NCBI GenBank assembly: GCA_902795065.1
Contig: CADBJR010000001.1
Span: 186,001-250,000, forward strand
Length of the DNA stretch: 64,000 nucleotides
Direction: 5' to 3'
Source: an uncultured Coriobacteriaceae bacterium
Lineage (GTDB): Bacteria; Actinomycetota; Coriobacteriia; Coriobacteriales; Atopobiaceae
Notes under the pieces: model-generated
What the model saw: only the letters and a program-made list of their open reading frames with translations
Databases searched by the model: none
Told to the model about the DNA's origin: nothing
In this document: positions 1-64,000 of the stretch, in pieces
How the letters are laid out: each line of letters opens with the position of its first letter
How positions within the stretch are numbered: the stretch's first letter is position 1
Translations under genes and position numbers: made by a program

Positions 1-59
1 TACGGCTACTTGGTCATCACGGAAGTGTTGAGCAAGCTGCCTATTCCGTACGGCTTTGA

Positions 60-212
60 CGCCGCAATAGCAAACGTCCGCCATCCCCGCCAATGCCGAC
101 CACGGCTCGCACGAGACTGCCCAGACTGTCGTCTGTACTGCTCGGTGCTCGTCGCGTCGCGCTGCGGGCGGACGTTTGCGGGGGATCCCCCGCGCCCCTG
201 GGAGGTCAGGAC
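60..212. other. Possible origin of transfer (oriT) region upstream of mobC
   Basis: This non-coding stretch just upstream of the mobC-like gene contains a perfect 13-bp inverted repeat (GCAAACGTCCGCC at 70-82 and its complement at 167-179) and a perfect 16-bp palindrome GCGGGGGATCCCCCGC at 178-193. Inverted repeats next to the first mob gene are typical of oriT and of MobC binding or autoregulation sites. No nick-site consensus was recognised, so the assignment rests on position and symmetry. Confidence 0.4.
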
Positions 213-677
213 ATGGCGGAACTCAAGCGGCTCGAGGCGAGGCTCACCGAGGGCCAGATGGCAAAGCTCAACAACATCTCGAGGAGCACGGGGCTCAACC
301 GTACTGACGTCCTCAGGCTCCTCATCGCCAATGCCTTCGTCGATGCGGAGGGTATGCGTGAGGGAACGACCGTCGTGCTCGACCTCGTGACCATGGCTGG
401 GCTCCTGCGGCAGACGAGGGCCATCGGTAACAACCTAAACCAGGCCACCCATGCCCTCAACAGGATCGCGAAGGCCACAGAGGGGCTCACAGCGGACCGT
501 ACGGCGGTCCTGGACGTCATGGAGGCGCTCGCAGGCGTCAAGTACCTGCTTCAGGGATTCGAAGGCGCAAACGAGGCGGTTAGGGAGGCTGCGGAGGCAG
601 CGTCGGGACGCCCAGGCATCTTCCTCGGGAGGCACGATGCGGAGGCCACGAACAGGTTAGAGAATGTGCCCCTCTAG
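213..677 (+). CDS. mobC: MobC-like plasmid mobilization relaxosome protein
   Basis: This 154-residue protein resembles MobC accessory proteins, which bind oriT and help the relaxase open the strand during conjugative mobilization. The N-terminal part (about residues 9-40) reads like a ribbon-helix-helix DNA-binding segment. Residues 71-83 (IGNNLNQATHALN) match the hallmark GNNLNQ motif of the family. The ATG at 213 was chosen because GGGAGG lies at 200-205; a longer open frame from 93 has no such site. A relaxase gene normally follows mobC, but here an excisionase-like gene follows, so the relaxase is lost or lies elsewhere. The family call is good; function in this remnant is inferred. Confidence 0.8.
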   Translation: MAELKRLEARLTEGQMAKLNNISRSTGLNRTDVLRLLIANAFVDAEGMREGTTVVLDLVTMAGLLRQTRAIGNNLNQATHALNRIAKATEGLTADRTAVLDVMEALAGVKYLLQGFEGANEAVREAAEAASGRPGIFLGRHDAEATNRLENVPL

Positions 678-710
678 CCCCCATTTGTGGAGTTCCCATG
701 ACTCAGCTCC

Positions 711-730
711 TTAGGGACGCTTAGGGACAC
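711..730. repeat. Tandem 10-bp direct repeat
   Basis: Two adjacent copies, TTAGGGACGC and TTAGGGACAC, sit between the mobC-like gene and the excisionase-like gene. They could be a small protein-binding site such as an excisionase site, but two copies are weak evidence. Confidence 0.3.
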
Positions 731-814
731 TTATCGTTCTGCGCCGGGCACCTGAAATGCCGTCACCTGCGACCATCTTTGCCACCCAGACGAGCCCACA
801 CCCAAGGAGGCAAG

Positions 815-1009
815 ATGACGCAACAGACGACAACGAGGAACGCGCGAGAGCCCGAGCTCATATCGATAAGGGAGGCCGCGAGGATGCTCAACGTGTCCAC
901 GCGGACGGTGAACAGGCTCTGCCTCGATGGCAAGGTCAAGGCGGTTCGAATCGGCTGCCAGTGGCGCATCAACCGCCGCGCCCTTCGCAAGTACGCGGGG
1001 CTCGAATAG
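815..1009 (+). CDS. Excisionase/MerR-like helix-turn-helix protein
   Basis: This is a 64-residue basic protein whose residues 16-52 match the helix-turn-helix 17 (excisionase family) pattern: IREAARMLNVSTRTVNRL, then a wing with a K-A-V-R-I-G-x-x-W-R-I signature. Such proteins bind repeated DNA sites and direct excision by tyrosine recombinases or regulate mobile-element genes. The ATG at 815 has a perfect AGGAGG at 805-810. The stop at 1009 is one base before the next start at 1011, so the two genes are probably translationally coupled. No integrase is visible, so a role in excision is inferred. Confidence 0.75.
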   Translation: MTQQTTTRNAREPELISIREAARMLNVSTRTVNRLCLDGKVKAVRIGCQWRINRRALRKYAGLE

Positions 1010-1010
1010 C

Positions 1011-1418
1011 ATGTCGGAGGAATCGCCCTCTTACTCGCGCGTCTGGGGCCCGATCGTCCACGCAATGGTGCAGTCGGGGGCCTCGGGGCAGGAGTGGGCG
1101 GTGCTCGTCGCCCTCCTGCGCTGGCAGCGGGACGGCAGCAACGTCCTCTCCATGAGCGTACCGACGATCTGCAAGTACACCGGGCTCGATGAGGACACCG
1201 TGCGCCACAGGCTATCAAGCCTCACGAAGCGCTTCTTCGTGAGCGCGGGAGGCAATGAGTTCCCCATCCTCGAGGTCATAAAGCCCGCGGGGAAGCGCCA
1301 CACGGCCTCATACGCCCTCTGCGTACCTCGTCTTGGACCCGAGGACGGCTCGAACATGCTCAGCCGCAAGGAGCGCGTCGAGTGGGAGAAGAGGTGCCAG
1401 GACAACGCCAGCGCATGA
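1011..1418 (+). CDS. Winged-helix DNA-binding protein of the mobile element, replication-initiator-like
   Basis: This 135-residue protein has an N-terminal helical segment (about residues 8-35, rich in A, V and L around EWAVLVALLRWQ) and a winged-HTH-like segment (about 45-80, MSVPTICKYTGLDEDTVRHRL). The layout resembles the HTH part of replication initiators and replisome organisers of plasmids and phages. It has no separate Shine-Dalgarno site; its start follows the upstream stop by one base. The first of eight TGAC-N6-GTCA palindromes overlaps its stop codon, so it may bind these repeats for replication or autoregulation. I do not recognise a named family. Confidence 0.6.
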   Translation: MSEESPSYSRVWGPIVHAMVQSGASGQEWAVLVALLRWQRDGSNVLSMSVPTICKYTGLDEDTVRHRLSSLTKRFFVSAGGNEFPILEVIKPAGKRHTASYALCVPRLGPEDGSNMLSRKERVEWEKRCQDNASA

Positions 1419-1697
1419 CGTATTTGTCATACGGAGCTTTTCGCGGTCCCATCCAACCCATCGAATGACAGGATAGTCATGCGTTAGACGGCTTCCATGT
1501 CCATCTGTACAGACCGGGAAGTCCTTATCGTGTGACAACCCTGTCATACGTTAGCCTGTCGTGACGACGTTCATATGACAGCGTGTCAGTGGAGCGGCAA
1601 TGCCAGGACAGGTACGTCATCAAGGATCGATGGCCGCAAGGACAATGCTGTCAGTCAAACGGACAGGTTTGTCATGCACCCATGACAGGGATGTCAT
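1415..1697. repeat. Eight iteron-like palindromes TGAC-N6-GTCA
   Basis: Imperfect 16-bp palindromes start at 1415, 1465, 1532, 1575, 1605, 1639, 1660 and 1682. The right half GTCA is invariant; the left half is ATGAC in four copies and GTGAC, AGGAC or CGGAC in the others. The spacer is 6 bases (5 in the copy at 1575). Intervals shrink from 67 to about 21 bases towards the right, close to two helical turns. The array follows directly on the winged-helix gene. It could be a replication origin (iterons), a partition site, or an operator array. Confidence 0.75.
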
Positions 1698-1850
1698 CCT
1701 TAGAAGAACTGTAACAAGAACCTTTTATAAGAATGCTTGCCCCGCCGAGGTCAAGAAGCGCGCGGCATGCCTCGCGATGGGGACACGGCCGCCATCGGAT
1801 GCCAGATTATGCATGGCCACCAAGCAAGCTACCGCTTGCCGATTCGCGTT

Positions 1851-1926
1851 TTGGTGCAAGAGAGGACCCAAATTTGGTGCACGCTTGGTGCAAAAATGGG
1901 ATTCCTTGGTGCAAGCTTGGTGCAAA
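1851..1926. repeat. Five TTGGTGCAA repeats, probable integrase arm-type sites at an element end
   Basis: TTGGTGCAAG, TTGGTGCACG, TTGGTGCAAA, TTGGTGCAAG and TTGGTGCAAA start at 1851, 1874, 1885, 1906 and 1917. The last four form two tandem pairs with an 11-bp period, one helical turn. Short, helically phased direct repeats beside the 3' end of a tRNA gene are typical of arm-type integrase binding sites at attL or attR. The core crossover site is not defined here because the other junction is outside the window. Confidence 0.55.
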
Positions 1927-1950
1927 AAGGTCAGGGCACATGCCCTGACC
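1924..1950 (-). terminator. Rho-independent terminator of tRNA-Pro
   Basis: On the minus strand GGTCAGGGCA and TGCCCTGACC form a perfect 10-bp stem followed by TTTTT. It lies 10 bases past the encoded CCA end of tRNA-Pro. The T run overlaps the last TTGGTGCAA repeat. Confidence 0.8.
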
Positions 1951-1960
1951 TCGAAGTTTC

Positions 1961-2037
<77 letters not shown>

Positions 2038-2049
2038 AAAGCACAGAAC

Positions 2050-2077
2050 AGTATACCCGAACGCGGCAACTATGCAA
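2050..2077 (-). promoter_or_regulatory. Promoter of tRNA-Pro
   Basis: Reading the minus strand, TTGCAT (2077-2072) and TATACT (2055-2050) are separated by 16 bases, and the tRNA starts 12 bases further on. The -35 box overlaps the last codons of the neighbouring cysteine hydrolase gene. Confidence 0.6.
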
Positions 2078-2642
2078 GGGCAGACTTCAACTCTTCAACA
2101 GAAAGAATCTCGGAACCGTAGCACTTGCCGAACATGTCGATCGCGCCCTCCTGCGTTCCGACACCGAGGAAGGTGATCGTCGCGTCCTCGATGACGACCG
2201 TCTTGAAGTTGCGGTAGAACGCGTCGGCAAGGGTGTGCAGCACGCAGACATTGGTGTCGCAGCCCACGACGAAGAGCGTGTCGGCGCCGATCTCGCTGAG
2301 CGTCAGCTCGAGGTCGGTCTGGAAGAAGGCGCTGTACCTGCGCTTGGGGATCACGAGATCGTAGTCCTCGACGTCGATCTCGGGGAAGATGCGGGTCTTG
2401 CCCTTGATGCCGTGGGGTCCCCAGAGCTCGAGCTCCTGGTCGAGCCCTTCGATATGCCCGTCGTTGCAGAACAGCACGGGGATGCCGTTCTCATGCGCGA
2501 GCTCGACGACCTCGGCGACGTTGGCGCGGAATGCCGCCATCTCGGGGCTCAGCTCGTTCGCATAGACGGTATCCTCCCCTTCCGGAACAGCATCGATGGC
2601 GTCGATGACGAGAAGCGCGGTGTAGTCGAGGTCAATGTCCAT
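2070..2642 (-). CDS. Isochorismatase/nicotinamidase-like cysteine hydrolase
   Basis: This 190-residue protein belongs to the cysteine hydrolase (isochorismatase-like) superfamily, which hydrolyses amides such as nicotinamide or the vinyl ether of isochorismate. The triad is visible: Asp14 in LLVIDAID, Lys100 in VIPKRRYSAF and Cys133 in the GCDTNVCV motif that carries the usual cis-peptide turn. The ATG at 2642 was preferred over an upstream start because AGGAG precedes it. It is divergent from the alkyltransferase-like gene, and the two share a short intergenic region with a perfect inverted repeat. The substrate cannot be read from sequence. Confidence 0.85.
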   Translation of the reverse strand: MDIDLDYTALLVIDAIDAVPEGEDTVYANELSPEMAAFRANVAEVVELAHENGIPVLFCNDGHIEGLDQELELWGPHGIKGKTRIFPEIDVEDYDLVIPKRRYSAFFQTDLELTLSEIGADTLFVVGCDTNVCVLHTLADAFYRNFKTVVIEDATITFLGVGTQEGAIDMFGKCYGSEILSVEELKSALA

Positions 2643-2663
2643 GGAAGCTCCTAACGCTCGGAC

Positions 2664-2681
2664 GTGATACTGTCGTATCAC
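2664..2681. promoter_or_regulatory. Palindromic operator candidate between divergent genes
   Basis: GTGATAC-TGTC-GTATCAC is a perfect 7-bp inverted repeat with a 4-base centre. It lies midway in the 63 bases between two divergent start codons, where an operator controlling both genes would be expected. The regulator is unknown. Confidence 0.4.
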
Positions 2682-2705
2682 TATCGTAGCGCGGGAGGCC
2701 AACGC

Positions 2706-3017
2706 ATGGATTCGTTTTTCGAGCAGGTCTATGAAGTCGTCCGTCAGATTCCCGAGGGGCGCGTCGCCTCATACGGCCAGATCGCACGCCTCGTGGGCGC
2801 CCCGCGGAAGGCACGCTTCGTGGGGTTCGCCATGCACGCGAGCCCGGGCATGGCCGGAGGGGTTCCCTGCCATCGTGTGGTGTTCAAGGACGGATCACTC
2901 GCCCCCGGCTTCGCCTTCGGAGGACCCGACATCCAAAAGGAGATGCTCCGCGAAGAGGGTGTCCTCTTCGCGGATGAGCATCACGTGGATATGGAGGCCT
3001 GCGCCTGGGAGGTCTAG
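2706..3017 (+). CDS. MGMT family (Ogt-like) alkyltransferase domain protein
   Basis: This 103-residue protein covers only the C-terminal DNA-binding and active-site domain of O6-alkylguanine-DNA alkyltransferases, the size of the stand-alone MGMT family. An HTH-type segment (ASYGQIARLVGAP, 21-33) precedes PCHRVV at 54-59. Cys55 is the alkyl acceptor, so this is not an Atl type, where tryptophan replaces cysteine. The ATG at 2706 has GGGAGG about 8 bases upstream. It is convergent with the DUF1667 gene and their stop codons share the four bases CTAG at 3014-3017. The role is inferred to be repair of alkylated guanine. Confidence 0.88.
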   Translation: MDSFFEQVYEVVRQIPEGRVASYGQIARLVGAPRKARFVGFAMHASPGMAGGVPCHRVVFKDGSLAPGFAFGGPDIQKEMLREEGVLFADEHHVDMEACAWEV

Positions 3018-3373
3018 ACGTTGCGGGTCGCGATGATGTCGACGCCGGTGCCCGCGGCATCTGCGAGCACGACATCGCCGATCGCGACGGGCGACTCCAC
3101 CGTAAGCCCCTTCAGGGCATCGACGACGGCGCGCACTTTGGCCTTGGGCACATCGCCCTTCGTCTTGACCGACACCATATGATGTGCGGGATTGCCCGTG
3201 ACGGGAACGGAGCTCGTGACCACGCGCACGGGGTTCACGGCCTCGGTCTTGGCGTAGGTCTCGCCGCGCTTGCAGGCGTTGCCGGCGACCGAGACGACCG
3301 CGCCGTCCTCGACCGCGACCTCGAGCTGGCAGCCACGCGGGCACCTGATGCAGGTGAGATGGATCTGCTCCAT
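3014..3373 (-). CDS. DUF1667 cysteine-cluster protein
   Basis: This 119-residue protein has Cys8, Cys11, Cys15 and Cys34 in a C-x2-C-x3-C ... C arrangement that could hold an iron-sulfur cluster. It matches DUF1667, which in many anaerobes accompanies two FAD oxidoreductases in glycerol-3-phosphate dehydrogenase-like operons. It is the last gene of such an operon here, 4 bases after its upstream neighbour. It probably relays electrons from the flavoproteins; that role is inferred from context. Confidence 0.82.
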   Translation of the reverse strand: MEQIHLTCIRCPRGCQLEVAVEDGAVVSVAGNACKRGETYAKTEAVNPVRVVTSSVPVTGNPAHHMVSVKTKGDVPKAKVRAVVDALKGLTVESPVAIGDVVLADAAGTGVDIIATRNV

Positions 3374-3377
3374 TGCG

Positions 3378-4643
3378 TTATGCCTCCTCGAGCTTGAAGG
3401 TGATCGTCTTGAGTCCGGGCTTGGCGGCGAGCTCAGCCTTCTTGAGCTTGACCTGCTCCATCTCGCCGGGTGCGAGGATCGAGCGTTTGAGGTGCTTCAC
3501 GCGCTCGTCGTCGAAGTACACGGATATGTAGCGGTTCTCGTAGACGTTGCCCACGCGGAAGCGCACGACGAGCTCGTCTGCCATGCGTGACGGATCGATC
3601 GACTGCGGGACCGTGTAGCGGATGCCGTCGGTCGCGACGAGGGGGATCTCGCCGACCTCATCGTCGAGGTTGCCCGCCACGAACGCCGCGGCGTTGCGGC
3701 CCGCCACGGCCGCCTCCTGCGAGACGTAGTCCACGAGGTCGTGGACATGCAGGACGTTGCCCGCGGCGAAGATGCCGGGGATGTTGGTCTCGAGGATCTC
3801 GTTCACCACAGGGCCGCGGGTCACGGGCGAAAGCTCGACGCCCGCGGAAAGCGACAGCTCGTTCTCGGGGATGAGGCCGACGGAAAGCAGCAGCGTGTCG
3901 CAGGGATAGGTGACCTCGGTGCCGGGGATCGGCTTGCCGCGGCCATCGACCTCGGCGATCACGACGGCCTCGACGCGCTTCTGGCCCTCGATGCGCACGA
4001 CGGTGTGCGAGAGGAGCAGCGGGATGCCGAAATCGTCGAGGCACTGGACGATATTGCGCTTGAGGCCGCCGGAATACGGCATGAGCTCGGCGACGCAGGC
4101 CACATGCGCGCCCTCGAGGGTCATGCGGCGCGCCATGATGAGTCCGATATCGCCGGAACCCAGGATGACGACCTCGCGGCCGGGCATGAAGCCCTCGATG
4201 TTGACGAGGCGCTGGGCGGTTCCGGCGCTGTAGATGCCGGCGGGACGGAAGCCGGGGATGTTGAGGGCACCGCGGGGACGCTCGCGGCAGCCCATGGCGA
4301 GCACGACGGCCTTGGCCTGGATCTGCACGAGGCCCTCCGCACGGCTGACGACCGTGACGAGCTTGTCGGCCGAGACGTCGATCACCATCGTGTCGAGCAT
4401 GAAGTCGATACCGCCGGAGAGCGCCTGCTCCTCGAAGCGGGCGGCGTATTCGGGGCCGGTGAGCTCCTCGTCGAAGGTGATGAGGCCGAAGCCGTTGTGG
4501 ATGCACTGGTTGAGGATGCCGCCGAGCTCGCGGTCGCGCTCGATGACGAGGATCGAGCCGCAGCCCGCATCACGGGCGGAGATAGCGGCGGCAAGACCGG
4601 CGGGGCCGCCGCCCACGGCGACGATATCGTAGGCTGCCTTCAT
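3378..4643 (-). CDS. NAD(P)/FAD-dependent oxidoreductase, middle gene of GlpA-like operon
   Basis: This 421-residue flavoprotein has an N-terminal FAD-binding GGGPAGLAAA at 11-20, an ATG-type motif MGCRERPRG at 118-126 and a second dinucleotide-binding GSGDIG at 162-167, the two-dinucleotide-domain layout. A cysteine is present in NQCIHNGFG (Cys47). The start overlaps the stop of the upstream oxidoreductase by four bases, so the three genes are co-transcribed and translationally coupled. With its GlpA-like and DUF1667 partners it probably oxidises glycerol-3-phosphate or a similar polyol phosphate; the electron acceptor is not evident. Confidence 0.88.
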   Translation of the reverse strand: MKAAYDIVAVGGGPAGLAAAISARDAGCGSILVIERDRELGGILNQCIHNGFGLITFDEELTGPEYAARFEEQALSGGIDFMLDTMVIDVSADKLVTVVSRAEGLVQIQAKAVVLAMGCRERPRGALNIPGFRPAGIYSAGTAQRLVNIEGFMPGREVVILGSGDIGLIMARRMTLEGAHVACVAELMPYSGGLKRNIVQCLDDFGIPLLLSHTVVRIEGQKRVEAVVIAEVDGRGKPIPGTEVTYPCDTLLLSVGLIPENELSLSAGVELSPVTRGPVVNEILETNIPGIFAAGNVLHVHDLVDYVSQEAAVAGRNAAAFVAGNLDDEVGEIPLVATDGIRYTVPQSIDPSRMADELVVRFRVGNVYENRYISVYFDDERVKHLKRSILAPGEMEQVKLKKAELAAKPGLKTITFKLEEA

Positions 4644-6094
4644 CGGGCATCGCCCCCTTCAAGCTCCTTGTCTTTGCCGACGATGAGCTCCGAGCCCGGA
4701 CCCGCCTTTGTGACCTGGTCGTACCCGAGGTCGGCGAGCTCGCGGTCGAGGATCTCCATGATCTTGGGCGTGCAGAAACCCGCCTGGCAGCGGCCCATGC
4801 AGGCCTCGGTGCGGCGCTTGATGCCGTCGAGCGAACGGGCGCCGAGCGGATGATGGATGGCGGCGACGATCTGGGCCTCCGTGACCTTCCTGCAACGGCA
4901 GATGACGCGCCCGTAGGAGGGATCCTGCTCGATCAGGGCGGCCCATTCCTCCTGCGTCGCCCACTCGACGTTGGGGATGCCCTCGCGCTTGGCGATGAAG
5001 TCGTCGCGCATCTCGGCTCCGAGGATGCCGTCGACGATGCCGGCGACCATCTCGCCGATAGCAGGCGAGGCGGAAAGGCCGGGCGATTCGATAGCGGCGC
5101 AGTCGACGAATCCCGGGGCATCGGGAGCCTCTGCGATGAGGAAGTCGTGCTCGGCGCGATGGGCGCGCAGGCCGGAGAACGAGGTGATCGTCTCGCGGAA
5201 CGGGATGTTCTTGACCGAGAGCGGCGACTTGGCGAGGAGCTCTGCGAGGCCCTCAGCTGTGGTGTCGGTACCCTCCTTGTCGCCGATATCCTCAGCGGTC
5301 GGGCCGACGAGGAGGTTGCCTGCGGTCGTGGGCGAGACGAGCACGCCCTTGCCGAGCTTGGTGGGCTGCTGGAAGACGGTATGGCGCACGTGGCGGCCCG
5401 CCGTCGTGTCGAGCACGAAGTACTGGCCTCGGCGCGGGACGATTTCGAACTTGTCCTCGCACGCCATGTTGTGGAAGACGTCGGCGTAGACGCCGGCGGC
5501 GTTCACGACGCAGCGGGCGGAGAGGTCGCCTGCCGTCGTGGAGACCTTCCAGGAGCCGTCGACGCGCTCGAGGCCCGTGACCTCGGTGTTGAAGCGGAAC
5601 TCGACGCCGTTCTGATAGGCGTTCTCGGCAAGCGCCCAGTTGAGCTGGAACGGGTTCACGATGGATGCCGTGGGAGCCCAGAGCGCGGCGATCACATCAT
5701 CGGACAGATTGGGCTCGAGCTCGCGCAAGCGGTCGCCCGTGACGATCTCGAGGCGCTCGACGCCATTCGCGATACCGCGGTCGAGCAGCGCCTGAAGTGC
5801 GGGGATGCCCTCCTCGTCCGTGCAGACGACGAGCGAGCCGATGTTCTTGAGGTCGACGCCCAGATCCTCGCAGAGCGGCCCCATGAGCGCAGCGCCGCGC
5901 ACGTTGAGCTTCGCCATGAGCGTGCCCGTCTGCGCGTCGAATCCTGCATGGACGATGGCCGAGTTGGCCTTCGTCGTGCCGCAGCAGACATCCTCCTCAC
6001 GCTCGACGACGCAGATCGAGAGCCTCCTCTTGGAGAGCTCCCGTGCGGCGGCGGCACCGGAGACACCAGCGCCGATGATCACTACGTCATACAT
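4640..6094 (-). CDS. GlpA-like FAD-dependent glycerol-3-phosphate dehydrogenase family protein
   Basis: This 484-residue protein has an N-terminal FAD-binding motif GAGVSGAAAARE (8-19), a DAO-type oxidase domain, and a C-terminal BFD-like [2Fe-2S] domain with Cys399-x-Cys401 and Cys432/436/441. That combination is found in anaerobic GlpA-type glycerol-3-phosphate dehydrogenases. The start at 6094 was chosen for the GGAGG upstream and because FAD domains begin exactly with MYDVVIIGAG; an upstream extension to 6520 would run antisense into the ABC-F gene. No GlpC or other membrane anchor is present nearby, so the electron acceptor may be a soluble carrier. Confidence 0.87.
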   Translation of the reverse strand: MYDVVIIGAGVSGAAAARELSKRRLSICVVEREEDVCCGTTKANSAIVHAGFDAQTGTLMAKLNVRGAALMGPLCEDLGVDLKNIGSLVVCTDEEGIPALQALLDRGIANGVERLEIVTGDRLRELEPNLSDDVIAALWAPTASIVNPFQLNWALAENAYQNGVEFRFNTEVTGLERVDGSWKVSTTAGDLSARCVVNAAGVYADVFHNMACEDKFEIVPRRGQYFVLDTTAGRHVRHTVFQQPTKLGKGVLVSPTTAGNLLVGPTAEDIGDKEGTDTTAEGLAELLAKSPLSVKNIPFRETITSFSGLRAHRAEHDFLIAEAPDAPGFVDCAAIESPGLSASPAIGEMVAGIVDGILGAEMRDDFIAKREGIPNVEWATQEEWAALIEQDPSYGRVICRCRKVTEAQIVAAIHHPLGARSLDGIKRRTEACMGRCQAGFCTPKIMEILDRELADLGYDQVTKAGPGSELIVGKDKELEGGDAR

Positions 6095-6170
6095 ATCGAA
6101 CCCCCTCCGACGACCTGCCTCAATGGTAGCGTATCGGCGCTTCCTTGATAAAGGCTGATTGCACCCTCTC

Positions 6171-7949
6171 CTATACCAAATCGATGAGGACGAGCCATTC
6201 GCTCTCGAGCTCGTCGACGAGTTTCCGTGCATCTGCGATCTCCGCCTGCTTGGCGAGGAGCGCCTCAAAGTCCGTGGGATCGAGTGTATGGAGCTCGGCC
6301 TCGAGCCTGACAGGCTCATCGCGGACCTTCTCAAGCTTCCGCTCGATCGCATCGAGACGCCGCTTGTTGTCGCGTCGCTCGGCGTTCGAGCTCTTGGGCT
6401 TCGAAGCAGGCTTCTCCTGGACCGTCGGAGCGGCGGGAGCCTGGGCACGCTCATCGAGGACGCGCAGGTACTCATCCACACCGCCCGGCATATGCCGAAG
6501 GCGACCGTCGATGATCGCATACTGGTTGTCAGCCACGCGCTCGGCGAGGTAGCGGTCGTGCGTCACGAGCAGAAGGGTGCCCGGCCAGGTGTCGAGCAGA
6601 GATTCGAGCTCGGCGAGCATGTCGGTATCGAGGTCGTTGCCCGGCTCGTCGAGGACGAGGACGTTGGGCTCGTCGATAAGCACGCACAGGAGCGCGAGGC
6701 GACGGCGTTGGCCTCCCGAAAGGTCGGAGATGCGCGTGGTCATGTCGCCCGCGTCGAAACCGAGACGTTCGAGGAGCTTTGAGGGAGATGTGGGCTTTCC
6801 CTCGACGACGAGGTACTGCTTGTAGCGTGCCAGCAGGTCGAGCACGCGCCAATCGCCCTTCTCGGCAAGGTTGTCGAGCTGCTGCGAGAGCCACCCGAAC
6901 CTGACCGATTTCCCGATCTTGACCGTACCCGTGCTCGGCTCGAGCAGCCCCGTCATGATGCGCAGCAGGCTCGTCTTGCCTGCGCCGTTCGTACCGAGGA
7001 TCGACACGCGGTCGCCCGGCCCGACGATCCAGTCGATGCCCTCGAGCACCTTCGAATCGCCGAACGAGAGGCCGACTCCCTCGAGCTCGATGACCTGCTT
7101 GCCGAGGCGCGAGACTGCGAGGCGCTTGAGCTCCACGCTGTTGCGCACGGGCGGGTCGGCTGCGAGCAGCGCACGGGCGGCATCGATCCTGAACTTGGGC
7201 TTCGAGGTGCGCGCTTGGGCACCGTGGGCGAGCCAGTTGAGCTCCTTGCGCAGCGTGTTCTGCCGACGCTCCTCCATGACCGCCGCGATGCGGTCGCGCT
7301 CGACGCGTTGCTGGATGTAGGCGGAGTACCCTCCCTCGAAGGGTTCGACCATGCGGTTGTGGACCTCCCACATGCTCTGGCAGACCTCGTCGAGGAACCA
7401 GCGGTCGTGGGTGACCACGAGCAGCGCACCCTCCCCCTCCGTCCAGCGGCGCTTGAGATGGGCGGCGAGCCAGGAGATGGCATGCATGTCGAGGTGATTG
7501 GTGGGCTCGTCGAGCAAAAGCACGTCCCAGGTGTCGATGAGGACACGTGCGAGGTCGCAGCGGCGGCGCTCGCCGCCCGAGAGCGTGCCCACGGGCGCAT
7601 CGAGCGGGATATCGACGAGCAGCTCGGAGAGGATGGAGCGGATCCGCGCATCGGACGCCCATTCGAATTCGGGGCGGTCGCCGAGCACGGCACGTTTGAC
7701 GGTCGAGGCGTCATCGAGCGAATCGGACTGCCCAATGAAACCCACGGAGACGCCGTTGCGCCAGGTGACCGTTCCCGCATCAGGCTCGACGGTCTTCGAG
7801 ATGATGGAGAGCAGCGTGGATTTGCCATCGCCGTTCGTACCCACGATGCCGATGCGGTCGCCCTCGTAGATGCCGAGCGAGACATCGCCGAGAACCTTCT
7901 TCCCCGGCCACTCGTGAGAGACCTTCTCGAGACCGATCAGGATGCCCAT
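6171..7949 (-). CDS. ABC-F family ATPase, Uup-like
   Basis: This 592-residue protein has two ABC ATPase domains and no membrane segments, the ABC-F plan of ribosome-associated translation factors and resistance proteins. Walker A is GTNGDGKST at 37-45, with LSGGERRRCDLARVL in domain 1; domain 2 has GTNGAGKTS and LSGGQRRRLAL. The C-terminal 60 to 80 residues are charged and coiled-coil-like, as in Uup. The second Walker B reads LVLDEPGNDLD, with Gly where most relatives have Thr. It follows nfo by three bases. Role in translation is known for the family and inferred here. Confidence 0.88.
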   Translation of the reverse strand: MGILIGLEKVSHEWPGKKVLGDVSLGIYEGDRIGIVGTNGDGKSTLLSIISKTVEPDAGTVTWRNGVSVGFIGQSDSLDDASTVKRAVLGDRPEFEWASDARIRSILSELLVDIPLDAPVGTLSGGERRRCDLARVLIDTWDVLLLDEPTNHLDMHAISWLAAHLKRRWTEGEGALLVVTHDRWFLDEVCQSMWEVHNRMVEPFEGGYSAYIQQRVERDRIAAVMEERRQNTLRKELNWLAHGAQARTSKPKFRIDAARALLAADPPVRNSVELKRLAVSRLGKQVIELEGVGLSFGDSKVLEGIDWIVGPGDRVSILGTNGAGKTSLLRIMTGLLEPSTGTVKIGKSVRFGWLSQQLDNLAEKGDWRVLDLLARYKQYLVVEGKPTSPSKLLERLGFDAGDMTTRISDLSGGQRRRLALLCVLIDEPNVLVLDEPGNDLDTDMLAELESLLDTWPGTLLLVTHDRYLAERVADNQYAIIDGRLRHMPGGVDEYLRVLDERAQAPAAPTVQEKPASKPKSSNAERRDNKRRLDAIERKLEKVRDEPVRLEAELHTLDPTDFEALLAKQAEIADARKLVDELESEWLVLIDLV

Positions 7950-7952
7950 GGC

Positions 7953-8804
7953 CTACGCCTCCCCCGCAAGACCCCGGAGCAGCGCGATCTCGGCGGCATA
8001 GCCTTCGATGCCGCCGGGCGTCTCGAGAATCATGGGCAGGTCTCGCAGGGCGGGATGGGTGACGACGCGCTGGAACGCGTCGAGGCCGATGCAGCCGTCG
8101 CCTATCCGCTCGTGGCGATCCTTATGCGCGCCGCGCGGATTCTTGGAATCGTTGAGATGGAGCGCCTTGAGGCGCTCGAGGCCGACCGTGCGGTCGAACT
8201 CGTCGAGGACGCCGTCGAGGTCGCCGGCTATGTCATAGCCGCCATCCCACACATGGCAGGTATCGAGGCAGACGCCGAGCGCATCGGAGCGGCAGGTCCC
8301 CTCTATGATGCGGGCGAGCTCCTCGAAGGTACGCCCGACCTCGGTTCCCTTGCCCGCCATGGTCTCGAGCAGGACGGTCGTCGAGCAGCCGTCGAACAGG
8401 GCGTCGTCAAGCGCCTCAACGATGAGGCGGATGCCCTCGTCGGTTCCCTGCCCCACGTGGGATCCAGGATGGAAGTTGTAGTAGTTGCCGGGAAGGAGCT
8501 CCATGCGCTGCAGGTCCTCGGAGAGGACGCGGCGGGCGAACTCCCTGGTCTCGGGCTTGTCGGAGCACAGGTTCATCGTATAGGGAGCGTGGGCGACGAG
8601 GCGGGAGAAGCCGTGCTCCGCCATGAACGCCTGCAAAGCACGCGCATCATCGGGATCGATGGCCTTCGCGGTTCCACCGCGCGGGTTGCGCGTGAAGAAC
8701 GCGAATGTCGTCGCATCCATCGCATGGGCGACCTCGCCCATGGCGCGGAAACCGTCGGAGGTCGAGAGGTGCCCGCCTATCGCGATCCTATGGTCCGTCA
8801 TCAT
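7953..8804 (-). CDS. nfo: Deoxyribonuclease IV (endonuclease IV)
   Basis: This 283-residue TIM-barrel protein matches the AP endonuclease family 2. The conserved metal-binding segments are visible: NFHPGSHVGQG, LLETMAGKGTEVGRTFEE, GVCLDTCHVWDGGYDI, HLNDSKNPRGAHKDRHERIGDG and a final LETPG. The enzyme nicks DNA 5' to abasic sites in base excision repair using three zinc ions. Its start overlaps the coaBC stop by four bases, indicating coupling. Confidence 0.95.
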   Translation of the reverse strand: MMTDHRIAIGGHLSTSDGFRAMGEVAHAMDATTFAFFTRNPRGGTAKAIDPDDARALQAFMAEHGFSRLVAHAPYTMNLCSDKPETREFARRVLSEDLQRMELLPGNYYNFHPGSHVGQGTDEGIRLIVEALDDALFDGCSTTVLLETMAGKGTEVGRTFEELARIIEGTCRSDALGVCLDTCHVWDGGYDIAGDLDGVLDEFDRTVGLERLKALHLNDSKNPRGAHKDRHERIGDGCIGLDAFQRVVTHPALRDLPMILETPGGIEGYAAEIALLRGLAGEA

Positions 8805-9994
8805 CCCCGTCCTGCGACGAGCGAGGACACGCGGTCGAGCAGGGCGTCCGCCACCTCTGCCTTGGACATGAGGGGCAGCTCCTCGACACCGTCCGCCGTG
8901 ACGAGGCTCACGAGGTTGGTGTCGGATCCGAAGGTCGATGCGGGGTTGGAGACGTCGTTCGCAACGATCATATCGGCGCCCTTGCGGGAGAGCTTGGCCT
9001 GCGCGTAGGCGATGAGGTCGTTCGTCTCGGCGGCGAATCCCACGACCACGCGGTCGCCCTTGGTACGGCAGAGCTCTGCGAGGATGTCCTTGGTCTCGAT
9101 GAGCTCGATGGCCTCGATGTGCTCGACGGACTTCTTGAGCTTGTGGTCAGCGACCGCCTTGGGCGTGTAGTCGGCCACGGCTGCGGAGCAGATCGCGGCG
9201 TCGACGTCGCCGAAGGCTGCCGTGCACGCTTCGAACATGTCCTGCGCGCTCACGACGTCGATACGGTGGACGCCCTCGGGCGTGGGAAGCGCACAGGGGC
9301 CTGCGACGAGCACGACCTGCGCACCGCGATCGGCTGCCGCCTCCGCGATGGCGAATCCCATCTTGCCCGATGAGGCGTTGGCAATGTAGCGCACGGAGTC
9401 GATTGCCTCGTGCGTGGAGCCTGCGTTGACGAGGAGCTTGAACCCCGCGAGGTCGCGGCGGAGCTCGAGGCGGGCAACGACATCGTCGACGATCTGCTCG
9501 ACCGACGCAAGCTTGCCCTCGCCCACATCACCGCAGGCGAGAAGGCCGCTCGTGGGCATGATGAAGCCATAGCCGCGCTCCCGCAGGTGCGCGACGTTAT
9601 CCTGCGTCGCCTCGTCCTGCCACATATGCACGTTCATCGCGGGCGCGATGACGCAGGGGCACTGGAGCGCGAGGACCGTGGTCGACACGCAGTCATCCGC
9701 GATCCCCGCGGAGACCTTCGCCATGATGTCGGCGGTCGCGGGGACGATGATGCAGATGTCCGCCCATCCCGCGAGCATGATGTGCGGATTGGGCGACTCG
9801 GGATAATCGAAGAGGTCGGTGAGGACCGGATGGTGCGAGAGCGCCTCGAACGTGATGGGGCCCACGAATCTGCAGGCATCCTCGGTCATGGCGACGCGAA
9901 CGTCGCATCCCGCATCCTGCAGCCTGCGCACGACGTCGCAGGCCTTGTACGCCGCTATTCCCCCGGACACGGCGACGAGCACACGTTTCTTCAT
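8801..9994 (-). CDS. coaBC: Bifunctional phosphopantothenoylcysteine decarboxylase/phosphopantothenate-cysteine ligase
   Basis: This 397-residue protein catalyses two steps of coenzyme A synthesis. The N-terminal CoaC flavoprotein domain (about 1-180) starts with VAVSGGIAAYKACDVVR, carries the active-site region EALSHHPV and the substrate clamp GLLACGDVGEGKLA. The C-terminal CoaB domain (about 185-397) begins with LLVNAGSTHEAIDSVRYI and the conserved NASSGKMGFAIAEAA. Length is normal for Dfp/CoaBC. It sits between the zinc-ribbon gene, which ends one base away, and nfo. Confidence 0.96.
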   Translation of the reverse strand: MKKRVLVAVSGGIAAYKACDVVRRLQDAGCDVRVAMTEDACRFVGPITFEALSHHPVLTDLFDYPESPNPHIMLAGWADICIIVPATADIMAKVSAGIADDCVSTTVLALQCPCVIAPAMNVHMWQDEATQDNVAHLRERGYGFIMPTSGLLACGDVGEGKLASVEQIVDDVVARLELRRDLAGFKLLVNAGSTHEAIDSVRYIANASSGKMGFAIAEAAADRGAQVVLVAGPCALPTPEGVHRIDVVSAQDMFEACTAAFGDVDAAICSAAVADYTPKAVADHKLKKSVEHIEAIELIETKDILAELCRTKGDRVVVGFAAETNDLIAYAQAKLSRKGADMIVANDVSNPASTFGSDTNLVSLVTADGVEELPLMSKAEVADALLDRVSSLVAGRG

Positions 9995-10711
9995 CTAGAG
10001 CTCCTCTACGACGAGAATCCGGTGGCAGTACGGGCACTCGCTGATCACGGGACCGCGGCTGAGCTTGCGGTACGCCTCCTCCTGGAGCTTGACGCGGCAG
10101 GTCGAGGGGACGTTTCCATGCAGGCGCTCCACCGCGAGGCCGCCGAAGCGCTTCGCTGCGGCATCGTAGCGTGCGATGATGTCCTCGGTGATCTCGGAAA
10201 CGACGGTTACGCGCTCGGCATTGAGGTCGGCGATACGCGCCTGGATATCGGCGCTATCCTCGGAAAACGACTTCTTGAGCGACTCCTCCTCCGCAAGGAG
10301 GCGGGCTGCGATCGCCCTGAGCTTGTCCTCCGATGCCTTCGCCGCCTCGAGCTTGTCGAGCAGCGGCCCCAGGTTGAACTCGATCTTCTCGAGCTTCTTG
10401 GCGAGCGAGGAGAGCTTGGCGTCGAGGGCCTGCACCTCCTTGTAGGTGCGGCTCGACTCGTCGATCGACGCCTTCACCTCGAGGCGCTCCCGCTCGTAGG
10501 CGGCATGCTGGTCCTGAAGGTCGGCGATGTCGATCTCGATGTCCTTGCGGGCCCCGATGGCGCGTTTGAGCTCGGAGGCGAGCTTCTTCTTGGCCTGCGA
10601 GGCGGAGATGAGCTTCGCCGCCTGCGGCATGGCCTCGAGTTGCGCCTTCGCGCGCATGAGGTCGAGATCGATCTCCTGGAGCCTCAGCAGTGCGCTTGCA
10701 ACTTCTTCCAT
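9995..10711 (-). CDS. Coiled-coil protein with C4-type zinc-ribbon
   Basis: This 238-residue protein is mostly a long alpha-helical coiled coil (about 1-170) followed by a short C-terminal zinc-ribbon (CT398-like family). The second knuckle CPYCHR is intact near the C-terminus, but the first is STCRV rather than C-x2-C, so one ligand appears lost. The ATG at 10711 was chosen because the coiled coil begins there; it lies 10 bases after the desulfurase stop. The family is of uncertain function and is often found next to nucleotide or RNA metabolism genes. Confidence 0.8.
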   Translation of the reverse strand: MEEVASALLRLQEIDLDLMRAKAQLEAMPQAAKLISASQAKKKLASELKRAIGARKDIEIDIADLQDQHAAYERERLEVKASIDESSRTYKEVQALDAKLSSLAKKLEKIEFNLGPLLDKLEAAKASEDKLRAIAARLLAEEESLKKSFSEDSADIQARIADLNAERVTVVSEITEDIIARYDAAAKRFGGLAVERLHGNVPSTCRVKLQEEAYRKLSRGPVISECPYCHRILVVEEL

Positions 10712-10721
10712 CTCTCCCACC

Positions 10722-11882
10722 TTACCTGCGGAGCTTGCCGATACATGCGATGAGGGCATCCGCGCATGCATCGAGGTCGGATGCCGCGACGCGCTCGTCG
10801 AACGAGATGCGCAGCGCGCCGAGCGACTCCTCGCGCGGAAGGCCCATGGCGGATAGGACGTGGCTGGGATCGAGCGATGCGGCGGAACATGCGGACCCCG
10901 ATGAGATCGCGAATCCCGCCGCGTCGAGCGCGAGCAGGACCGAGCCCGCCTCGATGCCGCGCACGAACACGCTGACCGTTCCGGGAAGGCGCCGTCCATC
11001 GAAGGGGACGTCTGCCGTCGGGAAGATGCCGCGGTCGGCGGCAACGAGCTTGTCTACGACGGTCTGAGACAGGATGCGGAGCTCTCCGGCGTGCCCGGCA
11101 TGGGCCGAGGCGGATGCCTTGGCAGCTGCCGCGAAGGCGAGGGCGCCGGAAACGTTCTGGGTGCCGGGACGGAGTCCGCGCTCCTGCCCGCCCCCGTGGA
11201 GGCGTGGCTTCAGGCGGACGCCTGATTTAAGGAACAGGGCGCCGACGCCCACGGGGCCGCCGACCTTATGGGCGGTGACGGAGAGCGCGTCGACCGCATC
11301 GGCATCGAGCGGGACGCGCGTGAATGCCTGGACGGCATCGGTGTGGAAGAGCGCGCCGACGGCATGCGCGCAGGCGGCGAGCTCCCGGACAGGCTGGACG
11401 ATGCCGGTCTCGTTGTTCGCGGTCATGATGGAGACGAGCGCGACGCGACGGTCGAGAAGCGGCTCGAGCGCAGCGGGTTCGATGAAGCCGTCTCGCGTGG
11501 GCATCACGGTGCGTACCTCGAAGCCGCGGTTCCTGAGCTCGGGAGCGCAGGTGAGCACCGCCTCGTGCTCGATCGCGGAGATGACCACGACGTCGCGTGC
11601 GCTGTCCTTCATACGCGCAGCTTCAGCGAGGCCGAAGACCGCGAGGTTGTCGCTTTCGGTTCCACCCGAGGTGAAGAGCACCTCCGCAGGACGAACGGAA
11701 CGTCCTATGGTTCGCGCGAGGTTCTTGCGCGCGCCCTCGAGCGCGCGAGCCGCCTCGCGCCCGGGCGTGTGGAGCGAGTTGGGGTTCGCCCCCGCATAAT
11801 CGGACGACGCATAGGCGGCGAGGGCTGCGAGCGCCTCGGGGCGAAGCGGCGAGGAAGCGGCATGGTCGAGGTAGACGGTCAA
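10722..11882 (-). CDS. Cysteine desulfurase, NifS/IscS family
   Basis: This 386-residue PLP enzyme removes sulfur from cysteine for iron-sulfur clusters or tRNA thiolation. The PLP lysine is Lys206 in SVTAHKVGGP, His105 lies in SAIEHEAV, and the catalytic Cys332 lies in ISSGSACSAAS, a position typical of group I enzymes. It starts three bases after rpe. No iscU or mnmA lies in the window, so the acceptor is not evident from context. Confidence 0.93.
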   Translation of the reverse strand: MTVYLDHAASSPLRPEALAALAAYASSDYAGANPNSLHTPGREAARALEGARKNLARTIGRSVRPAEVLFTSGGTESDNLAVFGLAEAARMKDSARDVVVISAIEHEAVLTCAPELRNRGFEVRTVMPTRDGFIEPAALEPLLDRRVALVSIMTANNETGIVQPVRELAACAHAVGALFHTDAVQAFTRVPLDADAVDALSVTAHKVGGPVGVGALFLKSGVRLKPRLHGGGQERGLRPGTQNVSGALAFAAAAKASASAHAGHAGELRILSQTVVDKLVAADRGIFPTADVPFDGRRLPGTVSVFVRGIEAGSVLLALDAAGFAISSGSACSAASLDPSHVLSAMGLPREESLGALRISFDERVAASDLDACADALIACIGKLRR

Positions 11883-11885
11883 AGC

Positions 11886-12548
11886 CTACGCCCCCTCTGC
11901 GATGCGTTTGAGCTCCGCGATGCGCGCCGCGCGGTCCCGGGCTCCGTAGACACCGCTGCCCGCGACGAGCAGGTTCGCTCCGGCATCGGCGGCGCGCCTG
12001 ACGGTGTCGGGACCGATGCCGCCGTCGACCTGGATCCATGGGTCGGCGCCGATGCGGTCGCACGCGGCCCTGACCTGTGCGATCTTGGGAAGCATGGCGT
12101 CGATGAAGGATTGGCCGCCGAACCCCGGGTAGACCGTCATGACGAGGATGAGCTCGATGTCGGCGAGGTACGGGAAGACTGCCTCGGCAGGCGTGTCGGG
12201 GCTGATGGCGATGCCGGCTCCACGCCCTGACGCATGGATGCGCCCGATCATCTCGGCAGCGTCGCGCGCAGCTTCGAGATGGAAGGTGACGAGGTCGGCC
12301 CTCGCCTTGATGTAGTCATCGATGACATCGTCGGGATTCGACACCATGAGGTGCGCGTCGACGGGAAGCGCGGTGCGGGCTTTGACCTGCTTCAGGATGC
12401 CCGGACCGAACGAGAGGTTGGGAACGAAATGGCCGTCCATGACATCGTAGTGCACCCAATCCGCGGTCGCGACGGCGTCGAGATCGGCGCCGAGCCCCAT
12501 GAAGTCGGCGGACAGGATGGACGGTGCGATGGAGATCGGCTTGGTCAT
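11886..12548 (-). CDS. rpe: Ribulose-phosphate 3-epimerase
   Basis: This 220-residue TIM-barrel enzyme interconverts ribulose-5-phosphate and xylulose-5-phosphate in the pentose phosphate pathway. It has the signatures APSILSADF near the start, VHYDVMDGHFVPNLSFGP with metal ligands, LMVSNPDD, MTVYPGFGGQSFI and VDGGIGPDT. The ATG at 12548 overlaps the gpsA stop in an ATGA and gives the family's usual length; an upstream start at 12611 would add 21 non-conserved residues. Confidence 0.95.
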   Translation of the reverse strand: MTKPISIAPSILSADFMGLGADLDAVATADWVHYDVMDGHFVPNLSFGPGILKQVKARTALPVDAHLMVSNPDDVIDDYIKARADLVTFHLEAARDAAEMIGRIHASGRGAGIAISPDTPAEAVFPYLADIELILVMTVYPGFGGQSFIDAMLPKIAQVRAACDRIGADPWIQVDGGIGPDTVRRAADAGANLLVAGSGVYGARDRAARIAELKRIAEGA

Positions 12549-13570
12549 GATACGGCTCCGTTCCTCGAATAACCGTAGAATTCCTCGTTGGGAACACGTC
12601 CGAGCAGGCACTCGACTGCACCGTCGATGGAGAGCCCGTGGTAGAGCACATCGTTCACGACGTGCGAGATGGGAGCCTCGATCCCGCGTTCATCGGCGAG
12701 CTCGCAGACGCTCACGCAGGCGCGGGCGCCCTCGACGACCATGTGGGTGCGCGCCTGGTACTGCTCGAGCGTCTCGCCGGCCACGAGCGCCTCGCCGAAG
12801 GTGCGGTTGCGCGAATGCTGTGAGGTGCAGGTCACGACGAGGTCGCCCATGCCCGCGAGCCCCATGGCCGTAAGCGGATTGCCGCCAAGGACCGAGACCA
12901 TGCGACCGATCTCCGCGATGCCGCGCGTCATGAGCGCCGCGAGCGTGTTGTCGCCCGCTCCCCTGCCGGCGGCGATACCGCAGGCGATGGCGATGACGTT
13001 CTTGACGGCGCTGCACACCTCGACGCCGACGATATCGTCGGACGTGTAGGCGCGGAAGACGCTCGAGGCGAGGAGGTTTTGGAAGACGAGGGCGATGTCC
13101 GGATCCTCGGAGGCGATGACGGCCGCGGACACGGCACCGTGCACGATCTCCTCCGCGTGGTTGGGGCCGGCGAGCACAGCGATGCGGCGCGGGTTTCCGA
13201 TCTCATCGGCGACGACCTCGTGCATGAGCTTGTGCGATGGCGTCTCGATGCCCTTCGTGAGAACGAGGACGGGAACGTCGCCCGAGATGTGCGGGGCGAG
13301 GTCGCGGACCGTCGCCCGAAGGTATGCGGACGGAGATGCGAGGATGATGGCGCCGGCGCCATCGACGGCGGCGGCCATCGATGTTGAGGCGACGACGTTG
13401 GATGCGAGCAGCGCATCCGTGAGATAGACGGGATTGCGGTGCTCCTCGGTGATCGATCGTGCGATGCGCTCCTCCCGAGCCCAGAGGCAGACCTCATCGG
13501 CATGCGGGGCCACGAGGGCCGTGATGCCTGTTCCCCAGGAGCCCGCGCCTATGATGGCCACGCGACGCAA
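12545..13570 (-). CDS. gpsA: Glycerol-3-phosphate dehydrogenase [NAD(P)+]
   Basis: This 341-residue enzyme reduces dihydroxyacetone phosphate to sn-glycerol-3-phosphate for phospholipid synthesis. The Rossmann motif GAGSWGTGITAL is at 8-19. Family signatures LTKGIE, VLAGPNHAEEI, the SAVKNVIAIACGIAAG active-site lysine region and GMGDLVVTCTSQHSRNR are present. It follows plsY by three bases, which makes sense because PlsY uses the product. der-plsY-gpsA is a widely conserved order. Confidence 0.96.
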   Translation of the reverse strand: MRRVAIIGAGSWGTGITALVAPHADEVCLWAREERIARSITEEHRNPVYLTDALLASNVVASTSMAAAVDGAGAIILASPSAYLRATVRDLAPHISGDVPVLVLTKGIETPSHKLMHEVVADEIGNPRRIAVLAGPNHAEEIVHGAVSAAVIASEDPDIALVFQNLLASSVFRAYTSDDIVGVEVCSAVKNVIAIACGIAAGRGAGDNTLAALMTRGIAEIGRMVSVLGGNPLTAMGLAGMGDLVVTCTSQHSRNRTFGEALVAGETLEQYQARTHMVVEGARACVSVCELADERGIEAPISHVVNDVLYHGLSIDGAVECLLGRVPNEEFYGYSRNGAVS

Positions 13571-13573
13571 ACC

Positions 13574-14239
13574 CTACGCCTTCCTCTCGGAATTGAACGA
13601 GAACCGCTTCTCCTCCCCCTTGAGGAGCTTGCGGATGTTGGAGCGATGCGCCCAGATCACGAGCGCCGCGACTGCGGCGAGCGGGATGAGCGAGACGGGC
13701 GCGACGCCGAAGATGAGCCCAAGGATGGGCAGCGACGCCGCCGCAGAGCATGAGGCGAGCGAGACGAAACGCGTGGGCAGCACCACCACGAGGAACACGA
13801 CGAGCAGGCAGAGCGCGATCTGCCACTTGAAGGCGAGAGCCGCCCCGAAGCCCGTGGCGATTCCCTTGCCGCCGTGGAACTTGAGGTAGCACGAGAAGAC
13901 GTGGCCGCAGATGCATGCGACGTAGACGATGGCGATGACGATGCCTGAGGGCTGATCCGGAGCGATGGCCTTGACCTCGACCTGCCCCATCGCGGGGATG
14001 ATGAGGCGTGCGATCATCATGGAGACGAAGCCCTTGCCCGCGTCGAGCAGCAGCGTGAGTCCTGATGCGCCCACGCCCGCAGCTCGCGCGACGTTGGTGG
14101 TTCCGATGTTCCCGGAACCCACCTTGCGGACATCGACGCCGTGCGCCCTGGCGACGAGCAGGCCGAAGGGAATGCCGCAGAGCAGGTAGGCGATGATGCA
14201 GGACAGGATGGTCGGGAAGATGAGTCGTGCCATGGTCAT
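13574..14239 (-). CDS. plsY: Glycerol-3-phosphate acyltransferase PlsY
   Basis: This 221-residue membrane enzyme transfers acyl groups from acyl-phosphate to glycerol-3-phosphate. Five or so hydrophobic segments are visible, with the conserved motifs KVGSGNIGTTNVAR and LLDAGKG and a KFHGGKGIATG segment, the three PlsY signatures. The start at 14239 overlaps the der stop (ATGA); ATG at 14233 is an alternative. The C-terminus is charged, as usual. Confidence 0.94.
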   Translation of the reverse strand: MTMARLIFPTILSCIIAYLLCGIPFGLLVARAHGVDVRKVGSGNIGTTNVARAAGVGASGLTLLLDAGKGFVSMMIARLIIPAMGQVEVKAIAPDQPSGIVIAIVYVACICGHVFSCYLKFHGGKGIATGFGAALAFKWQIALCLLVVFLVVVLPTRFVSLASCSAAASLPILGLIFGVAPVSLIPLAAVAALVIWAHRSNIRKLLKGEEKRFSFNSERKA

Positions 14240-15561
14240 CACTCGCTCTTCTTGCGGAACCGCAGACGGATGGGGGTACCCGTGAGGTCGAAGCGCTCGC
14301 GGATACGGTTCTCGAGATAGCGCTCGAAGTTGTCGTCGACGAGATCGGGGAAATTGCAGAAGAACGTGAAGACGGGCGGTTCCGTTCCCGTCTGGGTTGC
14401 GTACATGAGCTTGAGGCGGCGGCCCTTCTCGCTGACCGTATGCCCGCCCTCGCGGAGCGCGGCGAGGAAGTCGTTGAGCTCGGAGGTCCTGATCTGGGCA
14501 CGATGCGCCTGCGCCGCAGCGAGGGCGGCATCGAAGACCTTTCCCACGGCACGGCCCGTGAGCGCGGAGATGTTGAGCGTGGGCGCCCAGGGGGCGAATG
14601 CCATGCGCTGCGCGAGCGACTGCATGAGGTCGGTCTGCTTCTGGGGCTCGTCGATGAGGTCCCATTTGTTGAGCAGGATGACGATGGCGCAGCCGCGGTC
14701 GACCGCCATGTTGGCGAGCTTCTGGTCCTGCTCGGTGACGCCGATCGAGGAGTCGACCACGAGCAGGCAGACATCGGCCTTGTCCATAGCCATGAGGCCG
14801 CGCACGTAGCTGTAGTACTCGACGTCCTCATGCACCTGGTTCTGCTTGCGGATGCCCGCGGTGTCGACAATCTTGATGATCGTGCCGTTGTGGTCGACGA
14901 AGGAGTCGATGGCATCGCGCGTGGTCCCCGCGACATCGGAGACGATCGAGCGGTTGGCTCCGAGCAGGCGGTTGGTGAGCGACGACTTGCCCACGTTGGG
15001 GCGTCCGATGATGGCGATCGAGAGGTCCTCGACCACATCGTCCTCGTCATCGGTCTCCTCGGGGAGCGCCGCGACGATCTCATCGAGCAGATCTCCCGTC
15101 CCGTGTCCGTGGAGCGCGGAGAGCGGCATCGGCTCGCCGATGCCGAGCGACCAGAACTCCCAGAGCTTCTCATCCTCGTGGTCGGGGTCATCGCACTTGT
15201 TGACCATGAGGAAGACGGGCTTGTCGCCCTTGCGCAGGATGCGCGCGACCTCCTCGTCCTCGTCGGTCACGCCGACCGAGCCATCCACGACGAAGATGAT
15301 GACATCGGCCTCGTCGCATGCGGCGAGCGCCTGCTCGCGGATGCGCGGGGCGAAGCTGTCGGTGGATTTGATCGATTCGATGCCGCCGGTGTCGACGAGC
15401 ACGAAGGAGCGCCCGTTCCAGTCGGTGGTGTGGTACGAACGGTCGCGGGTGACGCCGCGCGACTCGTGGACGATGGCATCCCGTGCCTCGGCTAAACGAT
15501 TGACCAGCGTGGACTTTCCCACGTTAGGACGCCCGACGATAGCTACGATAGGTTTGGGCAT
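14239..15561 (-). CDS. der: Ribosome biogenesis GTPase Der (EngA)
   Basis: This 440-residue protein has two tandem GTPase domains, unique to Der, and a C-terminal KH-like domain. The P-loops are GRPNVGKST (10-18) and GRPNVGKSS (186-194); DTGG and DTAG switch II motifs and NKCD/NKWD specificity motifs are present. It acts in 50S subunit maturation. It heads the der-plsY-gpsA-rpe operon; its promoter must lie in the 227 bases shared with the divergent 79-residue gene. Confidence 0.96.
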   Translation of the reverse strand: MPKPIVAIVGRPNVGKSTLVNRLAEARDAIVHESRGVTRDRSYHTTDWNGRSFVLVDTGGIESIKSTDSFAPRIREQALAACDEADVIIFVVDGSVGVTDEDEEVARILRKGDKPVFLMVNKCDDPDHEDEKLWEFWSLGIGEPMPLSALHGHGTGDLLDEIVAALPEETDDEDDVVEDLSIAIIGRPNVGKSSLTNRLLGANRSIVSDVAGTTRDAIDSFVDHNGTIIKIVDTAGIRKQNQVHEDVEYYSYVRGLMAMDKADVCLLVVDSSIGVTEQDQKLANMAVDRGCAIVILLNKWDLIDEPQKQTDLMQSLAQRMAFAPWAPTLNISALTGRAVGKVFDAALAAAQAHRAQIRTSELNDFLAALREGGHTVSEKGRRLKLMYATQTGTEPPVFTFFCNFPDLVDDNFERYLENRIRERFDLTGTPIRLRFRKKSE

Positions 15562-15788
15562 GGCACTCCTCAGACTATGCGGTTAACTTCTCAATGATAG
15601 CAGAAGCGGGAATAGATGGCGCATTCCAGCCGTTTGGAACGCGTTCCTGCAGCTTTGACGAATGATGCGTTACATACTTCATCACTTGGAAACTAATCTT
15701 CTCGATTCTGAGACGGAATCGTCTGCGCTTACGTATAGGGGTAGAAAGACCGAATAGGAACCCGGCGCAACGAGAGATAGGAACTGCA
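15562..15788. promoter_or_regulatory. Divergent control region between der and the 79-residue gene
   Basis: This 227-base gap contains a perfect 12-bp palindrome GGAACGCGTTCC at 15636-15647 and an inverted repeat CGATTC-N7-GAATCG at 15703-15721. A TATAGG at 15734-15739 might be a -10 box for the plus-strand gene, but no good -35 was found. The same GTATAGG string occurs at 16149-16155 ahead of the next plus-strand gene. Confidence 0.35.
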
Positions 15789-16028
15789 ATGGCAGATAAC
15801 AAGGTTTTCGATGGCATCGAGATTCCCGACGATCTTCTCGACAGCATCGCGGGCGGAGTGCTCACCGACACGCACAAGGAATTCCTTTGCGCGCTCATCT
15901 CCTCCGCCAAGAAGGGCGGCTACACGATGGATGACTTCGTCCAGGACCTTGTCAGCTTCGCCCCAATTAGCGATTCTGATGCGCAGGAGGTCTGGGACTA
16001 TATCTATCCCATCTGGGATCAGCTGTAA
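15789..16028 (+). CDS. Small protein with double-glycine leader-like motif, function unknown
   Basis: This 79-residue acidic protein is not recognised. Residues 10-25 read IEIPDDLLDSIAGGVL, which closely resembles double-glycine leaders of bacteriocin or RiPP precursors (acidic helix, L-x3-A-G-G). Cleavage after Gly23 would release about 56 residues, including one cysteine, aromatic residues and a tryptophan-rich end (EVWDYIYPIWDQL). AGGAA lies 5 bases upstream of the ATG. It is on the strand opposite to its surroundings, with lower GC and many AT-ending codons. A hairpin terminator follows. No peptidase-containing transporter or modification enzyme is adjacent; only a membrane protein follows. 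Confidence 0.65.
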   Translation: MADNKVFDGIEIPDDLLDSIAGGVLTDTHKEFLCALISSAKKGGYTMDDFVQDLVSFAPISDSDAQEVWDYIYPIWDQL

Positions 16029-16055
16029 GCCTGCATCACGACAGAGCACCGCAAA

Positions 16056-16083
16056 GCCGCCGGTATTCCGGCGGCATTTCGTT
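16056..16083 (+). terminator. Hairpin terminator after the 79-residue gene
   Basis: GCCGCCGG-TATT-CCGGCGGC is a perfect 8-bp stem at 16056-16075, followed by ATTTCGTT. The T tract is short, so termination may be partial, allowing some read-through into the membrane protein gene. Confidence 0.6.
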
Positions 16084-16180
16084 ACGTAACAAAGCTGCAT
16101 CAAGATAGGTGATTCCAAACACAGGGGCGCGTTGCAGGCGTACCGTCTGTATAGGAAGGCCCTTAGGTTAGGAGACCGAG

Positions 16181-17308
16181 ATGATGCACTTCTTCCCCGA
16201 TGGGGACGGCGGCTTTTTCGGATACGATGATCCCGTTCTCGATTTCGAGGGCGGTGCCATCCTCACCATCATCGCCGCGGTTTCCATCACGGCCATCGTG
16301 GTTCCGTTTGGAACGAACCCCGAGCTGTTCGCCGACGGCATAGCGTGCGCGCTTCTCGGCTTCATCCTCATCGGATTATCGGCCGGCGAAGGCGGGCTGC
16401 CCTTCCTGCGTCCGCTTGCCCTTCCGCTGTTCGTCTATTTCCTCGCATCGAGCTCCTTTGCGCTTGAGGCTATCTCGGGCGAGTTCGGGCTGCTCATGTG
16501 GCCTATCCTCGGGTTCTACCTCATCTTCGCCGGGCTCGGTTTGTACGGTGTGCTTCTGGGAGGAGAAGAGGTGGAGGGCGCGATCGTCCTCTTCACGCTG
16601 GGGTTCGGCGCTCCCATCTGGTTTACCTGCATAACCGCGGGAATGGACGATTACCAGAACTGGCTCTATGGAACCTTCTCGTTCTATCTCCTGCGCGTGG
16701 CGACGATCATAGGCCTGGTTTGGGCTGCCATCGTGCTCGTCATGTGGTTCATCGCCATCGTCAAAGGCCAGATCAGCTTCAATGCTATTGTCATCAGGCT
16801 GGCGCAGATCGCCCTCGGGGTTGTTCCCGTGTTCTTGGGCGGCATCCTGGGTGGGTTCTTTCCCAACGGCCCCTTGTCGCTTGCGGGTTTGGCGGCGATC
16901 CTCGCCGTGTTCGCCCTTGCCGGCTGGGCATCTGAGCTCATAGCATCCGATAAGGACGCTGATGCGGACATCTTCCCAGTTGTCACGTTCCTCGCTTTTG
17001 TCGGTGCGATAGGGTTTCTGACCTACGCCAATTTCAGGGCCAACGCGGAATTCCTCGTTTTCCTGCGTCCCTTTGCCAATTGGTCGTTCCTTGTGAACGA
17101 GATGTTCGCGGCCAGCCAGGTTGCCGCGAATGCCGTCGGCGCGGTCTGCTCCGGCATCGTGTGGGTCTTCACCAGGATCTTCGATTTGTCGTCGGTAACC
17201 ATCGAAGCGCCCACCCACATCGGTTTCTTCGTGCTCCTGATCCTATCCGCCGTTGCGGTTGGCGTCGGCCAATCGTTTGCGAGAAAACAGGCGTCGAGCA
17301 CCAAGTAA
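16181..17308 (+). CDS. Polytopic membrane protein, function unknown
   Basis: This 375-residue protein is almost entirely hydrophobic, with roughly ten membrane segments evenly spread and a short N-terminal aromatic and acidic stretch (MMHFFPDGDGG). The C-terminus is basic (ARKQASSTK), suggesting a cytoplasmic tail. No transporter, protease or enzyme signature was recognised; the acidic loops (SDKDADAD, about 263-270) are the only polar clusters. AGGAG lies 10 bases upstream of the ATG. It follows the 79-residue gene by 152 bases and is convergent with the DUF512 gene. The two plus-strand genes look like an inserted cassette; it could export or confer immunity to the small protein, but that is speculation. 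Confidence 0.65.
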   Translation: MMHFFPDGDGGFFGYDDPVLDFEGGAILTIIAAVSITAIVVPFGTNPELFADGIACALLGFILIGLSAGEGGLPFLRPLALPLFVYFLASSSFALEAISGEFGLLMWPILGFYLIFAGLGLYGVLLGGEEVEGAIVLFTLGFGAPIWFTCITAGMDDYQNWLYGTFSFYLLRVATIIGLVWAAIVLVMWFIAIVKGQISFNAIVIRLAQIALGVVPVFLGGILGGFFPNGPLSLAGLAAILAVFALAGWASELIASDKDADADIFPVVTFLAFVGAIGFLTYANFRANAEFLVFLRPFANWSFLVNEMFAASQVAANAVGAVCSGIVWVFTRIFDLSSVTIEAPTHIGFFVLLILSAVAVGVGQSFARKQASSTK

Positions 17309-17336
17309 TCCCGCCCAGCTCACCTGAATACCACGG

Positions 17337-18707
17337 TTAGGCGCCCAAAGCGGCAAGCAGCGTGTCGAGCAGGCAGTGCGGCGTGGTGACTGCGAGAAGC
17401 GCCTCTCCCCCGCGTTTGGAGATTGCCTGGTCGATGCTGTCGAATGATCCGCCGTCGAGCGTGAGCATGTCGCTGTTGAACATGACTTCGGGCAGGATGA
17501 CAAGGGTGCCGTCGAGGCTGCTCGGGAGCTGGTCGAGCAGGTCGCATTCGACGATAAGACCCGTCACGTTGACATCTCCACCGAAGTAATCGTTGCGTAT
17601 GGCTTGGGCTGCCATGCGGCCGCCGAACACAGCGGCGAGCGATGACATGACCCCATAGGCAGCTTCTCCGCACACGAGGACCGCGGTGCGACCGCTCTTA
17701 TCGAGGCCGGCCGTGATGCGCGCGATGTCATCGGTGCGCTCGGAGCAGCATTCCGCCAGCTCGTCGAGGAAGCTCCGCAGCATGCCGATCCCGTCGTAGA
17801 ACTGCGGGTAGCCGTCGTACTCCTCGGCAGGCGGCACCTCGACCCCCGCTGCAAGGTAGAACTCGTCGGACAGCTGGAAACGCGTCTGTCCATACTTCTG
17901 GCGTGCGCGCTCCTGGTAGGGCCTCACCTGTTCGACAACCCTGAGGGAAGCCTCCCGATCCGAGACGTACGAACGCTCGAACCGCTTCTGGTGCTTTGTG
18001 TAACCCACGGGAACAAGAGCCGTCGAGGTGATCTGGGGATGCGCCTCGATGTAATCGAGCGTCTTCGCAAGCTCGTCGCCGTCATTGAGATCGGGGCAGA
18101 GCACGATCTGCGCATGGATCTCGATACCCGCTTCCATGAGCTGCTCGAGCACGTCGATGCCGCGCTGCGCGTGCTTCCCGATGAGGCGTTTGCGGATATC
18201 GGGAGAGATAGCGTGGAGCGAGACGTTCATGGGCTCGAGACGGCACTCGATGATCCGCTGGACATCCTCGTCCGAGACGTTCGTGAGCGTCACGAAGTTT
18301 CCCTGAAGGAACGAGAGCCTGAAGTCGTCGTCGCGCAGGCTGAGCGAGGCGCGCGCATCGGGCGGCAGCATGCTCATGAAGCAGAAGATGCAGCCGTTCA
18401 CGCAGGTGCGGACGCCGTCGAACAGGACATCGGTGAATTCGATGCCCCAGTCCTCCCCCGCCTCGCGGTAGAGCTCCGCGCCGTATACGAGGCCGTCATG
18501 CGGGTCGAGGACTTCGAGCTCGCAATAAGCACCGTCGGTCTCCCAGCGCCATGCGATGATGTCGGGCAGCTCGGCGCCGTTCACGGAAAGGATGCGCATG
18601 CCCGGCTCGATGCCCGCGCAATCGGCGGGACTCCCCTCCTCGACGGAAGCGACCCACGCCCCGATGCCGGGGGTCTCGGTCGGTGCATAGTCGGCACGTT
18701 CGGCCAT
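17337..18707 (-). CDS. DUF512 radical-SAM/PDZ iron-sulfur protein
   Basis: This 456-residue protein combines an N-terminal PDZ-like domain (about 15-75), a radical-SAM-type cysteine motif C102-x3-C106-x2-C109 and a C-terminal DUF512 region. The cysteine spacing fits a [4Fe-4S] cluster that would bind S-adenosylmethionine. In many Firmicutes this gene lies directly upstream of der, plsY and gpsA. Here it is separated from der by the two plus-strand genes at 15.8-17.3 kb. It follows ispH by nine bases. The reaction is unknown. Confidence 0.88.
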   Translation of the reverse strand: MAERADYAPTETPGIGAWVASVEEGSPADCAGIEPGMRILSVNGAELPDIIAWRWETDGAYCELEVLDPHDGLVYGAELYREAGEDWGIEFTDVLFDGVRTCVNGCIFCFMSMLPPDARASLSLRDDDFRLSFLQGNFVTLTNVSDEDVQRIIECRLEPMNVSLHAISPDIRKRLIGKHAQRGIDVLEQLMEAGIEIHAQIVLCPDLNDGDELAKTLDYIEAHPQITSTALVPVGYTKHQKRFERSYVSDREASLRVVEQVRPYQERARQKYGQTRFQLSDEFYLAAGVEVPPAEEYDGYPQFYDGIGMLRSFLDELAECCSERTDDIARITAGLDKSGRTAVLVCGEAAYGVMSSLAAVFGGRMAAQAIRNDYFGGDVNVTGLIVECDLLDQLPSSLDGTLVILPEVMFNSDMLTLDGGSFDSIDQAISKRGGEALLAVTTPHCLLDTLLAALGA

Positions 18708-18716
18708 GGAACCCCC

Positions 18717-19553
18717 TTACGGAAGCTGCTCGAGCGCCTTGACGACCGAGTCGATCTGGGACGAGGGCGTCGATGCGCCGGCGGTGACTCCAATCGCAGA
18801 TGCCCCTGAGAACCAATCGGGATCGAGCTCCTCGGCGTTCTCGATATGGAAGGTGCGCGGGCAGATGGCCGCGCAGATCTCCGCGAGATGCGTGGTGTTG
18901 GCGGAGTTCCTGCCGCCGATCACGACCATCGCGTCGGACGTGCGGGCGAGATCCGAAGCGGCGGCCTGGCGGAGCGCCGTGGCCTCGCAGATGGTATTCA
19001 CGAGCTTGACCTCGCGCGTCCCGTCGTCGATGGCATCGACGACAGCGTTCAAGGTCGATTCCGTGAGGGTCGTCTGGACGACGATGCCCACGCGGTCGCC
19101 GAGAGATGCGTACGCCACGTCCTCGGGAGCGGAGATGATGTGCGCGCCCGGGGCGTGGCCCAGGGTGGCGACAACCTCGGGATGACCGGGCTCGCCCACG
19201 ATGACGACCTCGTACCCATCGCGCCTCAGCCGCTCCACCTCGATGTGGACGCGCTTGACGAACGGACAGGTCGCATCGATCACCTTCGTGCAGACCTCCC
19301 GTGCGCGCTGCTCCTCATGCGGGGAGACCCCATGCGTCCGCAGGATCAGGGTTCCTCCCGCCGCATCATCGACGCGCGAGACGACATGAGCGCCCATGGC
19401 TTCGAGGCCGGCGACCACGCGGGGATTGTGGATGAGGGGGCCGAGGGTGAAGATTTCCCCTTCGAAGGAATCGACGGCGTCCCACGCGAGCTGGAGTGCG
19501 CGCTCGACGCCATAGCATGCACCCGCATGCTCCGCGACCCTGACCTCGGCCAT
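18717..19553 (-). CDS. ispH: 4-hydroxy-3-methylbut-2-enyl diphosphate reductase
   Basis: This 278-residue enzyme makes IPP and DMAPP in the last step of the MEP pathway. The three cluster cysteines are Cys13 (AGACYGV), Cys96 (DATCPFV) and Cys189 (NTICEAT); the substrate histidines His42, His74 and His124 are in LIHNP, RTHGV and PGHPE. The gene sits two bases from the cmk-plsC fusion, a common arrangement. IspG and Dxr occur elsewhere in the window, so the pathway is active. Confidence 0.96.
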   Translation of the reverse strand: MAEVRVAEHAGACYGVERALQLAWDAVDSFEGEIFTLGPLIHNPRVVAGLEAMGAHVVSRVDDAAGGTLILRTHGVSPHEEQRAREVCTKVIDATCPFVKRVHIEVERLRRDGYEVVIVGEPGHPEVVATLGHAPGAHIISAPEDVAYASLGDRVGIVVQTTLTESTLNAVVDAIDDGTREVKLVNTICEATALRQAAASDLARTSDAMVVIGGRNSANTTHLAEICAAICPRTFHIENAEELDPDWFSGASAIGVTAGASTPSSQIDSVVKALEQLP

Positions 19554-19555
19554 GG

Positions 19556-21127
19556 CTACATCTTCCCCGGATGCTCCGCGCGCAGAAGGTCGCGCAGCTC
19601 GTAGACCTTCTCCATGGCGAGCTTCTCCATAGCCTCGACCTGCTGCTTCTTGCCCTTCACGCCGAGAGACTCGAACGTGATCTCCTCACCGACCTTCGCA
19701 TAGACGCGCTTGAAGAACTTGGGGATCTTGGCACCCCGGGGACGCAGGTCCCGCACACCGACGATAGCGGTGGGAAGCACCGGTGCCTTGGCGAGCTGCG
19801 CCATGAGCGCGAAACCGCCGTGGATCGTAATCTCCTCGTCATCGGACTTGATGCGCGTGCCCTCAGGGAACACGAGGACGTTCTCGCCGCGCTCGAGGGC
19901 GGCGCGGGCGCGTCGGAGGGCCTTCATATCTGCGGTTCCGCGGTTCACGGGGATGCCGCCAACACGCGAGAAGAACCAGGTGGTGAGCTTGTTCACGTTG
20001 AACTCGCTCTTGAAGATCGGACGCACGGCGATGCCGCGCACGCCGCAGGAGACGATGACGAGCAACGGATCGAGCAAGCCGGCGTGGTTCATGATGATCA
20101 TGCGGCCGTGGCTCCTATCGAGGAGCTTGTCGATGCCCTCGATATTCCAAGGCCACAGAAGCTTGGTGACGCCGCCGACGACGCCGATCACGACACCGTA
20201 GAATGCACGCGTGAGCAGCGGATACTCGGACATCGCGTGGTCATAGTAATCCTCGAACGAGTTGCCTGCGAACGCGCGCATCGGACCGTCGGAGGACTTG
20301 GCGTTCCTCGAAGCCTTGGCGGAGGGTTTCCTCTCCCCCTTCGGCGCGGGTGCGGGCTCGGGTTCGGGCGCGGCAGAAGCCTCGACCTCAGGTTCAGGTG
20401 CAGGCTCTGCGGGAACGGATGTGGAATCCATCGCCTTGAGCCCCTCGTTCAGCGAGAGGATGCTTGCGACGACCTCGTCGACCGAGAGGAGCGACGAATC
20501 GATATGCACCGCATCCTCGGCGGGCTTGAGCGGCGCAACCTCGCGGCCGGAATCGTAGGCGTCGCGGCGCTTCAGGTCTGCGAGGATCTCCTCGACAGCG
20601 GCCTGGTCGGCGGTCGCATCCTTGTCCTTGGCAGCGTCTCCACCGGCACGCTGGACGGCACGGCGCAGGGCCCGCGCCTCGGGATCTGCCGTGAGGAAGA
20701 CCTTCACGTCGGCATTCGGGAAGACCACCGTGCCGATATCGCGGCCCTCGGCGACGACGTTCGCGTCCTCGGCGATAGCGCGCTGCTGGGCGACCATGGC
20801 CTCACGAACGCCGGGAATGGCGGAGACGGGAGAGACGGCGACGTCGATCTCGTGCGTCCTGATCTCGGCCGTGACATCCTGGCCGTTCGCGAAGACGCCC
20901 TGGCGCTCCTCGCGCTGCTCGAAGCGGATATCTGCGGCACGTGCGATATCCACGATGGCGTCGACGTTGGCGGGATCGTACACGTCGAGGCCCGCCTGGA
21001 CGGCGAGCAATGCGCAGGAACGGTACATGGCGCCCGTGTCGAGCAGGGTGAGCCCGCACCTCTTCGCGATTGCCTTGGCGACGGTCGACTTTCCCGAGCC
21101 CGCAGGCCCGTCGATGGCGACGATCAT
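19556..21127 (-). CDS. cmk-plsC: Fused cytidylate kinase and 1-acylglycerol-3-phosphate acyltransferase
   Basis: This 523-residue protein is a fusion. Residues 1-230 are a cytidylate kinase with P-loop GPAGSGKST at 7-15 and the YRSCAL and EGRDIGTVV motifs; it phosphorylates CMP and dCMP. A Pro/Glu/Ala/Lys-rich linker covers about 238-285. Residues 300-523 are a PlsC acyltransferase with the H348-x4-D353 catalytic motif and FPEGTR at 420-425, which makes phosphatidic acid from lysophosphatidate. The reading frame is continuous, so fusion is not a sequencing artefact. The neighbours ispH and rluB match the usual cmk location. Confidence 0.94.
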   Translation of the reverse strand: MIVAIDGPAGSGKSTVAKAIAKRCGLTLLDTGAMYRSCALLAVQAGLDVYDPANVDAIVDIARAADIRFEQREERQGVFANGQDVTAEIRTHEIDVAVSPVSAIPGVREAMVAQQRAIAEDANVVAEGRDIGTVVFPNADVKVFLTADPEARALRRAVQRAGGDAAKDKDATADQAAVEEILADLKRRDAYDSGREVAPLKPAEDAVHIDSSLLSVDEVVASILSLNEGLKAMDSTSVPAEPAPEPEVEASAAPEPEPAPAPKGERKPSAKASRNAKSSDGPMRAFAGNSFEDYYDHAMSEYPLLTRAFYGVVIGVVGGVTKLLWPWNIEGIDKLLDRSHGRMIIMNHAGLLDPLLVIVSCGVRGIAVRPIFKSEFNVNKLTTWFFSRVGGIPVNRGTADMKALRRARAALERGENVLVFPEGTRIKSDDEEITIHGGFALMAQLAKAPVLPTAIVGVRDLRPRGAKIPKFFKRVYAKVGEEITFESLGVKGKKQQVEAMEKLAMEKVYELRDLLRAEHPGKM

Positions 21128-21964
21128 CTAGCGATCACTCCCTCCGGTTGTAGATCCGGTTCCATTTTCGATATCACCTGCGAGACCGGCGGCCGCCAAC
21201 AGGGCCTCGACCTCATCGGATGCGCAGAGACGCCAGGAGCCCTCGGGCAGGTCCTCGACGGACAGCGGTCCGAAGCTCTGGCGGTAGAGCGCGTGCACAA
21301 GATGGCCGACTGCGAGGAACATGCGCTTGACCTGGTGCTTCCGCCCCTCGTGGATGGTGAGCGCGACCGCATGCTCGCGCTCCTGGAGGCCGGCAGGCCG
21401 CACGAGCGCGACGCGCGGGTCGTCGTCGGCGAGGGGTTCCACCTCGGCGGGCGAGGCCGTGCAATCGTCCATGTCGACGCCCCGCTCGAGCGCGGCGATC
21501 TCGCCGGGCGAGAGGACACCCGCGATGCAGGCGATGTAGACCTTGTCCACATGATGCGAGGGATGCAGGAGGTTCTGGCCCACCTTCCCGTCGGTCGTGA
21601 AGAGCAGGCAGCCCGTGGTGTCGGCATCGAGGCGGCCGACCGGATAGAGCCCGGGATACTCGTCGACGGGGACGAGGTCGGCGACGGTCGGCCTGCCATA
21701 CGGGTCGCTCATCGTGGTGAGGTAGCCCGCGGGCTTGTTGAGCAGCAGGTAGCAGTGGCTGTTCGCGAGCGTGTAGGCGCGACCGTCGACGGTCACCACA
21801 TCGCGCACGGGGTCGACCTTGCTGCCGAGCTCGGTCACGACGCGCCCGTTCACGCGGACACGGCCCTCGGTCATGAGGCGCTCCGATCCGCGTCGGCTCG
21901 AGACGCCGGCGCGCGCGAGGAAGCGCTGGAGCCGCATCGTATAGCCGTCGGGCAGATCAGTCAT
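21128..21964 (-). CDS. rluB: Ribosomal large-subunit pseudouridine synthase (RluB/RsuA family)
   Basis: This 278-residue protein has an S4 RNA-binding domain at about 10-60 (RLQRFLARAGVSSRRGSERL) and a pseudouridine synthase domain with the catalytic Asp113 in GRLDADTTG. RluB modifies 23S rRNA near position 2605. The start was placed at 21964 because the S4 domain begins right after it. It lies just past the scpB stop in the conserved scpA-scpB-rluB-cmk order. Confidence 0.93.
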   Translation of the reverse strand: MTDLPDGYTMRLQRFLARAGVSSRRGSERLMTEGRVRVNGRVVTELGSKVDPVRDVVTVDGRAYTLANSHCYLLLNKPAGYLTTMSDPYGRPTVADLVPVDEYPGLYPVGRLDADTTGCLLFTTDGKVGQNLLHPSHHVDKVYIACIAGVLSPGEIAALERGVDMDDCTASPAEVEPLADDDPRVALVRPAGLQEREHAVALTIHEGRKHQVKRMFLAVGHLVHALYRQSFGPLSVEDLPEGSWRLCASDEVEALLAAAGLAGDIENGTGSTTGGSDR

Positions 21965-22682
21965 CGAAGGGCACCTCGTCATCGTCGAGGATATCCTCGA
22001 GCTCGTCGTAGACGTCATCCTCGTCGTAGGAGTCCTCGCCGAGCAAGCGCTCGTCATCGAGGTCGTCGGCAGCCTCCTCGAGCGTCGAAGCGAACGACGA
22101 GCCCGAGAGGCGCTCGCGGATGAAGCGCTTGGACTCCTCGTCGGGGGCGAAGTCCTCGAGCGGGGGAAGGTCGCGCAGCGAGCGCAGGCCGAAATGCTCG
22201 AGGAAGAGCTGGGTCGTACCGTAGAGGATCGCCTGGCCGCGGTCTGATTCGCGGCCGACCTCGCGGACGAGGCCCTTCTCGCGCAGCGAGTTGATGACGC
22301 CGTCGGAGTTGACGCCGCGGACGGCGCGGATGCCCTCGCGGGTGACCGGCTGGTGGTACGCGATCACCGAGAGGGTCTCGAGGGCCGCCTGGGAGAGCTT
22401 GCGCGTATCCCAGGAGAGCACGAAACGCTCGACCTGCTCGTGGAAGGCGGGATGGGTGAAGAGGCGCCAGCCGCCTGCGACCTCGCGCAGCTGGAAGCCG
22501 CGGTTGCAGTCGAGGTACTCTGCGGCGAGCTCGGCAAGCGCCGATGCGGCGTCCCCGGGATCGACATCGAGCACCGCGGCGAGGTCGGTCGCCGAGACGG
22601 ACTCGTTCGAGACGAGCAGCAGGGCCTCGAGCGCCCCCTTGAGCGTATCCCCCGACAGGCCGTTCAGACGCAGCATGGTCAC
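21957..22682 (-). CDS. scpB: Segregation and condensation protein B
   Basis: This 241-residue protein has two winged-helix repeats typical of ScpB (about 10-80 and 95-170), including LEALLLVSNESVSATDLA and the conserved QAALETLSVIAYHQPVTR. It binds ScpA and SMC to form the bacterial condensin. The C-terminal 60 residues are strongly acidic. The GTG start overlaps the scpA stop (GTGA); an ATG two codons later is an alternative. Confidence 0.94.
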   Translation of the reverse strand: MTMLRLNGLSGDTLKGALEALLLVSNESVSATDLAAVLDVDPGDAASALAELAAEYLDCNRGFQLREVAGGWRLFTHPAFHEQVERFVLSWDTRKLSQAALETLSVIAYHQPVTREGIRAVRGVNSDGVINSLREKGLVREVGRESDRGQAILYGTTQLFLEHFGLRSLRDLPPLEDFAPDEESKRFIRERLSGSSFASTLEEAADDLDDERLLGEDSYDEDDVYDELEDILDDDEVPFDD

Positions 22683-23491
22683 TCCCCGTTCGTCTCGTAG
22701 TCGAAATCGCTGTCCTCGATGCGGAACTCCCCGGCGCCCTCGACGTGCTCGATGTCGATTTCGCCGAAGATCTCCGATTGATGCACCTCCACCATCCCGC
22801 GCTTGAAGAGCTCGAGCACCGCGAGGAAGGTGGCGACGATGGCCTCGGGGCTGTCCTGGCCATCGAGGAGCTCGGTGAAGCTCATGCGCCCGCGCGCCCT
22901 CATCTGGCGGTCCACCGATGCGACGGTGAGGCCGATGGGGAGACGATGCGGCGCGATGTGCTCGGCCTCCAGCAGCAGGCTCTCGCGGCTGCTGTCGAGA
23001 TCGGCGCAGATGACCGCGAGGCTCCGCAGGGAGATGCCGTCGAGGTAGTCGGGCATGAGGTTCAGGAACTCGGGGTCGGGACCCGCCGAGCGCGGGACCA
23101 TGCGGCTCTCGGCTTCCATGCGCGCCGCAAGAGAGGCGCCCACGTTCCTGAACTGCTTGTAGGCGATGAGGCGGGCGATGAGGACCTCGCGCGCCTCCTC
23201 GGGAGAGAGCGCCGCGAGGTCGTCCTCGTCGTCGAACTCGTCGCGCGAGGGACGTACCGAACGGTCGGGCACGAGCGAGGCGGCTTTGATGTCGAGCAGC
23301 GTCGACGCGACGAGCACGAAGTCGCTCGCGACATCGAGGTCGAGGTCGCTCATGCGCTCGACCTCCGCGAGGTACTGGTCGGCGACCTCCGCGATCGAGA
23401 TCGATCCTATGGCGACCTTCTGCCTGCCGACAAGGTGCAGCAGCAGGTCGAAGGGTCCGGAGAACGCCGATGTTGTCACACGGTACGACAT
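22679..23491 (-). CDS. scpA: Segregation and condensation protein A
   Basis: This protein of about 270 residues matches ScpA, the kleisin of SMC-ScpAB. The N-terminal signature FSGPFDLLLHLVGRQKVAIGSI and IAEVADQYL are clear, as is a C-terminal winged helix with SFTELLDG and IVATFLAVLELFKRGMVEVHQ. The ATG at 23491 is used; a GTG three codons upstream overlaps the protease stop. Directly upstream is the site-2 protease, as in several actinobacteria. Confidence 0.93.
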   Translation of the reverse strand: MSYRVTTSAFSGPFDLLLHLVGRQKVAIGSISIAEVADQYLAEVERMSDLDLDVASDFVLVASTLLDIKAASLVPDRSVRPSRDEFDDEDDLAALSPEEAREVLIARLIAYKQFRNVGASLAARMEAESRMVPRSAGPDPEFLNLMPDYLDGISLRSLAVICADLDSSRESLLLEAEHIAPHRLPIGLTVASVDRQMRARGRMSFTELLDGQDSPEAIVATFLAVLELFKRGMVEVHQSEIFGEIDIEHVEGAGEFRIEDSDFDYETNGE

Positions 23492-23493
23492 GG

Positions 23494-24258
23494 CTACCAC
23501 CAGAAGGTCAGCAGGTCGTAGACGTTGTCGACGGTCAGGTCGAAGTACCAGCCCAGCGGATCGACCCTGAAGACCGTGGGCACGACGTAGAGCACGATCA
23601 TGAGGATGGGCAGGGAATACGCCTGAAGCGTGTTGTAGATACGGCGGCTCTCGCCCTTGAGGAACGGCGAGATGAGCTTGGACCCATCGAGCGGCGGGAT
23701 GGGGATGAGGTTGAAGAAGGCAAGGCTCAGGTTAACGTAGAGGTACGAGTTCGTGATGAGGACGAGCAGGTAGAAGATGTCGTAGCCGAAACCCCCGTTG
23801 AAGCGGTCGCGCAGGGCGAGCGGTTCGAGGAACGTGATCTCGAGGTAGAGCAGCGCGGCGGCGACGAGAGCCTGGATGATGTTGCTGACCGGTCCCGCGA
23901 GGGCGACGAGCGCCTCATCGCGGGCGGGATTGTTGAGCCTGCGCGGGTTGAAGGGCACGGGCTTCGCAGCGGCGAAGACCGGCATGCCCGCAAGAGCCAT
24001 CATGAGCGGGAGCATGAACGACCCGAAGGGGTCGAGATGCGCGAGGGGGTTCAGGGTGAGGCGGCCCGCCTCCTTGGCCGTGGGATCGCCGCAGCGCAGG
24101 GCCATCCAGCCATGGGCGAATTCGTGGATGGATGCGGAGACCGCGACGAGCGCGACGCTGATGGCCATCATGATGTAGCGGCCGTACGGGCCTGCCAGAA
24201 AGCCTGACAACTCCACTCCCCTCTCGCGGCGCTCAACGGCGGCGAGGTCGGAATCCAC
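23494..24258 (-). CDS. Site-2 protease family (M50) membrane metalloprotease, short form
   Basis: This protein of up to 254 residues has five or six membrane segments and the zinc site H45-E-F-A-H49 in the first one. The GRLTLNPLAHLDPFGSFMLP motif and the second metal-site region LIPIPPLDGSKLI are present. No PDZ domain is present, unlike RseP. The GTG at 24258 has no clear Shine-Dalgarno site, and a GTG at residue 15 (VELSGF) may be the true start. It heads the scpA-scpB operon. The substrate is unknown. Confidence 0.87.
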   Translation of the reverse strand: MDSDLAAVERRERGVELSGFLAGPYGRYIMMAISVALVAVSASIHEFAHGWMALRCGDPTAKEAGRLTLNPLAHLDPFGSFMLPLMMALAGMPVFAAAKPVPFNPRRLNNPARDEALVALAGPVSNIIQALVAAALLYLEITFLEPLALRDRFNGGFGYDIFYLLVLITNSYLYVNLSLAFFNLIPIPPLDGSKLISPFLKGESRRIYNTLQAYSLPILMIVLYVVPTVFRVDPLGWYFDLTVDNVYDLLTFWW

Positions 24259-24302
24259 AACTATTCAATGATACCGTCATTCGCAGCGCGCGTGATCCGT
24301 CG

Positions 24303-24316
24303 TGGGGAATTCCCCA
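24303..24316. promoter_or_regulatory. Perfect 14-bp palindrome between the protease and ABC-F genes
   Basis: TGGGGAATTCCCCA lies in the 77-base gap just upstream of the scpA/scpB operon on the minus strand. It is a plausible operator for that operon. No known binding consensus was recognised. Confidence 0.35.
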
Positions 24317-24335
24317 TTATCTGCAGGATGTCCCG

Positions 24336-26339
<2,004 letters not shown>

Positions 26340-26497
26340 GGTGCGGCTCCTCGGGACGTGTCGTAGGCAACGCATCTATTGTAGGGGCGACCGCTCGCGA
26401 TGTGTTTGACAAAAATCACGAGGTGGCGGCAGCGCGGATGTATTCCGATGCGGTATCGTATATATGTTTATGGACGTTCGTCGTAGAGGACAGCTGG

Positions 26498-28405
26498 GTG
26501 GCATCCAAGAAGCGCTACATCGCGGGAATCGACGGGCTGAGGCTCTTCGCCATCATCGCCATCATCATCTTCCACGCCAAGCCCGCATGGCTCCCCGGCG
26601 GATACTCGGGCGTCACCGTCTTCTTCGTCATCGCAGGCTATCTGCTCACCGTGAGCGTCGACCGCGCTCTTTCGGAGAAGGGCTCGTTCTCCTACCTCGA
26701 CCATCTCAAACGACGCTTCATGCGCCTGCTGCCCGTCATGCTCGCCGTCGTCGCGGTCGTCGCCGTGGTCGCGCTCATCATAGCGCGCCCGCTCCTCCCC
26801 AAGATGAAGGACGACGTCATCCCCGCGCTGCTGTTCTTCGAGAACTGGTACTACATCGTCCGCAACGTCTCCTACTTCGCCGCCGCCGGACTGCCCTCGC
26901 CGCTCACCCACTTCTGGTACCTCGCGGTCATGATGCAGTTCTCCATCCTGTGGCCGCTCGTCCTGATCGTCCTCGACAAGCTCCGTGTGCGCCGCAGGGC
27001 ACGCGTGATCATCTGCCTGGTTCTCGCGATCGCCTCGCAGGTGGTCATGGCGGTCCTCTACGACCCGCAGGCGGACACCAACCGCGTCTACTACGGCCTC
27101 GACACGCGAGCCGGAGAGATGCTCATGGGTGCGTTCGCCGCGGAGATCGCCCCGATCCTCGCCTACCGGAAGCGCTCCGGCGAGCGCCCGGGCAGGCAGG
27201 ACCGCATGGTCAAGCCGCTCGTCTCCGACGCGGTGCTCACGATCGCCGCGACGGTCTCGCTCGCGGTCATCGTCGTGTTCTCGCTCAGGGTCAACGGTTA
27301 CAGCTCGTTCCCCTACTACGGCGGATTCCTCCTGCTCGCTGCCTGCTCCGCCGTGATGGTCCTCGCGATCGTCCGCGAGACATCGATCTTCTCCCGCGTG
27401 TTCTCGTTCGCCCCGTTCGCGGTGCTCGGGAAGCGCTCGTTCTCGCTCTACCTCTGGCATTACCCGCTGCTGCTCATCATGAATCCCGCCACACGCACCC
27501 GCGTGCTCGAGGTCTGGGAGAACCTCCTGCAGTTCGCCATCATCGCCGCGGTCGCCGAGGTCTCCTACCGCATCTTCGAGGCCAAGCGCACGGTGAGCGT
27601 GAGCGGGGGCCGCAGGCGCGAGGCGACCGAGACGATCATCACGGGATTCCCGCCCGTCGCACGCGTCCTGAGCGCTCTGGGCGTGGTGTGCGCGCTGCTC
27701 CTCTCCGTCATCCCCGCCACCACGCAGCAGGTCGCCGAGCCCACGCCTCCTGCCGAGGCCGAGCAGGAGGCCCAGCCCGAGGAAGAGCCCGAGGGCGAGA
27801 AGAAGCCCCTCTCCCCCGCTCGTGAGCGCACCTACTACCCCATCGACGGCACCATGTTCGACAACACGGGGTTCGAGCCCGCCATCAAGGCCATCAACCG
27901 CTTCACCAACTACGAGATCGACGAGGAGACGGGTGCCACGAACGCACCGGTCATCCTTATCGGCGACTCGGTGCCGCTGGGCGCCGAGATCCAGTTCAAC
28001 GCGATGTTCCCTTACGGCCACATGGACGCCCAAGTGAGCCGCCAGCTCTACACCGGGCCCGAGATCCTGCAGAGCGTCTGGGACCAGGGTATCGACGGCG
28101 ATGTGATCGTCTGGTCGCTCGGCGATAATGGCGTAGCGGACGAGGAGGACGTACGCACGCTCATCGAGATGTGCGGTGAGCGCCGTGTCTATCTCGTGAC
28201 GTGCCGCGTGCCGCTCGCCCTTCAGGATATGAACAACGAGCTCTTCTACAAGGTAGCCGCAGATTACGACAACTGCGCGGTCATCGACTGGTACGGGACG
28301 AGCGCGGGCCATGACGAGTACTTCTGGGACGACGGCACCCACCTGCGTCCCGAGGGCGCCGACGCCTACGTGCTCATGCTCAGGGAGGCTATTGTAGGAA
28401 GATAG
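26498..28405 (+). CDS. OatA-like acyltransferase 3 with C-terminal SGNH domain
   Basis: This 635-residue protein has an acyltransferase-3 membrane domain of about ten segments (residues about 1-370; the RYIAGIDGLRLFAIIAIIIFHA motif opens it) and a Pro/Glu-rich linker. An extracytoplasmic SGNH hydrolase domain follows, with GDSV, a Gly/Asn block (SLGDNG) and DDGTHL containing the catalytic Asp/His. This layout matches OatA-type O-acetyltransferases of peptidoglycan or other surface polymers. The GTG start at 26498 has AGAGGA 8 bases upstream; the longer open frame from 26402 lacks a site. The target polymer is not shown. Confidence 0.9.
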   Translation: MASKKRYIAGIDGLRLFAIIAIIIFHAKPAWLPGGYSGVTVFFVIAGYLLTVSVDRALSEKGSFSYLDHLKRRFMRLLPVMLAVVAVVAVVALIIARPLLPKMKDDVIPALLFFENWYYIVRNVSYFAAAGLPSPLTHFWYLAVMMQFSILWPLVLIVLDKLRVRRRARVIICLVLAIASQVVMAVLYDPQADTNRVYYGLDTRAGEMLMGAFAAEIAPILAYRKRSGERPGRQDRMVKPLVSDAVLTIAATVSLAVIVVFSLRVNGYSSFPYYGGFLLLAACSAVMVLAIVRETSIFSRVFSFAPFAVLGKRSFSLYLWHYPLLLIMNPATRTRVLEVWENLLQFAIIAAVAEVSYRIFEAKRTVSVSGGRRREATETIITGFPPVARVLSALGVVCALLLSVIPATTQQVAEPTPPAEAEQEAQPEEEPEGEKKPLSPARERTYYPIDGTMFDNTGFEPAIKAINRFTNYEIDEETGATNAPVILIGDSVPLGAEIQFNAMFPYGHMDAQVSRQLYTGPEILQSVWDQGIDGDVIVWSLGDNGVADEEDVRTLIEMCGERRVYLVTCRVPLALQDMNNELFYKVAADYDNCAVIDWYGTSAGHDEYFWDDGTHLRPEGADAYVLMLREAIVGR

Positions 28406-28454
28406 TTTTCTCGTACCACGGTAAGCCATCTTCTGTTAGAATGGCTTTCGCTAA

Positions 28455-28529
28455 GGGCGATTGGCTCAGGGGTAGAGCACATCCTTCACACGGATGGGGT
28501 CGCTGGTTCGAATCCAGCATCGCCCACCA
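28455..28529 (+). tRNA. tRNA-Val (anticodon CAC)
   Basis: The cloverleaf has a perfect acceptor stem GGGCGAT/ATCGCCC, D-arm, anticodon stem CATCC/GGATG with loop TTCACAC and T-loop GTTCGAATC. CCA is encoded at 28527-28529. CAC reads GUG valine codons. A TAGAAT at 28437-28442 could be its -10 box. A strong terminator follows. Confidence 0.95.
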
Positions 28530-28538
28530 ACATTTCCG

Positions 28539-28571
28539 CAGGTCACGGCATGAATCGCCGTGACCTGTTTT
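28539..28571 (+). terminator. Terminator of tRNA-Val
   Basis: CAGGTCACGGC and GCCGTGACCTG form an 11-bp perfect stem with a 7-base loop, followed by TTTT, 10 bases after the tRNA. Confidence 0.85.
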
Positions 28572-28610
28572 CGTTATGTCGGCATCGTATCGTCGTTCTT
28601 GTCGGCCGAA

Positions 28611-28659
28611 GTCGGCAAAAAGAGACAGAATCAGCGCAAAACTGTCCGTTTTTGCCGAC
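28611..28659. terminator. Interrupted inverted repeat, possible bidirectional terminator
   Basis: GTCGGCAAAAA (28611-28621) and TTTTTGCCGAC (28649-28659) are perfect complements, with GACAG/CTGTC pairing inside. T runs on both strands make it a plausible terminator for the CAU tRNA on the minus strand and for read-through from tRNA-Val. It may also be a dispersed repeat. Confidence 0.45.
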
Positions 28660-28695
28660 CTCGGCAGGCATGGGGATAGCTGATAGGAAATGGGA

Positions 28696-28771
28696 TGGTG
28701 GGCCCAGTAGGATTCGAACCTACGACCAAAGGATTATGAGTCCTCTGCGCTAACCGCTGCGCCATGGGCCC
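28696..28771 (-). tRNA. tRNA with anticodon CAU (elongator Met or Ile2)
   Basis: A full minus-strand cloverleaf has acceptor GGGCCCA/TGGGCCC, D-arm with GCGC/GCGC, anticodon loop CTCATAA and CCA encoded. The CAU anticodon may be elongator methionine or an isoleucine tRNA whose C34 is modified by TilS; sequence alone here does not decide. Confidence 0.93.
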
Positions 28772-28779
28772 GGAGTAAC

Positions 28780-28807
28780 AAAAAGGCGGCGGAACCTGTC
28801 CGCCGCC
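28780..28807 (-). terminator. Terminator of tRNA-Ala
   Basis: On the minus strand GGCGGCGG-N7-CCGCCGCC forms an 8-bp stem followed by TTTTT. It lies in the gap between the two minus-strand tRNA genes, implying separate transcripts. Confidence 0.85.
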
Positions 28808-28816
28808 CCGAGTTTC

Positions 28817-28892
28817 TGGTGGAGATAAGGGGGATCGAACCCCTGACCTCATGACTGCCAGTCATGCGCTCTCCCAGCTGAGCTATATCCCC
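28817..28892 (-). tRNA. tRNA-Ala (anticodon GGC)
   Basis: A full minus-strand cloverleaf has acceptor GGGGATA/TATCTCC with one G-T pair, anticodon stem CATGA/TCATG, loop CTGGCAG and encoded CCA. GGC reads GCC alanine codons. Confidence 0.95.
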
Positions 28893-28910
28893 AAACGAAC
28901 GCGCTTGTTT

Positions 28911-28938
28911 ATAATACCAAAGTCGGCGAGAAGGTCAA
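28911..28938 (-). promoter_or_regulatory. Promoter of tRNA-Ala
   Basis: Reading the minus strand, TTGACC (28938-28933) and TATTAT (28916-28911) are spaced by 16 bases, 18 bases upstream of the tRNA 5' end. It is a good housekeeping sigma-type match. Confidence 0.65.
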
Positions 28939-29012
28939 GCGAGATTTTCAGCTTCTTGGCGTTATGATGGAAAGCGATGAGAAAGGCCTGCTCGAAGGAA
29001 GGGATGGAAGCC

Positions 29013-29384
29013 ATGACCCCCGAAGCCAAGGGACTCAAGCTCACCGGAATCGCAACCCTCTTCGTCGGATTGGCGATCGCGGTTATCGGCATCATCCTCT
29101 GCGTGATGGACTTCGACCCCACGGACCTGATGCCGCTCGGCGCCGGCATCCTCGACACCCTCATCGGCGCGGACTCGGCACGCAAGGCAAACGTCCCCTC
29201 CACGGCGAAGGCGGTCGTGATCCCCTCTATCATCGTCGGCCTCATCTGCGTCATCGGCGCCTTCGTAGCGCGCTTCATCGGCGCGCCGCTCGCAACGATC
29301 CTCGCCTGCGTCTCCGCCGGCATCTTCGCGGCGTGCGTCTCCCTGAACGCGCAGCGCATCGTGAAGGCGCTCGAGAAGATCTGA
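29013..29384 (+). CDS. Small membrane protein, function unknown
   Basis: This 123-residue protein has three membrane segments: LTGIATLFVGLAIAVIGIIL, then about residues 69-92 and 94-114. No domain was recognised. The ATG at 29013 has GAAGGAAGGG at the right distance; ATGs at 28977 and 29004 in frame are alternatives. It is convergent with the cysteine-rich small gene, 23 bases apart. Confidence 0.7.
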   Translation: MTPEAKGLKLTGIATLFVGLAIAVIGIILCVMDFDPTDLMPLGAGILDTLIGADSARKANVPSTAKAVVIPSIIVGLICVIGAFVARFIGAPLATILACVSAGIFAACVSLNAQRIVKALEKI

Positions 29385-29407
29385 CGGTAGAAGTCGGCTC
29401 TCGCAGC

Positions 29408-29629
29408 CTAGCCGTGCACGTAGCTCGTTGCCGCTGCATGCATGTTGACCTCGGAGAGCTCCATCTCGCCCTCGATGTAGGGCGCATACATCGCATCGAT
29501 GGATCCGACGCCCATGCTGCAGCCGCTGCATGACTCGCAGCTCGAATCACCGCACCAGGAAAGCCCTTCGGCGACGATGCGGATGCGCTCTTCGCGCGTG
29601 GTATCGGCGATGAGCACGCTACCTCCCAT
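29408..29629 (-). CDS. Small cysteine-rich protein, function unknown
   Basis: This 73-residue protein has a tight cysteine cluster C26-x4-C31-x2-C34-x2-C37 in GDSSCESCSGCSM, which could bind zinc or an iron-sulfur cluster. The remainder is acidic. The ATG at 29629 overlaps the end of the HAD gene by 11 bases; an in-frame GTG at 29617 is an alternative. It is the last gene of the HAD operon. I do not recognise a family. Confidence 0.65.
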   Translation of the reverse strand: MGGSVLIADTTREERIRIVAEGLSWCGDSSCESCSGCSMGVGSIDAMYAPYIEGEMELSEVNMHAAATSYVHG

Positions 29630-30332
29630 GGAAGATGACCTCCCTCGCGGCGGAGACGAGCTCCTCCTCGGTCGTGACCTCGATGTCTGGGGCGGGATCT
29701 CCTGCTTCCAGGACCCTGCCGCGCCTGTTGAACCAGATGCAATGCCAGCCGGCACGAAGAGATCCCAGAACATCGCAATCGTATGTATCGCCCACGAACC
29801 AGCAATCCGACGGAGCAGCCCCGAGGCGCTCCTCCGCATGGCGGAAGATCTCGAGATCCGGCTTGCAGTGCCCCACATCCCCCGAGATGACGATGCGGTC
29901 CCTCGGCACCAGATCGGGAATCCCGAGCGCGGAGACCTTCGCCCACTGATGCGCCGAGTCGCCGTTCGAGATGATGCCGACGGAGATGCCCCTGCCGGTG
30001 CAGGTGCGGATCAAGCCGGCCATGGCGGGCGAGAGCGCGATGCTCGCCTGGCACTTCTCGTAGACGCGCTGGAATGCGATGGCGCCCTCGGCAGATACCT
30101 CCATGCCGAAATCGCCGAACGCCTTCTGGACGCGGTAGACATGCATGTACTCCACCGGCTTCTCGCCTAAGATCACACGATCGTAGGCCTCGTCGCTGCG
30201 GATGCGGCTCCTGACGAACAGCTCGTCGAGCGGTAGCTCGAAGCCGGGTCCGAAGAACTCCCCCACCGCACGCCTATACGGATCAGCGAGGTCGTAGAGG
30301 GTGTCGTCGACGTCGAACGCTATCGCGGGCAT
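29619..30332 (-). CDS. HAD family hydrolase
   Basis: This 237-residue protein has the HAD motifs: DVDDT at 7-11 with nucleophile Asp7 and acid Asp9, IISNGD as motif II, K in HCKPDLEIF as motif III and GDTYDCD as motif IV. A helical cap is inserted after motif I, as in subfamily I phosphatases. Substrate is unknown. It lies 15 bases after proS and overlaps the small cysteine-rich gene. Confidence 0.9.
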   Translation of the reverse strand: MPAIAFDVDDTLYDLADPYRRAVGEFFGPGFELPLDELFVRSRIRSDEAYDRVILGEKPVEYMHVYRVQKAFGDFGMEVSAEGAIAFQRVYEKCQASIALSPAMAGLIRTCTGRGISVGIISNGDSAHQWAKVSALGIPDLVPRDRIVISGDVGHCKPDLEIFRHAEERLGAAPSDCWFVGDTYDCDVLGSLRAGWHCIWFNRRGRVLEAGDPAPDIEVTTEEELVSAAREVIFHGR

Positions 30333-30347
30333 GGGAACGCCGGGGTA

Positions 30348-32060
30348 TTACGCCCGCTTCGGGGCGATGCGCTCGAGCAGGTAGGCAGCCAGACCGTCGA
30401 AGGGGACGTCGGTGCGCTCGCCGGTGGCGCGGTCCTTGACCTCCGCCATGCCGTTCGCAACGCCGCGCTTGCCGAGGATGACCTGGTAGGGCATGCCGTA
30501 GAGGTCGGCATCGGCGAACTTGACGCCGGCTCGCTCGGAGCGGTCGTCCACGATGACCTCGAGGCCGTGCGCGACAAGCTCGCCGGCGAGGCGCTCCACA
30601 GCGGGCCACACGAGGTCGTCGCCCACGTTGAGGGGCACGATCTCGACCTCGTAGGGCGCGACGGAGACTGGGAAGATGATACCGTGCTCGTCGTTGTACT
30701 GCTCCACGACGGCCGCGAGGGTGCGCGATACGCCGATGCCGTAGCAGCCCATCTGGAAGGGCTTCTCGACGCCGTCCTCGTCCATGAACGTGGCGCCCAT
30801 GGCCTCGGAGTACTTGGTGCCGAGCTGGAAGACCTGGCTGACCTCGATGCCGCGCGCGGTGTGCAGCGGCGCGCCGCAATGCGGGCAGCCGTCGCCCTCC
30901 TGGGCGGTTGCGAGATCGAGCCACTCGGCGACCTCGAAGTCGCGTCCGGGCAGGGCGCCCTTGATGTGGTATCCCACCTTGTTGGCGCCGATGAGCCAGC
31001 TCTGGGCGTCCTTGAGGGAGGCGTCGGCCACGATACGCACGCGTGGGTCTGCGCCGATGGGGCCCATGTAGCCCTTCACGAGGCCGTAGGCCGCCATCTT
31101 CTCCTCGTCCATGACGTCGTAGTGCCCGAAGGCGTGCTCCGCCTTGACATCGTTGAGCTCGTGGTCACCCGGAAGGAGGCAGAGCACCGGGGAGCCGTCC
31201 TCGGCGATGAGGGCGAAGCTCTTGCGGCAGGCCTGCTCGGTGATGCCGAGGAACGCGGCGAGCGAGGCGATGGAGCCCTCGCAGGGCGTCTCGATCTCGA
31301 CGGCGTCGCCGACGGCATACTCGTCGAACGAGATCTTGGCGCATGCAGCCTCGGTGTCGGCGGCGAAGCCGCAGTCGCACCAGACGAGCGACGCCTCGCC
31401 CGACTCGGCGAGCGCCATGAACTCCACGGAGGTGTCGCCGCCGATCTGGCCGGAGTCGGCGACCACGGGCAGCGCCTTCAGGCCGCAGCGCTCGCAGATG
31501 CGCGCATAGGCGGCCTTCTCGTCCTCGTAGCTCTTCTGCATGCCCTCGACGGTCGCATCGAAGGAGTAGCCGTCCTTCATGATGAACTCGCGGCCGCGCA
31601 TGAGTCCGAAGCGCGGGCGGATCTCGTCGCGGAACTTGTCCTGGATCTGGTAGAGCGTCACGGGGAGCTGCTTGTAGCTCCTGAGCTCGTTCATCACGAG
31701 GTCGACGAAGGTCTCCTCGTGCGTGGGGCCGACGACGAAGTCGCGGCCATGGCGGTCCTTGAGGCGGAGGAGCTCGGGGCCGTAGACGTCCCAGCGGCCG
31801 GACTGCTGCCAGATCTCGCCCGGGACGATCATCGGGACGAGGATCTCCTGGGCGCCGATGGCGTCCATCTCCTCGCGGATGATGGCCTCGATCTTCATGA
31901 GCGAGCGCCAGGCGAACGGCAGGTAGCTGTAGAGGCCGGCGGCGGTCTTGCGGATCATGCCGGCGCGCAGCAGCAGGCGATGGCTAGCGAGCTCGGCCTC
32001 GGCGGGATCCTCCTTGAGGGTGGGTGCGTAGGTCCTGCTCATCAGTTCGTAACGTGCCAC
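30348..32060 (-). CDS. proS: Prolyl-tRNA synthetase, bacterial type with editing domain
   Basis: This 570-residue class II synthetase charges tRNA-Pro. Motif 2 region KFRDEIRPRFGLMRGREFIMKDGYSFD, the INS editing domain (about residues 225-400) and the C-terminal anticodon-binding domain (from about 475) are in order. The start is a GTG at 32060 with GAGAGGAA 7 bases upstream; ATG at 32042 is an alternative. It ends the ispG-containing operon, as in many Gram-positives. Confidence 0.96.
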   Translation of the reverse strand: MARYELMSRTYAPTLKEDPAEAELASHRLLLRAGMIRKTAAGLYSYLPFAWRSLMKIEAIIREEMDAIGAQEILVPMIVPGEIWQQSGRWDVYGPELLRLKDRHGRDFVVGPTHEETFVDLVMNELRSYKQLPVTLYQIQDKFRDEIRPRFGLMRGREFIMKDGYSFDATVEGMQKSYEDEKAAYARICERCGLKALPVVADSGQIGGDTSVEFMALAESGEASLVWCDCGFAADTEAACAKISFDEYAVGDAVEIETPCEGSIASLAAFLGITEQACRKSFALIAEDGSPVLCLLPGDHELNDVKAEHAFGHYDVMDEEKMAAYGLVKGYMGPIGADPRVRIVADASLKDAQSWLIGANKVGYHIKGALPGRDFEVAEWLDLATAQEGDGCPHCGAPLHTARGIEVSQVFQLGTKYSEAMGATFMDEDGVEKPFQMGCYGIGVSRTLAAVVEQYNDEHGIIFPVSVAPYEVEIVPLNVGDDLVWPAVERLAGELVAHGLEVIVDDRSERAGVKFADADLYGMPYQVILGKRGVANGMAEVKDRATGERTDVPFDGLAAYLLERIAPKRA

Positions 32061-32098
32061 GATGGTTCCTCTCGACGGTATGCGGTGCACGGTTAAGC

Positions 32099-33166
32099 CT
32101 AGCAGAAGCGCGCCTCGATCTCGGCCATGAGTTCGTCGACCATGGCCTGCTCGGGCACGGTGCGGATCGTCTCGCCATGGGCGAACAGCGCCGCGCGGCC
32201 CTTGCCCGATGCAAGGCCGATATCGGCTGTACGGGCCTCTCCCGGCCCGTTCACTATGCAACCCATGACAGCGACGGATATGGGCGCAGAGACGCTCTCA
32301 AGGCGTCTGGCGACCTCTTCGGCGATGGGGATCATGTCGACCTGGCAGCGGCCGCACGTGGGGCAGCTCACGAGCTCGGGGCTGCGGCGCCTCATGCCGA
32401 GCGCGCCGAGCAGATCCCACGCCACCTTGACCTCCTCGACGGGGTCGGCGGTGAGCGAGAGACGCATCGTGTTGCCGATGCCCTCCTCGAGCAGGATGCC
32501 CACGGCGCAGGAGTTCTTGACCGTCCCCTGCCTGAGCGTCCCCGCCTCGGTGACGCCCACGTGCAGCGGGATATCGGGCAGGCGGTCGGAGAGCGCGCGG
32601 CAGGTCTCGAGCGTGGTGACGACGTCGTGCGCCTTTGCGGACAGCACGATGTCGTCGAACCCGCGCGATTCGAAATGCTCGACGAACGACGCGCACGAGA
32701 GCACGAGCTTCTCGGAGAGCGTGAGACCCTCCATGCGGTCGACCTCGGGATCGAGCGAACCGGCGTTCACGCCGATGCGGATGGCGGCTCCGGAGACCTT
32801 CGCGGCGTCGATGACGGCATCGACGCGGTCCCATGAGCCGATGTTGCCCGGGTTGATGCGCAGCGCCGCGGCACCGCGTTCCGCGGCAGCGATCGCGAGC
32901 CTGTGGTCGAAGTGGATGTCGGCGACGACCGGAAGCGGGGATGCCGCGCAGATCTTCCCGAAGCCTTCGAGGGCGCTTGCCGTGGGGATGGCGCAGCGGA
33001 CGATCTCGCAGCCCGCCTCGGCGAGGCGGGCTATCTGGGCGAGGGTCGCAGGCGCATCCTCGGTCTTCGTGGTGGTCATCGACTGCACGGTCACGGGCGC
33101 TCCCCCGCCGATGGCGACGCTGCCGCACATGACCTGCCTGGTGAGATCTCGTCTGGGCACGCTCAT
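32099..33166 (-). CDS. ispG: 4-hydroxy-3-methylbut-2-en-1-yl diphosphate synthase
   Basis: This 355-residue MEP-pathway enzyme converts MEcPP to HMBPP. The N-terminal barrel has QSMTTTKTED and DIHFDHRLA; the [4Fe-4S] ligands Cys268, Cys271 and Cys303 lie in SCPTCGRC and MGCIVNGPGE, with Glu310 completing the site. It directly follows rseP, in the conserved dxr-rseP-ispG order. Confidence 0.96.
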   Translation of the reverse strand: MSVPRRDLTRQVMCGSVAIGGGAPVTVQSMTTTKTEDAPATLAQIARLAEAGCEIVRCAIPTASALEGFGKICAASPLPVVADIHFDHRLAIAAAERGAAALRINPGNIGSWDRVDAVIDAAKVSGAAIRIGVNAGSLDPEVDRMEGLTLSEKLVLSCASFVEHFESRGFDDIVLSAKAHDVVTTLETCRALSDRLPDIPLHVGVTEAGTLRQGTVKNSCAVGILLEEGIGNTMRLSLTADPVEEVKVAWDLLGALGMRRRSPELVSCPTCGRCQVDMIPIAEEVARRLESVSAPISVAVMGCIVNGPGEARTADIGLASGKGRAALFAHGETIRTVPEQAMVDELMAEIEARFC

Positions 33167-33173
33167 GGGAACC

Positions 33174-34523
33174 TCACATGAAATAGCGGACGATATCGTT
33201 CTTGAGAACGAAGAGGAACAGGGCGAGCAGAAGCGCAAGCCCCACGTAGGAGACGATGTTCTGGACCTTGACCGAGACGGGCTTGCCGGTGACGAGCTGG
33301 ATCAGCTCGAAGAGGATCTTGCCGCCGTCGAGCGGAGGGAGCGGCAGCAGGTTCATGAAGCCGAGCGACATCGAGATCGCTGCGACGACGAGCAGCAGGT
33401 CGAAGACACCGGCGGACGCTGCCTCCGAGGCCATGACCGACATGCCCACGATGGACGAGGACTGTCCGACGACCTCCATGGTGTGCGCGGGGTTGATGAG
33501 GCGCAGGGCGAAATCCGCGACCTGACCTGCGTACTCGAACGCGGCGGCGACGGCATCGCCCAGGGGAAGCCGCACCGTGACGAGGGTGTTCGTGATGCCG
33601 AGCATCTCCGCGGATCCATCCTCGGGGTTGTCGACGGAAAGGACGACCCTCTCCCCCGCGCGCTCGACGACGATGTCGAAATCCTCGCCCGTCGGCAGCA
33701 GCTCGTCGAGGGCATCGGAGATGCCGTACCAGTCGGAGATCTCATGTCCGCCCATCGACAGGACGGTATCGCCGGGCTCGATGCCTGCCGCCTCTGCGAG
33801 CGAGCCCTCGTAGACCGACCCGATGGTCGGCTCGAGCGAGCCGCCCTTCATGCCGACGACCGAGAGCGCGAAGACCACGGTGATGAAGGCGAACAGTATG
33901 TTGACGAGAGGGCCCATGACGAGCATCGCAAGGCGCTTGCCGAATCCGATGCCCTGGTAGACGCGGCTCTTCTCGGAGGCGAGGAACGCCGCATTGTCGA
34001 AGGGGATCTCGTAGACGTCGCCGTCGGCATGCGCGGCGATGGCACGCGCATCGCGGCCCGTGTCGTACTCGGTGAGGAATCCCGCATCGCGCGGGATGGT
34101 CCTGAAGACGGGATCGTCGTGGTCGACGGTGTCGTCCATGCGGACGGATGCCCAGTCGACGAGCGTCGAAAGGATCGCGACGGCACGGTCGGAATCGATC
34201 GAGAACGCCTGCGCGACATCGTCGATCCTCACGCTGCCGGTGCGGTAGATATAGGCGAGCACGTCGGCGAGCAGATCGTCGTCGACCGGCTCCATGCCGC
34301 AGATGCGGTTGTAGCCGCCGAGCAGGATCGGCGTGATGCCGAACTCGGTGCCGTGGCGCTTGCTCTTGAACGAGATGCGGGCACGCGAGGGCATGCCGAG
34401 GAAGAACTCGGTCACGCGGACATCGCAGAGGCGCGCCACGATGAAGTGGCCGAACTCGTGGATGCCCACGAGCAGCGACAGGACGATGACGCCCCAGAAG
34501 ATGGTGGACAGGGCTCCGAGCAT
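33174..34523 (-). CDS. rseP: RseP-like site-2 zinc metalloprotease with PDZ domain
   Basis: This 449-residue membrane protease has H22-E-F-G-H26 in the first membrane segment, a central PDZ domain (about residues 225-310) and the LPPLDGGKILFELI second metal-site motif. It has an insert of about 75 residues (around 75-150) with LADVLAYIYRTGSVRIDDVAQAF, longer than usual for the family. RseP cleaves membrane-anchored regulators or signal peptides. It sits between dxr and ispG. Confidence 0.93.
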   Translation of the reverse strand: MLGALSTIFWGVIVLSLLVGIHEFGHFIVARLCDVRVTEFFLGMPSRARISFKSKRHGTEFGITPILLGGYNRICGMEPVDDDLLADVLAYIYRTGSVRIDDVAQAFSIDSDRAVAILSTLVDWASVRMDDTVDHDDPVFRTIPRDAGFLTEYDTGRDARAIAAHADGDVYEIPFDNAAFLASEKSRVYQGIGFGKRLAMLVMGPLVNILFAFITVVFALSVVGMKGGSLEPTIGSVYEGSLAEAAGIEPGDTVLSMGGHEISDWYGISDALDELLPTGEDFDIVVERAGERVVLSVDNPEDGSAEMLGITNTLVTVRLPLGDAVAAAFEYAGQVADFALRLINPAHTMEVVGQSSSIVGMSVMASEAASAGVFDLLLVVAAISMSLGFMNLLPLPPLDGGKILFELIQLVTGKPVSVKVQNIVSYVGLALLLALFLFVLKNDIVRYFM

Positions 34524-34525
34524 GG

Positions 34526-35671
34526 CTAGGCCCCCAGAAGCGCCGCAGCTGCCGCACGGGCGGAGGCGTCGACCTCGGCGAGCTGCTCGAGGCTCTCGAC
34601 GGGGGCGGTGTCGACCGAGCCCATGACGGAGGAGACGATAGCCTCGATGTCGAGGAACGTGCAGCGCCCGTCGCGGAATGCCTGGTTGGCGACCTCGTTC
34701 GCGGCGTTCATGACGCAGGGGGCGGTGCCGCCGGTGCGTCCTGCGGCACGTGCGAGCGCGAGGCAGCCGAACGCCTCCTCGTCGACGCGCGCGAACGCAA
34801 GCGGCGCCTCGTCATGCCAGTCGAGATGCTCGCAGCTCGCTTCCCAGCGGTCGGGATAGCTGAGCGCATACTGGATGGGCATGCGCATGTCGGCGGCGCA
34901 GAGGTTTGCCTTCACGGATCCGTCGGAAAACTCGACCATCGAGTGGATCTTGCTCTGGCGGTGGATGATGACATCGATGGTGTCGATGGGAACGGCGAAG
35001 AGATGATGTGCCTCGATGACCTCGAGGCCCTTGTTCATGAGGGTCGCGGAATCGATCGTGATCTTGTCGCCCATAAGCCAGGTGGGATGCGCGAGCGCAT
35101 CGGCCGCCGTAACCTGGGCGAGCTCGGCACGCGAGCGTCCGAAGAACGGGCCTCCCGAGCAGGTGAGCCAGATCTTGTAGATGGAATCGGCGGGCTCGCC
35201 CGCGAGGCACTGGAAGATGGCGCTGTGCTCGGAGTCGACGGGGATGAGCTGGCCGGGGGCGGCGAGCGGCATGAGCAGGTCGCCGCCGATGACGATCGAC
35301 TCCTTGTTGGCATAGGCCAGGCGCTTCCCGCATCTGAGGGCGGCATAGCCCGCGGAGATGCCCACGGCACCGACGAGCGCGTTGACCACGCAGTCGACCT
35401 CGGGGAGCTCGCAGAGCTCGGCGAGATGCTCGGAACCGAAGATGACCTCGGTTTCCGCTGGGAATGCGTCGAGGGGGACGCTGGATGCGAGGGAGGCATC
35501 GGAGATGACCACGTAGGAGAGGTCGAACTCGCGGGCGCAGGAGATGGCGAATTCGAGCGAGGAGTTCACGGCGATGGCGACAAGCTTGACCTTGTCGGCA
35601 TGGCGACGGCACACGTCGAGCGTCTGGCGGCCGATCGAGCCAGACGCGCCGAGAAGGGCGATATGCTGCAT
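34526..35671 (-). CDS. dxr: 1-deoxy-D-xylulose 5-phosphate reductoisomerase
   Basis: This 381-residue enzyme makes MEP from DXP. The NADPH-binding GASGSIGRQTL is at 8-18. The conserved metal and substrate motifs PVDSEHSAIFQCL, SGGPF and MGDKITIDSATLMNKGLEVIEAHHLF are present. The start at 35671 overlaps the cdsA stop (ATGA). It is part of the frr-uppS-cdsA-dxr-rseP-ispG series. Confidence 0.96.
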   Translation of the reverse strand: MQHIALLGASGSIGRQTLDVCRRHADKVKLVAIAVNSSLEFAISCAREFDLSYVVISDASLASSVPLDAFPAETEVIFGSEHLAELCELPEVDCVVNALVGAVGISAGYAALRCGKRLAYANKESIVIGGDLLMPLAAPGQLIPVDSEHSAIFQCLAGEPADSIYKIWLTCSGGPFFGRSRAELAQVTAADALAHPTWLMGDKITIDSATLMNKGLEVIEAHHLFAVPIDTIDVIIHRQSKIHSMVEFSDGSVKANLCAADMRMPIQYALSYPDRWEASCEHLDWHDEAPLAFARVDEEAFGCLALARAAGRTGGTAPCVMNAANEVANQAFRDGRCTFLDIEAIVSSVMGSVDTAPVESLEQLAEVDASARAAAAALLGA

Positions 35672-36630
35672 CAGAAGATGACACCTCCCATGACGAGGAG
35701 GATATAGGCGGCCATGCTGCCGAAGATCATCGAGTCGGACCGGTCGAGCATGCCGCCGTGCCCGGGCATGATGGTGCCCGAATCCTTGACGCCCACGCCG
35801 CGCTTGATGCGCGATTCGAACAGGTCGCCCACGACGGAGAGGAAGCCCTCGACGAGGCCGATCGCGATGGCGAGCGGCAGCGAGATGCTCTTGAGGTGGA
35901 AGACGCCGAGGACGACCCAGACGGCCACCGAGCCGACCATGCCGGCCCAGAAACCCTCCCAGCTCTTCTTCGGGGAGATGCGCGGCGCCATCTTGTGGAT
36001 GCCGAAGCGAGAGCCCACGAGATAGGCCAAGGAATCGTTCGCCCAGATCGAGAGCATGACGCCGAGCGCGAGCATCGCCCCCTCGATGCCGGGGTCGCTG
36101 CAGCGGATGAGCACGACGCATGAGAACGACAGCGACGTGTAGATGGGGCCGAACGCGGTCACGGCGACGTCGGCAAGGTTGGCGCGGGGCGTGAGCACGT
36201 ACCAGACGCCCACGCAGACGAGCAGGAAGAACGCGACGAAGACCATCGCGCGCACGCCGAAGATGCGGGCGATCACCGGGAAGAGCAGGGCTGCGGTCAG
36301 GCCGAGCACCTCGTTGGGCATCCTGCCGCCCATGCGGCACATCCTGAAGAACTCGGAGCAGCAGAGCCAGGCGTAGAGCGCGATGAGGATGGCGGTTGCG
36401 GTCCTTCCGAGGAACAGGCACCCCACCGTGAGCACGGCGTAGATGACGCCGTAGGCAGCGCGCGTGAGCAGCTTCTCGGTGAAGTCGCGGGCACGCTGGC
36501 CGCGGAGCTGCTTCGCCTCGTATTCGTCGGCGATGCGCTCGCGCCTCGCCTCCATGCGGTCGACGAGCTTGTCGATGCCGGCGCTCGTGGACGAAGGCTT
36601 GCCCTGCTCGGTCTTCTGCTCGTCGGTCAT
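35671..36630 (-). CDS. cdsA: Phosphatidate cytidylyltransferase
   Basis: This 319-residue enzyme makes CDP-diacylglycerol from phosphatidate and CTP. About eight membrane segments are visible, and the C-terminal signature is GDLFESRIKRGVGVKDSGTIMPGHGGMLDRSDS, starting about residue 262. The N-terminus (about 1-50) is charged and longer than usual. The ATG at 36630 is six bases after uppS. Confidence 0.94.
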   Translation of the reverse strand: MTDEQKTEQGKPSSTSAGIDKLVDRMEARRERIADEYEAKQLRGQRARDFTEKLLTRAAYGVIYAVLTVGCLFLGRTATAILIALYAWLCCSEFFRMCRMGGRMPNEVLGLTAALLFPVIARIFGVRAMVFVAFFLLVCVGVWYVLTPRANLADVAVTAFGPIYTSLSFSCVVLIRCSDPGIEGAMLALGVMLSIWANDSLAYLVGSRFGIHKMAPRISPKKSWEGFWAGMVGSVAVWVVLGVFHLKSISLPLAIAIGLVEGFLSVVGDLFESRIKRGVGVKDSGTIMPGHGGMLDRSDSMIFGSMAAYILLVMGGVIF

Positions 36631-36635
36631 GGCGA

Positions 36636-37412
36636 TCACACCCCACCGTACCGGCGCGAACGGCCCTGGAAATCCCGGATGGCGCGGAGCATATCCCAAC
36701 GCGAGAAATCGGGCCAGAGCGTGTCGGTCGCGTAGAATTCGGTATACGCAAGCTGGTAGAGGAAGTAGTTCGAGAGCCTGAGCTCGCCCGAGGTGCGGAT
36801 GAGCAGGTCGGGATCGGGCAGGCCCGCGGTATAGAGCTTGGATGCGAAGAGGTCCTGGTCGATAGCATCAGGATCGATTTCGCCTGCAGCGGCAAGGCGG
36901 GCGATCTCGCGCACGGCGCGCACGATCTCGGCGCGGGACCCGTAGTTCACGGCGAGCGCGAAGGTCATCCCGTCGTGGTCCGCGGTCTCGTCGAGACCGC
37001 GCTGGAAGACGCGGAAGGTCTCCTCGGGCAGCGCCTCGAGGTCGCCGAAGAGGCGCAGGCGGACGTTCTCCTGATGGAAGAGCGGGAGCTCTGCGACGAG
37101 CGTCTTGGCGAACAGCTTCATGAGCAGGTCGACCTCGAGCTTCGGCCGCCTCCAGTTCTCGGTCGAGAACGCATAGACCGAGAGGACATCGAAGCCCAGA
37201 CGCACGCTCGTGGTGACGGCCTCGCGCAGCGAATCGACACCGGCGACATGGCCCTGGGCACGGTCGAGGCCGCGCTTGGTCGCCCAGCGGCCGTTGCCGT
37301 CCATGATGATCGAGACATGCGACGGGATGCGTGCGAGGTCGATGTCGCCCAGCGAGATGTCGCCGGGCTCGTCGGCATAGTACGCGAGCAGCTTTTCGCG
37401 GTCGAAGCGCAC
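36636..37412 (-). CDS. uppS: Isoprenyl transferase (undecaprenyl diphosphate synthase)
   Basis: This 258-residue enzyme condenses IPP onto farnesyl diphosphate to make the cell-wall lipid carrier. The catalytic Asp38 lies in IIMDGNGRWA, and the conserved LSVYAFSTENWRRP and LLIRTSGELRLSNYFLYQLAYTEFY motifs follow. It starts directly after the frr stop. Confidence 0.96.
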   Translation of the reverse strand: MRFDREKLLAYYADEPGDISLGDIDLARIPSHVSIIMDGNGRWATKRGLDRAQGHVAGVDSLREAVTTSVRLGFDVLSVYAFSTENWRRPKLEVDLLMKLFAKTLVAELPLFHQENVRLRLFGDLEALPEETFRVFQRGLDETADHDGMTFALAVNYGSRAEIVRAVREIARLAAAGEIDPDAIDQDLFASKLYTAGLPDPDLLIRTSGELRLSNYFLYQLAYTEFYATDTLWPDFSRWDMLRAIRDFQGRSRRYGGV

Positions 37413-37967
37413 CTAGATCTCCATGACCTCGACGGTCTTGGCCTTGAGCAGGGAGTCGATCTGCTCGGTGAACGAGTCGGTTACCTTCTGGATGGCCTTC
37501 TTCTCACGCGAGAGGTCGTCCTCGGTGATCTCGCCCTCCTCCTCGAGCAGCTCCACCTCGTCGTTGATATCGCGGCGGACGTTGCGGATTGAGACCTTGG
37601 CCTGCTCGGCAAGCTTGTTGCAGTCCTTGACGAGCTCGCGGCGGCGCTCCTCGGTGGGCTTGGGGAACGGAAGGCGGATGCAGATGCCGTCGTTGGAGGG
37701 CATGATGCCCAGATCGGAGTCCATGATGGCGCGCTCGATGGAGCGAAGGGCGGTCTTATCCCACGGCTCGATGACGAGCAGGGAGGCTTCGGGGACCTTG
37801 ATGCCCGCGAGCTGGACGATCGGGGTCTGGACGCCGTAGTACTCGACGCGGATGTCGTCGAGCACGTGCGCGTTGGCGCGGCCCGTGCGGATCTTCGCGA
37901 AGTTGTGCTTCAGCGAATCGATGGTCTTGCCCATCCGCTGCTTGGCCTCATCGGTGAATTCGCTCAT
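37413..37967 (-). CDS. frr: Ribosome recycling factor
   Basis: This 184-residue protein splits the post-termination ribosome with EF-G. It has the family's start (KTIDSLKHNFAKIRTGRANAH), the YYGVQTPIVQLA segment, LPFPKPTEERRRELVK and a three-helix-bundle C-terminus. Length is standard. It starts two bases past the pyrH stop. Confidence 0.97.
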   Translation of the reverse strand: MSEFTDEAKQRMGKTIDSLKHNFAKIRTGRANAHVLDDIRVEYYGVQTPIVQLAGIKVPEASLLVIEPWDKTALRSIERAIMDSDLGIMPSNDGICIRLPFPKPTEERRRELVKDCNKLAEQAKVSIRNVRRDINDEVELLEEEGEITEDDLSREKKAIQKVTDSFTEQIDSLLKAKTVEVMEI

Positions 37968-37969
37968 CT

Positions 37970-38695
37970 CTACATCTCCTCGTCGACGACGGTGGTTCCG
38001 ACGTTCTCGCCCTGGAGCGCGCGCCTGAAGGCGTCCTTCTCCCCCAGGTTGAACACGATCATGGGCATGTGGTTGTCGTGGCAGAGCGCGGTCGCGGTGG
38101 CGTCCATCACCTTGAGCTCGCGCGTGAGCACGTCCATGTAGGTGATGGTGTCGAACTTGACGGCATCGGGGTTCTTGACGGGATCGGAATCGTAGATGCC
38201 GTCGACCTTGGTGGCCTTGAGCAGGACATCGGCGCCGATCTCGCAGGCGCGCAGCGCAGCGGCGGTGTCGGTGGTGAAGTAGGGGTTGCCGGTGCCGGCG
38301 GCGAAGATCGTGATGCGTCCCTTCTCGAGGTGGCGGATCGCACGGCGCCTGATGTAGGTCTCGGCAATCTGGCGCATCTCGATGGCGGTCATGACGCGGC
38401 TGTCCATGCCCACGCGCTCGAAGTAGTCCTGGAGAGACAGGCAGTTGATGACCGTTGCGAGCATGCCCATGTTATCGCCCTGGGCGCGGTCCATGCCGGC
38501 AGCAGCACCCTGGACACCGCGGAAGATGTTGCCGCCGCCCACGACGACGCCCACTTCGATGCCGTCATCGTAGACGGGCTTGATCTCCTCGGCGATGTAC
38601 TGGACGACATCGGGGTCGATGCCGTAGGCGCGCTCGCCCATGAGCGCCTCGCCGGAGAGCTTCAGAAGAACGCGCTTGTACTTGTAATCGGGCAC
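37970..38695 (-). CDS. pyrH: UMP kinase
   Basis: This 241-residue amino-acid-kinase fold enzyme phosphorylates UMP. Motifs include [56 protein letters not shown] and DGIYDSDP. It is placed between tsf and frr as in most bacteria; an 191-base gap with a strong hairpin separates it from tsf, so it probably has its own promoter. Confidence 0.97.
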
Positions 38696-38789
38696 GATGC
38701 CCCCTTCGGTTTCGGTGTCGGACTATCCCTTAAATAGTACACCAGCACGCTCCGCAACGGCCCAACGTCGGGTGTTCACCGATAAAACA

Positions 38790-38862
38790 AGCGCCCCGCA
38801 CGTGAACTGCCTCCCACTTCTTGTTGTCCAAGAAGTGGGAGGCAGTTCAGGGGCGGGGCGCT
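38790..38862 (-). terminator. Very long hairpin terminator after tsf
   Basis: An inner perfect 20-bp stem (38804-38823 with 38829-38848) around a 5-base loop is capped by an outer 10-bp stem AGCGCCCCGC/GCGGGGCGCT (38790-38799 with 38853-38862). On the minus strand TTGTTTTATC follows. It lies 25 bases after the tsf stop. The stem is much longer than a normal terminator and may be a REP-like repeat used as one. Confidence 0.7.
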
Positions 38863-38886
38863 CTGGTTGCGGAATATGCGCGAAGC

Positions 38887-39753
38887 CTACTCGCCGAAGT
38901 TGAAGCGGACGAAGGAGACGAGCTTCACGGTGTCGCCGATCTCCTTGGAGACCTTGGCGGCGAGCTGGGAGACGGTGAGGGAGCTGTCCTTGACGAAGAC
39001 CTGCTCGTCGAGCACGTACTCCTTGTAGTACTTCTCGAGCTTGCCCTGTGCCATGCGCTCCTGGATCGCCTCGGGCTTGCCGGAAGCGGCAGCCTGGGCC
39101 TTGGCGATCTCGAACTCGTGGGCGACGACGTCGGCGGGGACGTCCTCGCGCTTGGCGGCGACGGGGTTCATGGCGATGCACTGCATCGCGACGTCCTTGC
39201 CGAACGCCTTGAACGCGTCGTTGGCGGCGGTATCGGCGTTGCCGATGGAGAACTCGACGATGTCGGCATGCTTGCCGTCGTGGTGGATGTAGCTCACGAG
39301 GGCGCCGTCGGTGGCGATGCGGGCGAAACGGTTGATCTTCTGGTTCTCGCCGAAGACGTGGATGTTCTCCTTGAGCTCGGCGTCGACGGTGTTGCCGTTC
39401 ATCGGGCAGGCGAGGAAGGCGTCGAGGTCGGCGGGATCGCAGGCGGCGACGACCTTGGCCAGCTCGTTGGCGAAGGCGCGGAACTTGGCGTTGGTGCCGA
39501 CGAAGTCGGTCTCGCAGGTGAGCTCGACGAGGGCGCCGACCTTGCCGTCATCGGTCACGTACGCGGCGATGGTGCCCTCGTTGGTGTCGCGGCCGGCGCG
39601 CTTGATGGCCTTGGCGAGGCCCATGGTGCGCAGGACGTCGACGGCCTTCTCGATGTCGCCGTCAGCCTCGACGAGGGCCTTCTTGCACTCCATCATGGGG
39701 GAGTCGGTCATCTCGCGGAGCTGCTTGACAAGTGCGGCGGTAATCTGAGCCAT
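38887..39753 (-). CDS. tsf: Elongation factor Ts
   Basis: This 288-residue exchange factor for EF-Tu has an N-terminal UBA domain (residues 1-50, ALVKQLREMTDSPMMECKKAL), the core signature DGKVGALVELTCETDFV and two subdomains with coiled coil. It follows rpsB with 31 bases between and is transcribed with it. A giant hairpin follows its stop. Confidence 0.97.
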   Translation of the reverse strand: MAQITAALVKQLREMTDSPMMECKKALVEADGDIEKAVDVLRTMGLAKAIKRAGRDTNEGTIAAYVTDDGKVGALVELTCETDFVGTNAKFRAFANELAKVVAACDPADLDAFLACPMNGNTVDAELKENIHVFGENQKINRFARIATDGALVSYIHHDGKHADIVEFSIGNADTAANDAFKAFGKDVAMQCIAMNPVAAKREDVPADVVAHEFEIAKAQAAASGKPEAIQERMAQGKLEKYYKEYVLDEQVFVKDSSLTVSQLAAKVSKEIGDTVKLVSFVRFNFGE

Positions 39754-39784
39754 TGCTCATCACTCCTTAGCGTGGATACGCGGT

Positions 39785-40552
39785 CTACTCGGAAACGGTG
39801 GTCTCGGCGGGCGCCTCGGCAGGAGCCTCTGCCGGAGCCTCGGTCATCTCCTCGGCGGAGATCTGCGCCTGGCCGCTGCCGGAAAGGATGGCGTCGGCGG
39901 CGAGCTCGCACATGAGCGCGACCGAGCGGATGGCATCGTCGTTGGCGGGGATGCCGAAGTCGACGACGTCGGGATCGGAGTTGGTGTCGAGCAGGCCGAT
40001 CACGGGGATGTGAAGGCGGTTGGCCTCCTTGATGGCGATCTCCTCGCGCTTGGTGTCGACGACGAAGAGGGCCTGTGGAAGGGCGGTCATCGTGCGGACG
40101 CCGCCGAGGTTGCGCTGAAGCTTCTCGAGCTCCTTGGACAGCACGGCCTGCTCCTTCTTGGGCAGCGTGGCCATGGTGCCGTTCTCGACCCAGCCCTCGA
40201 GCTCCTCCATACGCTCGATGCGGGAGCGCATCGTGACGAAGTTGGTGAGCATGCCGCCGAGCCAGCGCTGGTTGATGTAGGGCTGACCGGAGCGGTCGGC
40301 CTGGGCAGCGATGGGCTCCTGGGCCTGCTTCTTGGTGCCGACGAACAGCACCTTGCCGCCGCGGGAGGCGACGTCCTTCAGGAAGGTGTAGGCGGCATCC
40401 GCGCCGTACATGGTCTTCTTGAGGTCGAGGATGTAGATGCCGTTGCGCTCACCGAAGATGTAGGGCTTCATCTTCGGGTTCCAGCGACGGGTCTGGTGGC
40501 CGTAGTGGCAACCGGCGTCGAGCAGCGTCTGGATAGTGATCTTAGCAGCCAT
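39785..40552 (-). CDS. rpsB: 30S ribosomal protein S2
   Basis: This 255-residue protein has the S2 signatures HYGHQTRRWNPKMKPYIFGERNGIYILDL and PVIGLLDTNSDPDVVDFGIPANDDAIRSV. The C-terminus is rich in Ala, Glu and Pro (APAEAPAEAP repeats). AGGAGG lies just upstream. The 211-base 5' region contains several hairpins. Confidence 0.97.
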   Translation of the reverse strand: MAAKITIQTLLDAGCHYGHQTRRWNPKMKPYIFGERNGIYILDLKKTMYGADAAYTFLKDVASRGGKVLFVGTKKQAQEPIAAQADRSGQPYINQRWLGGMLTNFVTMRSRIERMEELEGWVENGTMATLPKKEQAVLSKELEKLQRNLGGVRTMTALPQALFVVDTKREEIAIKEANRLHIPVIGLLDTNSDPDVVDFGIPANDDAIRSVALMCELAADAILSGSGQAQISAEEMTEAPAEAPAEAPAETTVSE

Positions 40553-40625
40553 GGAAACCTCCTCAGGTTGTTCCTCCGTGCGATGTCATCCCCGTCCACC
40601 ACCCACACGCTGGCTTACGTGATGG

Positions 40626-40680
40626 GCACCCCGGTGCGCGAGTAGTCGCACGTGCGAAGTCTGCGCTGCATCATGCAGCG
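40626..40680 (-). promoter_or_regulatory. Structured 5' leader of rpsB, possible autoregulatory RNA
   Basis: Within the 211-base gap upstream of rpsB are three perfect inverted repeats: GCACC-CC-GGTGC (40626-40637), the palindrome TCGCACGTGCGA (40646-40657) and CGCTGCA-TCA-TGCAGCG (40664-40680). Ribosomal protein operons are often regulated through such leaders; whether S2 binds here is unknown. A promoter was not clearly recognised. Confidence 0.4.
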
Positions 40681-40763
40681 TGCCGCGCCCTATGCGCAGC
40701 AATTAGTTATGTTACCACGCCATTCCGCGTGAATGTGCAGGATTTTGGAGAAACACGGCGGTT

Positions 40764-41708
40764 TCAGGAACCCTCCGAACGGGGATGCGCCTGCCTCGTC
40801 GCATCTTTGAGGCGGTCGATCGAGACGTGCGTGTAGATCTGCGTCGTCGAGAGCGATTCATGGCCGAGAAGCTCCTGGACGGTTCTGAGGTCCGCTCCCC
40901 CGCCGAGGAGCTCCGTCGCGAAGGTATGGCGCATGGCGTGGGGCGTGAGCTGCGCATCCTTGCCGGCGGCACGCACGCGCTTCTCGAATACGGTACGCAG
41001 GGCATCGGTGGACATGGGGTTGCCGCGCGTCGAGAGGAAGAGCGCCCGCGTGGGCTTGGAGGGCTTCGCGAGGCGGGGACGCGAACGCTGGAGGTAGGCG
41101 CGCAGACGGTCGAGGACCTGCGGGTAGAGCGGCACGATCCGCTCCTTGCTCCCCTTTCCGAAGAGCCTGACCTGCGCCTCGGCGAAATCGATGTCCTCGA
41201 TGGAGAGGCCCGCGATCTCCGCTATGCGGGCGCCCGAGGCGTAGAGGAGCTCGAGGATCGCAGCATCGCGCAGACCGACCTCGTCGGTATCGTCGATAGC
41301 GGAGAGGATATCGGCGACATCGCCGTCCGCCATCGTCTTGGGAAGCGTGCGTGCGATCTTGGGGCTCGCGATGGCGGCTGCGGAATCCTGCGTCACAAGG
41401 CTCTCATGAACGAGCCAGCGGTAGAGCGCGCGGATGGCGGAGAGGTGGCGGTTCACGGTCTTCTCGGAGTAGCGCGCACGGTTGAGGTCGGCGAGGTAGG
41501 AGCGCAGCTCGCGGTGGCTGATGGTCGCGGGGAGCACGCCCTCGCGCTCGGTCCAGGAGGCGAAGGATGCGAGGTCGGCGCGGTAGGCGCGGACCGTCTG
41601 CGGCGAGAGCCCGCGGACATCCTGCAGATATGAGATGAAGCGATCGCACCAGCCGCGGAATCCCGCAGCCTGCCCGACGCGCTCCCCTGCCTCCCCCGAA
41701 CCGCTCAT
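40764..41708 (-). CDS. xerC: Tyrosine recombinase XerC
   Basis: This 314-residue recombinase has an N-terminal SAM-like DNA-binding domain (about 18-105) and a catalytic domain with R161, K185, H257-x2-R260, H283 and nucleophile Y292. It resolves chromosome dimers at dif with a partner recombinase. It follows trmFO with an ATGA overlap, as in Gram-positive chromosomes. It is a housekeeping Xer and not the integrase of the element at 0-2 kb. Confidence 0.92.
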   Translation of the reverse strand: MSGSGEAGERVGQAAGFRGWCDRFISYLQDVRGLSPQTVRAYRADLASFASWTEREGVLPATISHRELRSYLADLNRARYSEKTVNRHLSAIRALYRWLVHESLVTQDSAAAIASPKIARTLPKTMADGDVADILSAIDDTDEVGLRDAAILELLYASGARIAEIAGLSIEDIDFAEAQVRLFGKGSKERIVPLYPQVLDRLRAYLQRSRPRLAKPSKPTRALFLSTRGNPMSTDALRTVFEKRVRAAGKDAQLTPHAMRHTFATELLGGGADLRTVQELLGHESLSTTQIYTHVSIDRLKDATRQAHPRSEGS

Positions 41709-43036
41709 GAAAGCGCCTCGGCGAAGAGGTCGGTACGCTCGGAGACGAAGCAGGCGGCAGCATCGCGTCCGCGGGAGGCATACGCCCGCTTGCGGTCCGC
41801 CTTCGAGCGGATATGCACGTCGAGCGGCGGGATGATGCCGTAGTTCACATGCATGGGCTGGTAGTCCTCGGTCGCCAGATCGGTCGCGTAGGCCGCAAGC
41901 GCTCCGAAGGCCGTCGTGGGTGGGAGCACGGCGGCAGGGAGATCCCGGATGCGCGCATAGGTGTTGAGCGCGGCGAGCAATCCCGAGGCGATGGCCTCGA
42001 CGTAGCCCTCGGTACCCGTGATCTGGCCCGCAAGGGTGATATCGGACCCCGGTATGGCGAAGGTGCGGTCGAGCACGCGCGGCGCATCGACGAAGGAGTT
42101 GCGGTGCATGACGCCGTATCGGAAGAACTCCGCATGGGCGAGCGCGGGGATCATGCGGAAGACGCGCGCCTGCTCCCCGAAGGTGAGGTTCGTCTGGAAT
42201 CCCACGAGGTTGTAGGCCGTGCACGAGCTGTTCTCGGCACGGAGCTGCACGACAGCGAAGGGCCTCCTGCCCGTACGCGGGTCGATGAGCCCGACGGGCT
42301 TGAGGGCACCGAACGCGAGCGACATGAAGCCGGTGCGCGCGACCTCCTCGACCGGTTGGCAGGCCTGGAAGAGGTCCTTCGATTCGAAGTCGCGCGAGAG
42401 CACGCGCTCCGCACCCACGAGCTCGGTGACGAACGCCTCGTACTCGTCGCGCTCGAGGGGGCAGTTGAGGTAGTCTCCCCCGCTCGCGGCGGCATCGTCG
42501 TAGCGCGACTGGCGGAACGCACGGCTCATGTCGATCGTCGAGGCGTCGACGATCGGAGCCGCCGCGTCGAAGAACGCCAGGTGGTCGTCACCGAGACGCG
42601 CGCAGAGCGCCGAGAAGAGCGCGTCGGAGCAGAGCGGGCCCGCGGCGATGACGGCGGGACCCTCGGGCAGCTCGGTGACCTCGCCGCGATGCACCTCGAT
42701 GAGGGGCTCCCCCTCGATCGCACGCGTGACCGCCTGCGAGAAGAGCGTGCGGTCGACGGCGAGCGCACCGCCTGCCGCGACGCGCGTGGCATAGGCGATC
42801 TCGAGGAGCTTCGAGCCGTAGAGCGAGAGCTCCGACTTGAGCAGGCCTGCGGCCGAGTCCTCGTTGGTGGACTTGAGCGAGTTCGAGCAGACGAGCTCTG
42901 CGAAACCATCGGTCTTGTGCGCAGGGGATCGGTGGACGGGACGCTGCTCCCAGAGGTCGACGCCGATGCCGCGCGCCGCCAACTGGAGCGCGCACTCCGA
43001 ACCGGCGAGGCCGCCGCCCACAACCGTCACACGCAT
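41705..43036 (-). CDS. trmFO: Methylenetetrahydrofolate-tRNA-(uracil-5-)-methyltransferase
   Basis: This 443-residue flavoprotein makes ribothymidine at tRNA position 54 with folate as methyl donor. The FAD motif GGGLAGSECALQLA is at 7-20. WEQRP, AELVCSNSLKS, and GYVEAIASGLLAAL are diagnostic of TrmFO/Gid. The start at 43036 was chosen because the FAD motif is at the very N-terminus. topA, which often lies between dprA and trmFO, is missing here. Confidence 0.95.
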   Translation of the reverse strand: MRVTVVGGGLAGSECALQLAARGIGVDLWEQRPVHRSPAHKTDGFAELVCSNSLKSTNEDSAAGLLKSELSLYGSKLLEIAYATRVAAGGALAVDRTLFSQAVTRAIEGEPLIEVHRGEVTELPEGPAVIAAGPLCSDALFSALCARLGDDHLAFFDAAAPIVDASTIDMSRAFRQSRYDDAAASGGDYLNCPLERDEYEAFVTELVGAERVLSRDFESKDLFQACQPVEEVARTGFMSLAFGALKPVGLIDPRTGRRPFAVVQLRAENSSCTAYNLVGFQTNLTFGEQARVFRMIPALAHAEFFRYGVMHRNSFVDAPRVLDRTFAIPGSDITLAGQITGTEGYVEAIASGLLAALNTYARIRDLPAAVLPPTTAFGALAAYATDLATEDYQPMHVNYGIIPPLDVHIRSKADRKRAYASRGRDAAACFVSERTDLFAEALS

Positions 43037-43058
43037 CAGATTCCTCCTCGTCCGATCC

Positions 43059-43952
43059 TCAAGCTCCGCCTCTATTGTGCGCCAAGAACGCCTCCTTCGT
43101 GGGCGTGTATCTTCCATCGGGCAGCTTCTCCACCATCCCGAGCACCTCGAACTCGGAGAGCGCGCGCAGGATCTGCAGCACATCCTCGTTCATGCGCTCG
43201 GCAAGCTCCTGCGGTCGCAGGGGCGAAGCGAGCAGCGCCGAGACGAGCGCGCCTTCGGGACCACGCACCTCTTCAGGGATGAAGCGGAGGACCCCGTAGT
43301 CGGACGAGATGGCCTGCTCGAGGTCGCGTTCGTCGCTGACGATGCGCGCGCCTTCCGAGATGAGGCGGTTCGTGCCGCTCGACGTGGGCGAGAAGATCGA
43401 TCCGGGAACCGCATAGAGGGTGCGGCCGAGCTCCATGGCCGTCTCCGCGGTGCTCATGGTTCCCGACCGCAGGCTCGCCTCCGCGACGAACGTGCAACGG
43501 GAAAGCGCGGCGATGATGCGGTTCCGCCTGGGGAACTGGTAGCGTCGCACTTCGACACCCCAATCCTCAAGCGACACGATGGCGCCTCCGCGCAACGGCG
43601 CCTCGTGGAAGACGTCCGTCGATTCCGCGGGATAGATGCGGTCGGCACCTGGACCCGATACGATGACAGTCCTGCCTCCCGCATCGAGCGCTGCCCGCGA
43701 GGCCGCGCGGTCGCAGCCCCGAGCACCTCCCGAGACGACCGTGAGCCCGCATTCTGCGCTGATGCGCGCCGCCATCTCGGCCACGGCGAGACCGTAGGGC
43801 GTCGCACGGCGCGCTCCCACGATCGAGATCATCGGCGTGAGGAGCACCTCGGGGTCACCGAGGAGGAAGATGCGGGGCTCCTCCTCGAGGTCGAGGAGCT
43901 GGGCGGGATAGCAGCGATCCCCCGGCTTCACGAGATGGCGTTCGGGCTGCAT
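43059..43952 (-). CDS. dprA: DNA processing protein DprA
   Basis: This 297-residue protein loads RecA onto incoming single-stranded DNA during transformation. The Rossmann-like domain has ISIVGARRATPYG, VVSGGARGCDRAASRAALDAGG and FPRRNRIIAALS. The C-terminal winged helix (about 230-297) is present. The genes comM and dprA nearby suggest competence, but no pilus or ComEC genes are in the window. Confidence 0.94.
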   Translation of the reverse strand: MQPERHLVKPGDRCYPAQLLDLEEEPRIFLLGDPEVLLTPMISIVGARRATPYGLAVAEMAARISAECGLTVVSGGARGCDRAASRAALDAGGRTVIVSGPGADRIYPAESTDVFHEAPLRGGAIVSLEDWGVEVRRYQFPRRNRIIAALSRCTFVAEASLRSGTMSTAETAMELGRTLYAVPGSIFSPTSSGTNRLISEGARIVSDERDLEQAISSDYGVLRFIPEEVRGPEGALVSALLASPLRPQELAERMNEDVLQILRALSEFEVLGMVEKLPDGRYTPTKEAFLAHNRGGA

Positions 43953-43961
43953 GCGTTCCTC

Positions 43962-45449
43962 CTATCCGTTGGCGCGCGAGCGGTACGCGCAGGCTTCCAT
44001 GACGTTGTCGGGTGATACCGCCTCGTTCTTCTCGAGGTCGGCAATCGAACGGGCAACCCGCGAGACCCGATCGATCGCGCGGCCCCCGAGGGCGAGGCGT
44101 GCGGAAATGCGTTCGAACAGCGCCTGCGCCTCGCTCGAGAACCCATAGTTCCCCACCCCGCGTCCCCGCTTGCACGCCGCTCCCCGCTCCCGCCAGCTGC
44201 GGAACTCGAGCGCGTCGGCGAGCAGCTCGCGCATATCGTTCGATGAGAGGCCCGTGTCGCCCGCGATGACCTTCTGCGCATCAGGCCGTGCGACATCGAC
44301 GACGACGTCGATCCTGTCCATGAGGGGGCCGCCGATGCGCGCCTGGTAGGACGCGACACGAGCGGGCGGGCAGGTGCACTCGTGACCCGGATCGCCAAGA
44401 TGACCGCATGGGCAGGGATTCGCCGCCGCGATGAGCTGGAACGAGCAGGGGAAGGTGTAGACGCCGTCGACGCGCACGAGCCTGACCTCGCGTTCCTCGA
44501 GCGGCTGCCTGAGCGCCTGCAGGACGTTCGTGGCGAACTCGGGCATCTCATCGAGGAAGAGGATGCCCTGATGCGCGAGGGAAACCTCGCCGGGGAGGAC
44601 GGGCCGTCCTCCCCCGATGAGGCCGCCCAACGATATCGAATGATGGGGAGCGCGGAAGGGTCTGACGCCGTGCGCGAGATCGGAGGTGTCCTCGCCCGCC
44701 ACGGAATGGATGAGGAGCGCCTCGTTGAGCTCCGAACCTCCGAGTCGCGGAAGGATCAAGGGCATGCGTTTCGCAAGCATGGTCTTCCCCGCACCGGGCG
44801 GCCCCATCATGAGCAGGCCGTGACGGCCGACCGCTGCGACGAGGAACGCGCGCTTCGCCACATCCTGATCGATGACGTCCGCGAAATCGGGGCCTCTGTC
44901 CCAGGAGCCTCCGCCATCTCCATCCCACAGCGGCGCGTACGGACGGCACGCGCCCACCCCTTCCCTCATGGTGGATATCGACGGGCAGACGAGGCAATCC
45001 TCGAGCGGGAGCGCCCCGCGCTCTCCCCCGAAGACGAGGGAGAGGCCGAGGCTGTTGGCAAGGCGGGCATATGCGACGGTGCCGCGCGTCGCGGCGATGT
45101 CGCCGTTCAGCGCGAGCTCCCCCACGAAGAGGCATCTGTCGAGCCCCTCCGTGGGAATCTGCCCGGTGCTCGCGAGGATTGCGAGCGCGATCGGAAAGTC
45201 GTACGCGGTGCCCGTCTTGCGGATCTCGGCAGGCGAGAGGTTGATCGTTATATGCGCACGAGGGACCGAGTATCCGCAGCTCTTGAGGGCGTTGCGCACG
45301 CGCAGGGGCGACTCATGGACTGCCGAGTCGGGACTGCCCACGATTGTGATCCCCGGAATGCCCGCGGAGATGCCCACCTCGACGGTAACCGGCAGCGCCA
45401 TCACGCCGCGCAGCTGTGCCGTTTGGATGGAGAAGGTCCCGTCAGACAT
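43962..45449 (-). CDS. comM: YifB/ComM family AAA+ ATPase
   Basis: This 495-residue protein has an N-terminal Lon-protease-like domain (LSPAEIRKTGTAYDFPIALAIL at about 71-92), a Mg-chelatase AAA domain with Walker A GPPGAGKT (216-223) and LFLDEMPEF Walker B, and a C-terminal helical domain. ComM is a helicase aiding branch migration in transformation. The start at 45449 overlaps the yraN stop. It is followed by dprA. Confidence 0.94.
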   Translation of the reverse strand: MSDGTFSIQTAQLRGVMALPVTVEVGISAGIPGITIVGSPDSAVHESPLRVRNALKSCGYSVPRAHITINLSPAEIRKTGTAYDFPIALAILASTGQIPTEGLDRCLFVGELALNGDIAATRGTVAYARLANSLGLSLVFGGERGALPLEDCLVCPSISTMREGVGACRPYAPLWDGDGGGSWDRGPDFADVIDQDVAKRAFLVAAVGRHGLLMMGPPGAGKTMLAKRMPLILPRLGGSELNEALLIHSVAGEDTSDLAHGVRPFRAPHHSISLGGLIGGGRPVLPGEVSLAHQGILFLDEMPEFATNVLQALRQPLEEREVRLVRVDGVYTFPCSFQLIAAANPCPCGHLGDPGHECTCPPARVASYQARIGGPLMDRIDVVVDVARPDAQKVIAGDTGLSSNDMRELLADALEFRSWRERGAACKRGRGVGNYGFSSEAQALFERISARLALGGRAIDRVSRVARSIADLEKNEAVSPDNVMEACAYRSRANG

Positions 45450-45892
45450 CACGCATCCCACCAATATCCGCCCTCGAGGTGCGAGATGTGGGCGACGCGC
45501 TCGCTCAGGAAAGTCACCGCCACGACATCAAGCCGCACGAGCTCCGCCTCCTCGTGGACCATCTTGTAGAAGTCGATCATCTTGCCGTAGCGTTCGAACT
45601 TGTCGGCATCGACGGCCTCCTCGGGGGCGATATCATCGGGACGGCCGAGCACCCTCCTGCTCTTGACCTCGACGAACACGACGATGTCGTCGCATTCCGC
45701 GATGATGTCCACCTCGCCGAACGGCGTCTTCCAGTTGCGCTCGACGATCTCGTATCCGCTGTCGGAGAGGAAGTTCTCGGCGACCGCCTCGCCGACGCGC
45801 CCCACCTCCTTCGGCGTGAACTCCTCGATGCCCTCGAATGCCGGCCTCGTGATGTCGACGACGGCCTCAATCTTGCGGTCGAACTCTGCCAT
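45449..45892 (-). CDS. yraN: YraN family (UPF0102) endonuclease-like protein
   Basis: This 147-residue protein has the UPF0102 motifs GRVGEAVAENFL, Y-E-I-V-E-R-N-W and FGEVDIIAECDDIVVFVEVKSRR, an endonuclease-like fold with D-x-E-x-K residues. Biochemical role is unsettled. It lies between rnhB and comM, as in most bacteria. The N-terminal ATG at 45892 follows GGACC. Confidence 0.92.
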   Translation of the reverse strand: MAEFDRKIEAVVDITRPAFEGIEEFTPKEVGRVGEAVAENFLSDSGYEIVERNWKTPFGEVDIIAECDDIVVFVEVKSRRVLGRPDDIAPEEAVDADKFERYGKMIDFYKMVHEEAELVRLDVVAVTFLSERVAHISHLEGGYWWDA

Positions 45893-46075
45893 AGGTCCTC
45901 CTTCGTCTGGATGGCGTTCGGAGGCCCCAGTGTGGCAGGTCGTCCTGACGGGACATTTACCCGTGCCTATCGGCGGGCTTGCTGCAATCTGACAGGTACG
46001 GCCCGTCCGCTGCGAACGTGCAGGAAGGCGGGCCGTCATCGATGTCGAATACCGGAAGGACGCCTGGACGGCGAA

Positions 46076-46849
46076 TTAGAAGAGGCGGGGCGCCTCCACG
46101 AAGTTTCCGCAGAACGTTGCCCGATGGACGGGCGTGAGGCCGTGGCTCCTGATGGCATCGATGTGCTCCTGCGAGGCGTACCCCTTGGATTTGGCGAACC
46201 CGTAGCCGGGGTAGGCGCGTTCGAGATCGTCCATGAGGGCGTCGCGCGTGACCTTGGCCACGATCGACGCCGCGGAGATGGCGGCGATGCGCGCATCCCC
46301 CTTGACAACGCAGCGCTCGCGCGGATGCACGTGGACGGGGTTCCCGTCGATGAGGACGCAGTCGGGGTCGACGCCCGTCGCCTCGATAGCCCCTGCCATG
46401 GCAAGCCTCAGGGCGACCGCCATGCCCCTGCGGTCAATCTCCTCGGGAGGGATGTGGCAGATGCCGAGCGCGATGGCGTGCTCGCGGATGCGCACGGCGA
46501 GCTCTTCGCGCCGTTTGGGCGTGAGCTGCTTGGAATCGTTCAATCCGAGGATGATCGGCTCGTCGGGAAGGGCGACGGCGCATACGGTGAGCGGCCCCGC
46601 GACGGCACCGCGTCCCACCTCGTCCACTCCGAGGACGATACCGTCCCCGCCCAGCTCGCGCTGGAGGTCGTAGAGCGCACGCACACGCTCCTCCTCGGCG
46701 GCAAGCGCATCCCGGGCCTTGAGGGCACGCTCGAGCGCGCGGGCAACCTGCTTGCGCGGGTCGTCGGCATAGCGCTGCGCGAGCGCGTCGAGCTCGTCGG
46801 GGGATGCCGCCGCGATGAGGGCGGCTATGTCGTGCGCTGAGGTCGCCAT
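46076..46849 (-). CDS. rnhB: Ribonuclease HII
   Basis: This 257-residue enzyme cuts RNA in RNA-DNA hybrids and removes single ribonucleotides. The active-site Asp76-Glu77 lie in GVDEVGRGAVAG and Asp in VLIDGNPV. The N-terminal 70 residues (DELDALAQRYADDPRKQVARALERAL) are an extra helical domain found in Firmicute-type RNase HII. It lies between rplS and yraN. Confidence 0.95.
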   Translation of the reverse strand: MATSAHDIAALIAAASPDELDALAQRYADDPRKQVARALERALKARDALAAEEERVRALYDLQRELGGDGIVLGVDEVGRGAVAGPLTVCAVALPDEPIILGLNDSKQLTPKRREELAVRIREHAIALGICHIPPEEIDRRGMAVALRLAMAGAIEATGVDPDCVLIDGNPVHVHPRERCVVKGDARIAAISAASIVAKVTRDALMDDLERAYPGYGFAKSKGYASQEHIDAIRSHGLTPVHRATFCGNFVEAPRLF

Positions 46850-46863
46850 AGGCCCATCCTAGC

Positions 46864-46887
46864 AAAAGACCGCCCCGAAGGGCGGTC
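46864..46887 (-). terminator. Terminator of rplS
   Basis: On the minus strand GACCGCCC-TTCG-GGGCGGTC forms an 8-bp stem with a UUCG-type loop, followed by TTTT. It lies 25 bases after the rplS stop. Confidence 0.9.
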
Positions 46888-46911
46888 TCGAAGATCTTCT
46901 GGAGCCTGCTG

Positions 46912-47256
46912 CTAGTTGCGCTTCTCGCGGATGCGGGCGGCCTTGCCGATGCGGTCGCGCAGGTAGTAGAGCTTGGCGCGATGGACGTCGCCGTGGCGGA
47001 CGACCTCGAGCTTCGCGATCTTGGGGCTGTGCAGGGGGAAGGTGCGCTCGACGCCCACGCCGAAGCTGATCTTGCGGACGGTGAAGGTCTCGCGGGAGCT
47101 GCCGCCGCTCATGCGGATGACATCGCCCTGGAAGACCTGCTCGCGCTGGCGGTCGCCTTCCTTGATCTTGTAGTGAACCTTGACGTTGTCGCCGACCTTG
47201 ACCTCGGGGATGTCATCCCTGATGTCCTGGCGCTCGATGGCACGAATGTAGTCCAT
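46912..47256 (-). CDS. rplS: 50S ribosomal protein L19
   Basis: This 114-residue protein has the L19 signatures [40 protein letters not shown] and [20 protein letters not shown]. The ATG at 47256 has AAGGAAATGG upstream; an in-frame start at 47328 lies upstream of it in the leader. It has its own promoter and terminator, so it is monocistronic here; trmD, its usual neighbour, lies 9 kb away. Confidence 0.96.
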
Positions 47257-47279
47257 ATTCCATTTCCTTATCTCTAGAG

Positions 47280-47308
47280 GTGCCGCCGCATGCGTGCAGG
47301 ATCGGCAC
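47280..47308 (-). promoter_or_regulatory. Stem-loop in the rplS 5' leader
   Basis: GTGCCG (47280-47285) and CGGCAC (47303-47308) pair around a GCATGC-containing centre in the roughly 68-base leader between the promoter and rplS. It may be an L19 autoregulatory leader. Confidence 0.4.
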
Positions 47309-47330
47309 ATAGCTTCACACACGGGCAATG

Positions 47331-47359
47331 ATTATAGGTGTTCGGCTGGATTCGGGCAA
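47331..47359 (-). promoter_or_regulatory. Promoter of rplS
   Basis: Reading the minus strand, TTGCCC (47359-47354) and a perfect TATAAT (47336-47331) are spaced by 17 bases. Transcription should start near 47324. Confidence 0.75.
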
Positions 47360-47400
47360 GGGTGACTTTCCATCCATCACGCAGCGCCCATACGCCCTCC

Positions 47401-48363
47401 CTACAGGCAGAAACCGAACGAGACGCCTGCCTCGGAATCGGCGAGGTTGGTGGCGGACGCATAGCCCGTCGCGGTGACCTGGTAGAAGGTGTCGTCAGTC
47501 ACGGCGAGGAACTCGAATGCGTAGGGGGTGCGGTACCACCAGGGCACATCCTCCCCACGGAACGGGAGGATGAGGTAGGGATCGGAGTCGCTGTACTGGT
47601 CGACGCCCGCCTGCCTAAACCCCTCGTACTGCGTCCCCTCCGCATTGAGCATCGCATCGGCTCCGTCCGAGAGGTAGCCGAACTCCTCCTCAAGCCAGTT
47701 GATCTCGCCGCAGACCTCGCGGCACGAGAACAGCCAGAGCGCGTCGTCGGTGGTGGTGACCGCGGAGGTGGTGTCGGTCTTGCCCGTGTTGTCGGTGGAC
47801 TTGCGCACGGGCAGGATCCGCCCGGACAGCTCGGGCGGGAGAAGCGCCATGCCGTCTTGCGCGAGCCATGCCCTGAGCTCGGAGCCCTGCCAGCCTCCCG
47901 TGCTGCTCGCCGTGGGGTTGAAGCGCCTCACGGCGATCGGGAAGACCTGGAAGGTGAGCGCAGCCCTCCCCTGCCCGTCGGCGCGCGTGTCGTGCAGGAT
48001 GCCCACGAGACGCGCCTCGACGGTCATGCCGCCCTCGATCACGATAAGATGCGTGGAGGTCGCAAGGCGTCCGTCTGCGTCGACGAGGCCGTACTCCTGC
48101 GCGATCGCGCGCCCCGACGCCTCGTCGGGAGCGGCTTCGATGAGGTCGGCGATCAAGCCGAGCTCGGTCCACGTGTACTCGGGGAAGCTCTTCGGCTCGA
48201 GCACGTCGACCTCGGGCTCGGGCTCCACCTGACCGGACGGCTTGGAGGGCGCGGCAGGTTCCTCGTTGAGGACGTAGAGCAGGGCGAAGACGCCCGCCCC
48301 GACGAAGGCCAGGCCGATGATGAGGCCGAGCACGGTCTTCACGATGCTTGATGCCTTGGACAT
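47401..48363 (-). CDS. Membrane-anchored DUF6273-like protein
   Basis: This 320-residue protein has a single N-terminal membrane anchor (about residues 10-33), a Pro/Glu-rich spacer and a large extracytoplasmic domain. The domain has motifs common in gut-bacterial DUF6273 proteins: GWQGSELRAWLAQDGMALLPPEL, STDNTGKTDTTSAVTTTDDALWLFS and a final GFCL. The ATG at 48363 has AGGTAGGA upstream. The gene follows dgt by two bases. Function is unknown; it is probably cell-surface. Confidence 0.75.
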   Translation of the reverse strand: MSKASSIVKTVLGLIIGLAFVGAGVFALLYVLNEEPAAPSKPSGQVEPEPEVDVLEPKSFPEYTWTELGLIADLIEAAPDEASGRAIAQEYGLVDADGRLATSTHLIVIEGGMTVEARLVGILHDTRADGQGRAALTFQVFPIAVRRFNPTASSTGGWQGSELRAWLAQDGMALLPPELSGRILPVRKSTDNTGKTDTTSAVTTTDDALWLFSCREVCGEINWLEEEFGYLSDGADAMLNAEGTQYEGFRQAGVDQYSDSDPYLILPFRGEDVPWWYRTPYAFEFLAVTDDTFYQVTATGYASATNLADSEAGVSFGFCL

Positions 48364-48365
48364 TC

Positions 48366-49409
48366 CTACCTCTTCCATGAACGCGGGATGCGCAGCTCCT
48401 CGAAGCGCCGCACCGCGTAGCGGTCCGTCATACCTGATACGAAATCGGCGACCTGGATGTCGGGATGATCGGCATCGTTTGCGGTGTATTCGGCGGGAAC
48501 CTCGTCCATATGCGCGATGAAATGGTCGAAGAGCTCGGAGATCATGACCGCCGCCTTCGGCTCCTCGTACTTTGCGTCGCCATGGGTGTAGAGGTTGTCG
48601 AAGAGGAAGGCCCTCATGCCGAGCATCGCCTCGAGCACGTCGGGGCTCATGGAGATGTCGCCCGTCTGGGCGCTGTGCGCGATGACGTCGTTGACCATGG
48701 TGCCGATGCGCTGCGACGACGAGGTGCCGAGGACCTCTGTGAAGGCCGCGGGAAGCGACGACTCGCTCAGGATGCCCGCGCGTTCGGCATCGTCGATGTC
48801 GTGCACGACGTAGGCGATGCGGTCGGAAAGCGCGACGACGCGGCCCTCGAGCGTGACCGCGGGCGTTATGCCCGTGTGGCAGCGGATGCCGTCGACGGTC
48901 TCGAACGTGAGGTTGAGGCCCTTGCCGTTGCGCTCGAGCAGCTCGACGATGCGGACGCTCTGCAGGTTGTGCCTGAAGAGGTCGTCGGGAGCCTCCTCCC
49001 CCAGCTCGCGCCGCCGCCACGCCGCCATCGCACGCGAGAGGGCCTTCTCGCCGCAGTGGCCGAACGGCGTATGGCCGAGGTCGTGCCCGAGCGCGATCGC
49101 CTCGGTAAGGTCCTCGTTCAGGGCGAGCGCGCGGGCGATGGAGCGGGAGATCTGGGATACCTCGAGGGTGTGCGCGAGGCGCGTGCGGTAGTGGTCGCCC
49201 TCGGGTGCGAGGAAGACCTGCGTCTTATGCGCGAGCCGCCGGAAGCTCTTGCAGTGAAGGATGCGGTCGCGGTCGCGCTGGAAGGCGGTGCGGTACGGAT
49301 CGGGTTCCTCGTAGCTGAGCCTGCCCAACGTCGTCGCGGAGCATGCCGCATCAGGCGAGAGCAGCTCCCGCTCGCGGCGCTCGAGTTCCTGGCTTGTCAC
49401 CTCATGCAT
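48366..49409 (-). CDS. dgt: Deoxyguanosinetriphosphate triphosphohydrolase-like protein
   Basis: This 347-residue HD-domain protein matches the dGTPase-like family: HTLEVSQISRSIARAL, ALGHDLGHTPFGHCGE with the metal-binding HD, FRHNLQSVRIVELLE and ALSDRIAYVVHDIDDA. It would hydrolyse dNTPs to nucleosides plus triphosphate. It lies beside ppdK, separated by a terminator; in many Gram-positives dgt is followed by dnaG, which is not here. Confidence 0.92.
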   Translation of the reverse strand: MHEVTSQELERRERELLSPDAACSATTLGRLSYEEPDPYRTAFQRDRDRILHCKSFRRLAHKTQVFLAPEGDHYRTRLAHTLEVSQISRSIARALALNEDLTEAIALGHDLGHTPFGHCGEKALSRAMAAWRRRELGEEAPDDLFRHNLQSVRIVELLERNGKGLNLTFETVDGIRCHTGITPAVTLEGRVVALSDRIAYVVHDIDDAERAGILSESSLPAAFTEVLGTSSSQRIGTMVNDVIAHSAQTGDISMSPDVLEAMLGMRAFLFDNLYTHGDAKYEEPKAAVMISELFDHFIAHMDEVPAEYTANDADHPDIQVADFVSGMTDRYAVRRFEELRIPRSWKR

Positions 49410-49423
49410 CGGATGCTCCCTGT

Positions 49424-49459
49424 CAAAAGAAGGAGGAGGGGCGCATGGCCCCTCCTCCT
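49424..49459 (-). terminator. Terminator of ppdK
   Basis: On the minus strand AGGAGGAGGGGC/GCCCCTCCTCCT forms a 12-bp perfect stem with a 5-base loop, followed by TCTTTTG, 28 bases after the ppdK stop. Confidence 0.85.
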
Positions 49460-49486
49460 ATGGTAGTGCAAAACAGCCGGACGCGA

Positions 49487-52249
<2,763 letters not shown>

Positions 52250-52300
52250 AGTTTCTCCCTTTTCTAACACCAAACACGGTCGGACTGGCGAATTGCTGGC

Positions 52301-52363
52301 GGGAAACTGCCGTTTCCCTCCAATTTGGATATTCTAAAGCATGAGGACCCTCTTGGGGTCCTC
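52301..52363. promoter_or_regulatory. Two hairpins ahead of ppdK
   Basis: GGGAAAC-TGCC-GTTTCCC (52301-52318) and GAGGACCC-N5-GGGTCCTC (52343-52363) are perfect inverted repeats in the 160 bases between the truncated regulator gene and ppdK. Neither has a convincing T tract. They may be a weak terminator plus a leader hairpin controlling ppdK. Confidence 0.4.
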
Positions 52364-52409
52364 AATCGTGCTTGATGTGTCGGTATTCGGAAGGAATACG
52401 TAAAGATTC

Positions 52410-52793
52410 CTACCTCTTACGGTAGACCGCGCCGACCTCATGCGACGGAGCGATGCCCGTGAGCGTGGAGATGACCGTGACGGCGGGGCCGAGCAGGTCG
52501 ATCGAGGGGATGCCCCTGCGGTCGAGCTCGCGGCGGATCTCGCGGCGCAGCGTGCCATCGGCGAAGGTGTGGAAGACGGCGCACTGGCGACCGGAGTTGT
52601 AGTGCTCGTCGAAGTACTCGCACACCGTCTCGACATCGGCGATGTTCGAGAGGCGCTCGATCTCGACGGAGCCGTCGGGGAACTGCGCCGCAGCGGCGTA
52701 CACGACGGCAAGGGCCGTCTCGCCGCGCGAGTCGGACAGGATGTAGAGGATTGGGTTGTCCACGGCGAAGATGTCGTCGATGCTGCTGGCCAT
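52410..52793 (-). pseudogene. Truncated PPDK regulatory protein (N-terminal half only)
   Basis: This 127-residue reading frame matches the N-terminal half of the PEP synthase/PPDK regulatory protein (Kinase-PPPase family, DUF299), which is about 270 residues long. YILSDSRGETALAVVYAAAAQF, REIRRELDRRGIPSIDLLGP and the end S-H-E-V-G-A-V-Y-R align with the family up to the point where RKLDExYF normally follows. The P-loop GxSRTSKTP kinase region is absent. It sits in the canonical place between glyS and ppdK. No remnant of the C-terminal half was found in any frame downstream. It may be a pseudogene or a domain retained for another role. Confidence 0.7.
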
Positions 52794-52831
52794 GTCGCGC
52801 TCTTTTCTGGTCGTCGGGTCCTTCAACCATC

Positions 52832-54925
52832 CTACTTCTTGGACAGGCACCCGATATCTGCCACATCGGCGAAGATACCGGAAAACCTGTTGAGGAGCCT
52901 CAGGCGGTTCTCCTTTACCCTAGTGTCCTCATCCATGACAAGAACTTCAACGAAGAAGCGGTCAATGGGCTCCCTGAGTTCGGCAAGTGCGGTGAACGCG
53001 CCGGCGAAGTCCTTCGCCTCGAGGCGGTCGGCAACCGCACCGCGGCCATGCTCGATCGCGGCGAGCAGGGCGGTCTCGGGCTCGGTCATGAGCGATGCGT
53101 CGCAGTCGGTGCCGAGGGAGGCGTCGCCGAGGTGCGCGGCGCGGGTATAGGCGGTCGAGAGGTCCTCGAAGAGCTCGGGGCTGTTGGCGCGGGCGTCGGC
53201 GAGCGCACGGGCGCGGGCGAGGAACTCTGCCGGATCGATGATGCCGATGGCGGAGATCGCGTCGATGATGTCCGCGGCAATGCCCTCGTCCTTGGCGATG
53301 GCGGCGAGGCGGCCGGCGAAGAACGCGCGCACCTTGCCCGCGACGTCGGCGGAATCGAAGGCGAGGCCCTGGTCGGCGTAGGAGGCGAGCGCCGTGTCGA
53401 TGAGCGCTGCCAACGAGACGGAAGGAAGCTCCTTGAGCATGGAGATCACGCCGATGGTCGCGCGGCGGACGGCGTAGGGATCGGAGGAGCCCGTGGGAGC
53501 CTCGTCGATCGCGAAGATGCCGCAGATCGTGTCGAGCTTGTCGGCGATGGCGACGGCCTTGCCGACGATGCCCTCGGGCAGCTCGTCGCCGGCGAAGCGC
53601 GGGCGGTAGTGCTCCCGGATGGCCTGGCACACGGCGGCGGGCTCGCCCGCTGCCGCGGCGTAGTAGCCGCCCATCACGCCCTGCTGGTTGGTGAACTCGA
53701 CGACCGCCTGGCTCACAAGGTCCCCCTTGGCGAGATGCGCGGCGCGCACCGCCTCGCGGTGCGTCTCGGCATCGGTGCCGGCGAGCTCCGCCACGGCTCC
53801 CGCGAGCGTCTCCATGCGCGAGACCTTGGCGCGCATGGTGCCGAGCTTCTCCTGGAACGTGACGACCGAGAGGCGCTCGACATACTCGTCCAGCGGGACC
53901 CTGAGGTCCTCGTCGTAGAAGAACTTGGCATCGTAGAGGCGTGCGCGGACGACGCGCTCGTTGCCGTCGACCACGGTGGCCTCCGTGCCCGGGGCAGCGT
54001 TCGAGACGACCACGAACTCGCGGGTGAGACTGCCGTCGGCCGCATAGACCGGGAAGTAGCGCTGGTTGGAGAGCATGGACTCGCAGATGATCTCGTGCGG
54101 GACCGCGAGGAACTGCTCGTCGAAGGTGCCCACGAGCACGCTCGGCCACTCGCAGAGGTTCACGACCTCGTCGAAGATGCGCTTGGGCGTGTCGACATGG
54201 GCGCCGCCGCGTTCCTGCTCGATTGCGGCGATGCCGGCGCGGATGACCTCGGCGCGGCGCTTCTCGCCGAGCACGAAGGCATCCTCGAGCACGCGCTCGT
54301 AGCAGGACGCCTCGGGGACGGCGTGGTCGCCGGGGGCGAGGACGCGGTGCCCGCGCGTGGTGGAGCCGCTCGTGACGTCGGCATAGGAGACGGGCACGAC
54401 CTCGCTGCCGAGCAGGGCGCAGATCCAGCGGATCGGACGCACGAAGCCCGCATGCTCGCTCCCCCACCGCTGGCTGCGGTAGTTGGGCCACTCGAGCGAT
54501 GCGATGGTGCGCTCGGAGAGCGCGGAGAGCAGCGGGAGCGCGGGCGCGGACGGGATGGTCTTCTCGGCGAAGACGTACTCGCGGCCGTCGGTATCGACGC
54601 GGCGGACGAGCGCTGCGGCGTCGACGCCGCACTTGCGAGCGAAGCCGAGCGCTGCCTTAGTGGGCGCGCCGTCGGCGTCGAAGGCGATCTGGGCTGCGGG
54701 ACCGCGCTTCACGTCGTGGACCTCGTCGGTCGCGGTCGCGCAGGCCTCGACGATCACGGCGAGACGGCGGGGCGTCGAGAGCGTGCGGATGGCGCCGTGG
54801 GCGAGGCCGGTCTCGGCCATGCCGCGCTCGATGATGGTCCCGAGCTGCTTCTGGGCGTTCATGAGCGGTGCGGAGGGCATCTCCTCGGTGCCGATCTCGA
54901 GGAGGAAGTCGCGGGTCTCGGCCAT
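52832..54925 (-). CDS. glyS: Glycyl-tRNA synthetase beta subunit
   Basis: This 697-residue subunit of the alpha2-beta2 glycyl-tRNA synthetase starts with DFLLEIGTEEMPSAPL, and has the HD-type central region and a C-terminal anticodon-binding domain (DRFFVEVLVMDEDTRVKENRLRLL). It begins one base after the glyQ stop. Two-subunit GlyRS is unusual for high-GC Actinobacteria, which mostly have the single-chain type, and fits Coriobacteriia. Confidence 0.96.
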   Translation of the reverse strand: MAETRDFLLEIGTEEMPSAPLMNAQKQLGTIIERGMAETGLAHGAIRTLSTPRRLAVIVEACATATDEVHDVKRGPAAQIAFDADGAPTKAALGFARKCGVDAAALVRRVDTDGREYVFAEKTIPSAPALPLLSALSERTIASLEWPNYRSQRWGSEHAGFVRPIRWICALLGSEVVPVSYADVTSGSTTRGHRVLAPGDHAVPEASCYERVLEDAFVLGEKRRAEVIRAGIAAIEQERGGAHVDTPKRIFDEVVNLCEWPSVLVGTFDEQFLAVPHEIICESMLSNQRYFPVYAADGSLTREFVVVSNAAPGTEATVVDGNERVVRARLYDAKFFYDEDLRVPLDEYVERLSVVTFQEKLGTMRAKVSRMETLAGAVAELAGTDAETHREAVRAAHLAKGDLVSQAVVEFTNQQGVMGGYYAAAAGEPAAVCQAIREHYRPRFAGDELPEGIVGKAVAIADKLDTICGIFAIDEAPTGSSDPYAVRRATIGVISMLKELPSVSLAALIDTALASYADQGLAFDSADVAGKVRAFFAGRLAAIAKDEGIAADIIDAISAIGIIDPAEFLARARALADARANSPELFEDLSTAYTRAAHLGDASLGTDCDASLMTEPETALLAAIEHGRGAVADRLEAKDFAGAFTALAELREPIDRFFVEVLVMDEDTRVKENRLRLLNRFSGIFADVADIGCLSKK

Positions 54926-55831
54926 CTATGCCACCTCCCCTTCCTTGGATTCGGAGCGTGCGGCGACCAGCTCCAGGTATGCCTCGCAGCAGGCCTTGGC
55001 GACGGTGCGCACGCGCAGGATGTAGTTGGCGCGCTCGGTCGCCGAGATGGCGCCGCGCGAATCGAGCAGGTTGAAGGCGTGGCTGCACTTCATGACGCAG
55101 TCGTATGCGGGAAGCGGGAGCTTCGCATCGAGGCAGCGATGGCACTCGGCCTCGTAGTCGTCGAACTTAGCGCGCATCATCTCGACGTCGGCGACCTCGA
55201 AGTTGTAGGCGCTGAACTCGCGCTCGTTCTCGAGGAAGACGTCGCCGTAGGTCATGGGCGTGCCGTCGGGCAGGTACGACCAGATGAGGTCGTAGACCGA
55301 GTCGACGCCCTGGATGTACATCGCGATGCGCTCGAGGCCGTAGGTGATCTCGACGGGAACCGGATCGACCTCGATGCCGCCGACCTGCTGGAAGTACGTG
55401 TACTGCGTGACCTCCATGCCGTCGAGCCAGACCTCCCAGCCGAGGCCCCAGGCGCCGAGCGTGGGGCTCTCCCAGTCGTCCTCGACGAAGCGTACATCGT
55501 GCTTGGCGGGATCGAGGCCGATGGCGGCGAGCGAGCCGAGATAGAGGTCCTGCGAGTCGGGCGGGCAGGGCTTCAGGATGACCTGGAACTGGTAGTAGTG
55601 CTGCATGCGGTTGGGGTTCTCGCCATAGCGTCCGTCGGCGGGGCGGCGGCACGGCTGCGGGTAGCAGGTGCGCCAAGCCGCGGGACCGAGGCTGCGCAGG
55701 GTCGTCGCCGTATGGAACGTGCCGGCACCGACCTCTGAGTCGTAGGGCTGCATCACGGTGCAGCCTTGGGCGGCCCAGTACCGCTCCAGAGCCAGGATCA
55801 TGTCTTGGAATGTAAGGACGTCTGCGTTCAT
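54926..55831 (-). CDS. glyQ: Glycyl-tRNA synthetase alpha subunit
   Basis: This 301-residue catalytic subunit has the signatures [62 protein letters not shown]-like (here YPQPCRRP), and MHPGSL-equivalent [20 protein letters not shown]. It adenylates glycine for glyS-dependent transfer. Confidence 0.97.
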
Positions 55832-55861
55832 GGATTCCCTTTCAACGGACGCGGTTCACGT

Positions 55862-56458
55862 CTATATGGTAGCAACATCCTCGGGCGGCCAGAAAATGAG
55901 GACCGCGCGGGAATTGACATCTTCGATGGGTATGGGGCCGATGGCACGGGAGTCGCGCGAGTTCACGCGGTTGTCGCCCATCACCCAGATATAGCCCTCG
56001 GGCACCGTGTAGGGATAGGTGATGACGATCGAGGGGTTGTCGGGTTTGAGCGGATAGGTCGGCAGATTGCCCACATAGGGCTCGTCGAGCTTGACGCCGT
56101 CCACGTAGACCGCGCCGTCGACGAGGTCGATGGTCTGGCCGCCGACCGCGATGACGCGCTTGATGAGGATGACCTTCTCCCCGTCCTGCTCGCGGACGAA
56201 GGTCACGATCTCGCCGGGAACGGGATCGCGGAAGCGATACGAGATCTTCTCGCCGATGACGCGGTTGCCGATCTGGATGGTCTGCTCCATGGACCCCGAG
56301 GGGATTTCGTACGAATCGATCGCGAAGTTGCGAAGGAAAAAGGTCAGCGCTATGGCGAGGATGACCGTGAAGAGGATGCCGGGGAGCACGCCCCCCTCGG
56401 AGCCGTGCTCGAGGTCGTCATCGACGATGTTCACCTTAAAGTGCGCTCCGCGCGCCAT
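55862..56458 (-). CDS. lepB: Signal peptidase I
   Basis: This 198-residue membrane protease removes signal peptides. One membrane segment at about 25-44 is followed by the catalytic Ser56 (IPSGSMEQT) and Lys100 (ILIKRVIAVGG); GDNRVNSRDSRAIGPI is box E. Its N-terminus overlaps the trmD 3' end by 23 bases. It lies between trmD and glyQ. Confidence 0.95.
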   Translation of the reverse strand: MARGAHFKVNIVDDDLEHGSEGGVLPGILFTVILAIALTFFLRNFAIDSYEIPSGSMEQTIQIGNRVIGEKISYRFRDPVPGEIVTFVREQDGEKVILIKRVIAVGGQTIDLVDGAVYVDGVKLDEPYVGNLPTYPLKPDNPSIVITYPYTVPEGYIWVMGDNRVNSRDSRAIGPIPIEDVNSRAVLIFWPPEDVATI

Positions 56459-57155
56459 GGCCCCCTCCGTTCAGATAGGCTTCGTACAGGTCGGGGCGGA
56501 AGCGCCGTGTGCGCTCGAGGGCCGAGGCGAGGCGCCATTCATCGACCGCCTTGTGGTCGCCGGAGAGGAGCACCTCGGGCACCTTCATGCCGCGGTACTC
56601 CGCAGGGCGGGTGTACTGCTCGTATTCGAGGAGCCCGTCGGAGAAGGACTCGTCGCGCGCGCTCATCTCGTCGCCGAGCGCGCCGGGGATGAGGCGGACG
56701 AGGGCGTCGATGACGCAGAGCGCGGGCAGCTCCCCGCCCGTGAGGACGAAGTCGCCGAGCGAGATGACCTCGTCAGCCAAGGTGTAGACGCGCTCGTCCA
56801 TGCCCTCGTAGCGGCCGCAGACGAACAGGATGCGCTCCTCCCCTGCAAGACGCTCGGCGCAGCGCTGCGTGAACGGCTCCCCCACCGGGGAGAAGAACAC
56901 GACATGGGCGGGAGCCTCGGCGCGGGTCTGGATATCGTCGACCGCCTCGAAGATGGGCTCCGGCTTCATGAGCATGCCCTGCCCCCCGCCGAAGGGCGCA
57001 TCGTCCACGGTGTTGTGGCGGTCATGCGTCCAATCGCGCAGATTGTAGGCGGCAAACTCGAACAGCCCCTTCGACCGGGCACGGCCCATGATCGACGATG
57101 ACAGATACGGTTCGAAGAACTCGGGGAACACCGAGAGGGTCTCGTAGCGCCTCAT
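56436..57155 (-). CDS. trmD: tRNA (guanine-N1)-methyltransferase
   Basis: This 239-residue SPOUT enzyme methylates G37 of tRNAs to prevent frameshifting. Signatures are SVFPEFFEPY, DAPFGGGQGMLMKPEPI, FVCGRYEGMDERV, SLGDFVLTGGELPALCVIDA and PEVLLSGDH. The start at 57155 begins right at the conserved N-terminus. It is four bases downstream of rimM. Confidence 0.97.
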   Translation of the reverse strand: MRRYETLSVFPEFFEPYLSSSIMGRARSKGLFEFAAYNLRDWTHDRHNTVDDAPFGGGQGMLMKPEPIFEAVDDIQTRAEAPAHVVFFSPVGEPFTQRCAERLAGEERILFVCGRYEGMDERVYTLADEVISLGDFVLTGGELPALCVIDALVRLIPGALGDEMSARDESFSDGLLEYEQYTRPAEYRGMKVPEVLLSGDHKAVDEWRLASALERTRRFRPDLYEAYLNGGGHGARSAL

Positions 57156-57159
57156 GATG

Positions 57160-57684
57160 TCACTCCCCCTCCAGCGCGACGGCGCCTTCGGGAAGGTCGA
57201 GCAGCACGCTGCCGTCGTCGTCGCGGCCGACGATGAACTCGGGGAGCACGGGGGCGAGCACCTCCGCACCGTTGCGATCGAGCACGTAGACATCCTGCGC
57301 GGGGCCGGCCATGACTTCCGAGATGGTGCCGAGCAGGCCCAGCGTGCGGTCGCGCACGCAGGCCCCGACGAGCGCGTCACGGTCCATGAGCGCGACCGTT
57401 GCGGGAAGGTCGTCGAGGCGCGCGAGCACGGTTTTGCCGACGAGCTCGGAAGCCTCGGAGAGCGACGTGACGTTCTCGAAGGCGACGAGCTGCGCGGGAC
57501 CGCCCTGCGCATCGGCTTGGGCGACGGTATGGTAGCGGGATGTCTTGAGCGCCGGCGGCACGAGGGCGACCTCCATACCGCCAGCCAATAGCGGAGGAAG
57601 GCCGTGGACGGATTCGACCACGACCTCCCCTGATTTCGCATGCGTCTTGACGACGCGGGCTATCGTCTTCCAGCGGGTCCGCAC
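57160..57684 (-). CDS. rimM: Ribosome maturation factor RimM
   Basis: This 174-residue protein has an N-terminal RimM beta-barrel (ARVVKTHAKSGEVVVESV...) and a C-terminal PRC-barrel (about 95-174, VGACVRDRTLGLLGTISEVMAGPAQDVYVL). It assists 30S head assembly with S19. It lies between khpA and trmD, the standard place. The N-terminal G-x-x-G-xxG motif is degenerate (THAKSGEV). Confidence 0.9.
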   Translation of the reverse strand: MRTRWKTIARVVKTHAKSGEVVVESVHGLPPLLAGGMEVALVPPALKTSRYHTVAQADAQGGPAQLVAFENVTSLSEASELVGKTVLARLDDLPATVALMDRDALVGACVRDRTLGLLGTISEVMAGPAQDVYVLDRNGAEVLAPVLPEFIVGRDDDGSVLLDLPEGAVALEGE

Positions 57685-57691
57685 GGCTGCC

Positions 57692-57982
57692 CTAGCCCAG
57701 GACCTCTACTTCGACGGCAGTGCCGACACGCTGCCCGAGGGCGCGGGCCAAGGTGCGGATGGCCTTGATGGTGCGGCCGCGGCGGCCGATAATCCTGCCG
57801 GCATCCTGCTCGGCGCAGCTCACCTCGATGAGCGCACCCGAAGCGCTGTCGGTGACGTCGAGCGTGACCGCATCCTCGTCATCGACGAGTCCGCAGACGA
57901 TGAACTCGACCAGATCGGCAACCTTATCCGAAGGCATCGCGGAAGCAGCCTGATCGACCGCGAGGGTCTCAGCTGTGTCCAT
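57692..57982 (-). CDS. khpA: KH-domain RNA-binding protein KhpA
   Basis: This 96-residue protein has a single type II KH domain with the GxxG loop GRRG at 66-69 in GRIIGRRGRTIKAIRTLA. KhpA with KhpB binds small RNAs in Gram-positives. An N-terminal extension of about 17 residues precedes the family start. It lies between rpsP and rimM, the conserved position. Confidence 0.92.
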   Translation of the reverse strand: MDTAETLAVDQAASAMPSDKVADLVEFIVCGLVDDEDAVTLDVTDSASGALIEVSCAEQDAGRIIGRRGRTIKAIRTLARALGQRVGTAVEVEVLG

Positions 57983-57993
57983 ACGCACCTGCC

Positions 57994-58317
57994 CTACTCG
58001 GCGGCTTCCTCGGCGGCCTTGGCGGCAGCGGCGATGGCCTTCTTGGAGAGCTTGACCTTCTTCTCCTGCGCGGGAACGCCCTCGCGCGCGATCTTGATGA
58101 GGGCGGCGGCGGTATCGGTGGGCTGGGCGCCCTTCGCAATCCACTCGTCGATCTTCTCGAGGTCGAGGTCGATCACCTTGGGAGAGGAGACGGGATTGTA
58201 CTTGCCGACTTCCTCGATGTAGCGACCATCGCGCCTGCTGCGGGAATCGGCGACGACGACGCGGTAATACGGACGCTTCTTGGCACCATGGCGGGCCAGA
58301 CGAATCTTAACTGCCAA
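57994..58317 (-). CDS. rpsP: 30S ribosomal protein S16
   Basis: This 107-residue protein has the S16 signature [41 protein letters not shown]. The C-terminal 20 residues are Ala/Glu/Lys-rich and longer than usual. Translation starts at a TTG (58317) with a perfect GGAGGAG 8 bases upstream. It heads the rpsP-khpA-rimM-trmD operon. Confidence 0.96.
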
Positions 58318-58393
58318 CGAACACTCCTCCAAACAGGCGGTGCATCGGATAAAGGTGGGTAGCCGCACCGCGGGCCAAACTTGCAACTTAGTT

Positions 58394-58421
58394 ATTCTAC
58401 GACATAAACGCCCAGCTGCAA
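58394..58421 (-). promoter_or_regulatory. Promoter of the rpsP operon
   Basis: Reading the minus strand, TTGCAG (58421-58416) and TAGAAT (58399-58394) are spaced by 16 bases. Transcription would start near 58387, giving a leader of about 70 bases. Confidence 0.6.
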
Positions 58422-58441
58422 GCGCCCACGACGGCGATTTT

Positions 58442-58471
58442 TTGAGTATTTGGTGCAGACGCGTGTATAAT
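58442..58471 (+). promoter_or_regulatory. Promoter of dinB
   Basis: TTGAGT (58442-58447) and a perfect TATAAT (58466-58471) are spaced by 18 bases. The -10 box ends 7 bases before the dinB start codon, so the mRNA should begin at or next to the ATG. Confidence 0.7.
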
Positions 58472-58484
58472 GAACACATGTTCG
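58471..58484 (+). promoter_or_regulatory. LexA (SOS) box over the dinB start
   Basis: TGAACACATGTTCG contains GAAC-N4-GTTC, the core of the Gram-positive LexA/DinR box (CGAACATATGTTCG). It overlaps the predicted transcription start and the start codon of dinB, where a repressor would block initiation. Confidence 0.7.
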
Positions 58485-59725
58485 ATGCCACGGGACACTG
58501 CGATGCGCTCCACTGGACGGGCAAGGCCATCGGCCTGCTCGACCTCGACGCGTTCTTCGCCTCCGTCGAGCAGCTCGACCACCCCGAATGGCGCGGCCTG
58601 CCCATCATCGTGGGAGGCTCGCCGGACAAGCGCGGCGTAGTCTCCACCGCATCCTACGAGGCCCGCCGCTACGGCGTGCGCTCCGCCATGGCCTCCGCCA
58701 CCGCAGCCCGCCTCTGCCCCGATGCCATCTGGACGACGGGCAATTTCGCGCGCTATTGCGAGGTGAGCTCCCGGGTCATGGCGATCCTCGTCGACGAGAC
58801 GCCCCTCGTCGAGCAGGTCTCGATCGATGAGGCCTTCTTCGACATCACGCCCGGCCGCTTCTCGCGCGAGGAGCCCTACGAGGTCTGCGCGCGCATCCAG
58901 GCGCGTGTCTCGGAGCTCGGCGTGACCTGCTCGATCGGGTTGGGCACCTCCAAGAGCATCGCCAAGATCGCGTCGGAGCGCGACAAGCCCCGCGGACTCA
59001 CGGTCGTCTTCCCCGGTTCGGAGCAGAGCTTCCTCGCACCGCTTCCGATCCGCAGCCTGAGCGGCATCGGCTCTGCCGCGGAACGAGCCCTCGAGGCCAT
59101 CGGCGTGCGGACGCTCGGGCAGCTCGCCCGCGCCTCGGATGCCGACCTCTCCCGTATCTTCGGCGTGTCCGCGGAGAAGATGCGCCTGCGCGCGCAGGGG
59201 CGCGAGCAGAGCATCGTCGCCTCCGCCTTCGAGGACGACGACCCCAAATCGGTCTCGTGCGAGCGCACCTTCGAGACCGACCTCTACGACCGCGCGGAGA
59301 TCGAGGCGGCCATCATGCACATCGCCTCGATGACGGGGAGGCGCCTGAGGCGCAAGGGGCTCAAGGGCGGGACGGTCACCCTCAAGGTGAAGCACTCCCC
59401 CACCAGCCAGCACACGGCACAGGAGCGTCTCCCGGCACCGAGCGACGACGAGCATGTCTTCGGCCCTGTGGCGCGCGGCCTGCTCGAGCGCGTATGGGCG
59501 CCCGGCCAGCCCATCCGCCTCATCGGCGTCGGGATCTCGCACCTCGACGACGAGACCGGCGAGCAGAGCCTCTTCGATGCCGAGCGCGTCGAGACGGGCC
59601 GACTTGCCCGCGCGACCGACCTCGTGCGAGACCGGTTCGGCGAAGGTGCCATCGGCTACGGTCGCGACCTGCGCTTCGACGGCCATGTCTCGAACACGGC
59701 GCCCATGGGCAAATCGCTCGATTGA
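58478..59725 (+). CDS. dinB: DNA polymerase IV (Y-family)
   Basis: This 415-residue translesion polymerase has the catalytic Asp22 in [13 protein letters not shown], the [12 protein letters not shown] motif, the acidic pair in [11 protein letters not shown] and a helix-hairpin-helix ([22 protein letters not shown]). A little-finger domain follows from about residue 245. The ATG at 58478 fits the promoter and LexA box; there is no Shine-Dalgarno site, consistent with a leaderless message. It is the only plus-strand gene in this part, divergent from rpsP. Regulation by SOS is inferred from the box. Confidence 0.94.
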
Positions 59726-59737
59726 TCGGTGCAGGAT

Positions 59738-60094
59738 CTACTGGAGGTCGAGCTCCACGCGCGGGGCCTCGCCCCACAGGCGCTCCAAGCGGTAGAAATC
59801 GCGCGTCTCGGGCAGGAAGACGTGGATGACGACCGAGCCGTAATCCATGAGCACCCAGGAGAGGTTCGCGCGGCCCTCGATCGAGATCGGTTTCACACCG
59901 CAGTTCTTGGCGACCTTCTCCTCGATCTCGTCGATGAGCGCATCGGCTTGGCGCGAGTTCGTCGCGGAAAGGATGAGGAAGTAATCGCACACGTCGCTCA
60001 GCTTGGTCAGATTCATCAGCTCGATGTCGGAGGCCTTCTTGGAATCGGCAGCGAAGGCTGCGACCTTGGCAAGCTCAAGCGGTGTGTAAGCCAT
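59738..60094 (-). CDS. rsfS: Ribosomal silencing factor RsfS
   Basis: This 118-residue protein has the DUF143 signatures KKASDIELMNLTKLSDVCDYFLILSATNSRQADAL and SWVLMDYGSVVIHVFLPETRDFYRLERLW. RsfS binds L14 and blocks subunit joining in starvation. The start at 60094 follows GGACATCC. It lies after yqeK in the standard order nadD-yqeK-rsfS. Confidence 0.95.
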   Translation of the reverse strand: MAYTPLELAKVAAFAADSKKASDIELMNLTKLSDVCDYFLILSATNSRQADALIDEIEEKVAKNCGVKPISIEGRANLSWVLMDYGSVVIHVFLPETRDFYRLERLWGEAPRVELDLQ

Positions 60095-60104
60095 GGATGT
60101 CCTT

Positions 60105-60710
60105 TCAGCGGTTGCGGTCGAGCACATACCGATTATACGACTCGAGGGCGCCGGGCCATAGATAGCGCTTCGTCTCGATGACGAAGCCGATGCTGGCGGA
60201 GAGCGCATCGAGGAAGAGCTCCTCGAGCGGGACCTTGCCCACCTCTGCGCGCTGCCGCTCGATATCGGGCGTGGCGGGCCTTCCGGGTTCGATGCCGTCG
60301 GCGATGAAGATGACCATGTCGAGCGGCGACATGTCGCAGGTCGCGACAGTATGGCGCTCGATGGCCGAGAAGACCGCATCGTCGAGCTCGGGGTAGCGTT
60401 CGCGCAGCTCGCGGGCAGCGATGGGCCCGTGGAGGATGGGCAGGACGAGCTTCAGGTCGCACCCGTAGTCAAACCCGAGCTCGGCGGCCTTCTCGAGCAG
60501 CTCGTCGTTCGAGTAAGCCTTGGCGTAGTCGTGGAGAAGACCCGCGCAGAGCGCATCGTGGCGGTCGACGCCATAGAGGTCGGCGAGCTCGACCGCCGTC
60601 TTCGCGACGGCACGGGAATGCTTGAGGCGCTTCCGCTTCGCGGACAGCTGCGCTTCTATATCGGCCTCGATGCGGGCGAGGAGCTCGTCGGATGAAGCTG
60701 CGCTGCACAT
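60105..60710 (-). CDS. yqeK: HD-domain protein YqeK (diadenosine tetraphosphate hydrolase)
   Basis: This 201-residue HD-domain protein has the metal-binding His31 (LKHSRAVAKTA), His60-Asp61 (GLLHDYAK), HGPIAA and the Asp in ADGIEPGR. YqeK hydrolyses Ap4A symmetrically. It follows nadD by two bases. The context with nadD and rsfS supports the call. Confidence 0.92.
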   Translation of the reverse strand: MCSAASSDELLARIEADIEAQLSAKRKRLKHSRAVAKTAVELADLYGVDRHDALCAGLLHDYAKAYSNDELLEKAAELGFDYGCDLKLVLPILHGPIAARELRERYPELDDAVFSAIERHTVATCDMSPLDMVIFIADGIEPGRPATPDIERQRAEVGKVPLEELFLDALSASIGFVIETKRYLWPGALESYNRYVLDRNR

Positions 60711-60712
60711 GG

Positions 60713-61414
60713 CTAGATCCTGGGATACTGGCGGCTGGCGTTCTGGACGTCGTAGAGGCCGTGCTTGCGGATATAGCCCGTCACCGTATCGGGCGTGAGG
60801 TAGCGCAGGCTCTGGCCGAGCTCGGCGCGCATGCGCAGGTACGTCGACGAGATGGCGAGCGCGGGGATCTCGAGGTAGGTCACGTCGAACGGAAGCCCCG
60901 ACTCCTCGATCACCTTCTGGGCGTGGCTGAGGTCGTATCCCGGGCGGGTCGCGGCGACGATGCGGGCGAGGCGTGCGATGTCGGCGGCATCCCTCCAGGT
61001 CACGATGTCGGCGATGGCGTCGGCGCCCGTGATGAAGTAGAAGCGCACGTTGTCGGGATAGATGCCGTGGAGCAGGCGCAGCGTATCCGCCGTATAGGTG
61101 ACGCCCTCGCGGTCGATCTCGAAGCGCGAGGCGGTGAAATGCGGGTTGTCGGAGGTCGCGAGCAGCGTCATCGCATAGCGGTCCTCACCCGAGGTGACCT
61201 TCTTGTCGAGCTTGAAGGCGGGACGGCCCGCGGGCATGAAGACGACCAGGTCGAGCCCGAGGTCGTCGAAGGCCTGCTCTGCGGCGACGAGGTGGCCGTT
61301 GTGGATCGGGTCGAAGGTGCCGCCCATGATGCCGAGGCGGTAGGTGCGCTCGGGATCCGACCCCAGGCGCGGGAGGTCGAACATGTCGATGGCCCTCTCG
61401 TTCTCTTCCTCCAT
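60713..61414 (-). CDS. nadD: Nicotinate-nucleotide adenylyltransferase
   Basis: This 233-residue nucleotidyltransferase makes deamido-NAD. GIMGGTFDPIHNGHL at 28-42 is the HxGH motif, and ISSTYLRMR near the end is the second signature. The start at 61414 has GGAAGGGATC ahead; about 25 residues precede the conserved core, more than usual. It lies 13 bases after proB; proA, which usually lies between, is absent. Confidence 0.94.
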   Translation of the reverse strand: MEEENERAIDMFDLPRLGSDPERTYRLGIMGGTFDPIHNGHLVAAEQAFDDLGLDLVVFMPAGRPAFKLDKKVTSGEDRYAMTLLATSDNPHFTASRFEIDREGVTYTADTLRLLHGIYPDNVRFYFITGADAIADIVTWRDAADIARLARIVAATRPGYDLSHAQKVIEESGLPFDVTYLEIPALAISSTYLRMRAELGQSLRYLTPDTVTGYIRKHGLYDVQNASRQYPRI

Positions 61415-61427
61415 CGGAGATCCCTTC

Positions 61428-62539
61428 CTAGAAGATGAGCAGGTCATCGCGGTGGATGGCCGGGATGGCCCCGTCGTCGCCCGTGAAGCGCGCGATGACA
61501 TCGAGCTTGAGGCCCTTGTAGCGCTCGAGGTCCTCGGCATCGTAGGCGACGGTGCCGCGGCCGATGAGCAGGCCGTCGTAGGAGTCGACGTTCACGACGT
61601 CGCCTGCCTTGAACGCGCCCTTCGTCCCCATGATGCCCACGGGCAGGATCGAGGCGCCCTGCGAGAGCACGGCGCGCGTCGCCCCCTCGTCGAGGACGAT
61701 GGAGCCCTGCGGGACCTCGGCGAGGCCGATCCAGAGCTTCCGTGGGTTCCCGTGGGGGTTGGAACCGGAATGCTTGAAGAGCGTGCCGCGCGCGGTCGCT
61801 TCGGCGCATTCGAGCAGGATGCCTTCGGCACGACCCTGGCAGATGAACGTGGGGATGCCCGCCGCCATCATCATGCGAGCAGCGGAGACTTTGGAGAACA
61901 TGCCGCCGGTGCCGAAGGTAGTCGAAGGCGAGCCGGCGATGCGGAAGACGCCCTCGTCGATGTGGTCGACGCGGCGGATCAGCTCGGCGGAGGGGTCCGC
62001 CATGGGATCTGCCGTGTACAGCCCGTCGACATCGGAGAGGATCACGTAGAGGTCTGCGGTGACGAGCGCCGAGACGATGGCGCCGAGCATGTCGTTGTCG
62101 CCGAAGGTGAACTCCGCGACCGACACCGTGTCGTTCTCGTTGACGATGGGGACGACGCCGAGCTCGAGCAGGCGCTCGAAGGTGTTGCGTGCGTTGAGGT
62201 AGCCCTCGCGGTCGACCACGTCGCGCCGTGTGAGCAGGACCTGAGCGCAGGGAAGCCCGTGCGCGGCGAGCGCACGCTCATAGGATTCGATGAGCCTGGC
62301 CTGGCCGGTCGCGGCGCAGGCCTGGAGCGTGGGGATATCGGTGGGACGGGTCTCGAAGCCGAGGACCTCGCGTCCTGCGGCGGCGGCGCCCGAGGAGACC
62401 GTGATGACGTGGATCCCGCGCTCGCGGAGCGCGGCGATCTGGGTGCAGAGGCTGTCGATGTAGCCGTGGTCGAGCCTGCCATCGGCATCGACGAGCGTGG
62501 ACGAGCCGATCTTCACGACGATGAGCCGGGGCGCCTCCA

Positions 62540-62540
<1 letters not shown>
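61428..62540 (-). CDS. proB: Glutamate 5-kinase with PUA domain
   Basis: This 370-residue enzyme makes glutamyl-5-phosphate for proline synthesis. The kinase domain (about 1-255) has VVKIGSSTLVD, SSGAAAAGREVLGF, NENDTVSVAEFTFGDNDMLGAIV, LSDVDGLYTADP and GTGGMFSKVSAARM. A PUA domain (about 275-360) follows. The start overlaps the obgE stop (ATGA); a GTG one codon upstream is an alternative. proA is not in the window. Confidence 0.96.

Positions 62541-64000
<1,460 letters not shown>

Follow-up and report, generated by a model that had tools for sequence, protein, structure and literature searches.

Between the der GTPase gene (14239-15561, minus strand) and a DUF512 gene (17337-18707, minus strand), the window, that is, the whole 64,000-nt stretch of DNA analysed here, carries two plus-strand genes encoding a 79-aa double-glycine (GG) protein (15789-16028, ATG at 15789, stop included) and a 375-aa polytopic membrane protein (16181-17308). 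This arrangement raises the question of whether the two genes form a peptide cassette or whether the small protein belongs to a system encoded elsewhere. Both open reading frames were real, as an earlier note made from the sequence had proposed, and its description of them as an insertion gained support from G001 and G003, two genomes of the same genus that are at least 98% complete, lack both genes and have DUF512 directly after der; der orthologues were found in 9 of 10 genomes searched, at 65-91% identity over their length. The region around the small gene is AT-richer than its surroundings, also as noted earlier (GC 0.49-0.56 across 15500-16250 versus about 0.60-0.66 in flanking genes), and the gene is followed by the hairpin described there (16056-16075, plus strand), which has eight G-C pairs and is terminator-like, with a weak T tail and with 8 of 200 shuffles of the region folding as well. 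Neither protein matched a Pfam or NCBIfam family above cut-off; sub-threshold, local matches to PAPS_reduct and FrdC were taken as chance. Searches of IMG/VR contigs for a viral origin found relatives of neither protein, and a consensus scan for sigma-70 promoters, run before the motif described below was noticed, returned none.

We compared the locus with 101 relatives, surveyed for the membrane gene and the small-protein family, and with 400 genomes of the class, surveyed for the family profile and the exporter gene ABC1. All are MAGs, mostly draft assemblies in which contigs may be misbinned (contamination of the host genome, G000, is 3.5%); the host genome was covered by searches and retrieved stretches, and genes in retrieved loci were called by a simple script. 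Members of the small-protein family turned out to be spread one by one across Coriobacteriia. The host genome has four of them at unlinked sites, the window protein and paralogues on contig C6 (44% identity), at C1:5754 and, weakly, on C9. Further genera of both the family and the order have relatives, among them Olsenella sp. SIG37 and the MAG RUG12252. Since homologues in the own genome (E 2e-8 and 2e-6) and in other genera keep the leader, the GG motif is not a chance string, and what the earlier reading saw as a bacteriocin-type leader, IPDDLLDSIAGG ending at residue 23, is a genuine GG-type leader. This leader spans residues 1-23 (15789-15857, plus strand), ends in ...IEIPDDLLDSIAGG and is modelled as a helix from residue 14 to 22, reaching up to the GG. 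In an alignment of 18 members, L17, G22, G23 and G44 were invariant and E11 and K41 near-invariant; L023 was counted as a member though its leader is longer than in the others. The window protein carries the residues expected of a C39 substrate (I-12, L-7, I-4, G-2 and G-1), with Leu, not Glu or Asp, at position -8. One family member, L115:788-1030 (also given as 788-1027), has Gly-Arg (VAGRAEV) where its close relative L114:2799-3041 has Gly-Gly; the C-terminal alignment of both with the window protein is unreliable. On contig C1 of the host, a GG paralogue adjoins a large protein with SpoIIE-type phosphatase similarity (L022:5742-9302), and a large protein similar to it in size and position adjoins a GG paralogue in G008 (L030:3224-8487); NHLM exporters, too, can have STAS and SpoIIE-like genes next to them (L050, L052).

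Cleavage after the GG would leave a predicted mature product of 56 aa (15858-16025, plus strand) with a net charge of -7 and a pI of 4.05. The small-protein model (pLDDT 81) places helices at residues 27-42, 47-57 and 65-78 behind the leader helix. Orthologues of the C6 paralogue (L021) from three genomes in different genera were 72-76% identical in the core and 64-68% in the leader, with a dN/dS of about 0.2, so that the core is at least as conserved as the leader in these distant comparisons. The proposed check of leader conservation against core variability thus came out the other way: since family members retain both the GG leader and the helical C-terminal part with its K..G motif, this is, judged from the alignments, not a hypervariable bacteriocin core. 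A PDB fold search with the model gave no hit at E up to 0.001 (best probability 0.23). Homology to RidA/YjgF, suggested by A2 profile matches with E down to 3e-4, was rejected because these rest on a short helical stretch.

The earlier remark that no dedicated transporter is visible holds at the locus but not for the genome, and its guess at a remote exporter was borne out to the extent that the genome does encode a C39/NHLM exporter at another site, one that accompanies the family across genomes and has a promoter in common with the small gene on its sigma side. The host genome encodes one protein with a C39 peptidase domain (residues about 1-140), which lies on contig C6 and matches NHLM_micro_ABC1 at 928 bits (cut-off 853). 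Its operon, far from the small gene and beside an ECF sigma gene, consists of a short HlyD-like gene, whose product matches its model over no more than the first 73 positions, then ABC1, then an ABC2-like gene (691 bits against a cut-off of 709). Among the 400 class genomes, 34 matched the family profile, 54 had ABC1 over cut-off and 32 had both; ABC1 over cut-off was thus present in 32 of 34 profile-positive genomes versus 22 of 366 others (Fisher p=2e-30, a value inflated by relatedness). The two exceptions were G318, with a partial ABC1 (686 bits, model positions 137-709), and G298, with a short leader-only match. As many profile matches cover the leader only, this co-occurrence concerns the GG-leader type; all nine genomes with longer family matches had ABC1. 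A test confined to genera with variation put the probability that the nesting of peptide and exporter arose by chance at 0.005, calculated from few genomes. The same-genus genomes G001 and G003 were found to have no peptide, C39 exporter, Nif11 leader or sigma-linked small protein (see below). Family members also stand next to the system: in G067, one member and the sigma/HlyD/ABC1 operon are divergent, each with its own promoter site, and in G008 one sits immediately before the genes for the sigma-linked protein and sigma.

The link between the small gene and this remote exporter is a predicted promoter. Comparison of the upstream regions of unlinked members revealed the pattern TGAGACG-N15/16-CGTATAA, which was fixed from six sites and can be written as TG(A/G)GAC(G/A)-N15/16-CGTATAA. 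The site of the small gene, 80 bp upstream of it (15709-15739, plus strand), consists of a -35-like TGAGACG (15709-15715), a 16-nt spacer and a -10-like CGTATAG (15732-15738). Ten of 68 GG genes outside the discovery set had the pattern upstream, versus 15 of 593 control genes (p=6e-5, with rows that are not fully independent because loci overlap); some of the control matches are regulon genes or GG genes missed by the filter, which works against the contrast. Searched genome-wide, ten peptide-bearing genomes yielded 47 matches versus 7 in a reversed control, and five genomes without the system yielded 5 versus 4. A matrix built from other genera only had a single match of at least 12 bits on either strand of the window, at 15709 (22.6 bits), the best score upstream of 49 other window genes being 8.4, and it also found the promoter of the host's own sigma operon beside the exporter (22.2 bits). 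The small gene and the exporter-side sigma operon thus have a predicted promoter in common, which points to membership of one regulon. The host's sigma operon and exporter are convergent, and of the two it is the sigma operon, not the exporter genes, that has the motif upstream. At the head of the sigma/exporter side in G059, G012, G038 and G067, the site comes before a conserved 70-90-aa gene; where the loci could be resolved, ECF sigma, HlyD-like and ABC1 genes follow. The strongest candidate site of the L022 paralogue is weak (14.1 bits) and was lost with the other-genera-only matrix. In G002 (L031:1602-2512, contig C61), a 212-aa gene has the promoter, and a GG family member comes after it on that strand; the two may form one operon.

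In the own genome, the pattern matched eight times (none in the reversed control): before two GG genes (that of the window and the C6 paralogue), two lipoprotein-like genes, the gene for a CnaB-like surface protein, a STAS/HATPase pair, the gene for a 157-aa protein and one further gene. Because the promoter also precedes lipoprotein, CnaB-like and STAS genes, the predicted regulon is wider than export. L162 (G000:C5, motif at 3739, minus strand) has the promoter before a 954-aa surface-type protein with CnaB-like sequence. The 70-90-aa protein preceding the exporter-linked ECF sigma gene (L046:14852-15058, minus strand, in G000:C6; homologues in L050, L052, L058, L027 and L033) ends in a leader-like motif, L-DD-ELDMLAAAG, in which AAG replaces GG. 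It was present in 6 of 7 peptide-bearing relatives versus 8 of 94 others (p=1.5e-5), the exception, G004, being 68% complete. From its sequence, this protein is a possible uncleavable leader mimic or anti-sigma.

Having this rare promoter in common with the sigma-factor gene beside a tag-cutting exporter, the small protein probably belongs to a scattered set of several proteins cut and secreted together. More specifically, we consider it a member of a dispersed ECF regulon and a GG-leader precursor that the remote exporter would cleave and secrete, and assign this reading a probability of roughly 0.73.

The neighbouring membrane gene, in turn, is probably outside this system. The earlier note had proposed that the two genes form a pair of peptide and immunity or export protein, in which the membrane protein would be the dedicated partner of the peptide. 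The genes are adjacent and co-directional, and the membrane protein, which a low-confidence single-sequence model (pLDDT 47) gives about 12 helical segments, occurs among the 101 relatives only in G000 and G002, two same-genus genomes that both have the exporter and peptides. Against such a pair, many genomes have a homologue of the small gene but not the membrane gene, which is missing from all peptide-bearing genomes of other genera, and G002 carries the membrane gene (72-74% identity, on two contigs) at the same site as in the window without the small gene: it lies between der and DUF512 on one contig and adjoins der at the end of the other, with a der-to-membrane gap of just 150-214 bp. 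The co-occurrence on which the proposal was staked beforehand is therefore absent, a terminator-like hairpin separates the two genes in the window, and no ECF promoter site was found upstream of the membrane gene. We consequently regard a dedicated partnership as highly improbable. The simplest history suggested by these sequences is two separate insertions, with the membrane gene probably being one of its own and not a dedicated partner of the small protein; as G000 and G002 also have the exporter system in common, the membrane protein may still have a lineage-specific role within these two genomes. The two G002 contigs (C1 and C40; L019 and L020) carry two different der loci, 91% and 95% identical to that of the window, and differing membrane-gene alleles, which suggests mixed strains in the bin.

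Two further readings concern the small protein itself. It could be a small cytosolic protein of an ECF envelope-stress regulon that is never cleaved or exported, the GG merely capping a helix; this would fit with a C-terminal part conserved to the same level as the leader and predicted to fold into a three-helix domain, and with a regulon that includes non-exported regulators such as the STAS and HATPase genes. Such a protein would, however, hardly account for a GG that is invariant in 18 members, for a family found almost only alongside a C39 exporter, or for members located beside exporter/sigma operons and in a Nif11 RiPP cluster, which makes this reading quite unlikely. Conversely, the small protein could be a bacteriocin in the proper, antimicrobial sense or a modified RiPP, of the class II-like, Nif11 or CTB type; with respect to export this is a sub-case of the preferred reading, from which it differs on modification and a killing role. 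The leaders of relatives weakly match class II leader models and, in 6 of 18 members (best E 1.2e-4), the CTB-family bacteriocin model, and relatives share a cluster with a radical SAM protein and a PoyD-like epimerase. The window protein, however, has none of these leader matches, the CTB matches stay under the curated cut-off, the own genome is without a PoyD-type gene, no immunity gene was recognised, and a core that is acidic and conserved speaks against a classical bacteriocin of the hypervariable kind; we therefore judge a bacteriocin or RiPP in the strict sense unlikely. The PoyD-like radical SAM epimerase gene lies in a Nif11 peptide cluster together with window-protein relatives in G017 (C261:21458-22521; L114, L116, L119) and G361 (C26:27778-28838; L117, L118); the match is split in two, and in both genomes a TGA occurs in the frame that carries the N-terminal part.

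Set against known systems, the window protein appears, by analogy, to work like NHLP, Nif11 or CTB precursors. Haft et al. 2010 (PMC2887384; models TIGR03793/03798 for the precursors and TIGR03794/03796/03797 for the exporter) defined the NHLP and Nif11 precursors that go with an NHLM exporter of three genes, and C39 exporters with GG precursors have been described in cyanobacteria (PMC3140520). NHLP/Nif11 (N11P) systems likewise combine a Gly-Gly leader with an ABC1 carrying a C39 peptidase, an ABC2-like gene and an HlyD-like gene, and Nif11-type proteins occur in the same genomes as the window family, in places in the same cluster. In contrast to them, the window leader is about 23 aa long and has no nitrile-hydratase or Nif11 domain, the core, instead of being short and hypervariable, is about 55 aa, acidic, helical and conserved, and the genes are scattered and tied to the exporter by a promoter. 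In the same line, the window protein had no NCBIfam match to the NHLP leader family (TIGR03793) up to E 10 and none to the Nif11-like leader family (TIGR03798), and the L021 orthologue cores, acidic and 72-76% identical, are no hypervariable Cys/Ser/Thr-rich cores. The CTB family (NF038167) and cyanobacterial GG precursors resemble it in having a short GG leader and a C39 exporter, and several relatives show sub-threshold CTB similarity; the best of them reached 22.2 bits against a cut-off of 32 bits, the window protein gave no match, and the conserved core is unlike CTB. Class II GG-leader bacteriocins (PF10439, TIGR01847) are alike in leader type and C39 processing logic, whereas the window locus is without a local exporter or immunity gene and encodes an acidic core; neither model matched the window protein, and the neighbouring membrane gene, as a candidate for immunity, does not co-occur with the small gene. 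As the window protein fails the NHLP, Nif11 and CTB models, we do not file it under them. Known ECF sigma regulons, with their autoregulated promoters, likewise have a conserved bipartite (-35/-10) promoter before the sigma operon and unlinked genes, but the present one differs in joining the sigma gene of a C39 exporter with GG proteins. Among the papers searched, none joined NHLP with Coriobacteria or described an ECF regulon of this kind.

In the mechanism we propose for the GG-leader precursor, the exporter-linked ECF sigma would transcribe the small gene from its own ECF-type promoter, the C39 peptidase of the exporter would cut after Gly23, removing residues 1-23, and an acidic, three-helix, 56-aa mini-protein would be released. 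About four scattered family members in the host genome would use the one exporter, and the product may act outside the cell as a signal, a surface factor or an atypical bacteriocin. More tentatively, these proteins could represent a new class of secreted, folded, acidic helical mini-proteins of Coriobacteriia, with dispersed genes, one C39 exporter and an autoregulated ECF sigma, in which the sigma-linked protein, encoded by the first gene of the sigma operon, could act as a leader mimic that resists cleavage and ties the activity of sigma to exporter occupancy.

It is hard to place an orphan GG protein that has no exporter or modification enzyme next to it. In the present case, a common promoter together with genome-wide co-occurrence assigns one such protein, at the strength given above, to a remote NHLM exporter, and the combination of motif and GG leader provides a searchable rule for finding companions across gut Coriobacteriia. 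If confirmed, this would reveal a co-ordinated secretion programme of small conserved proteins, not one bacteriocin cluster.
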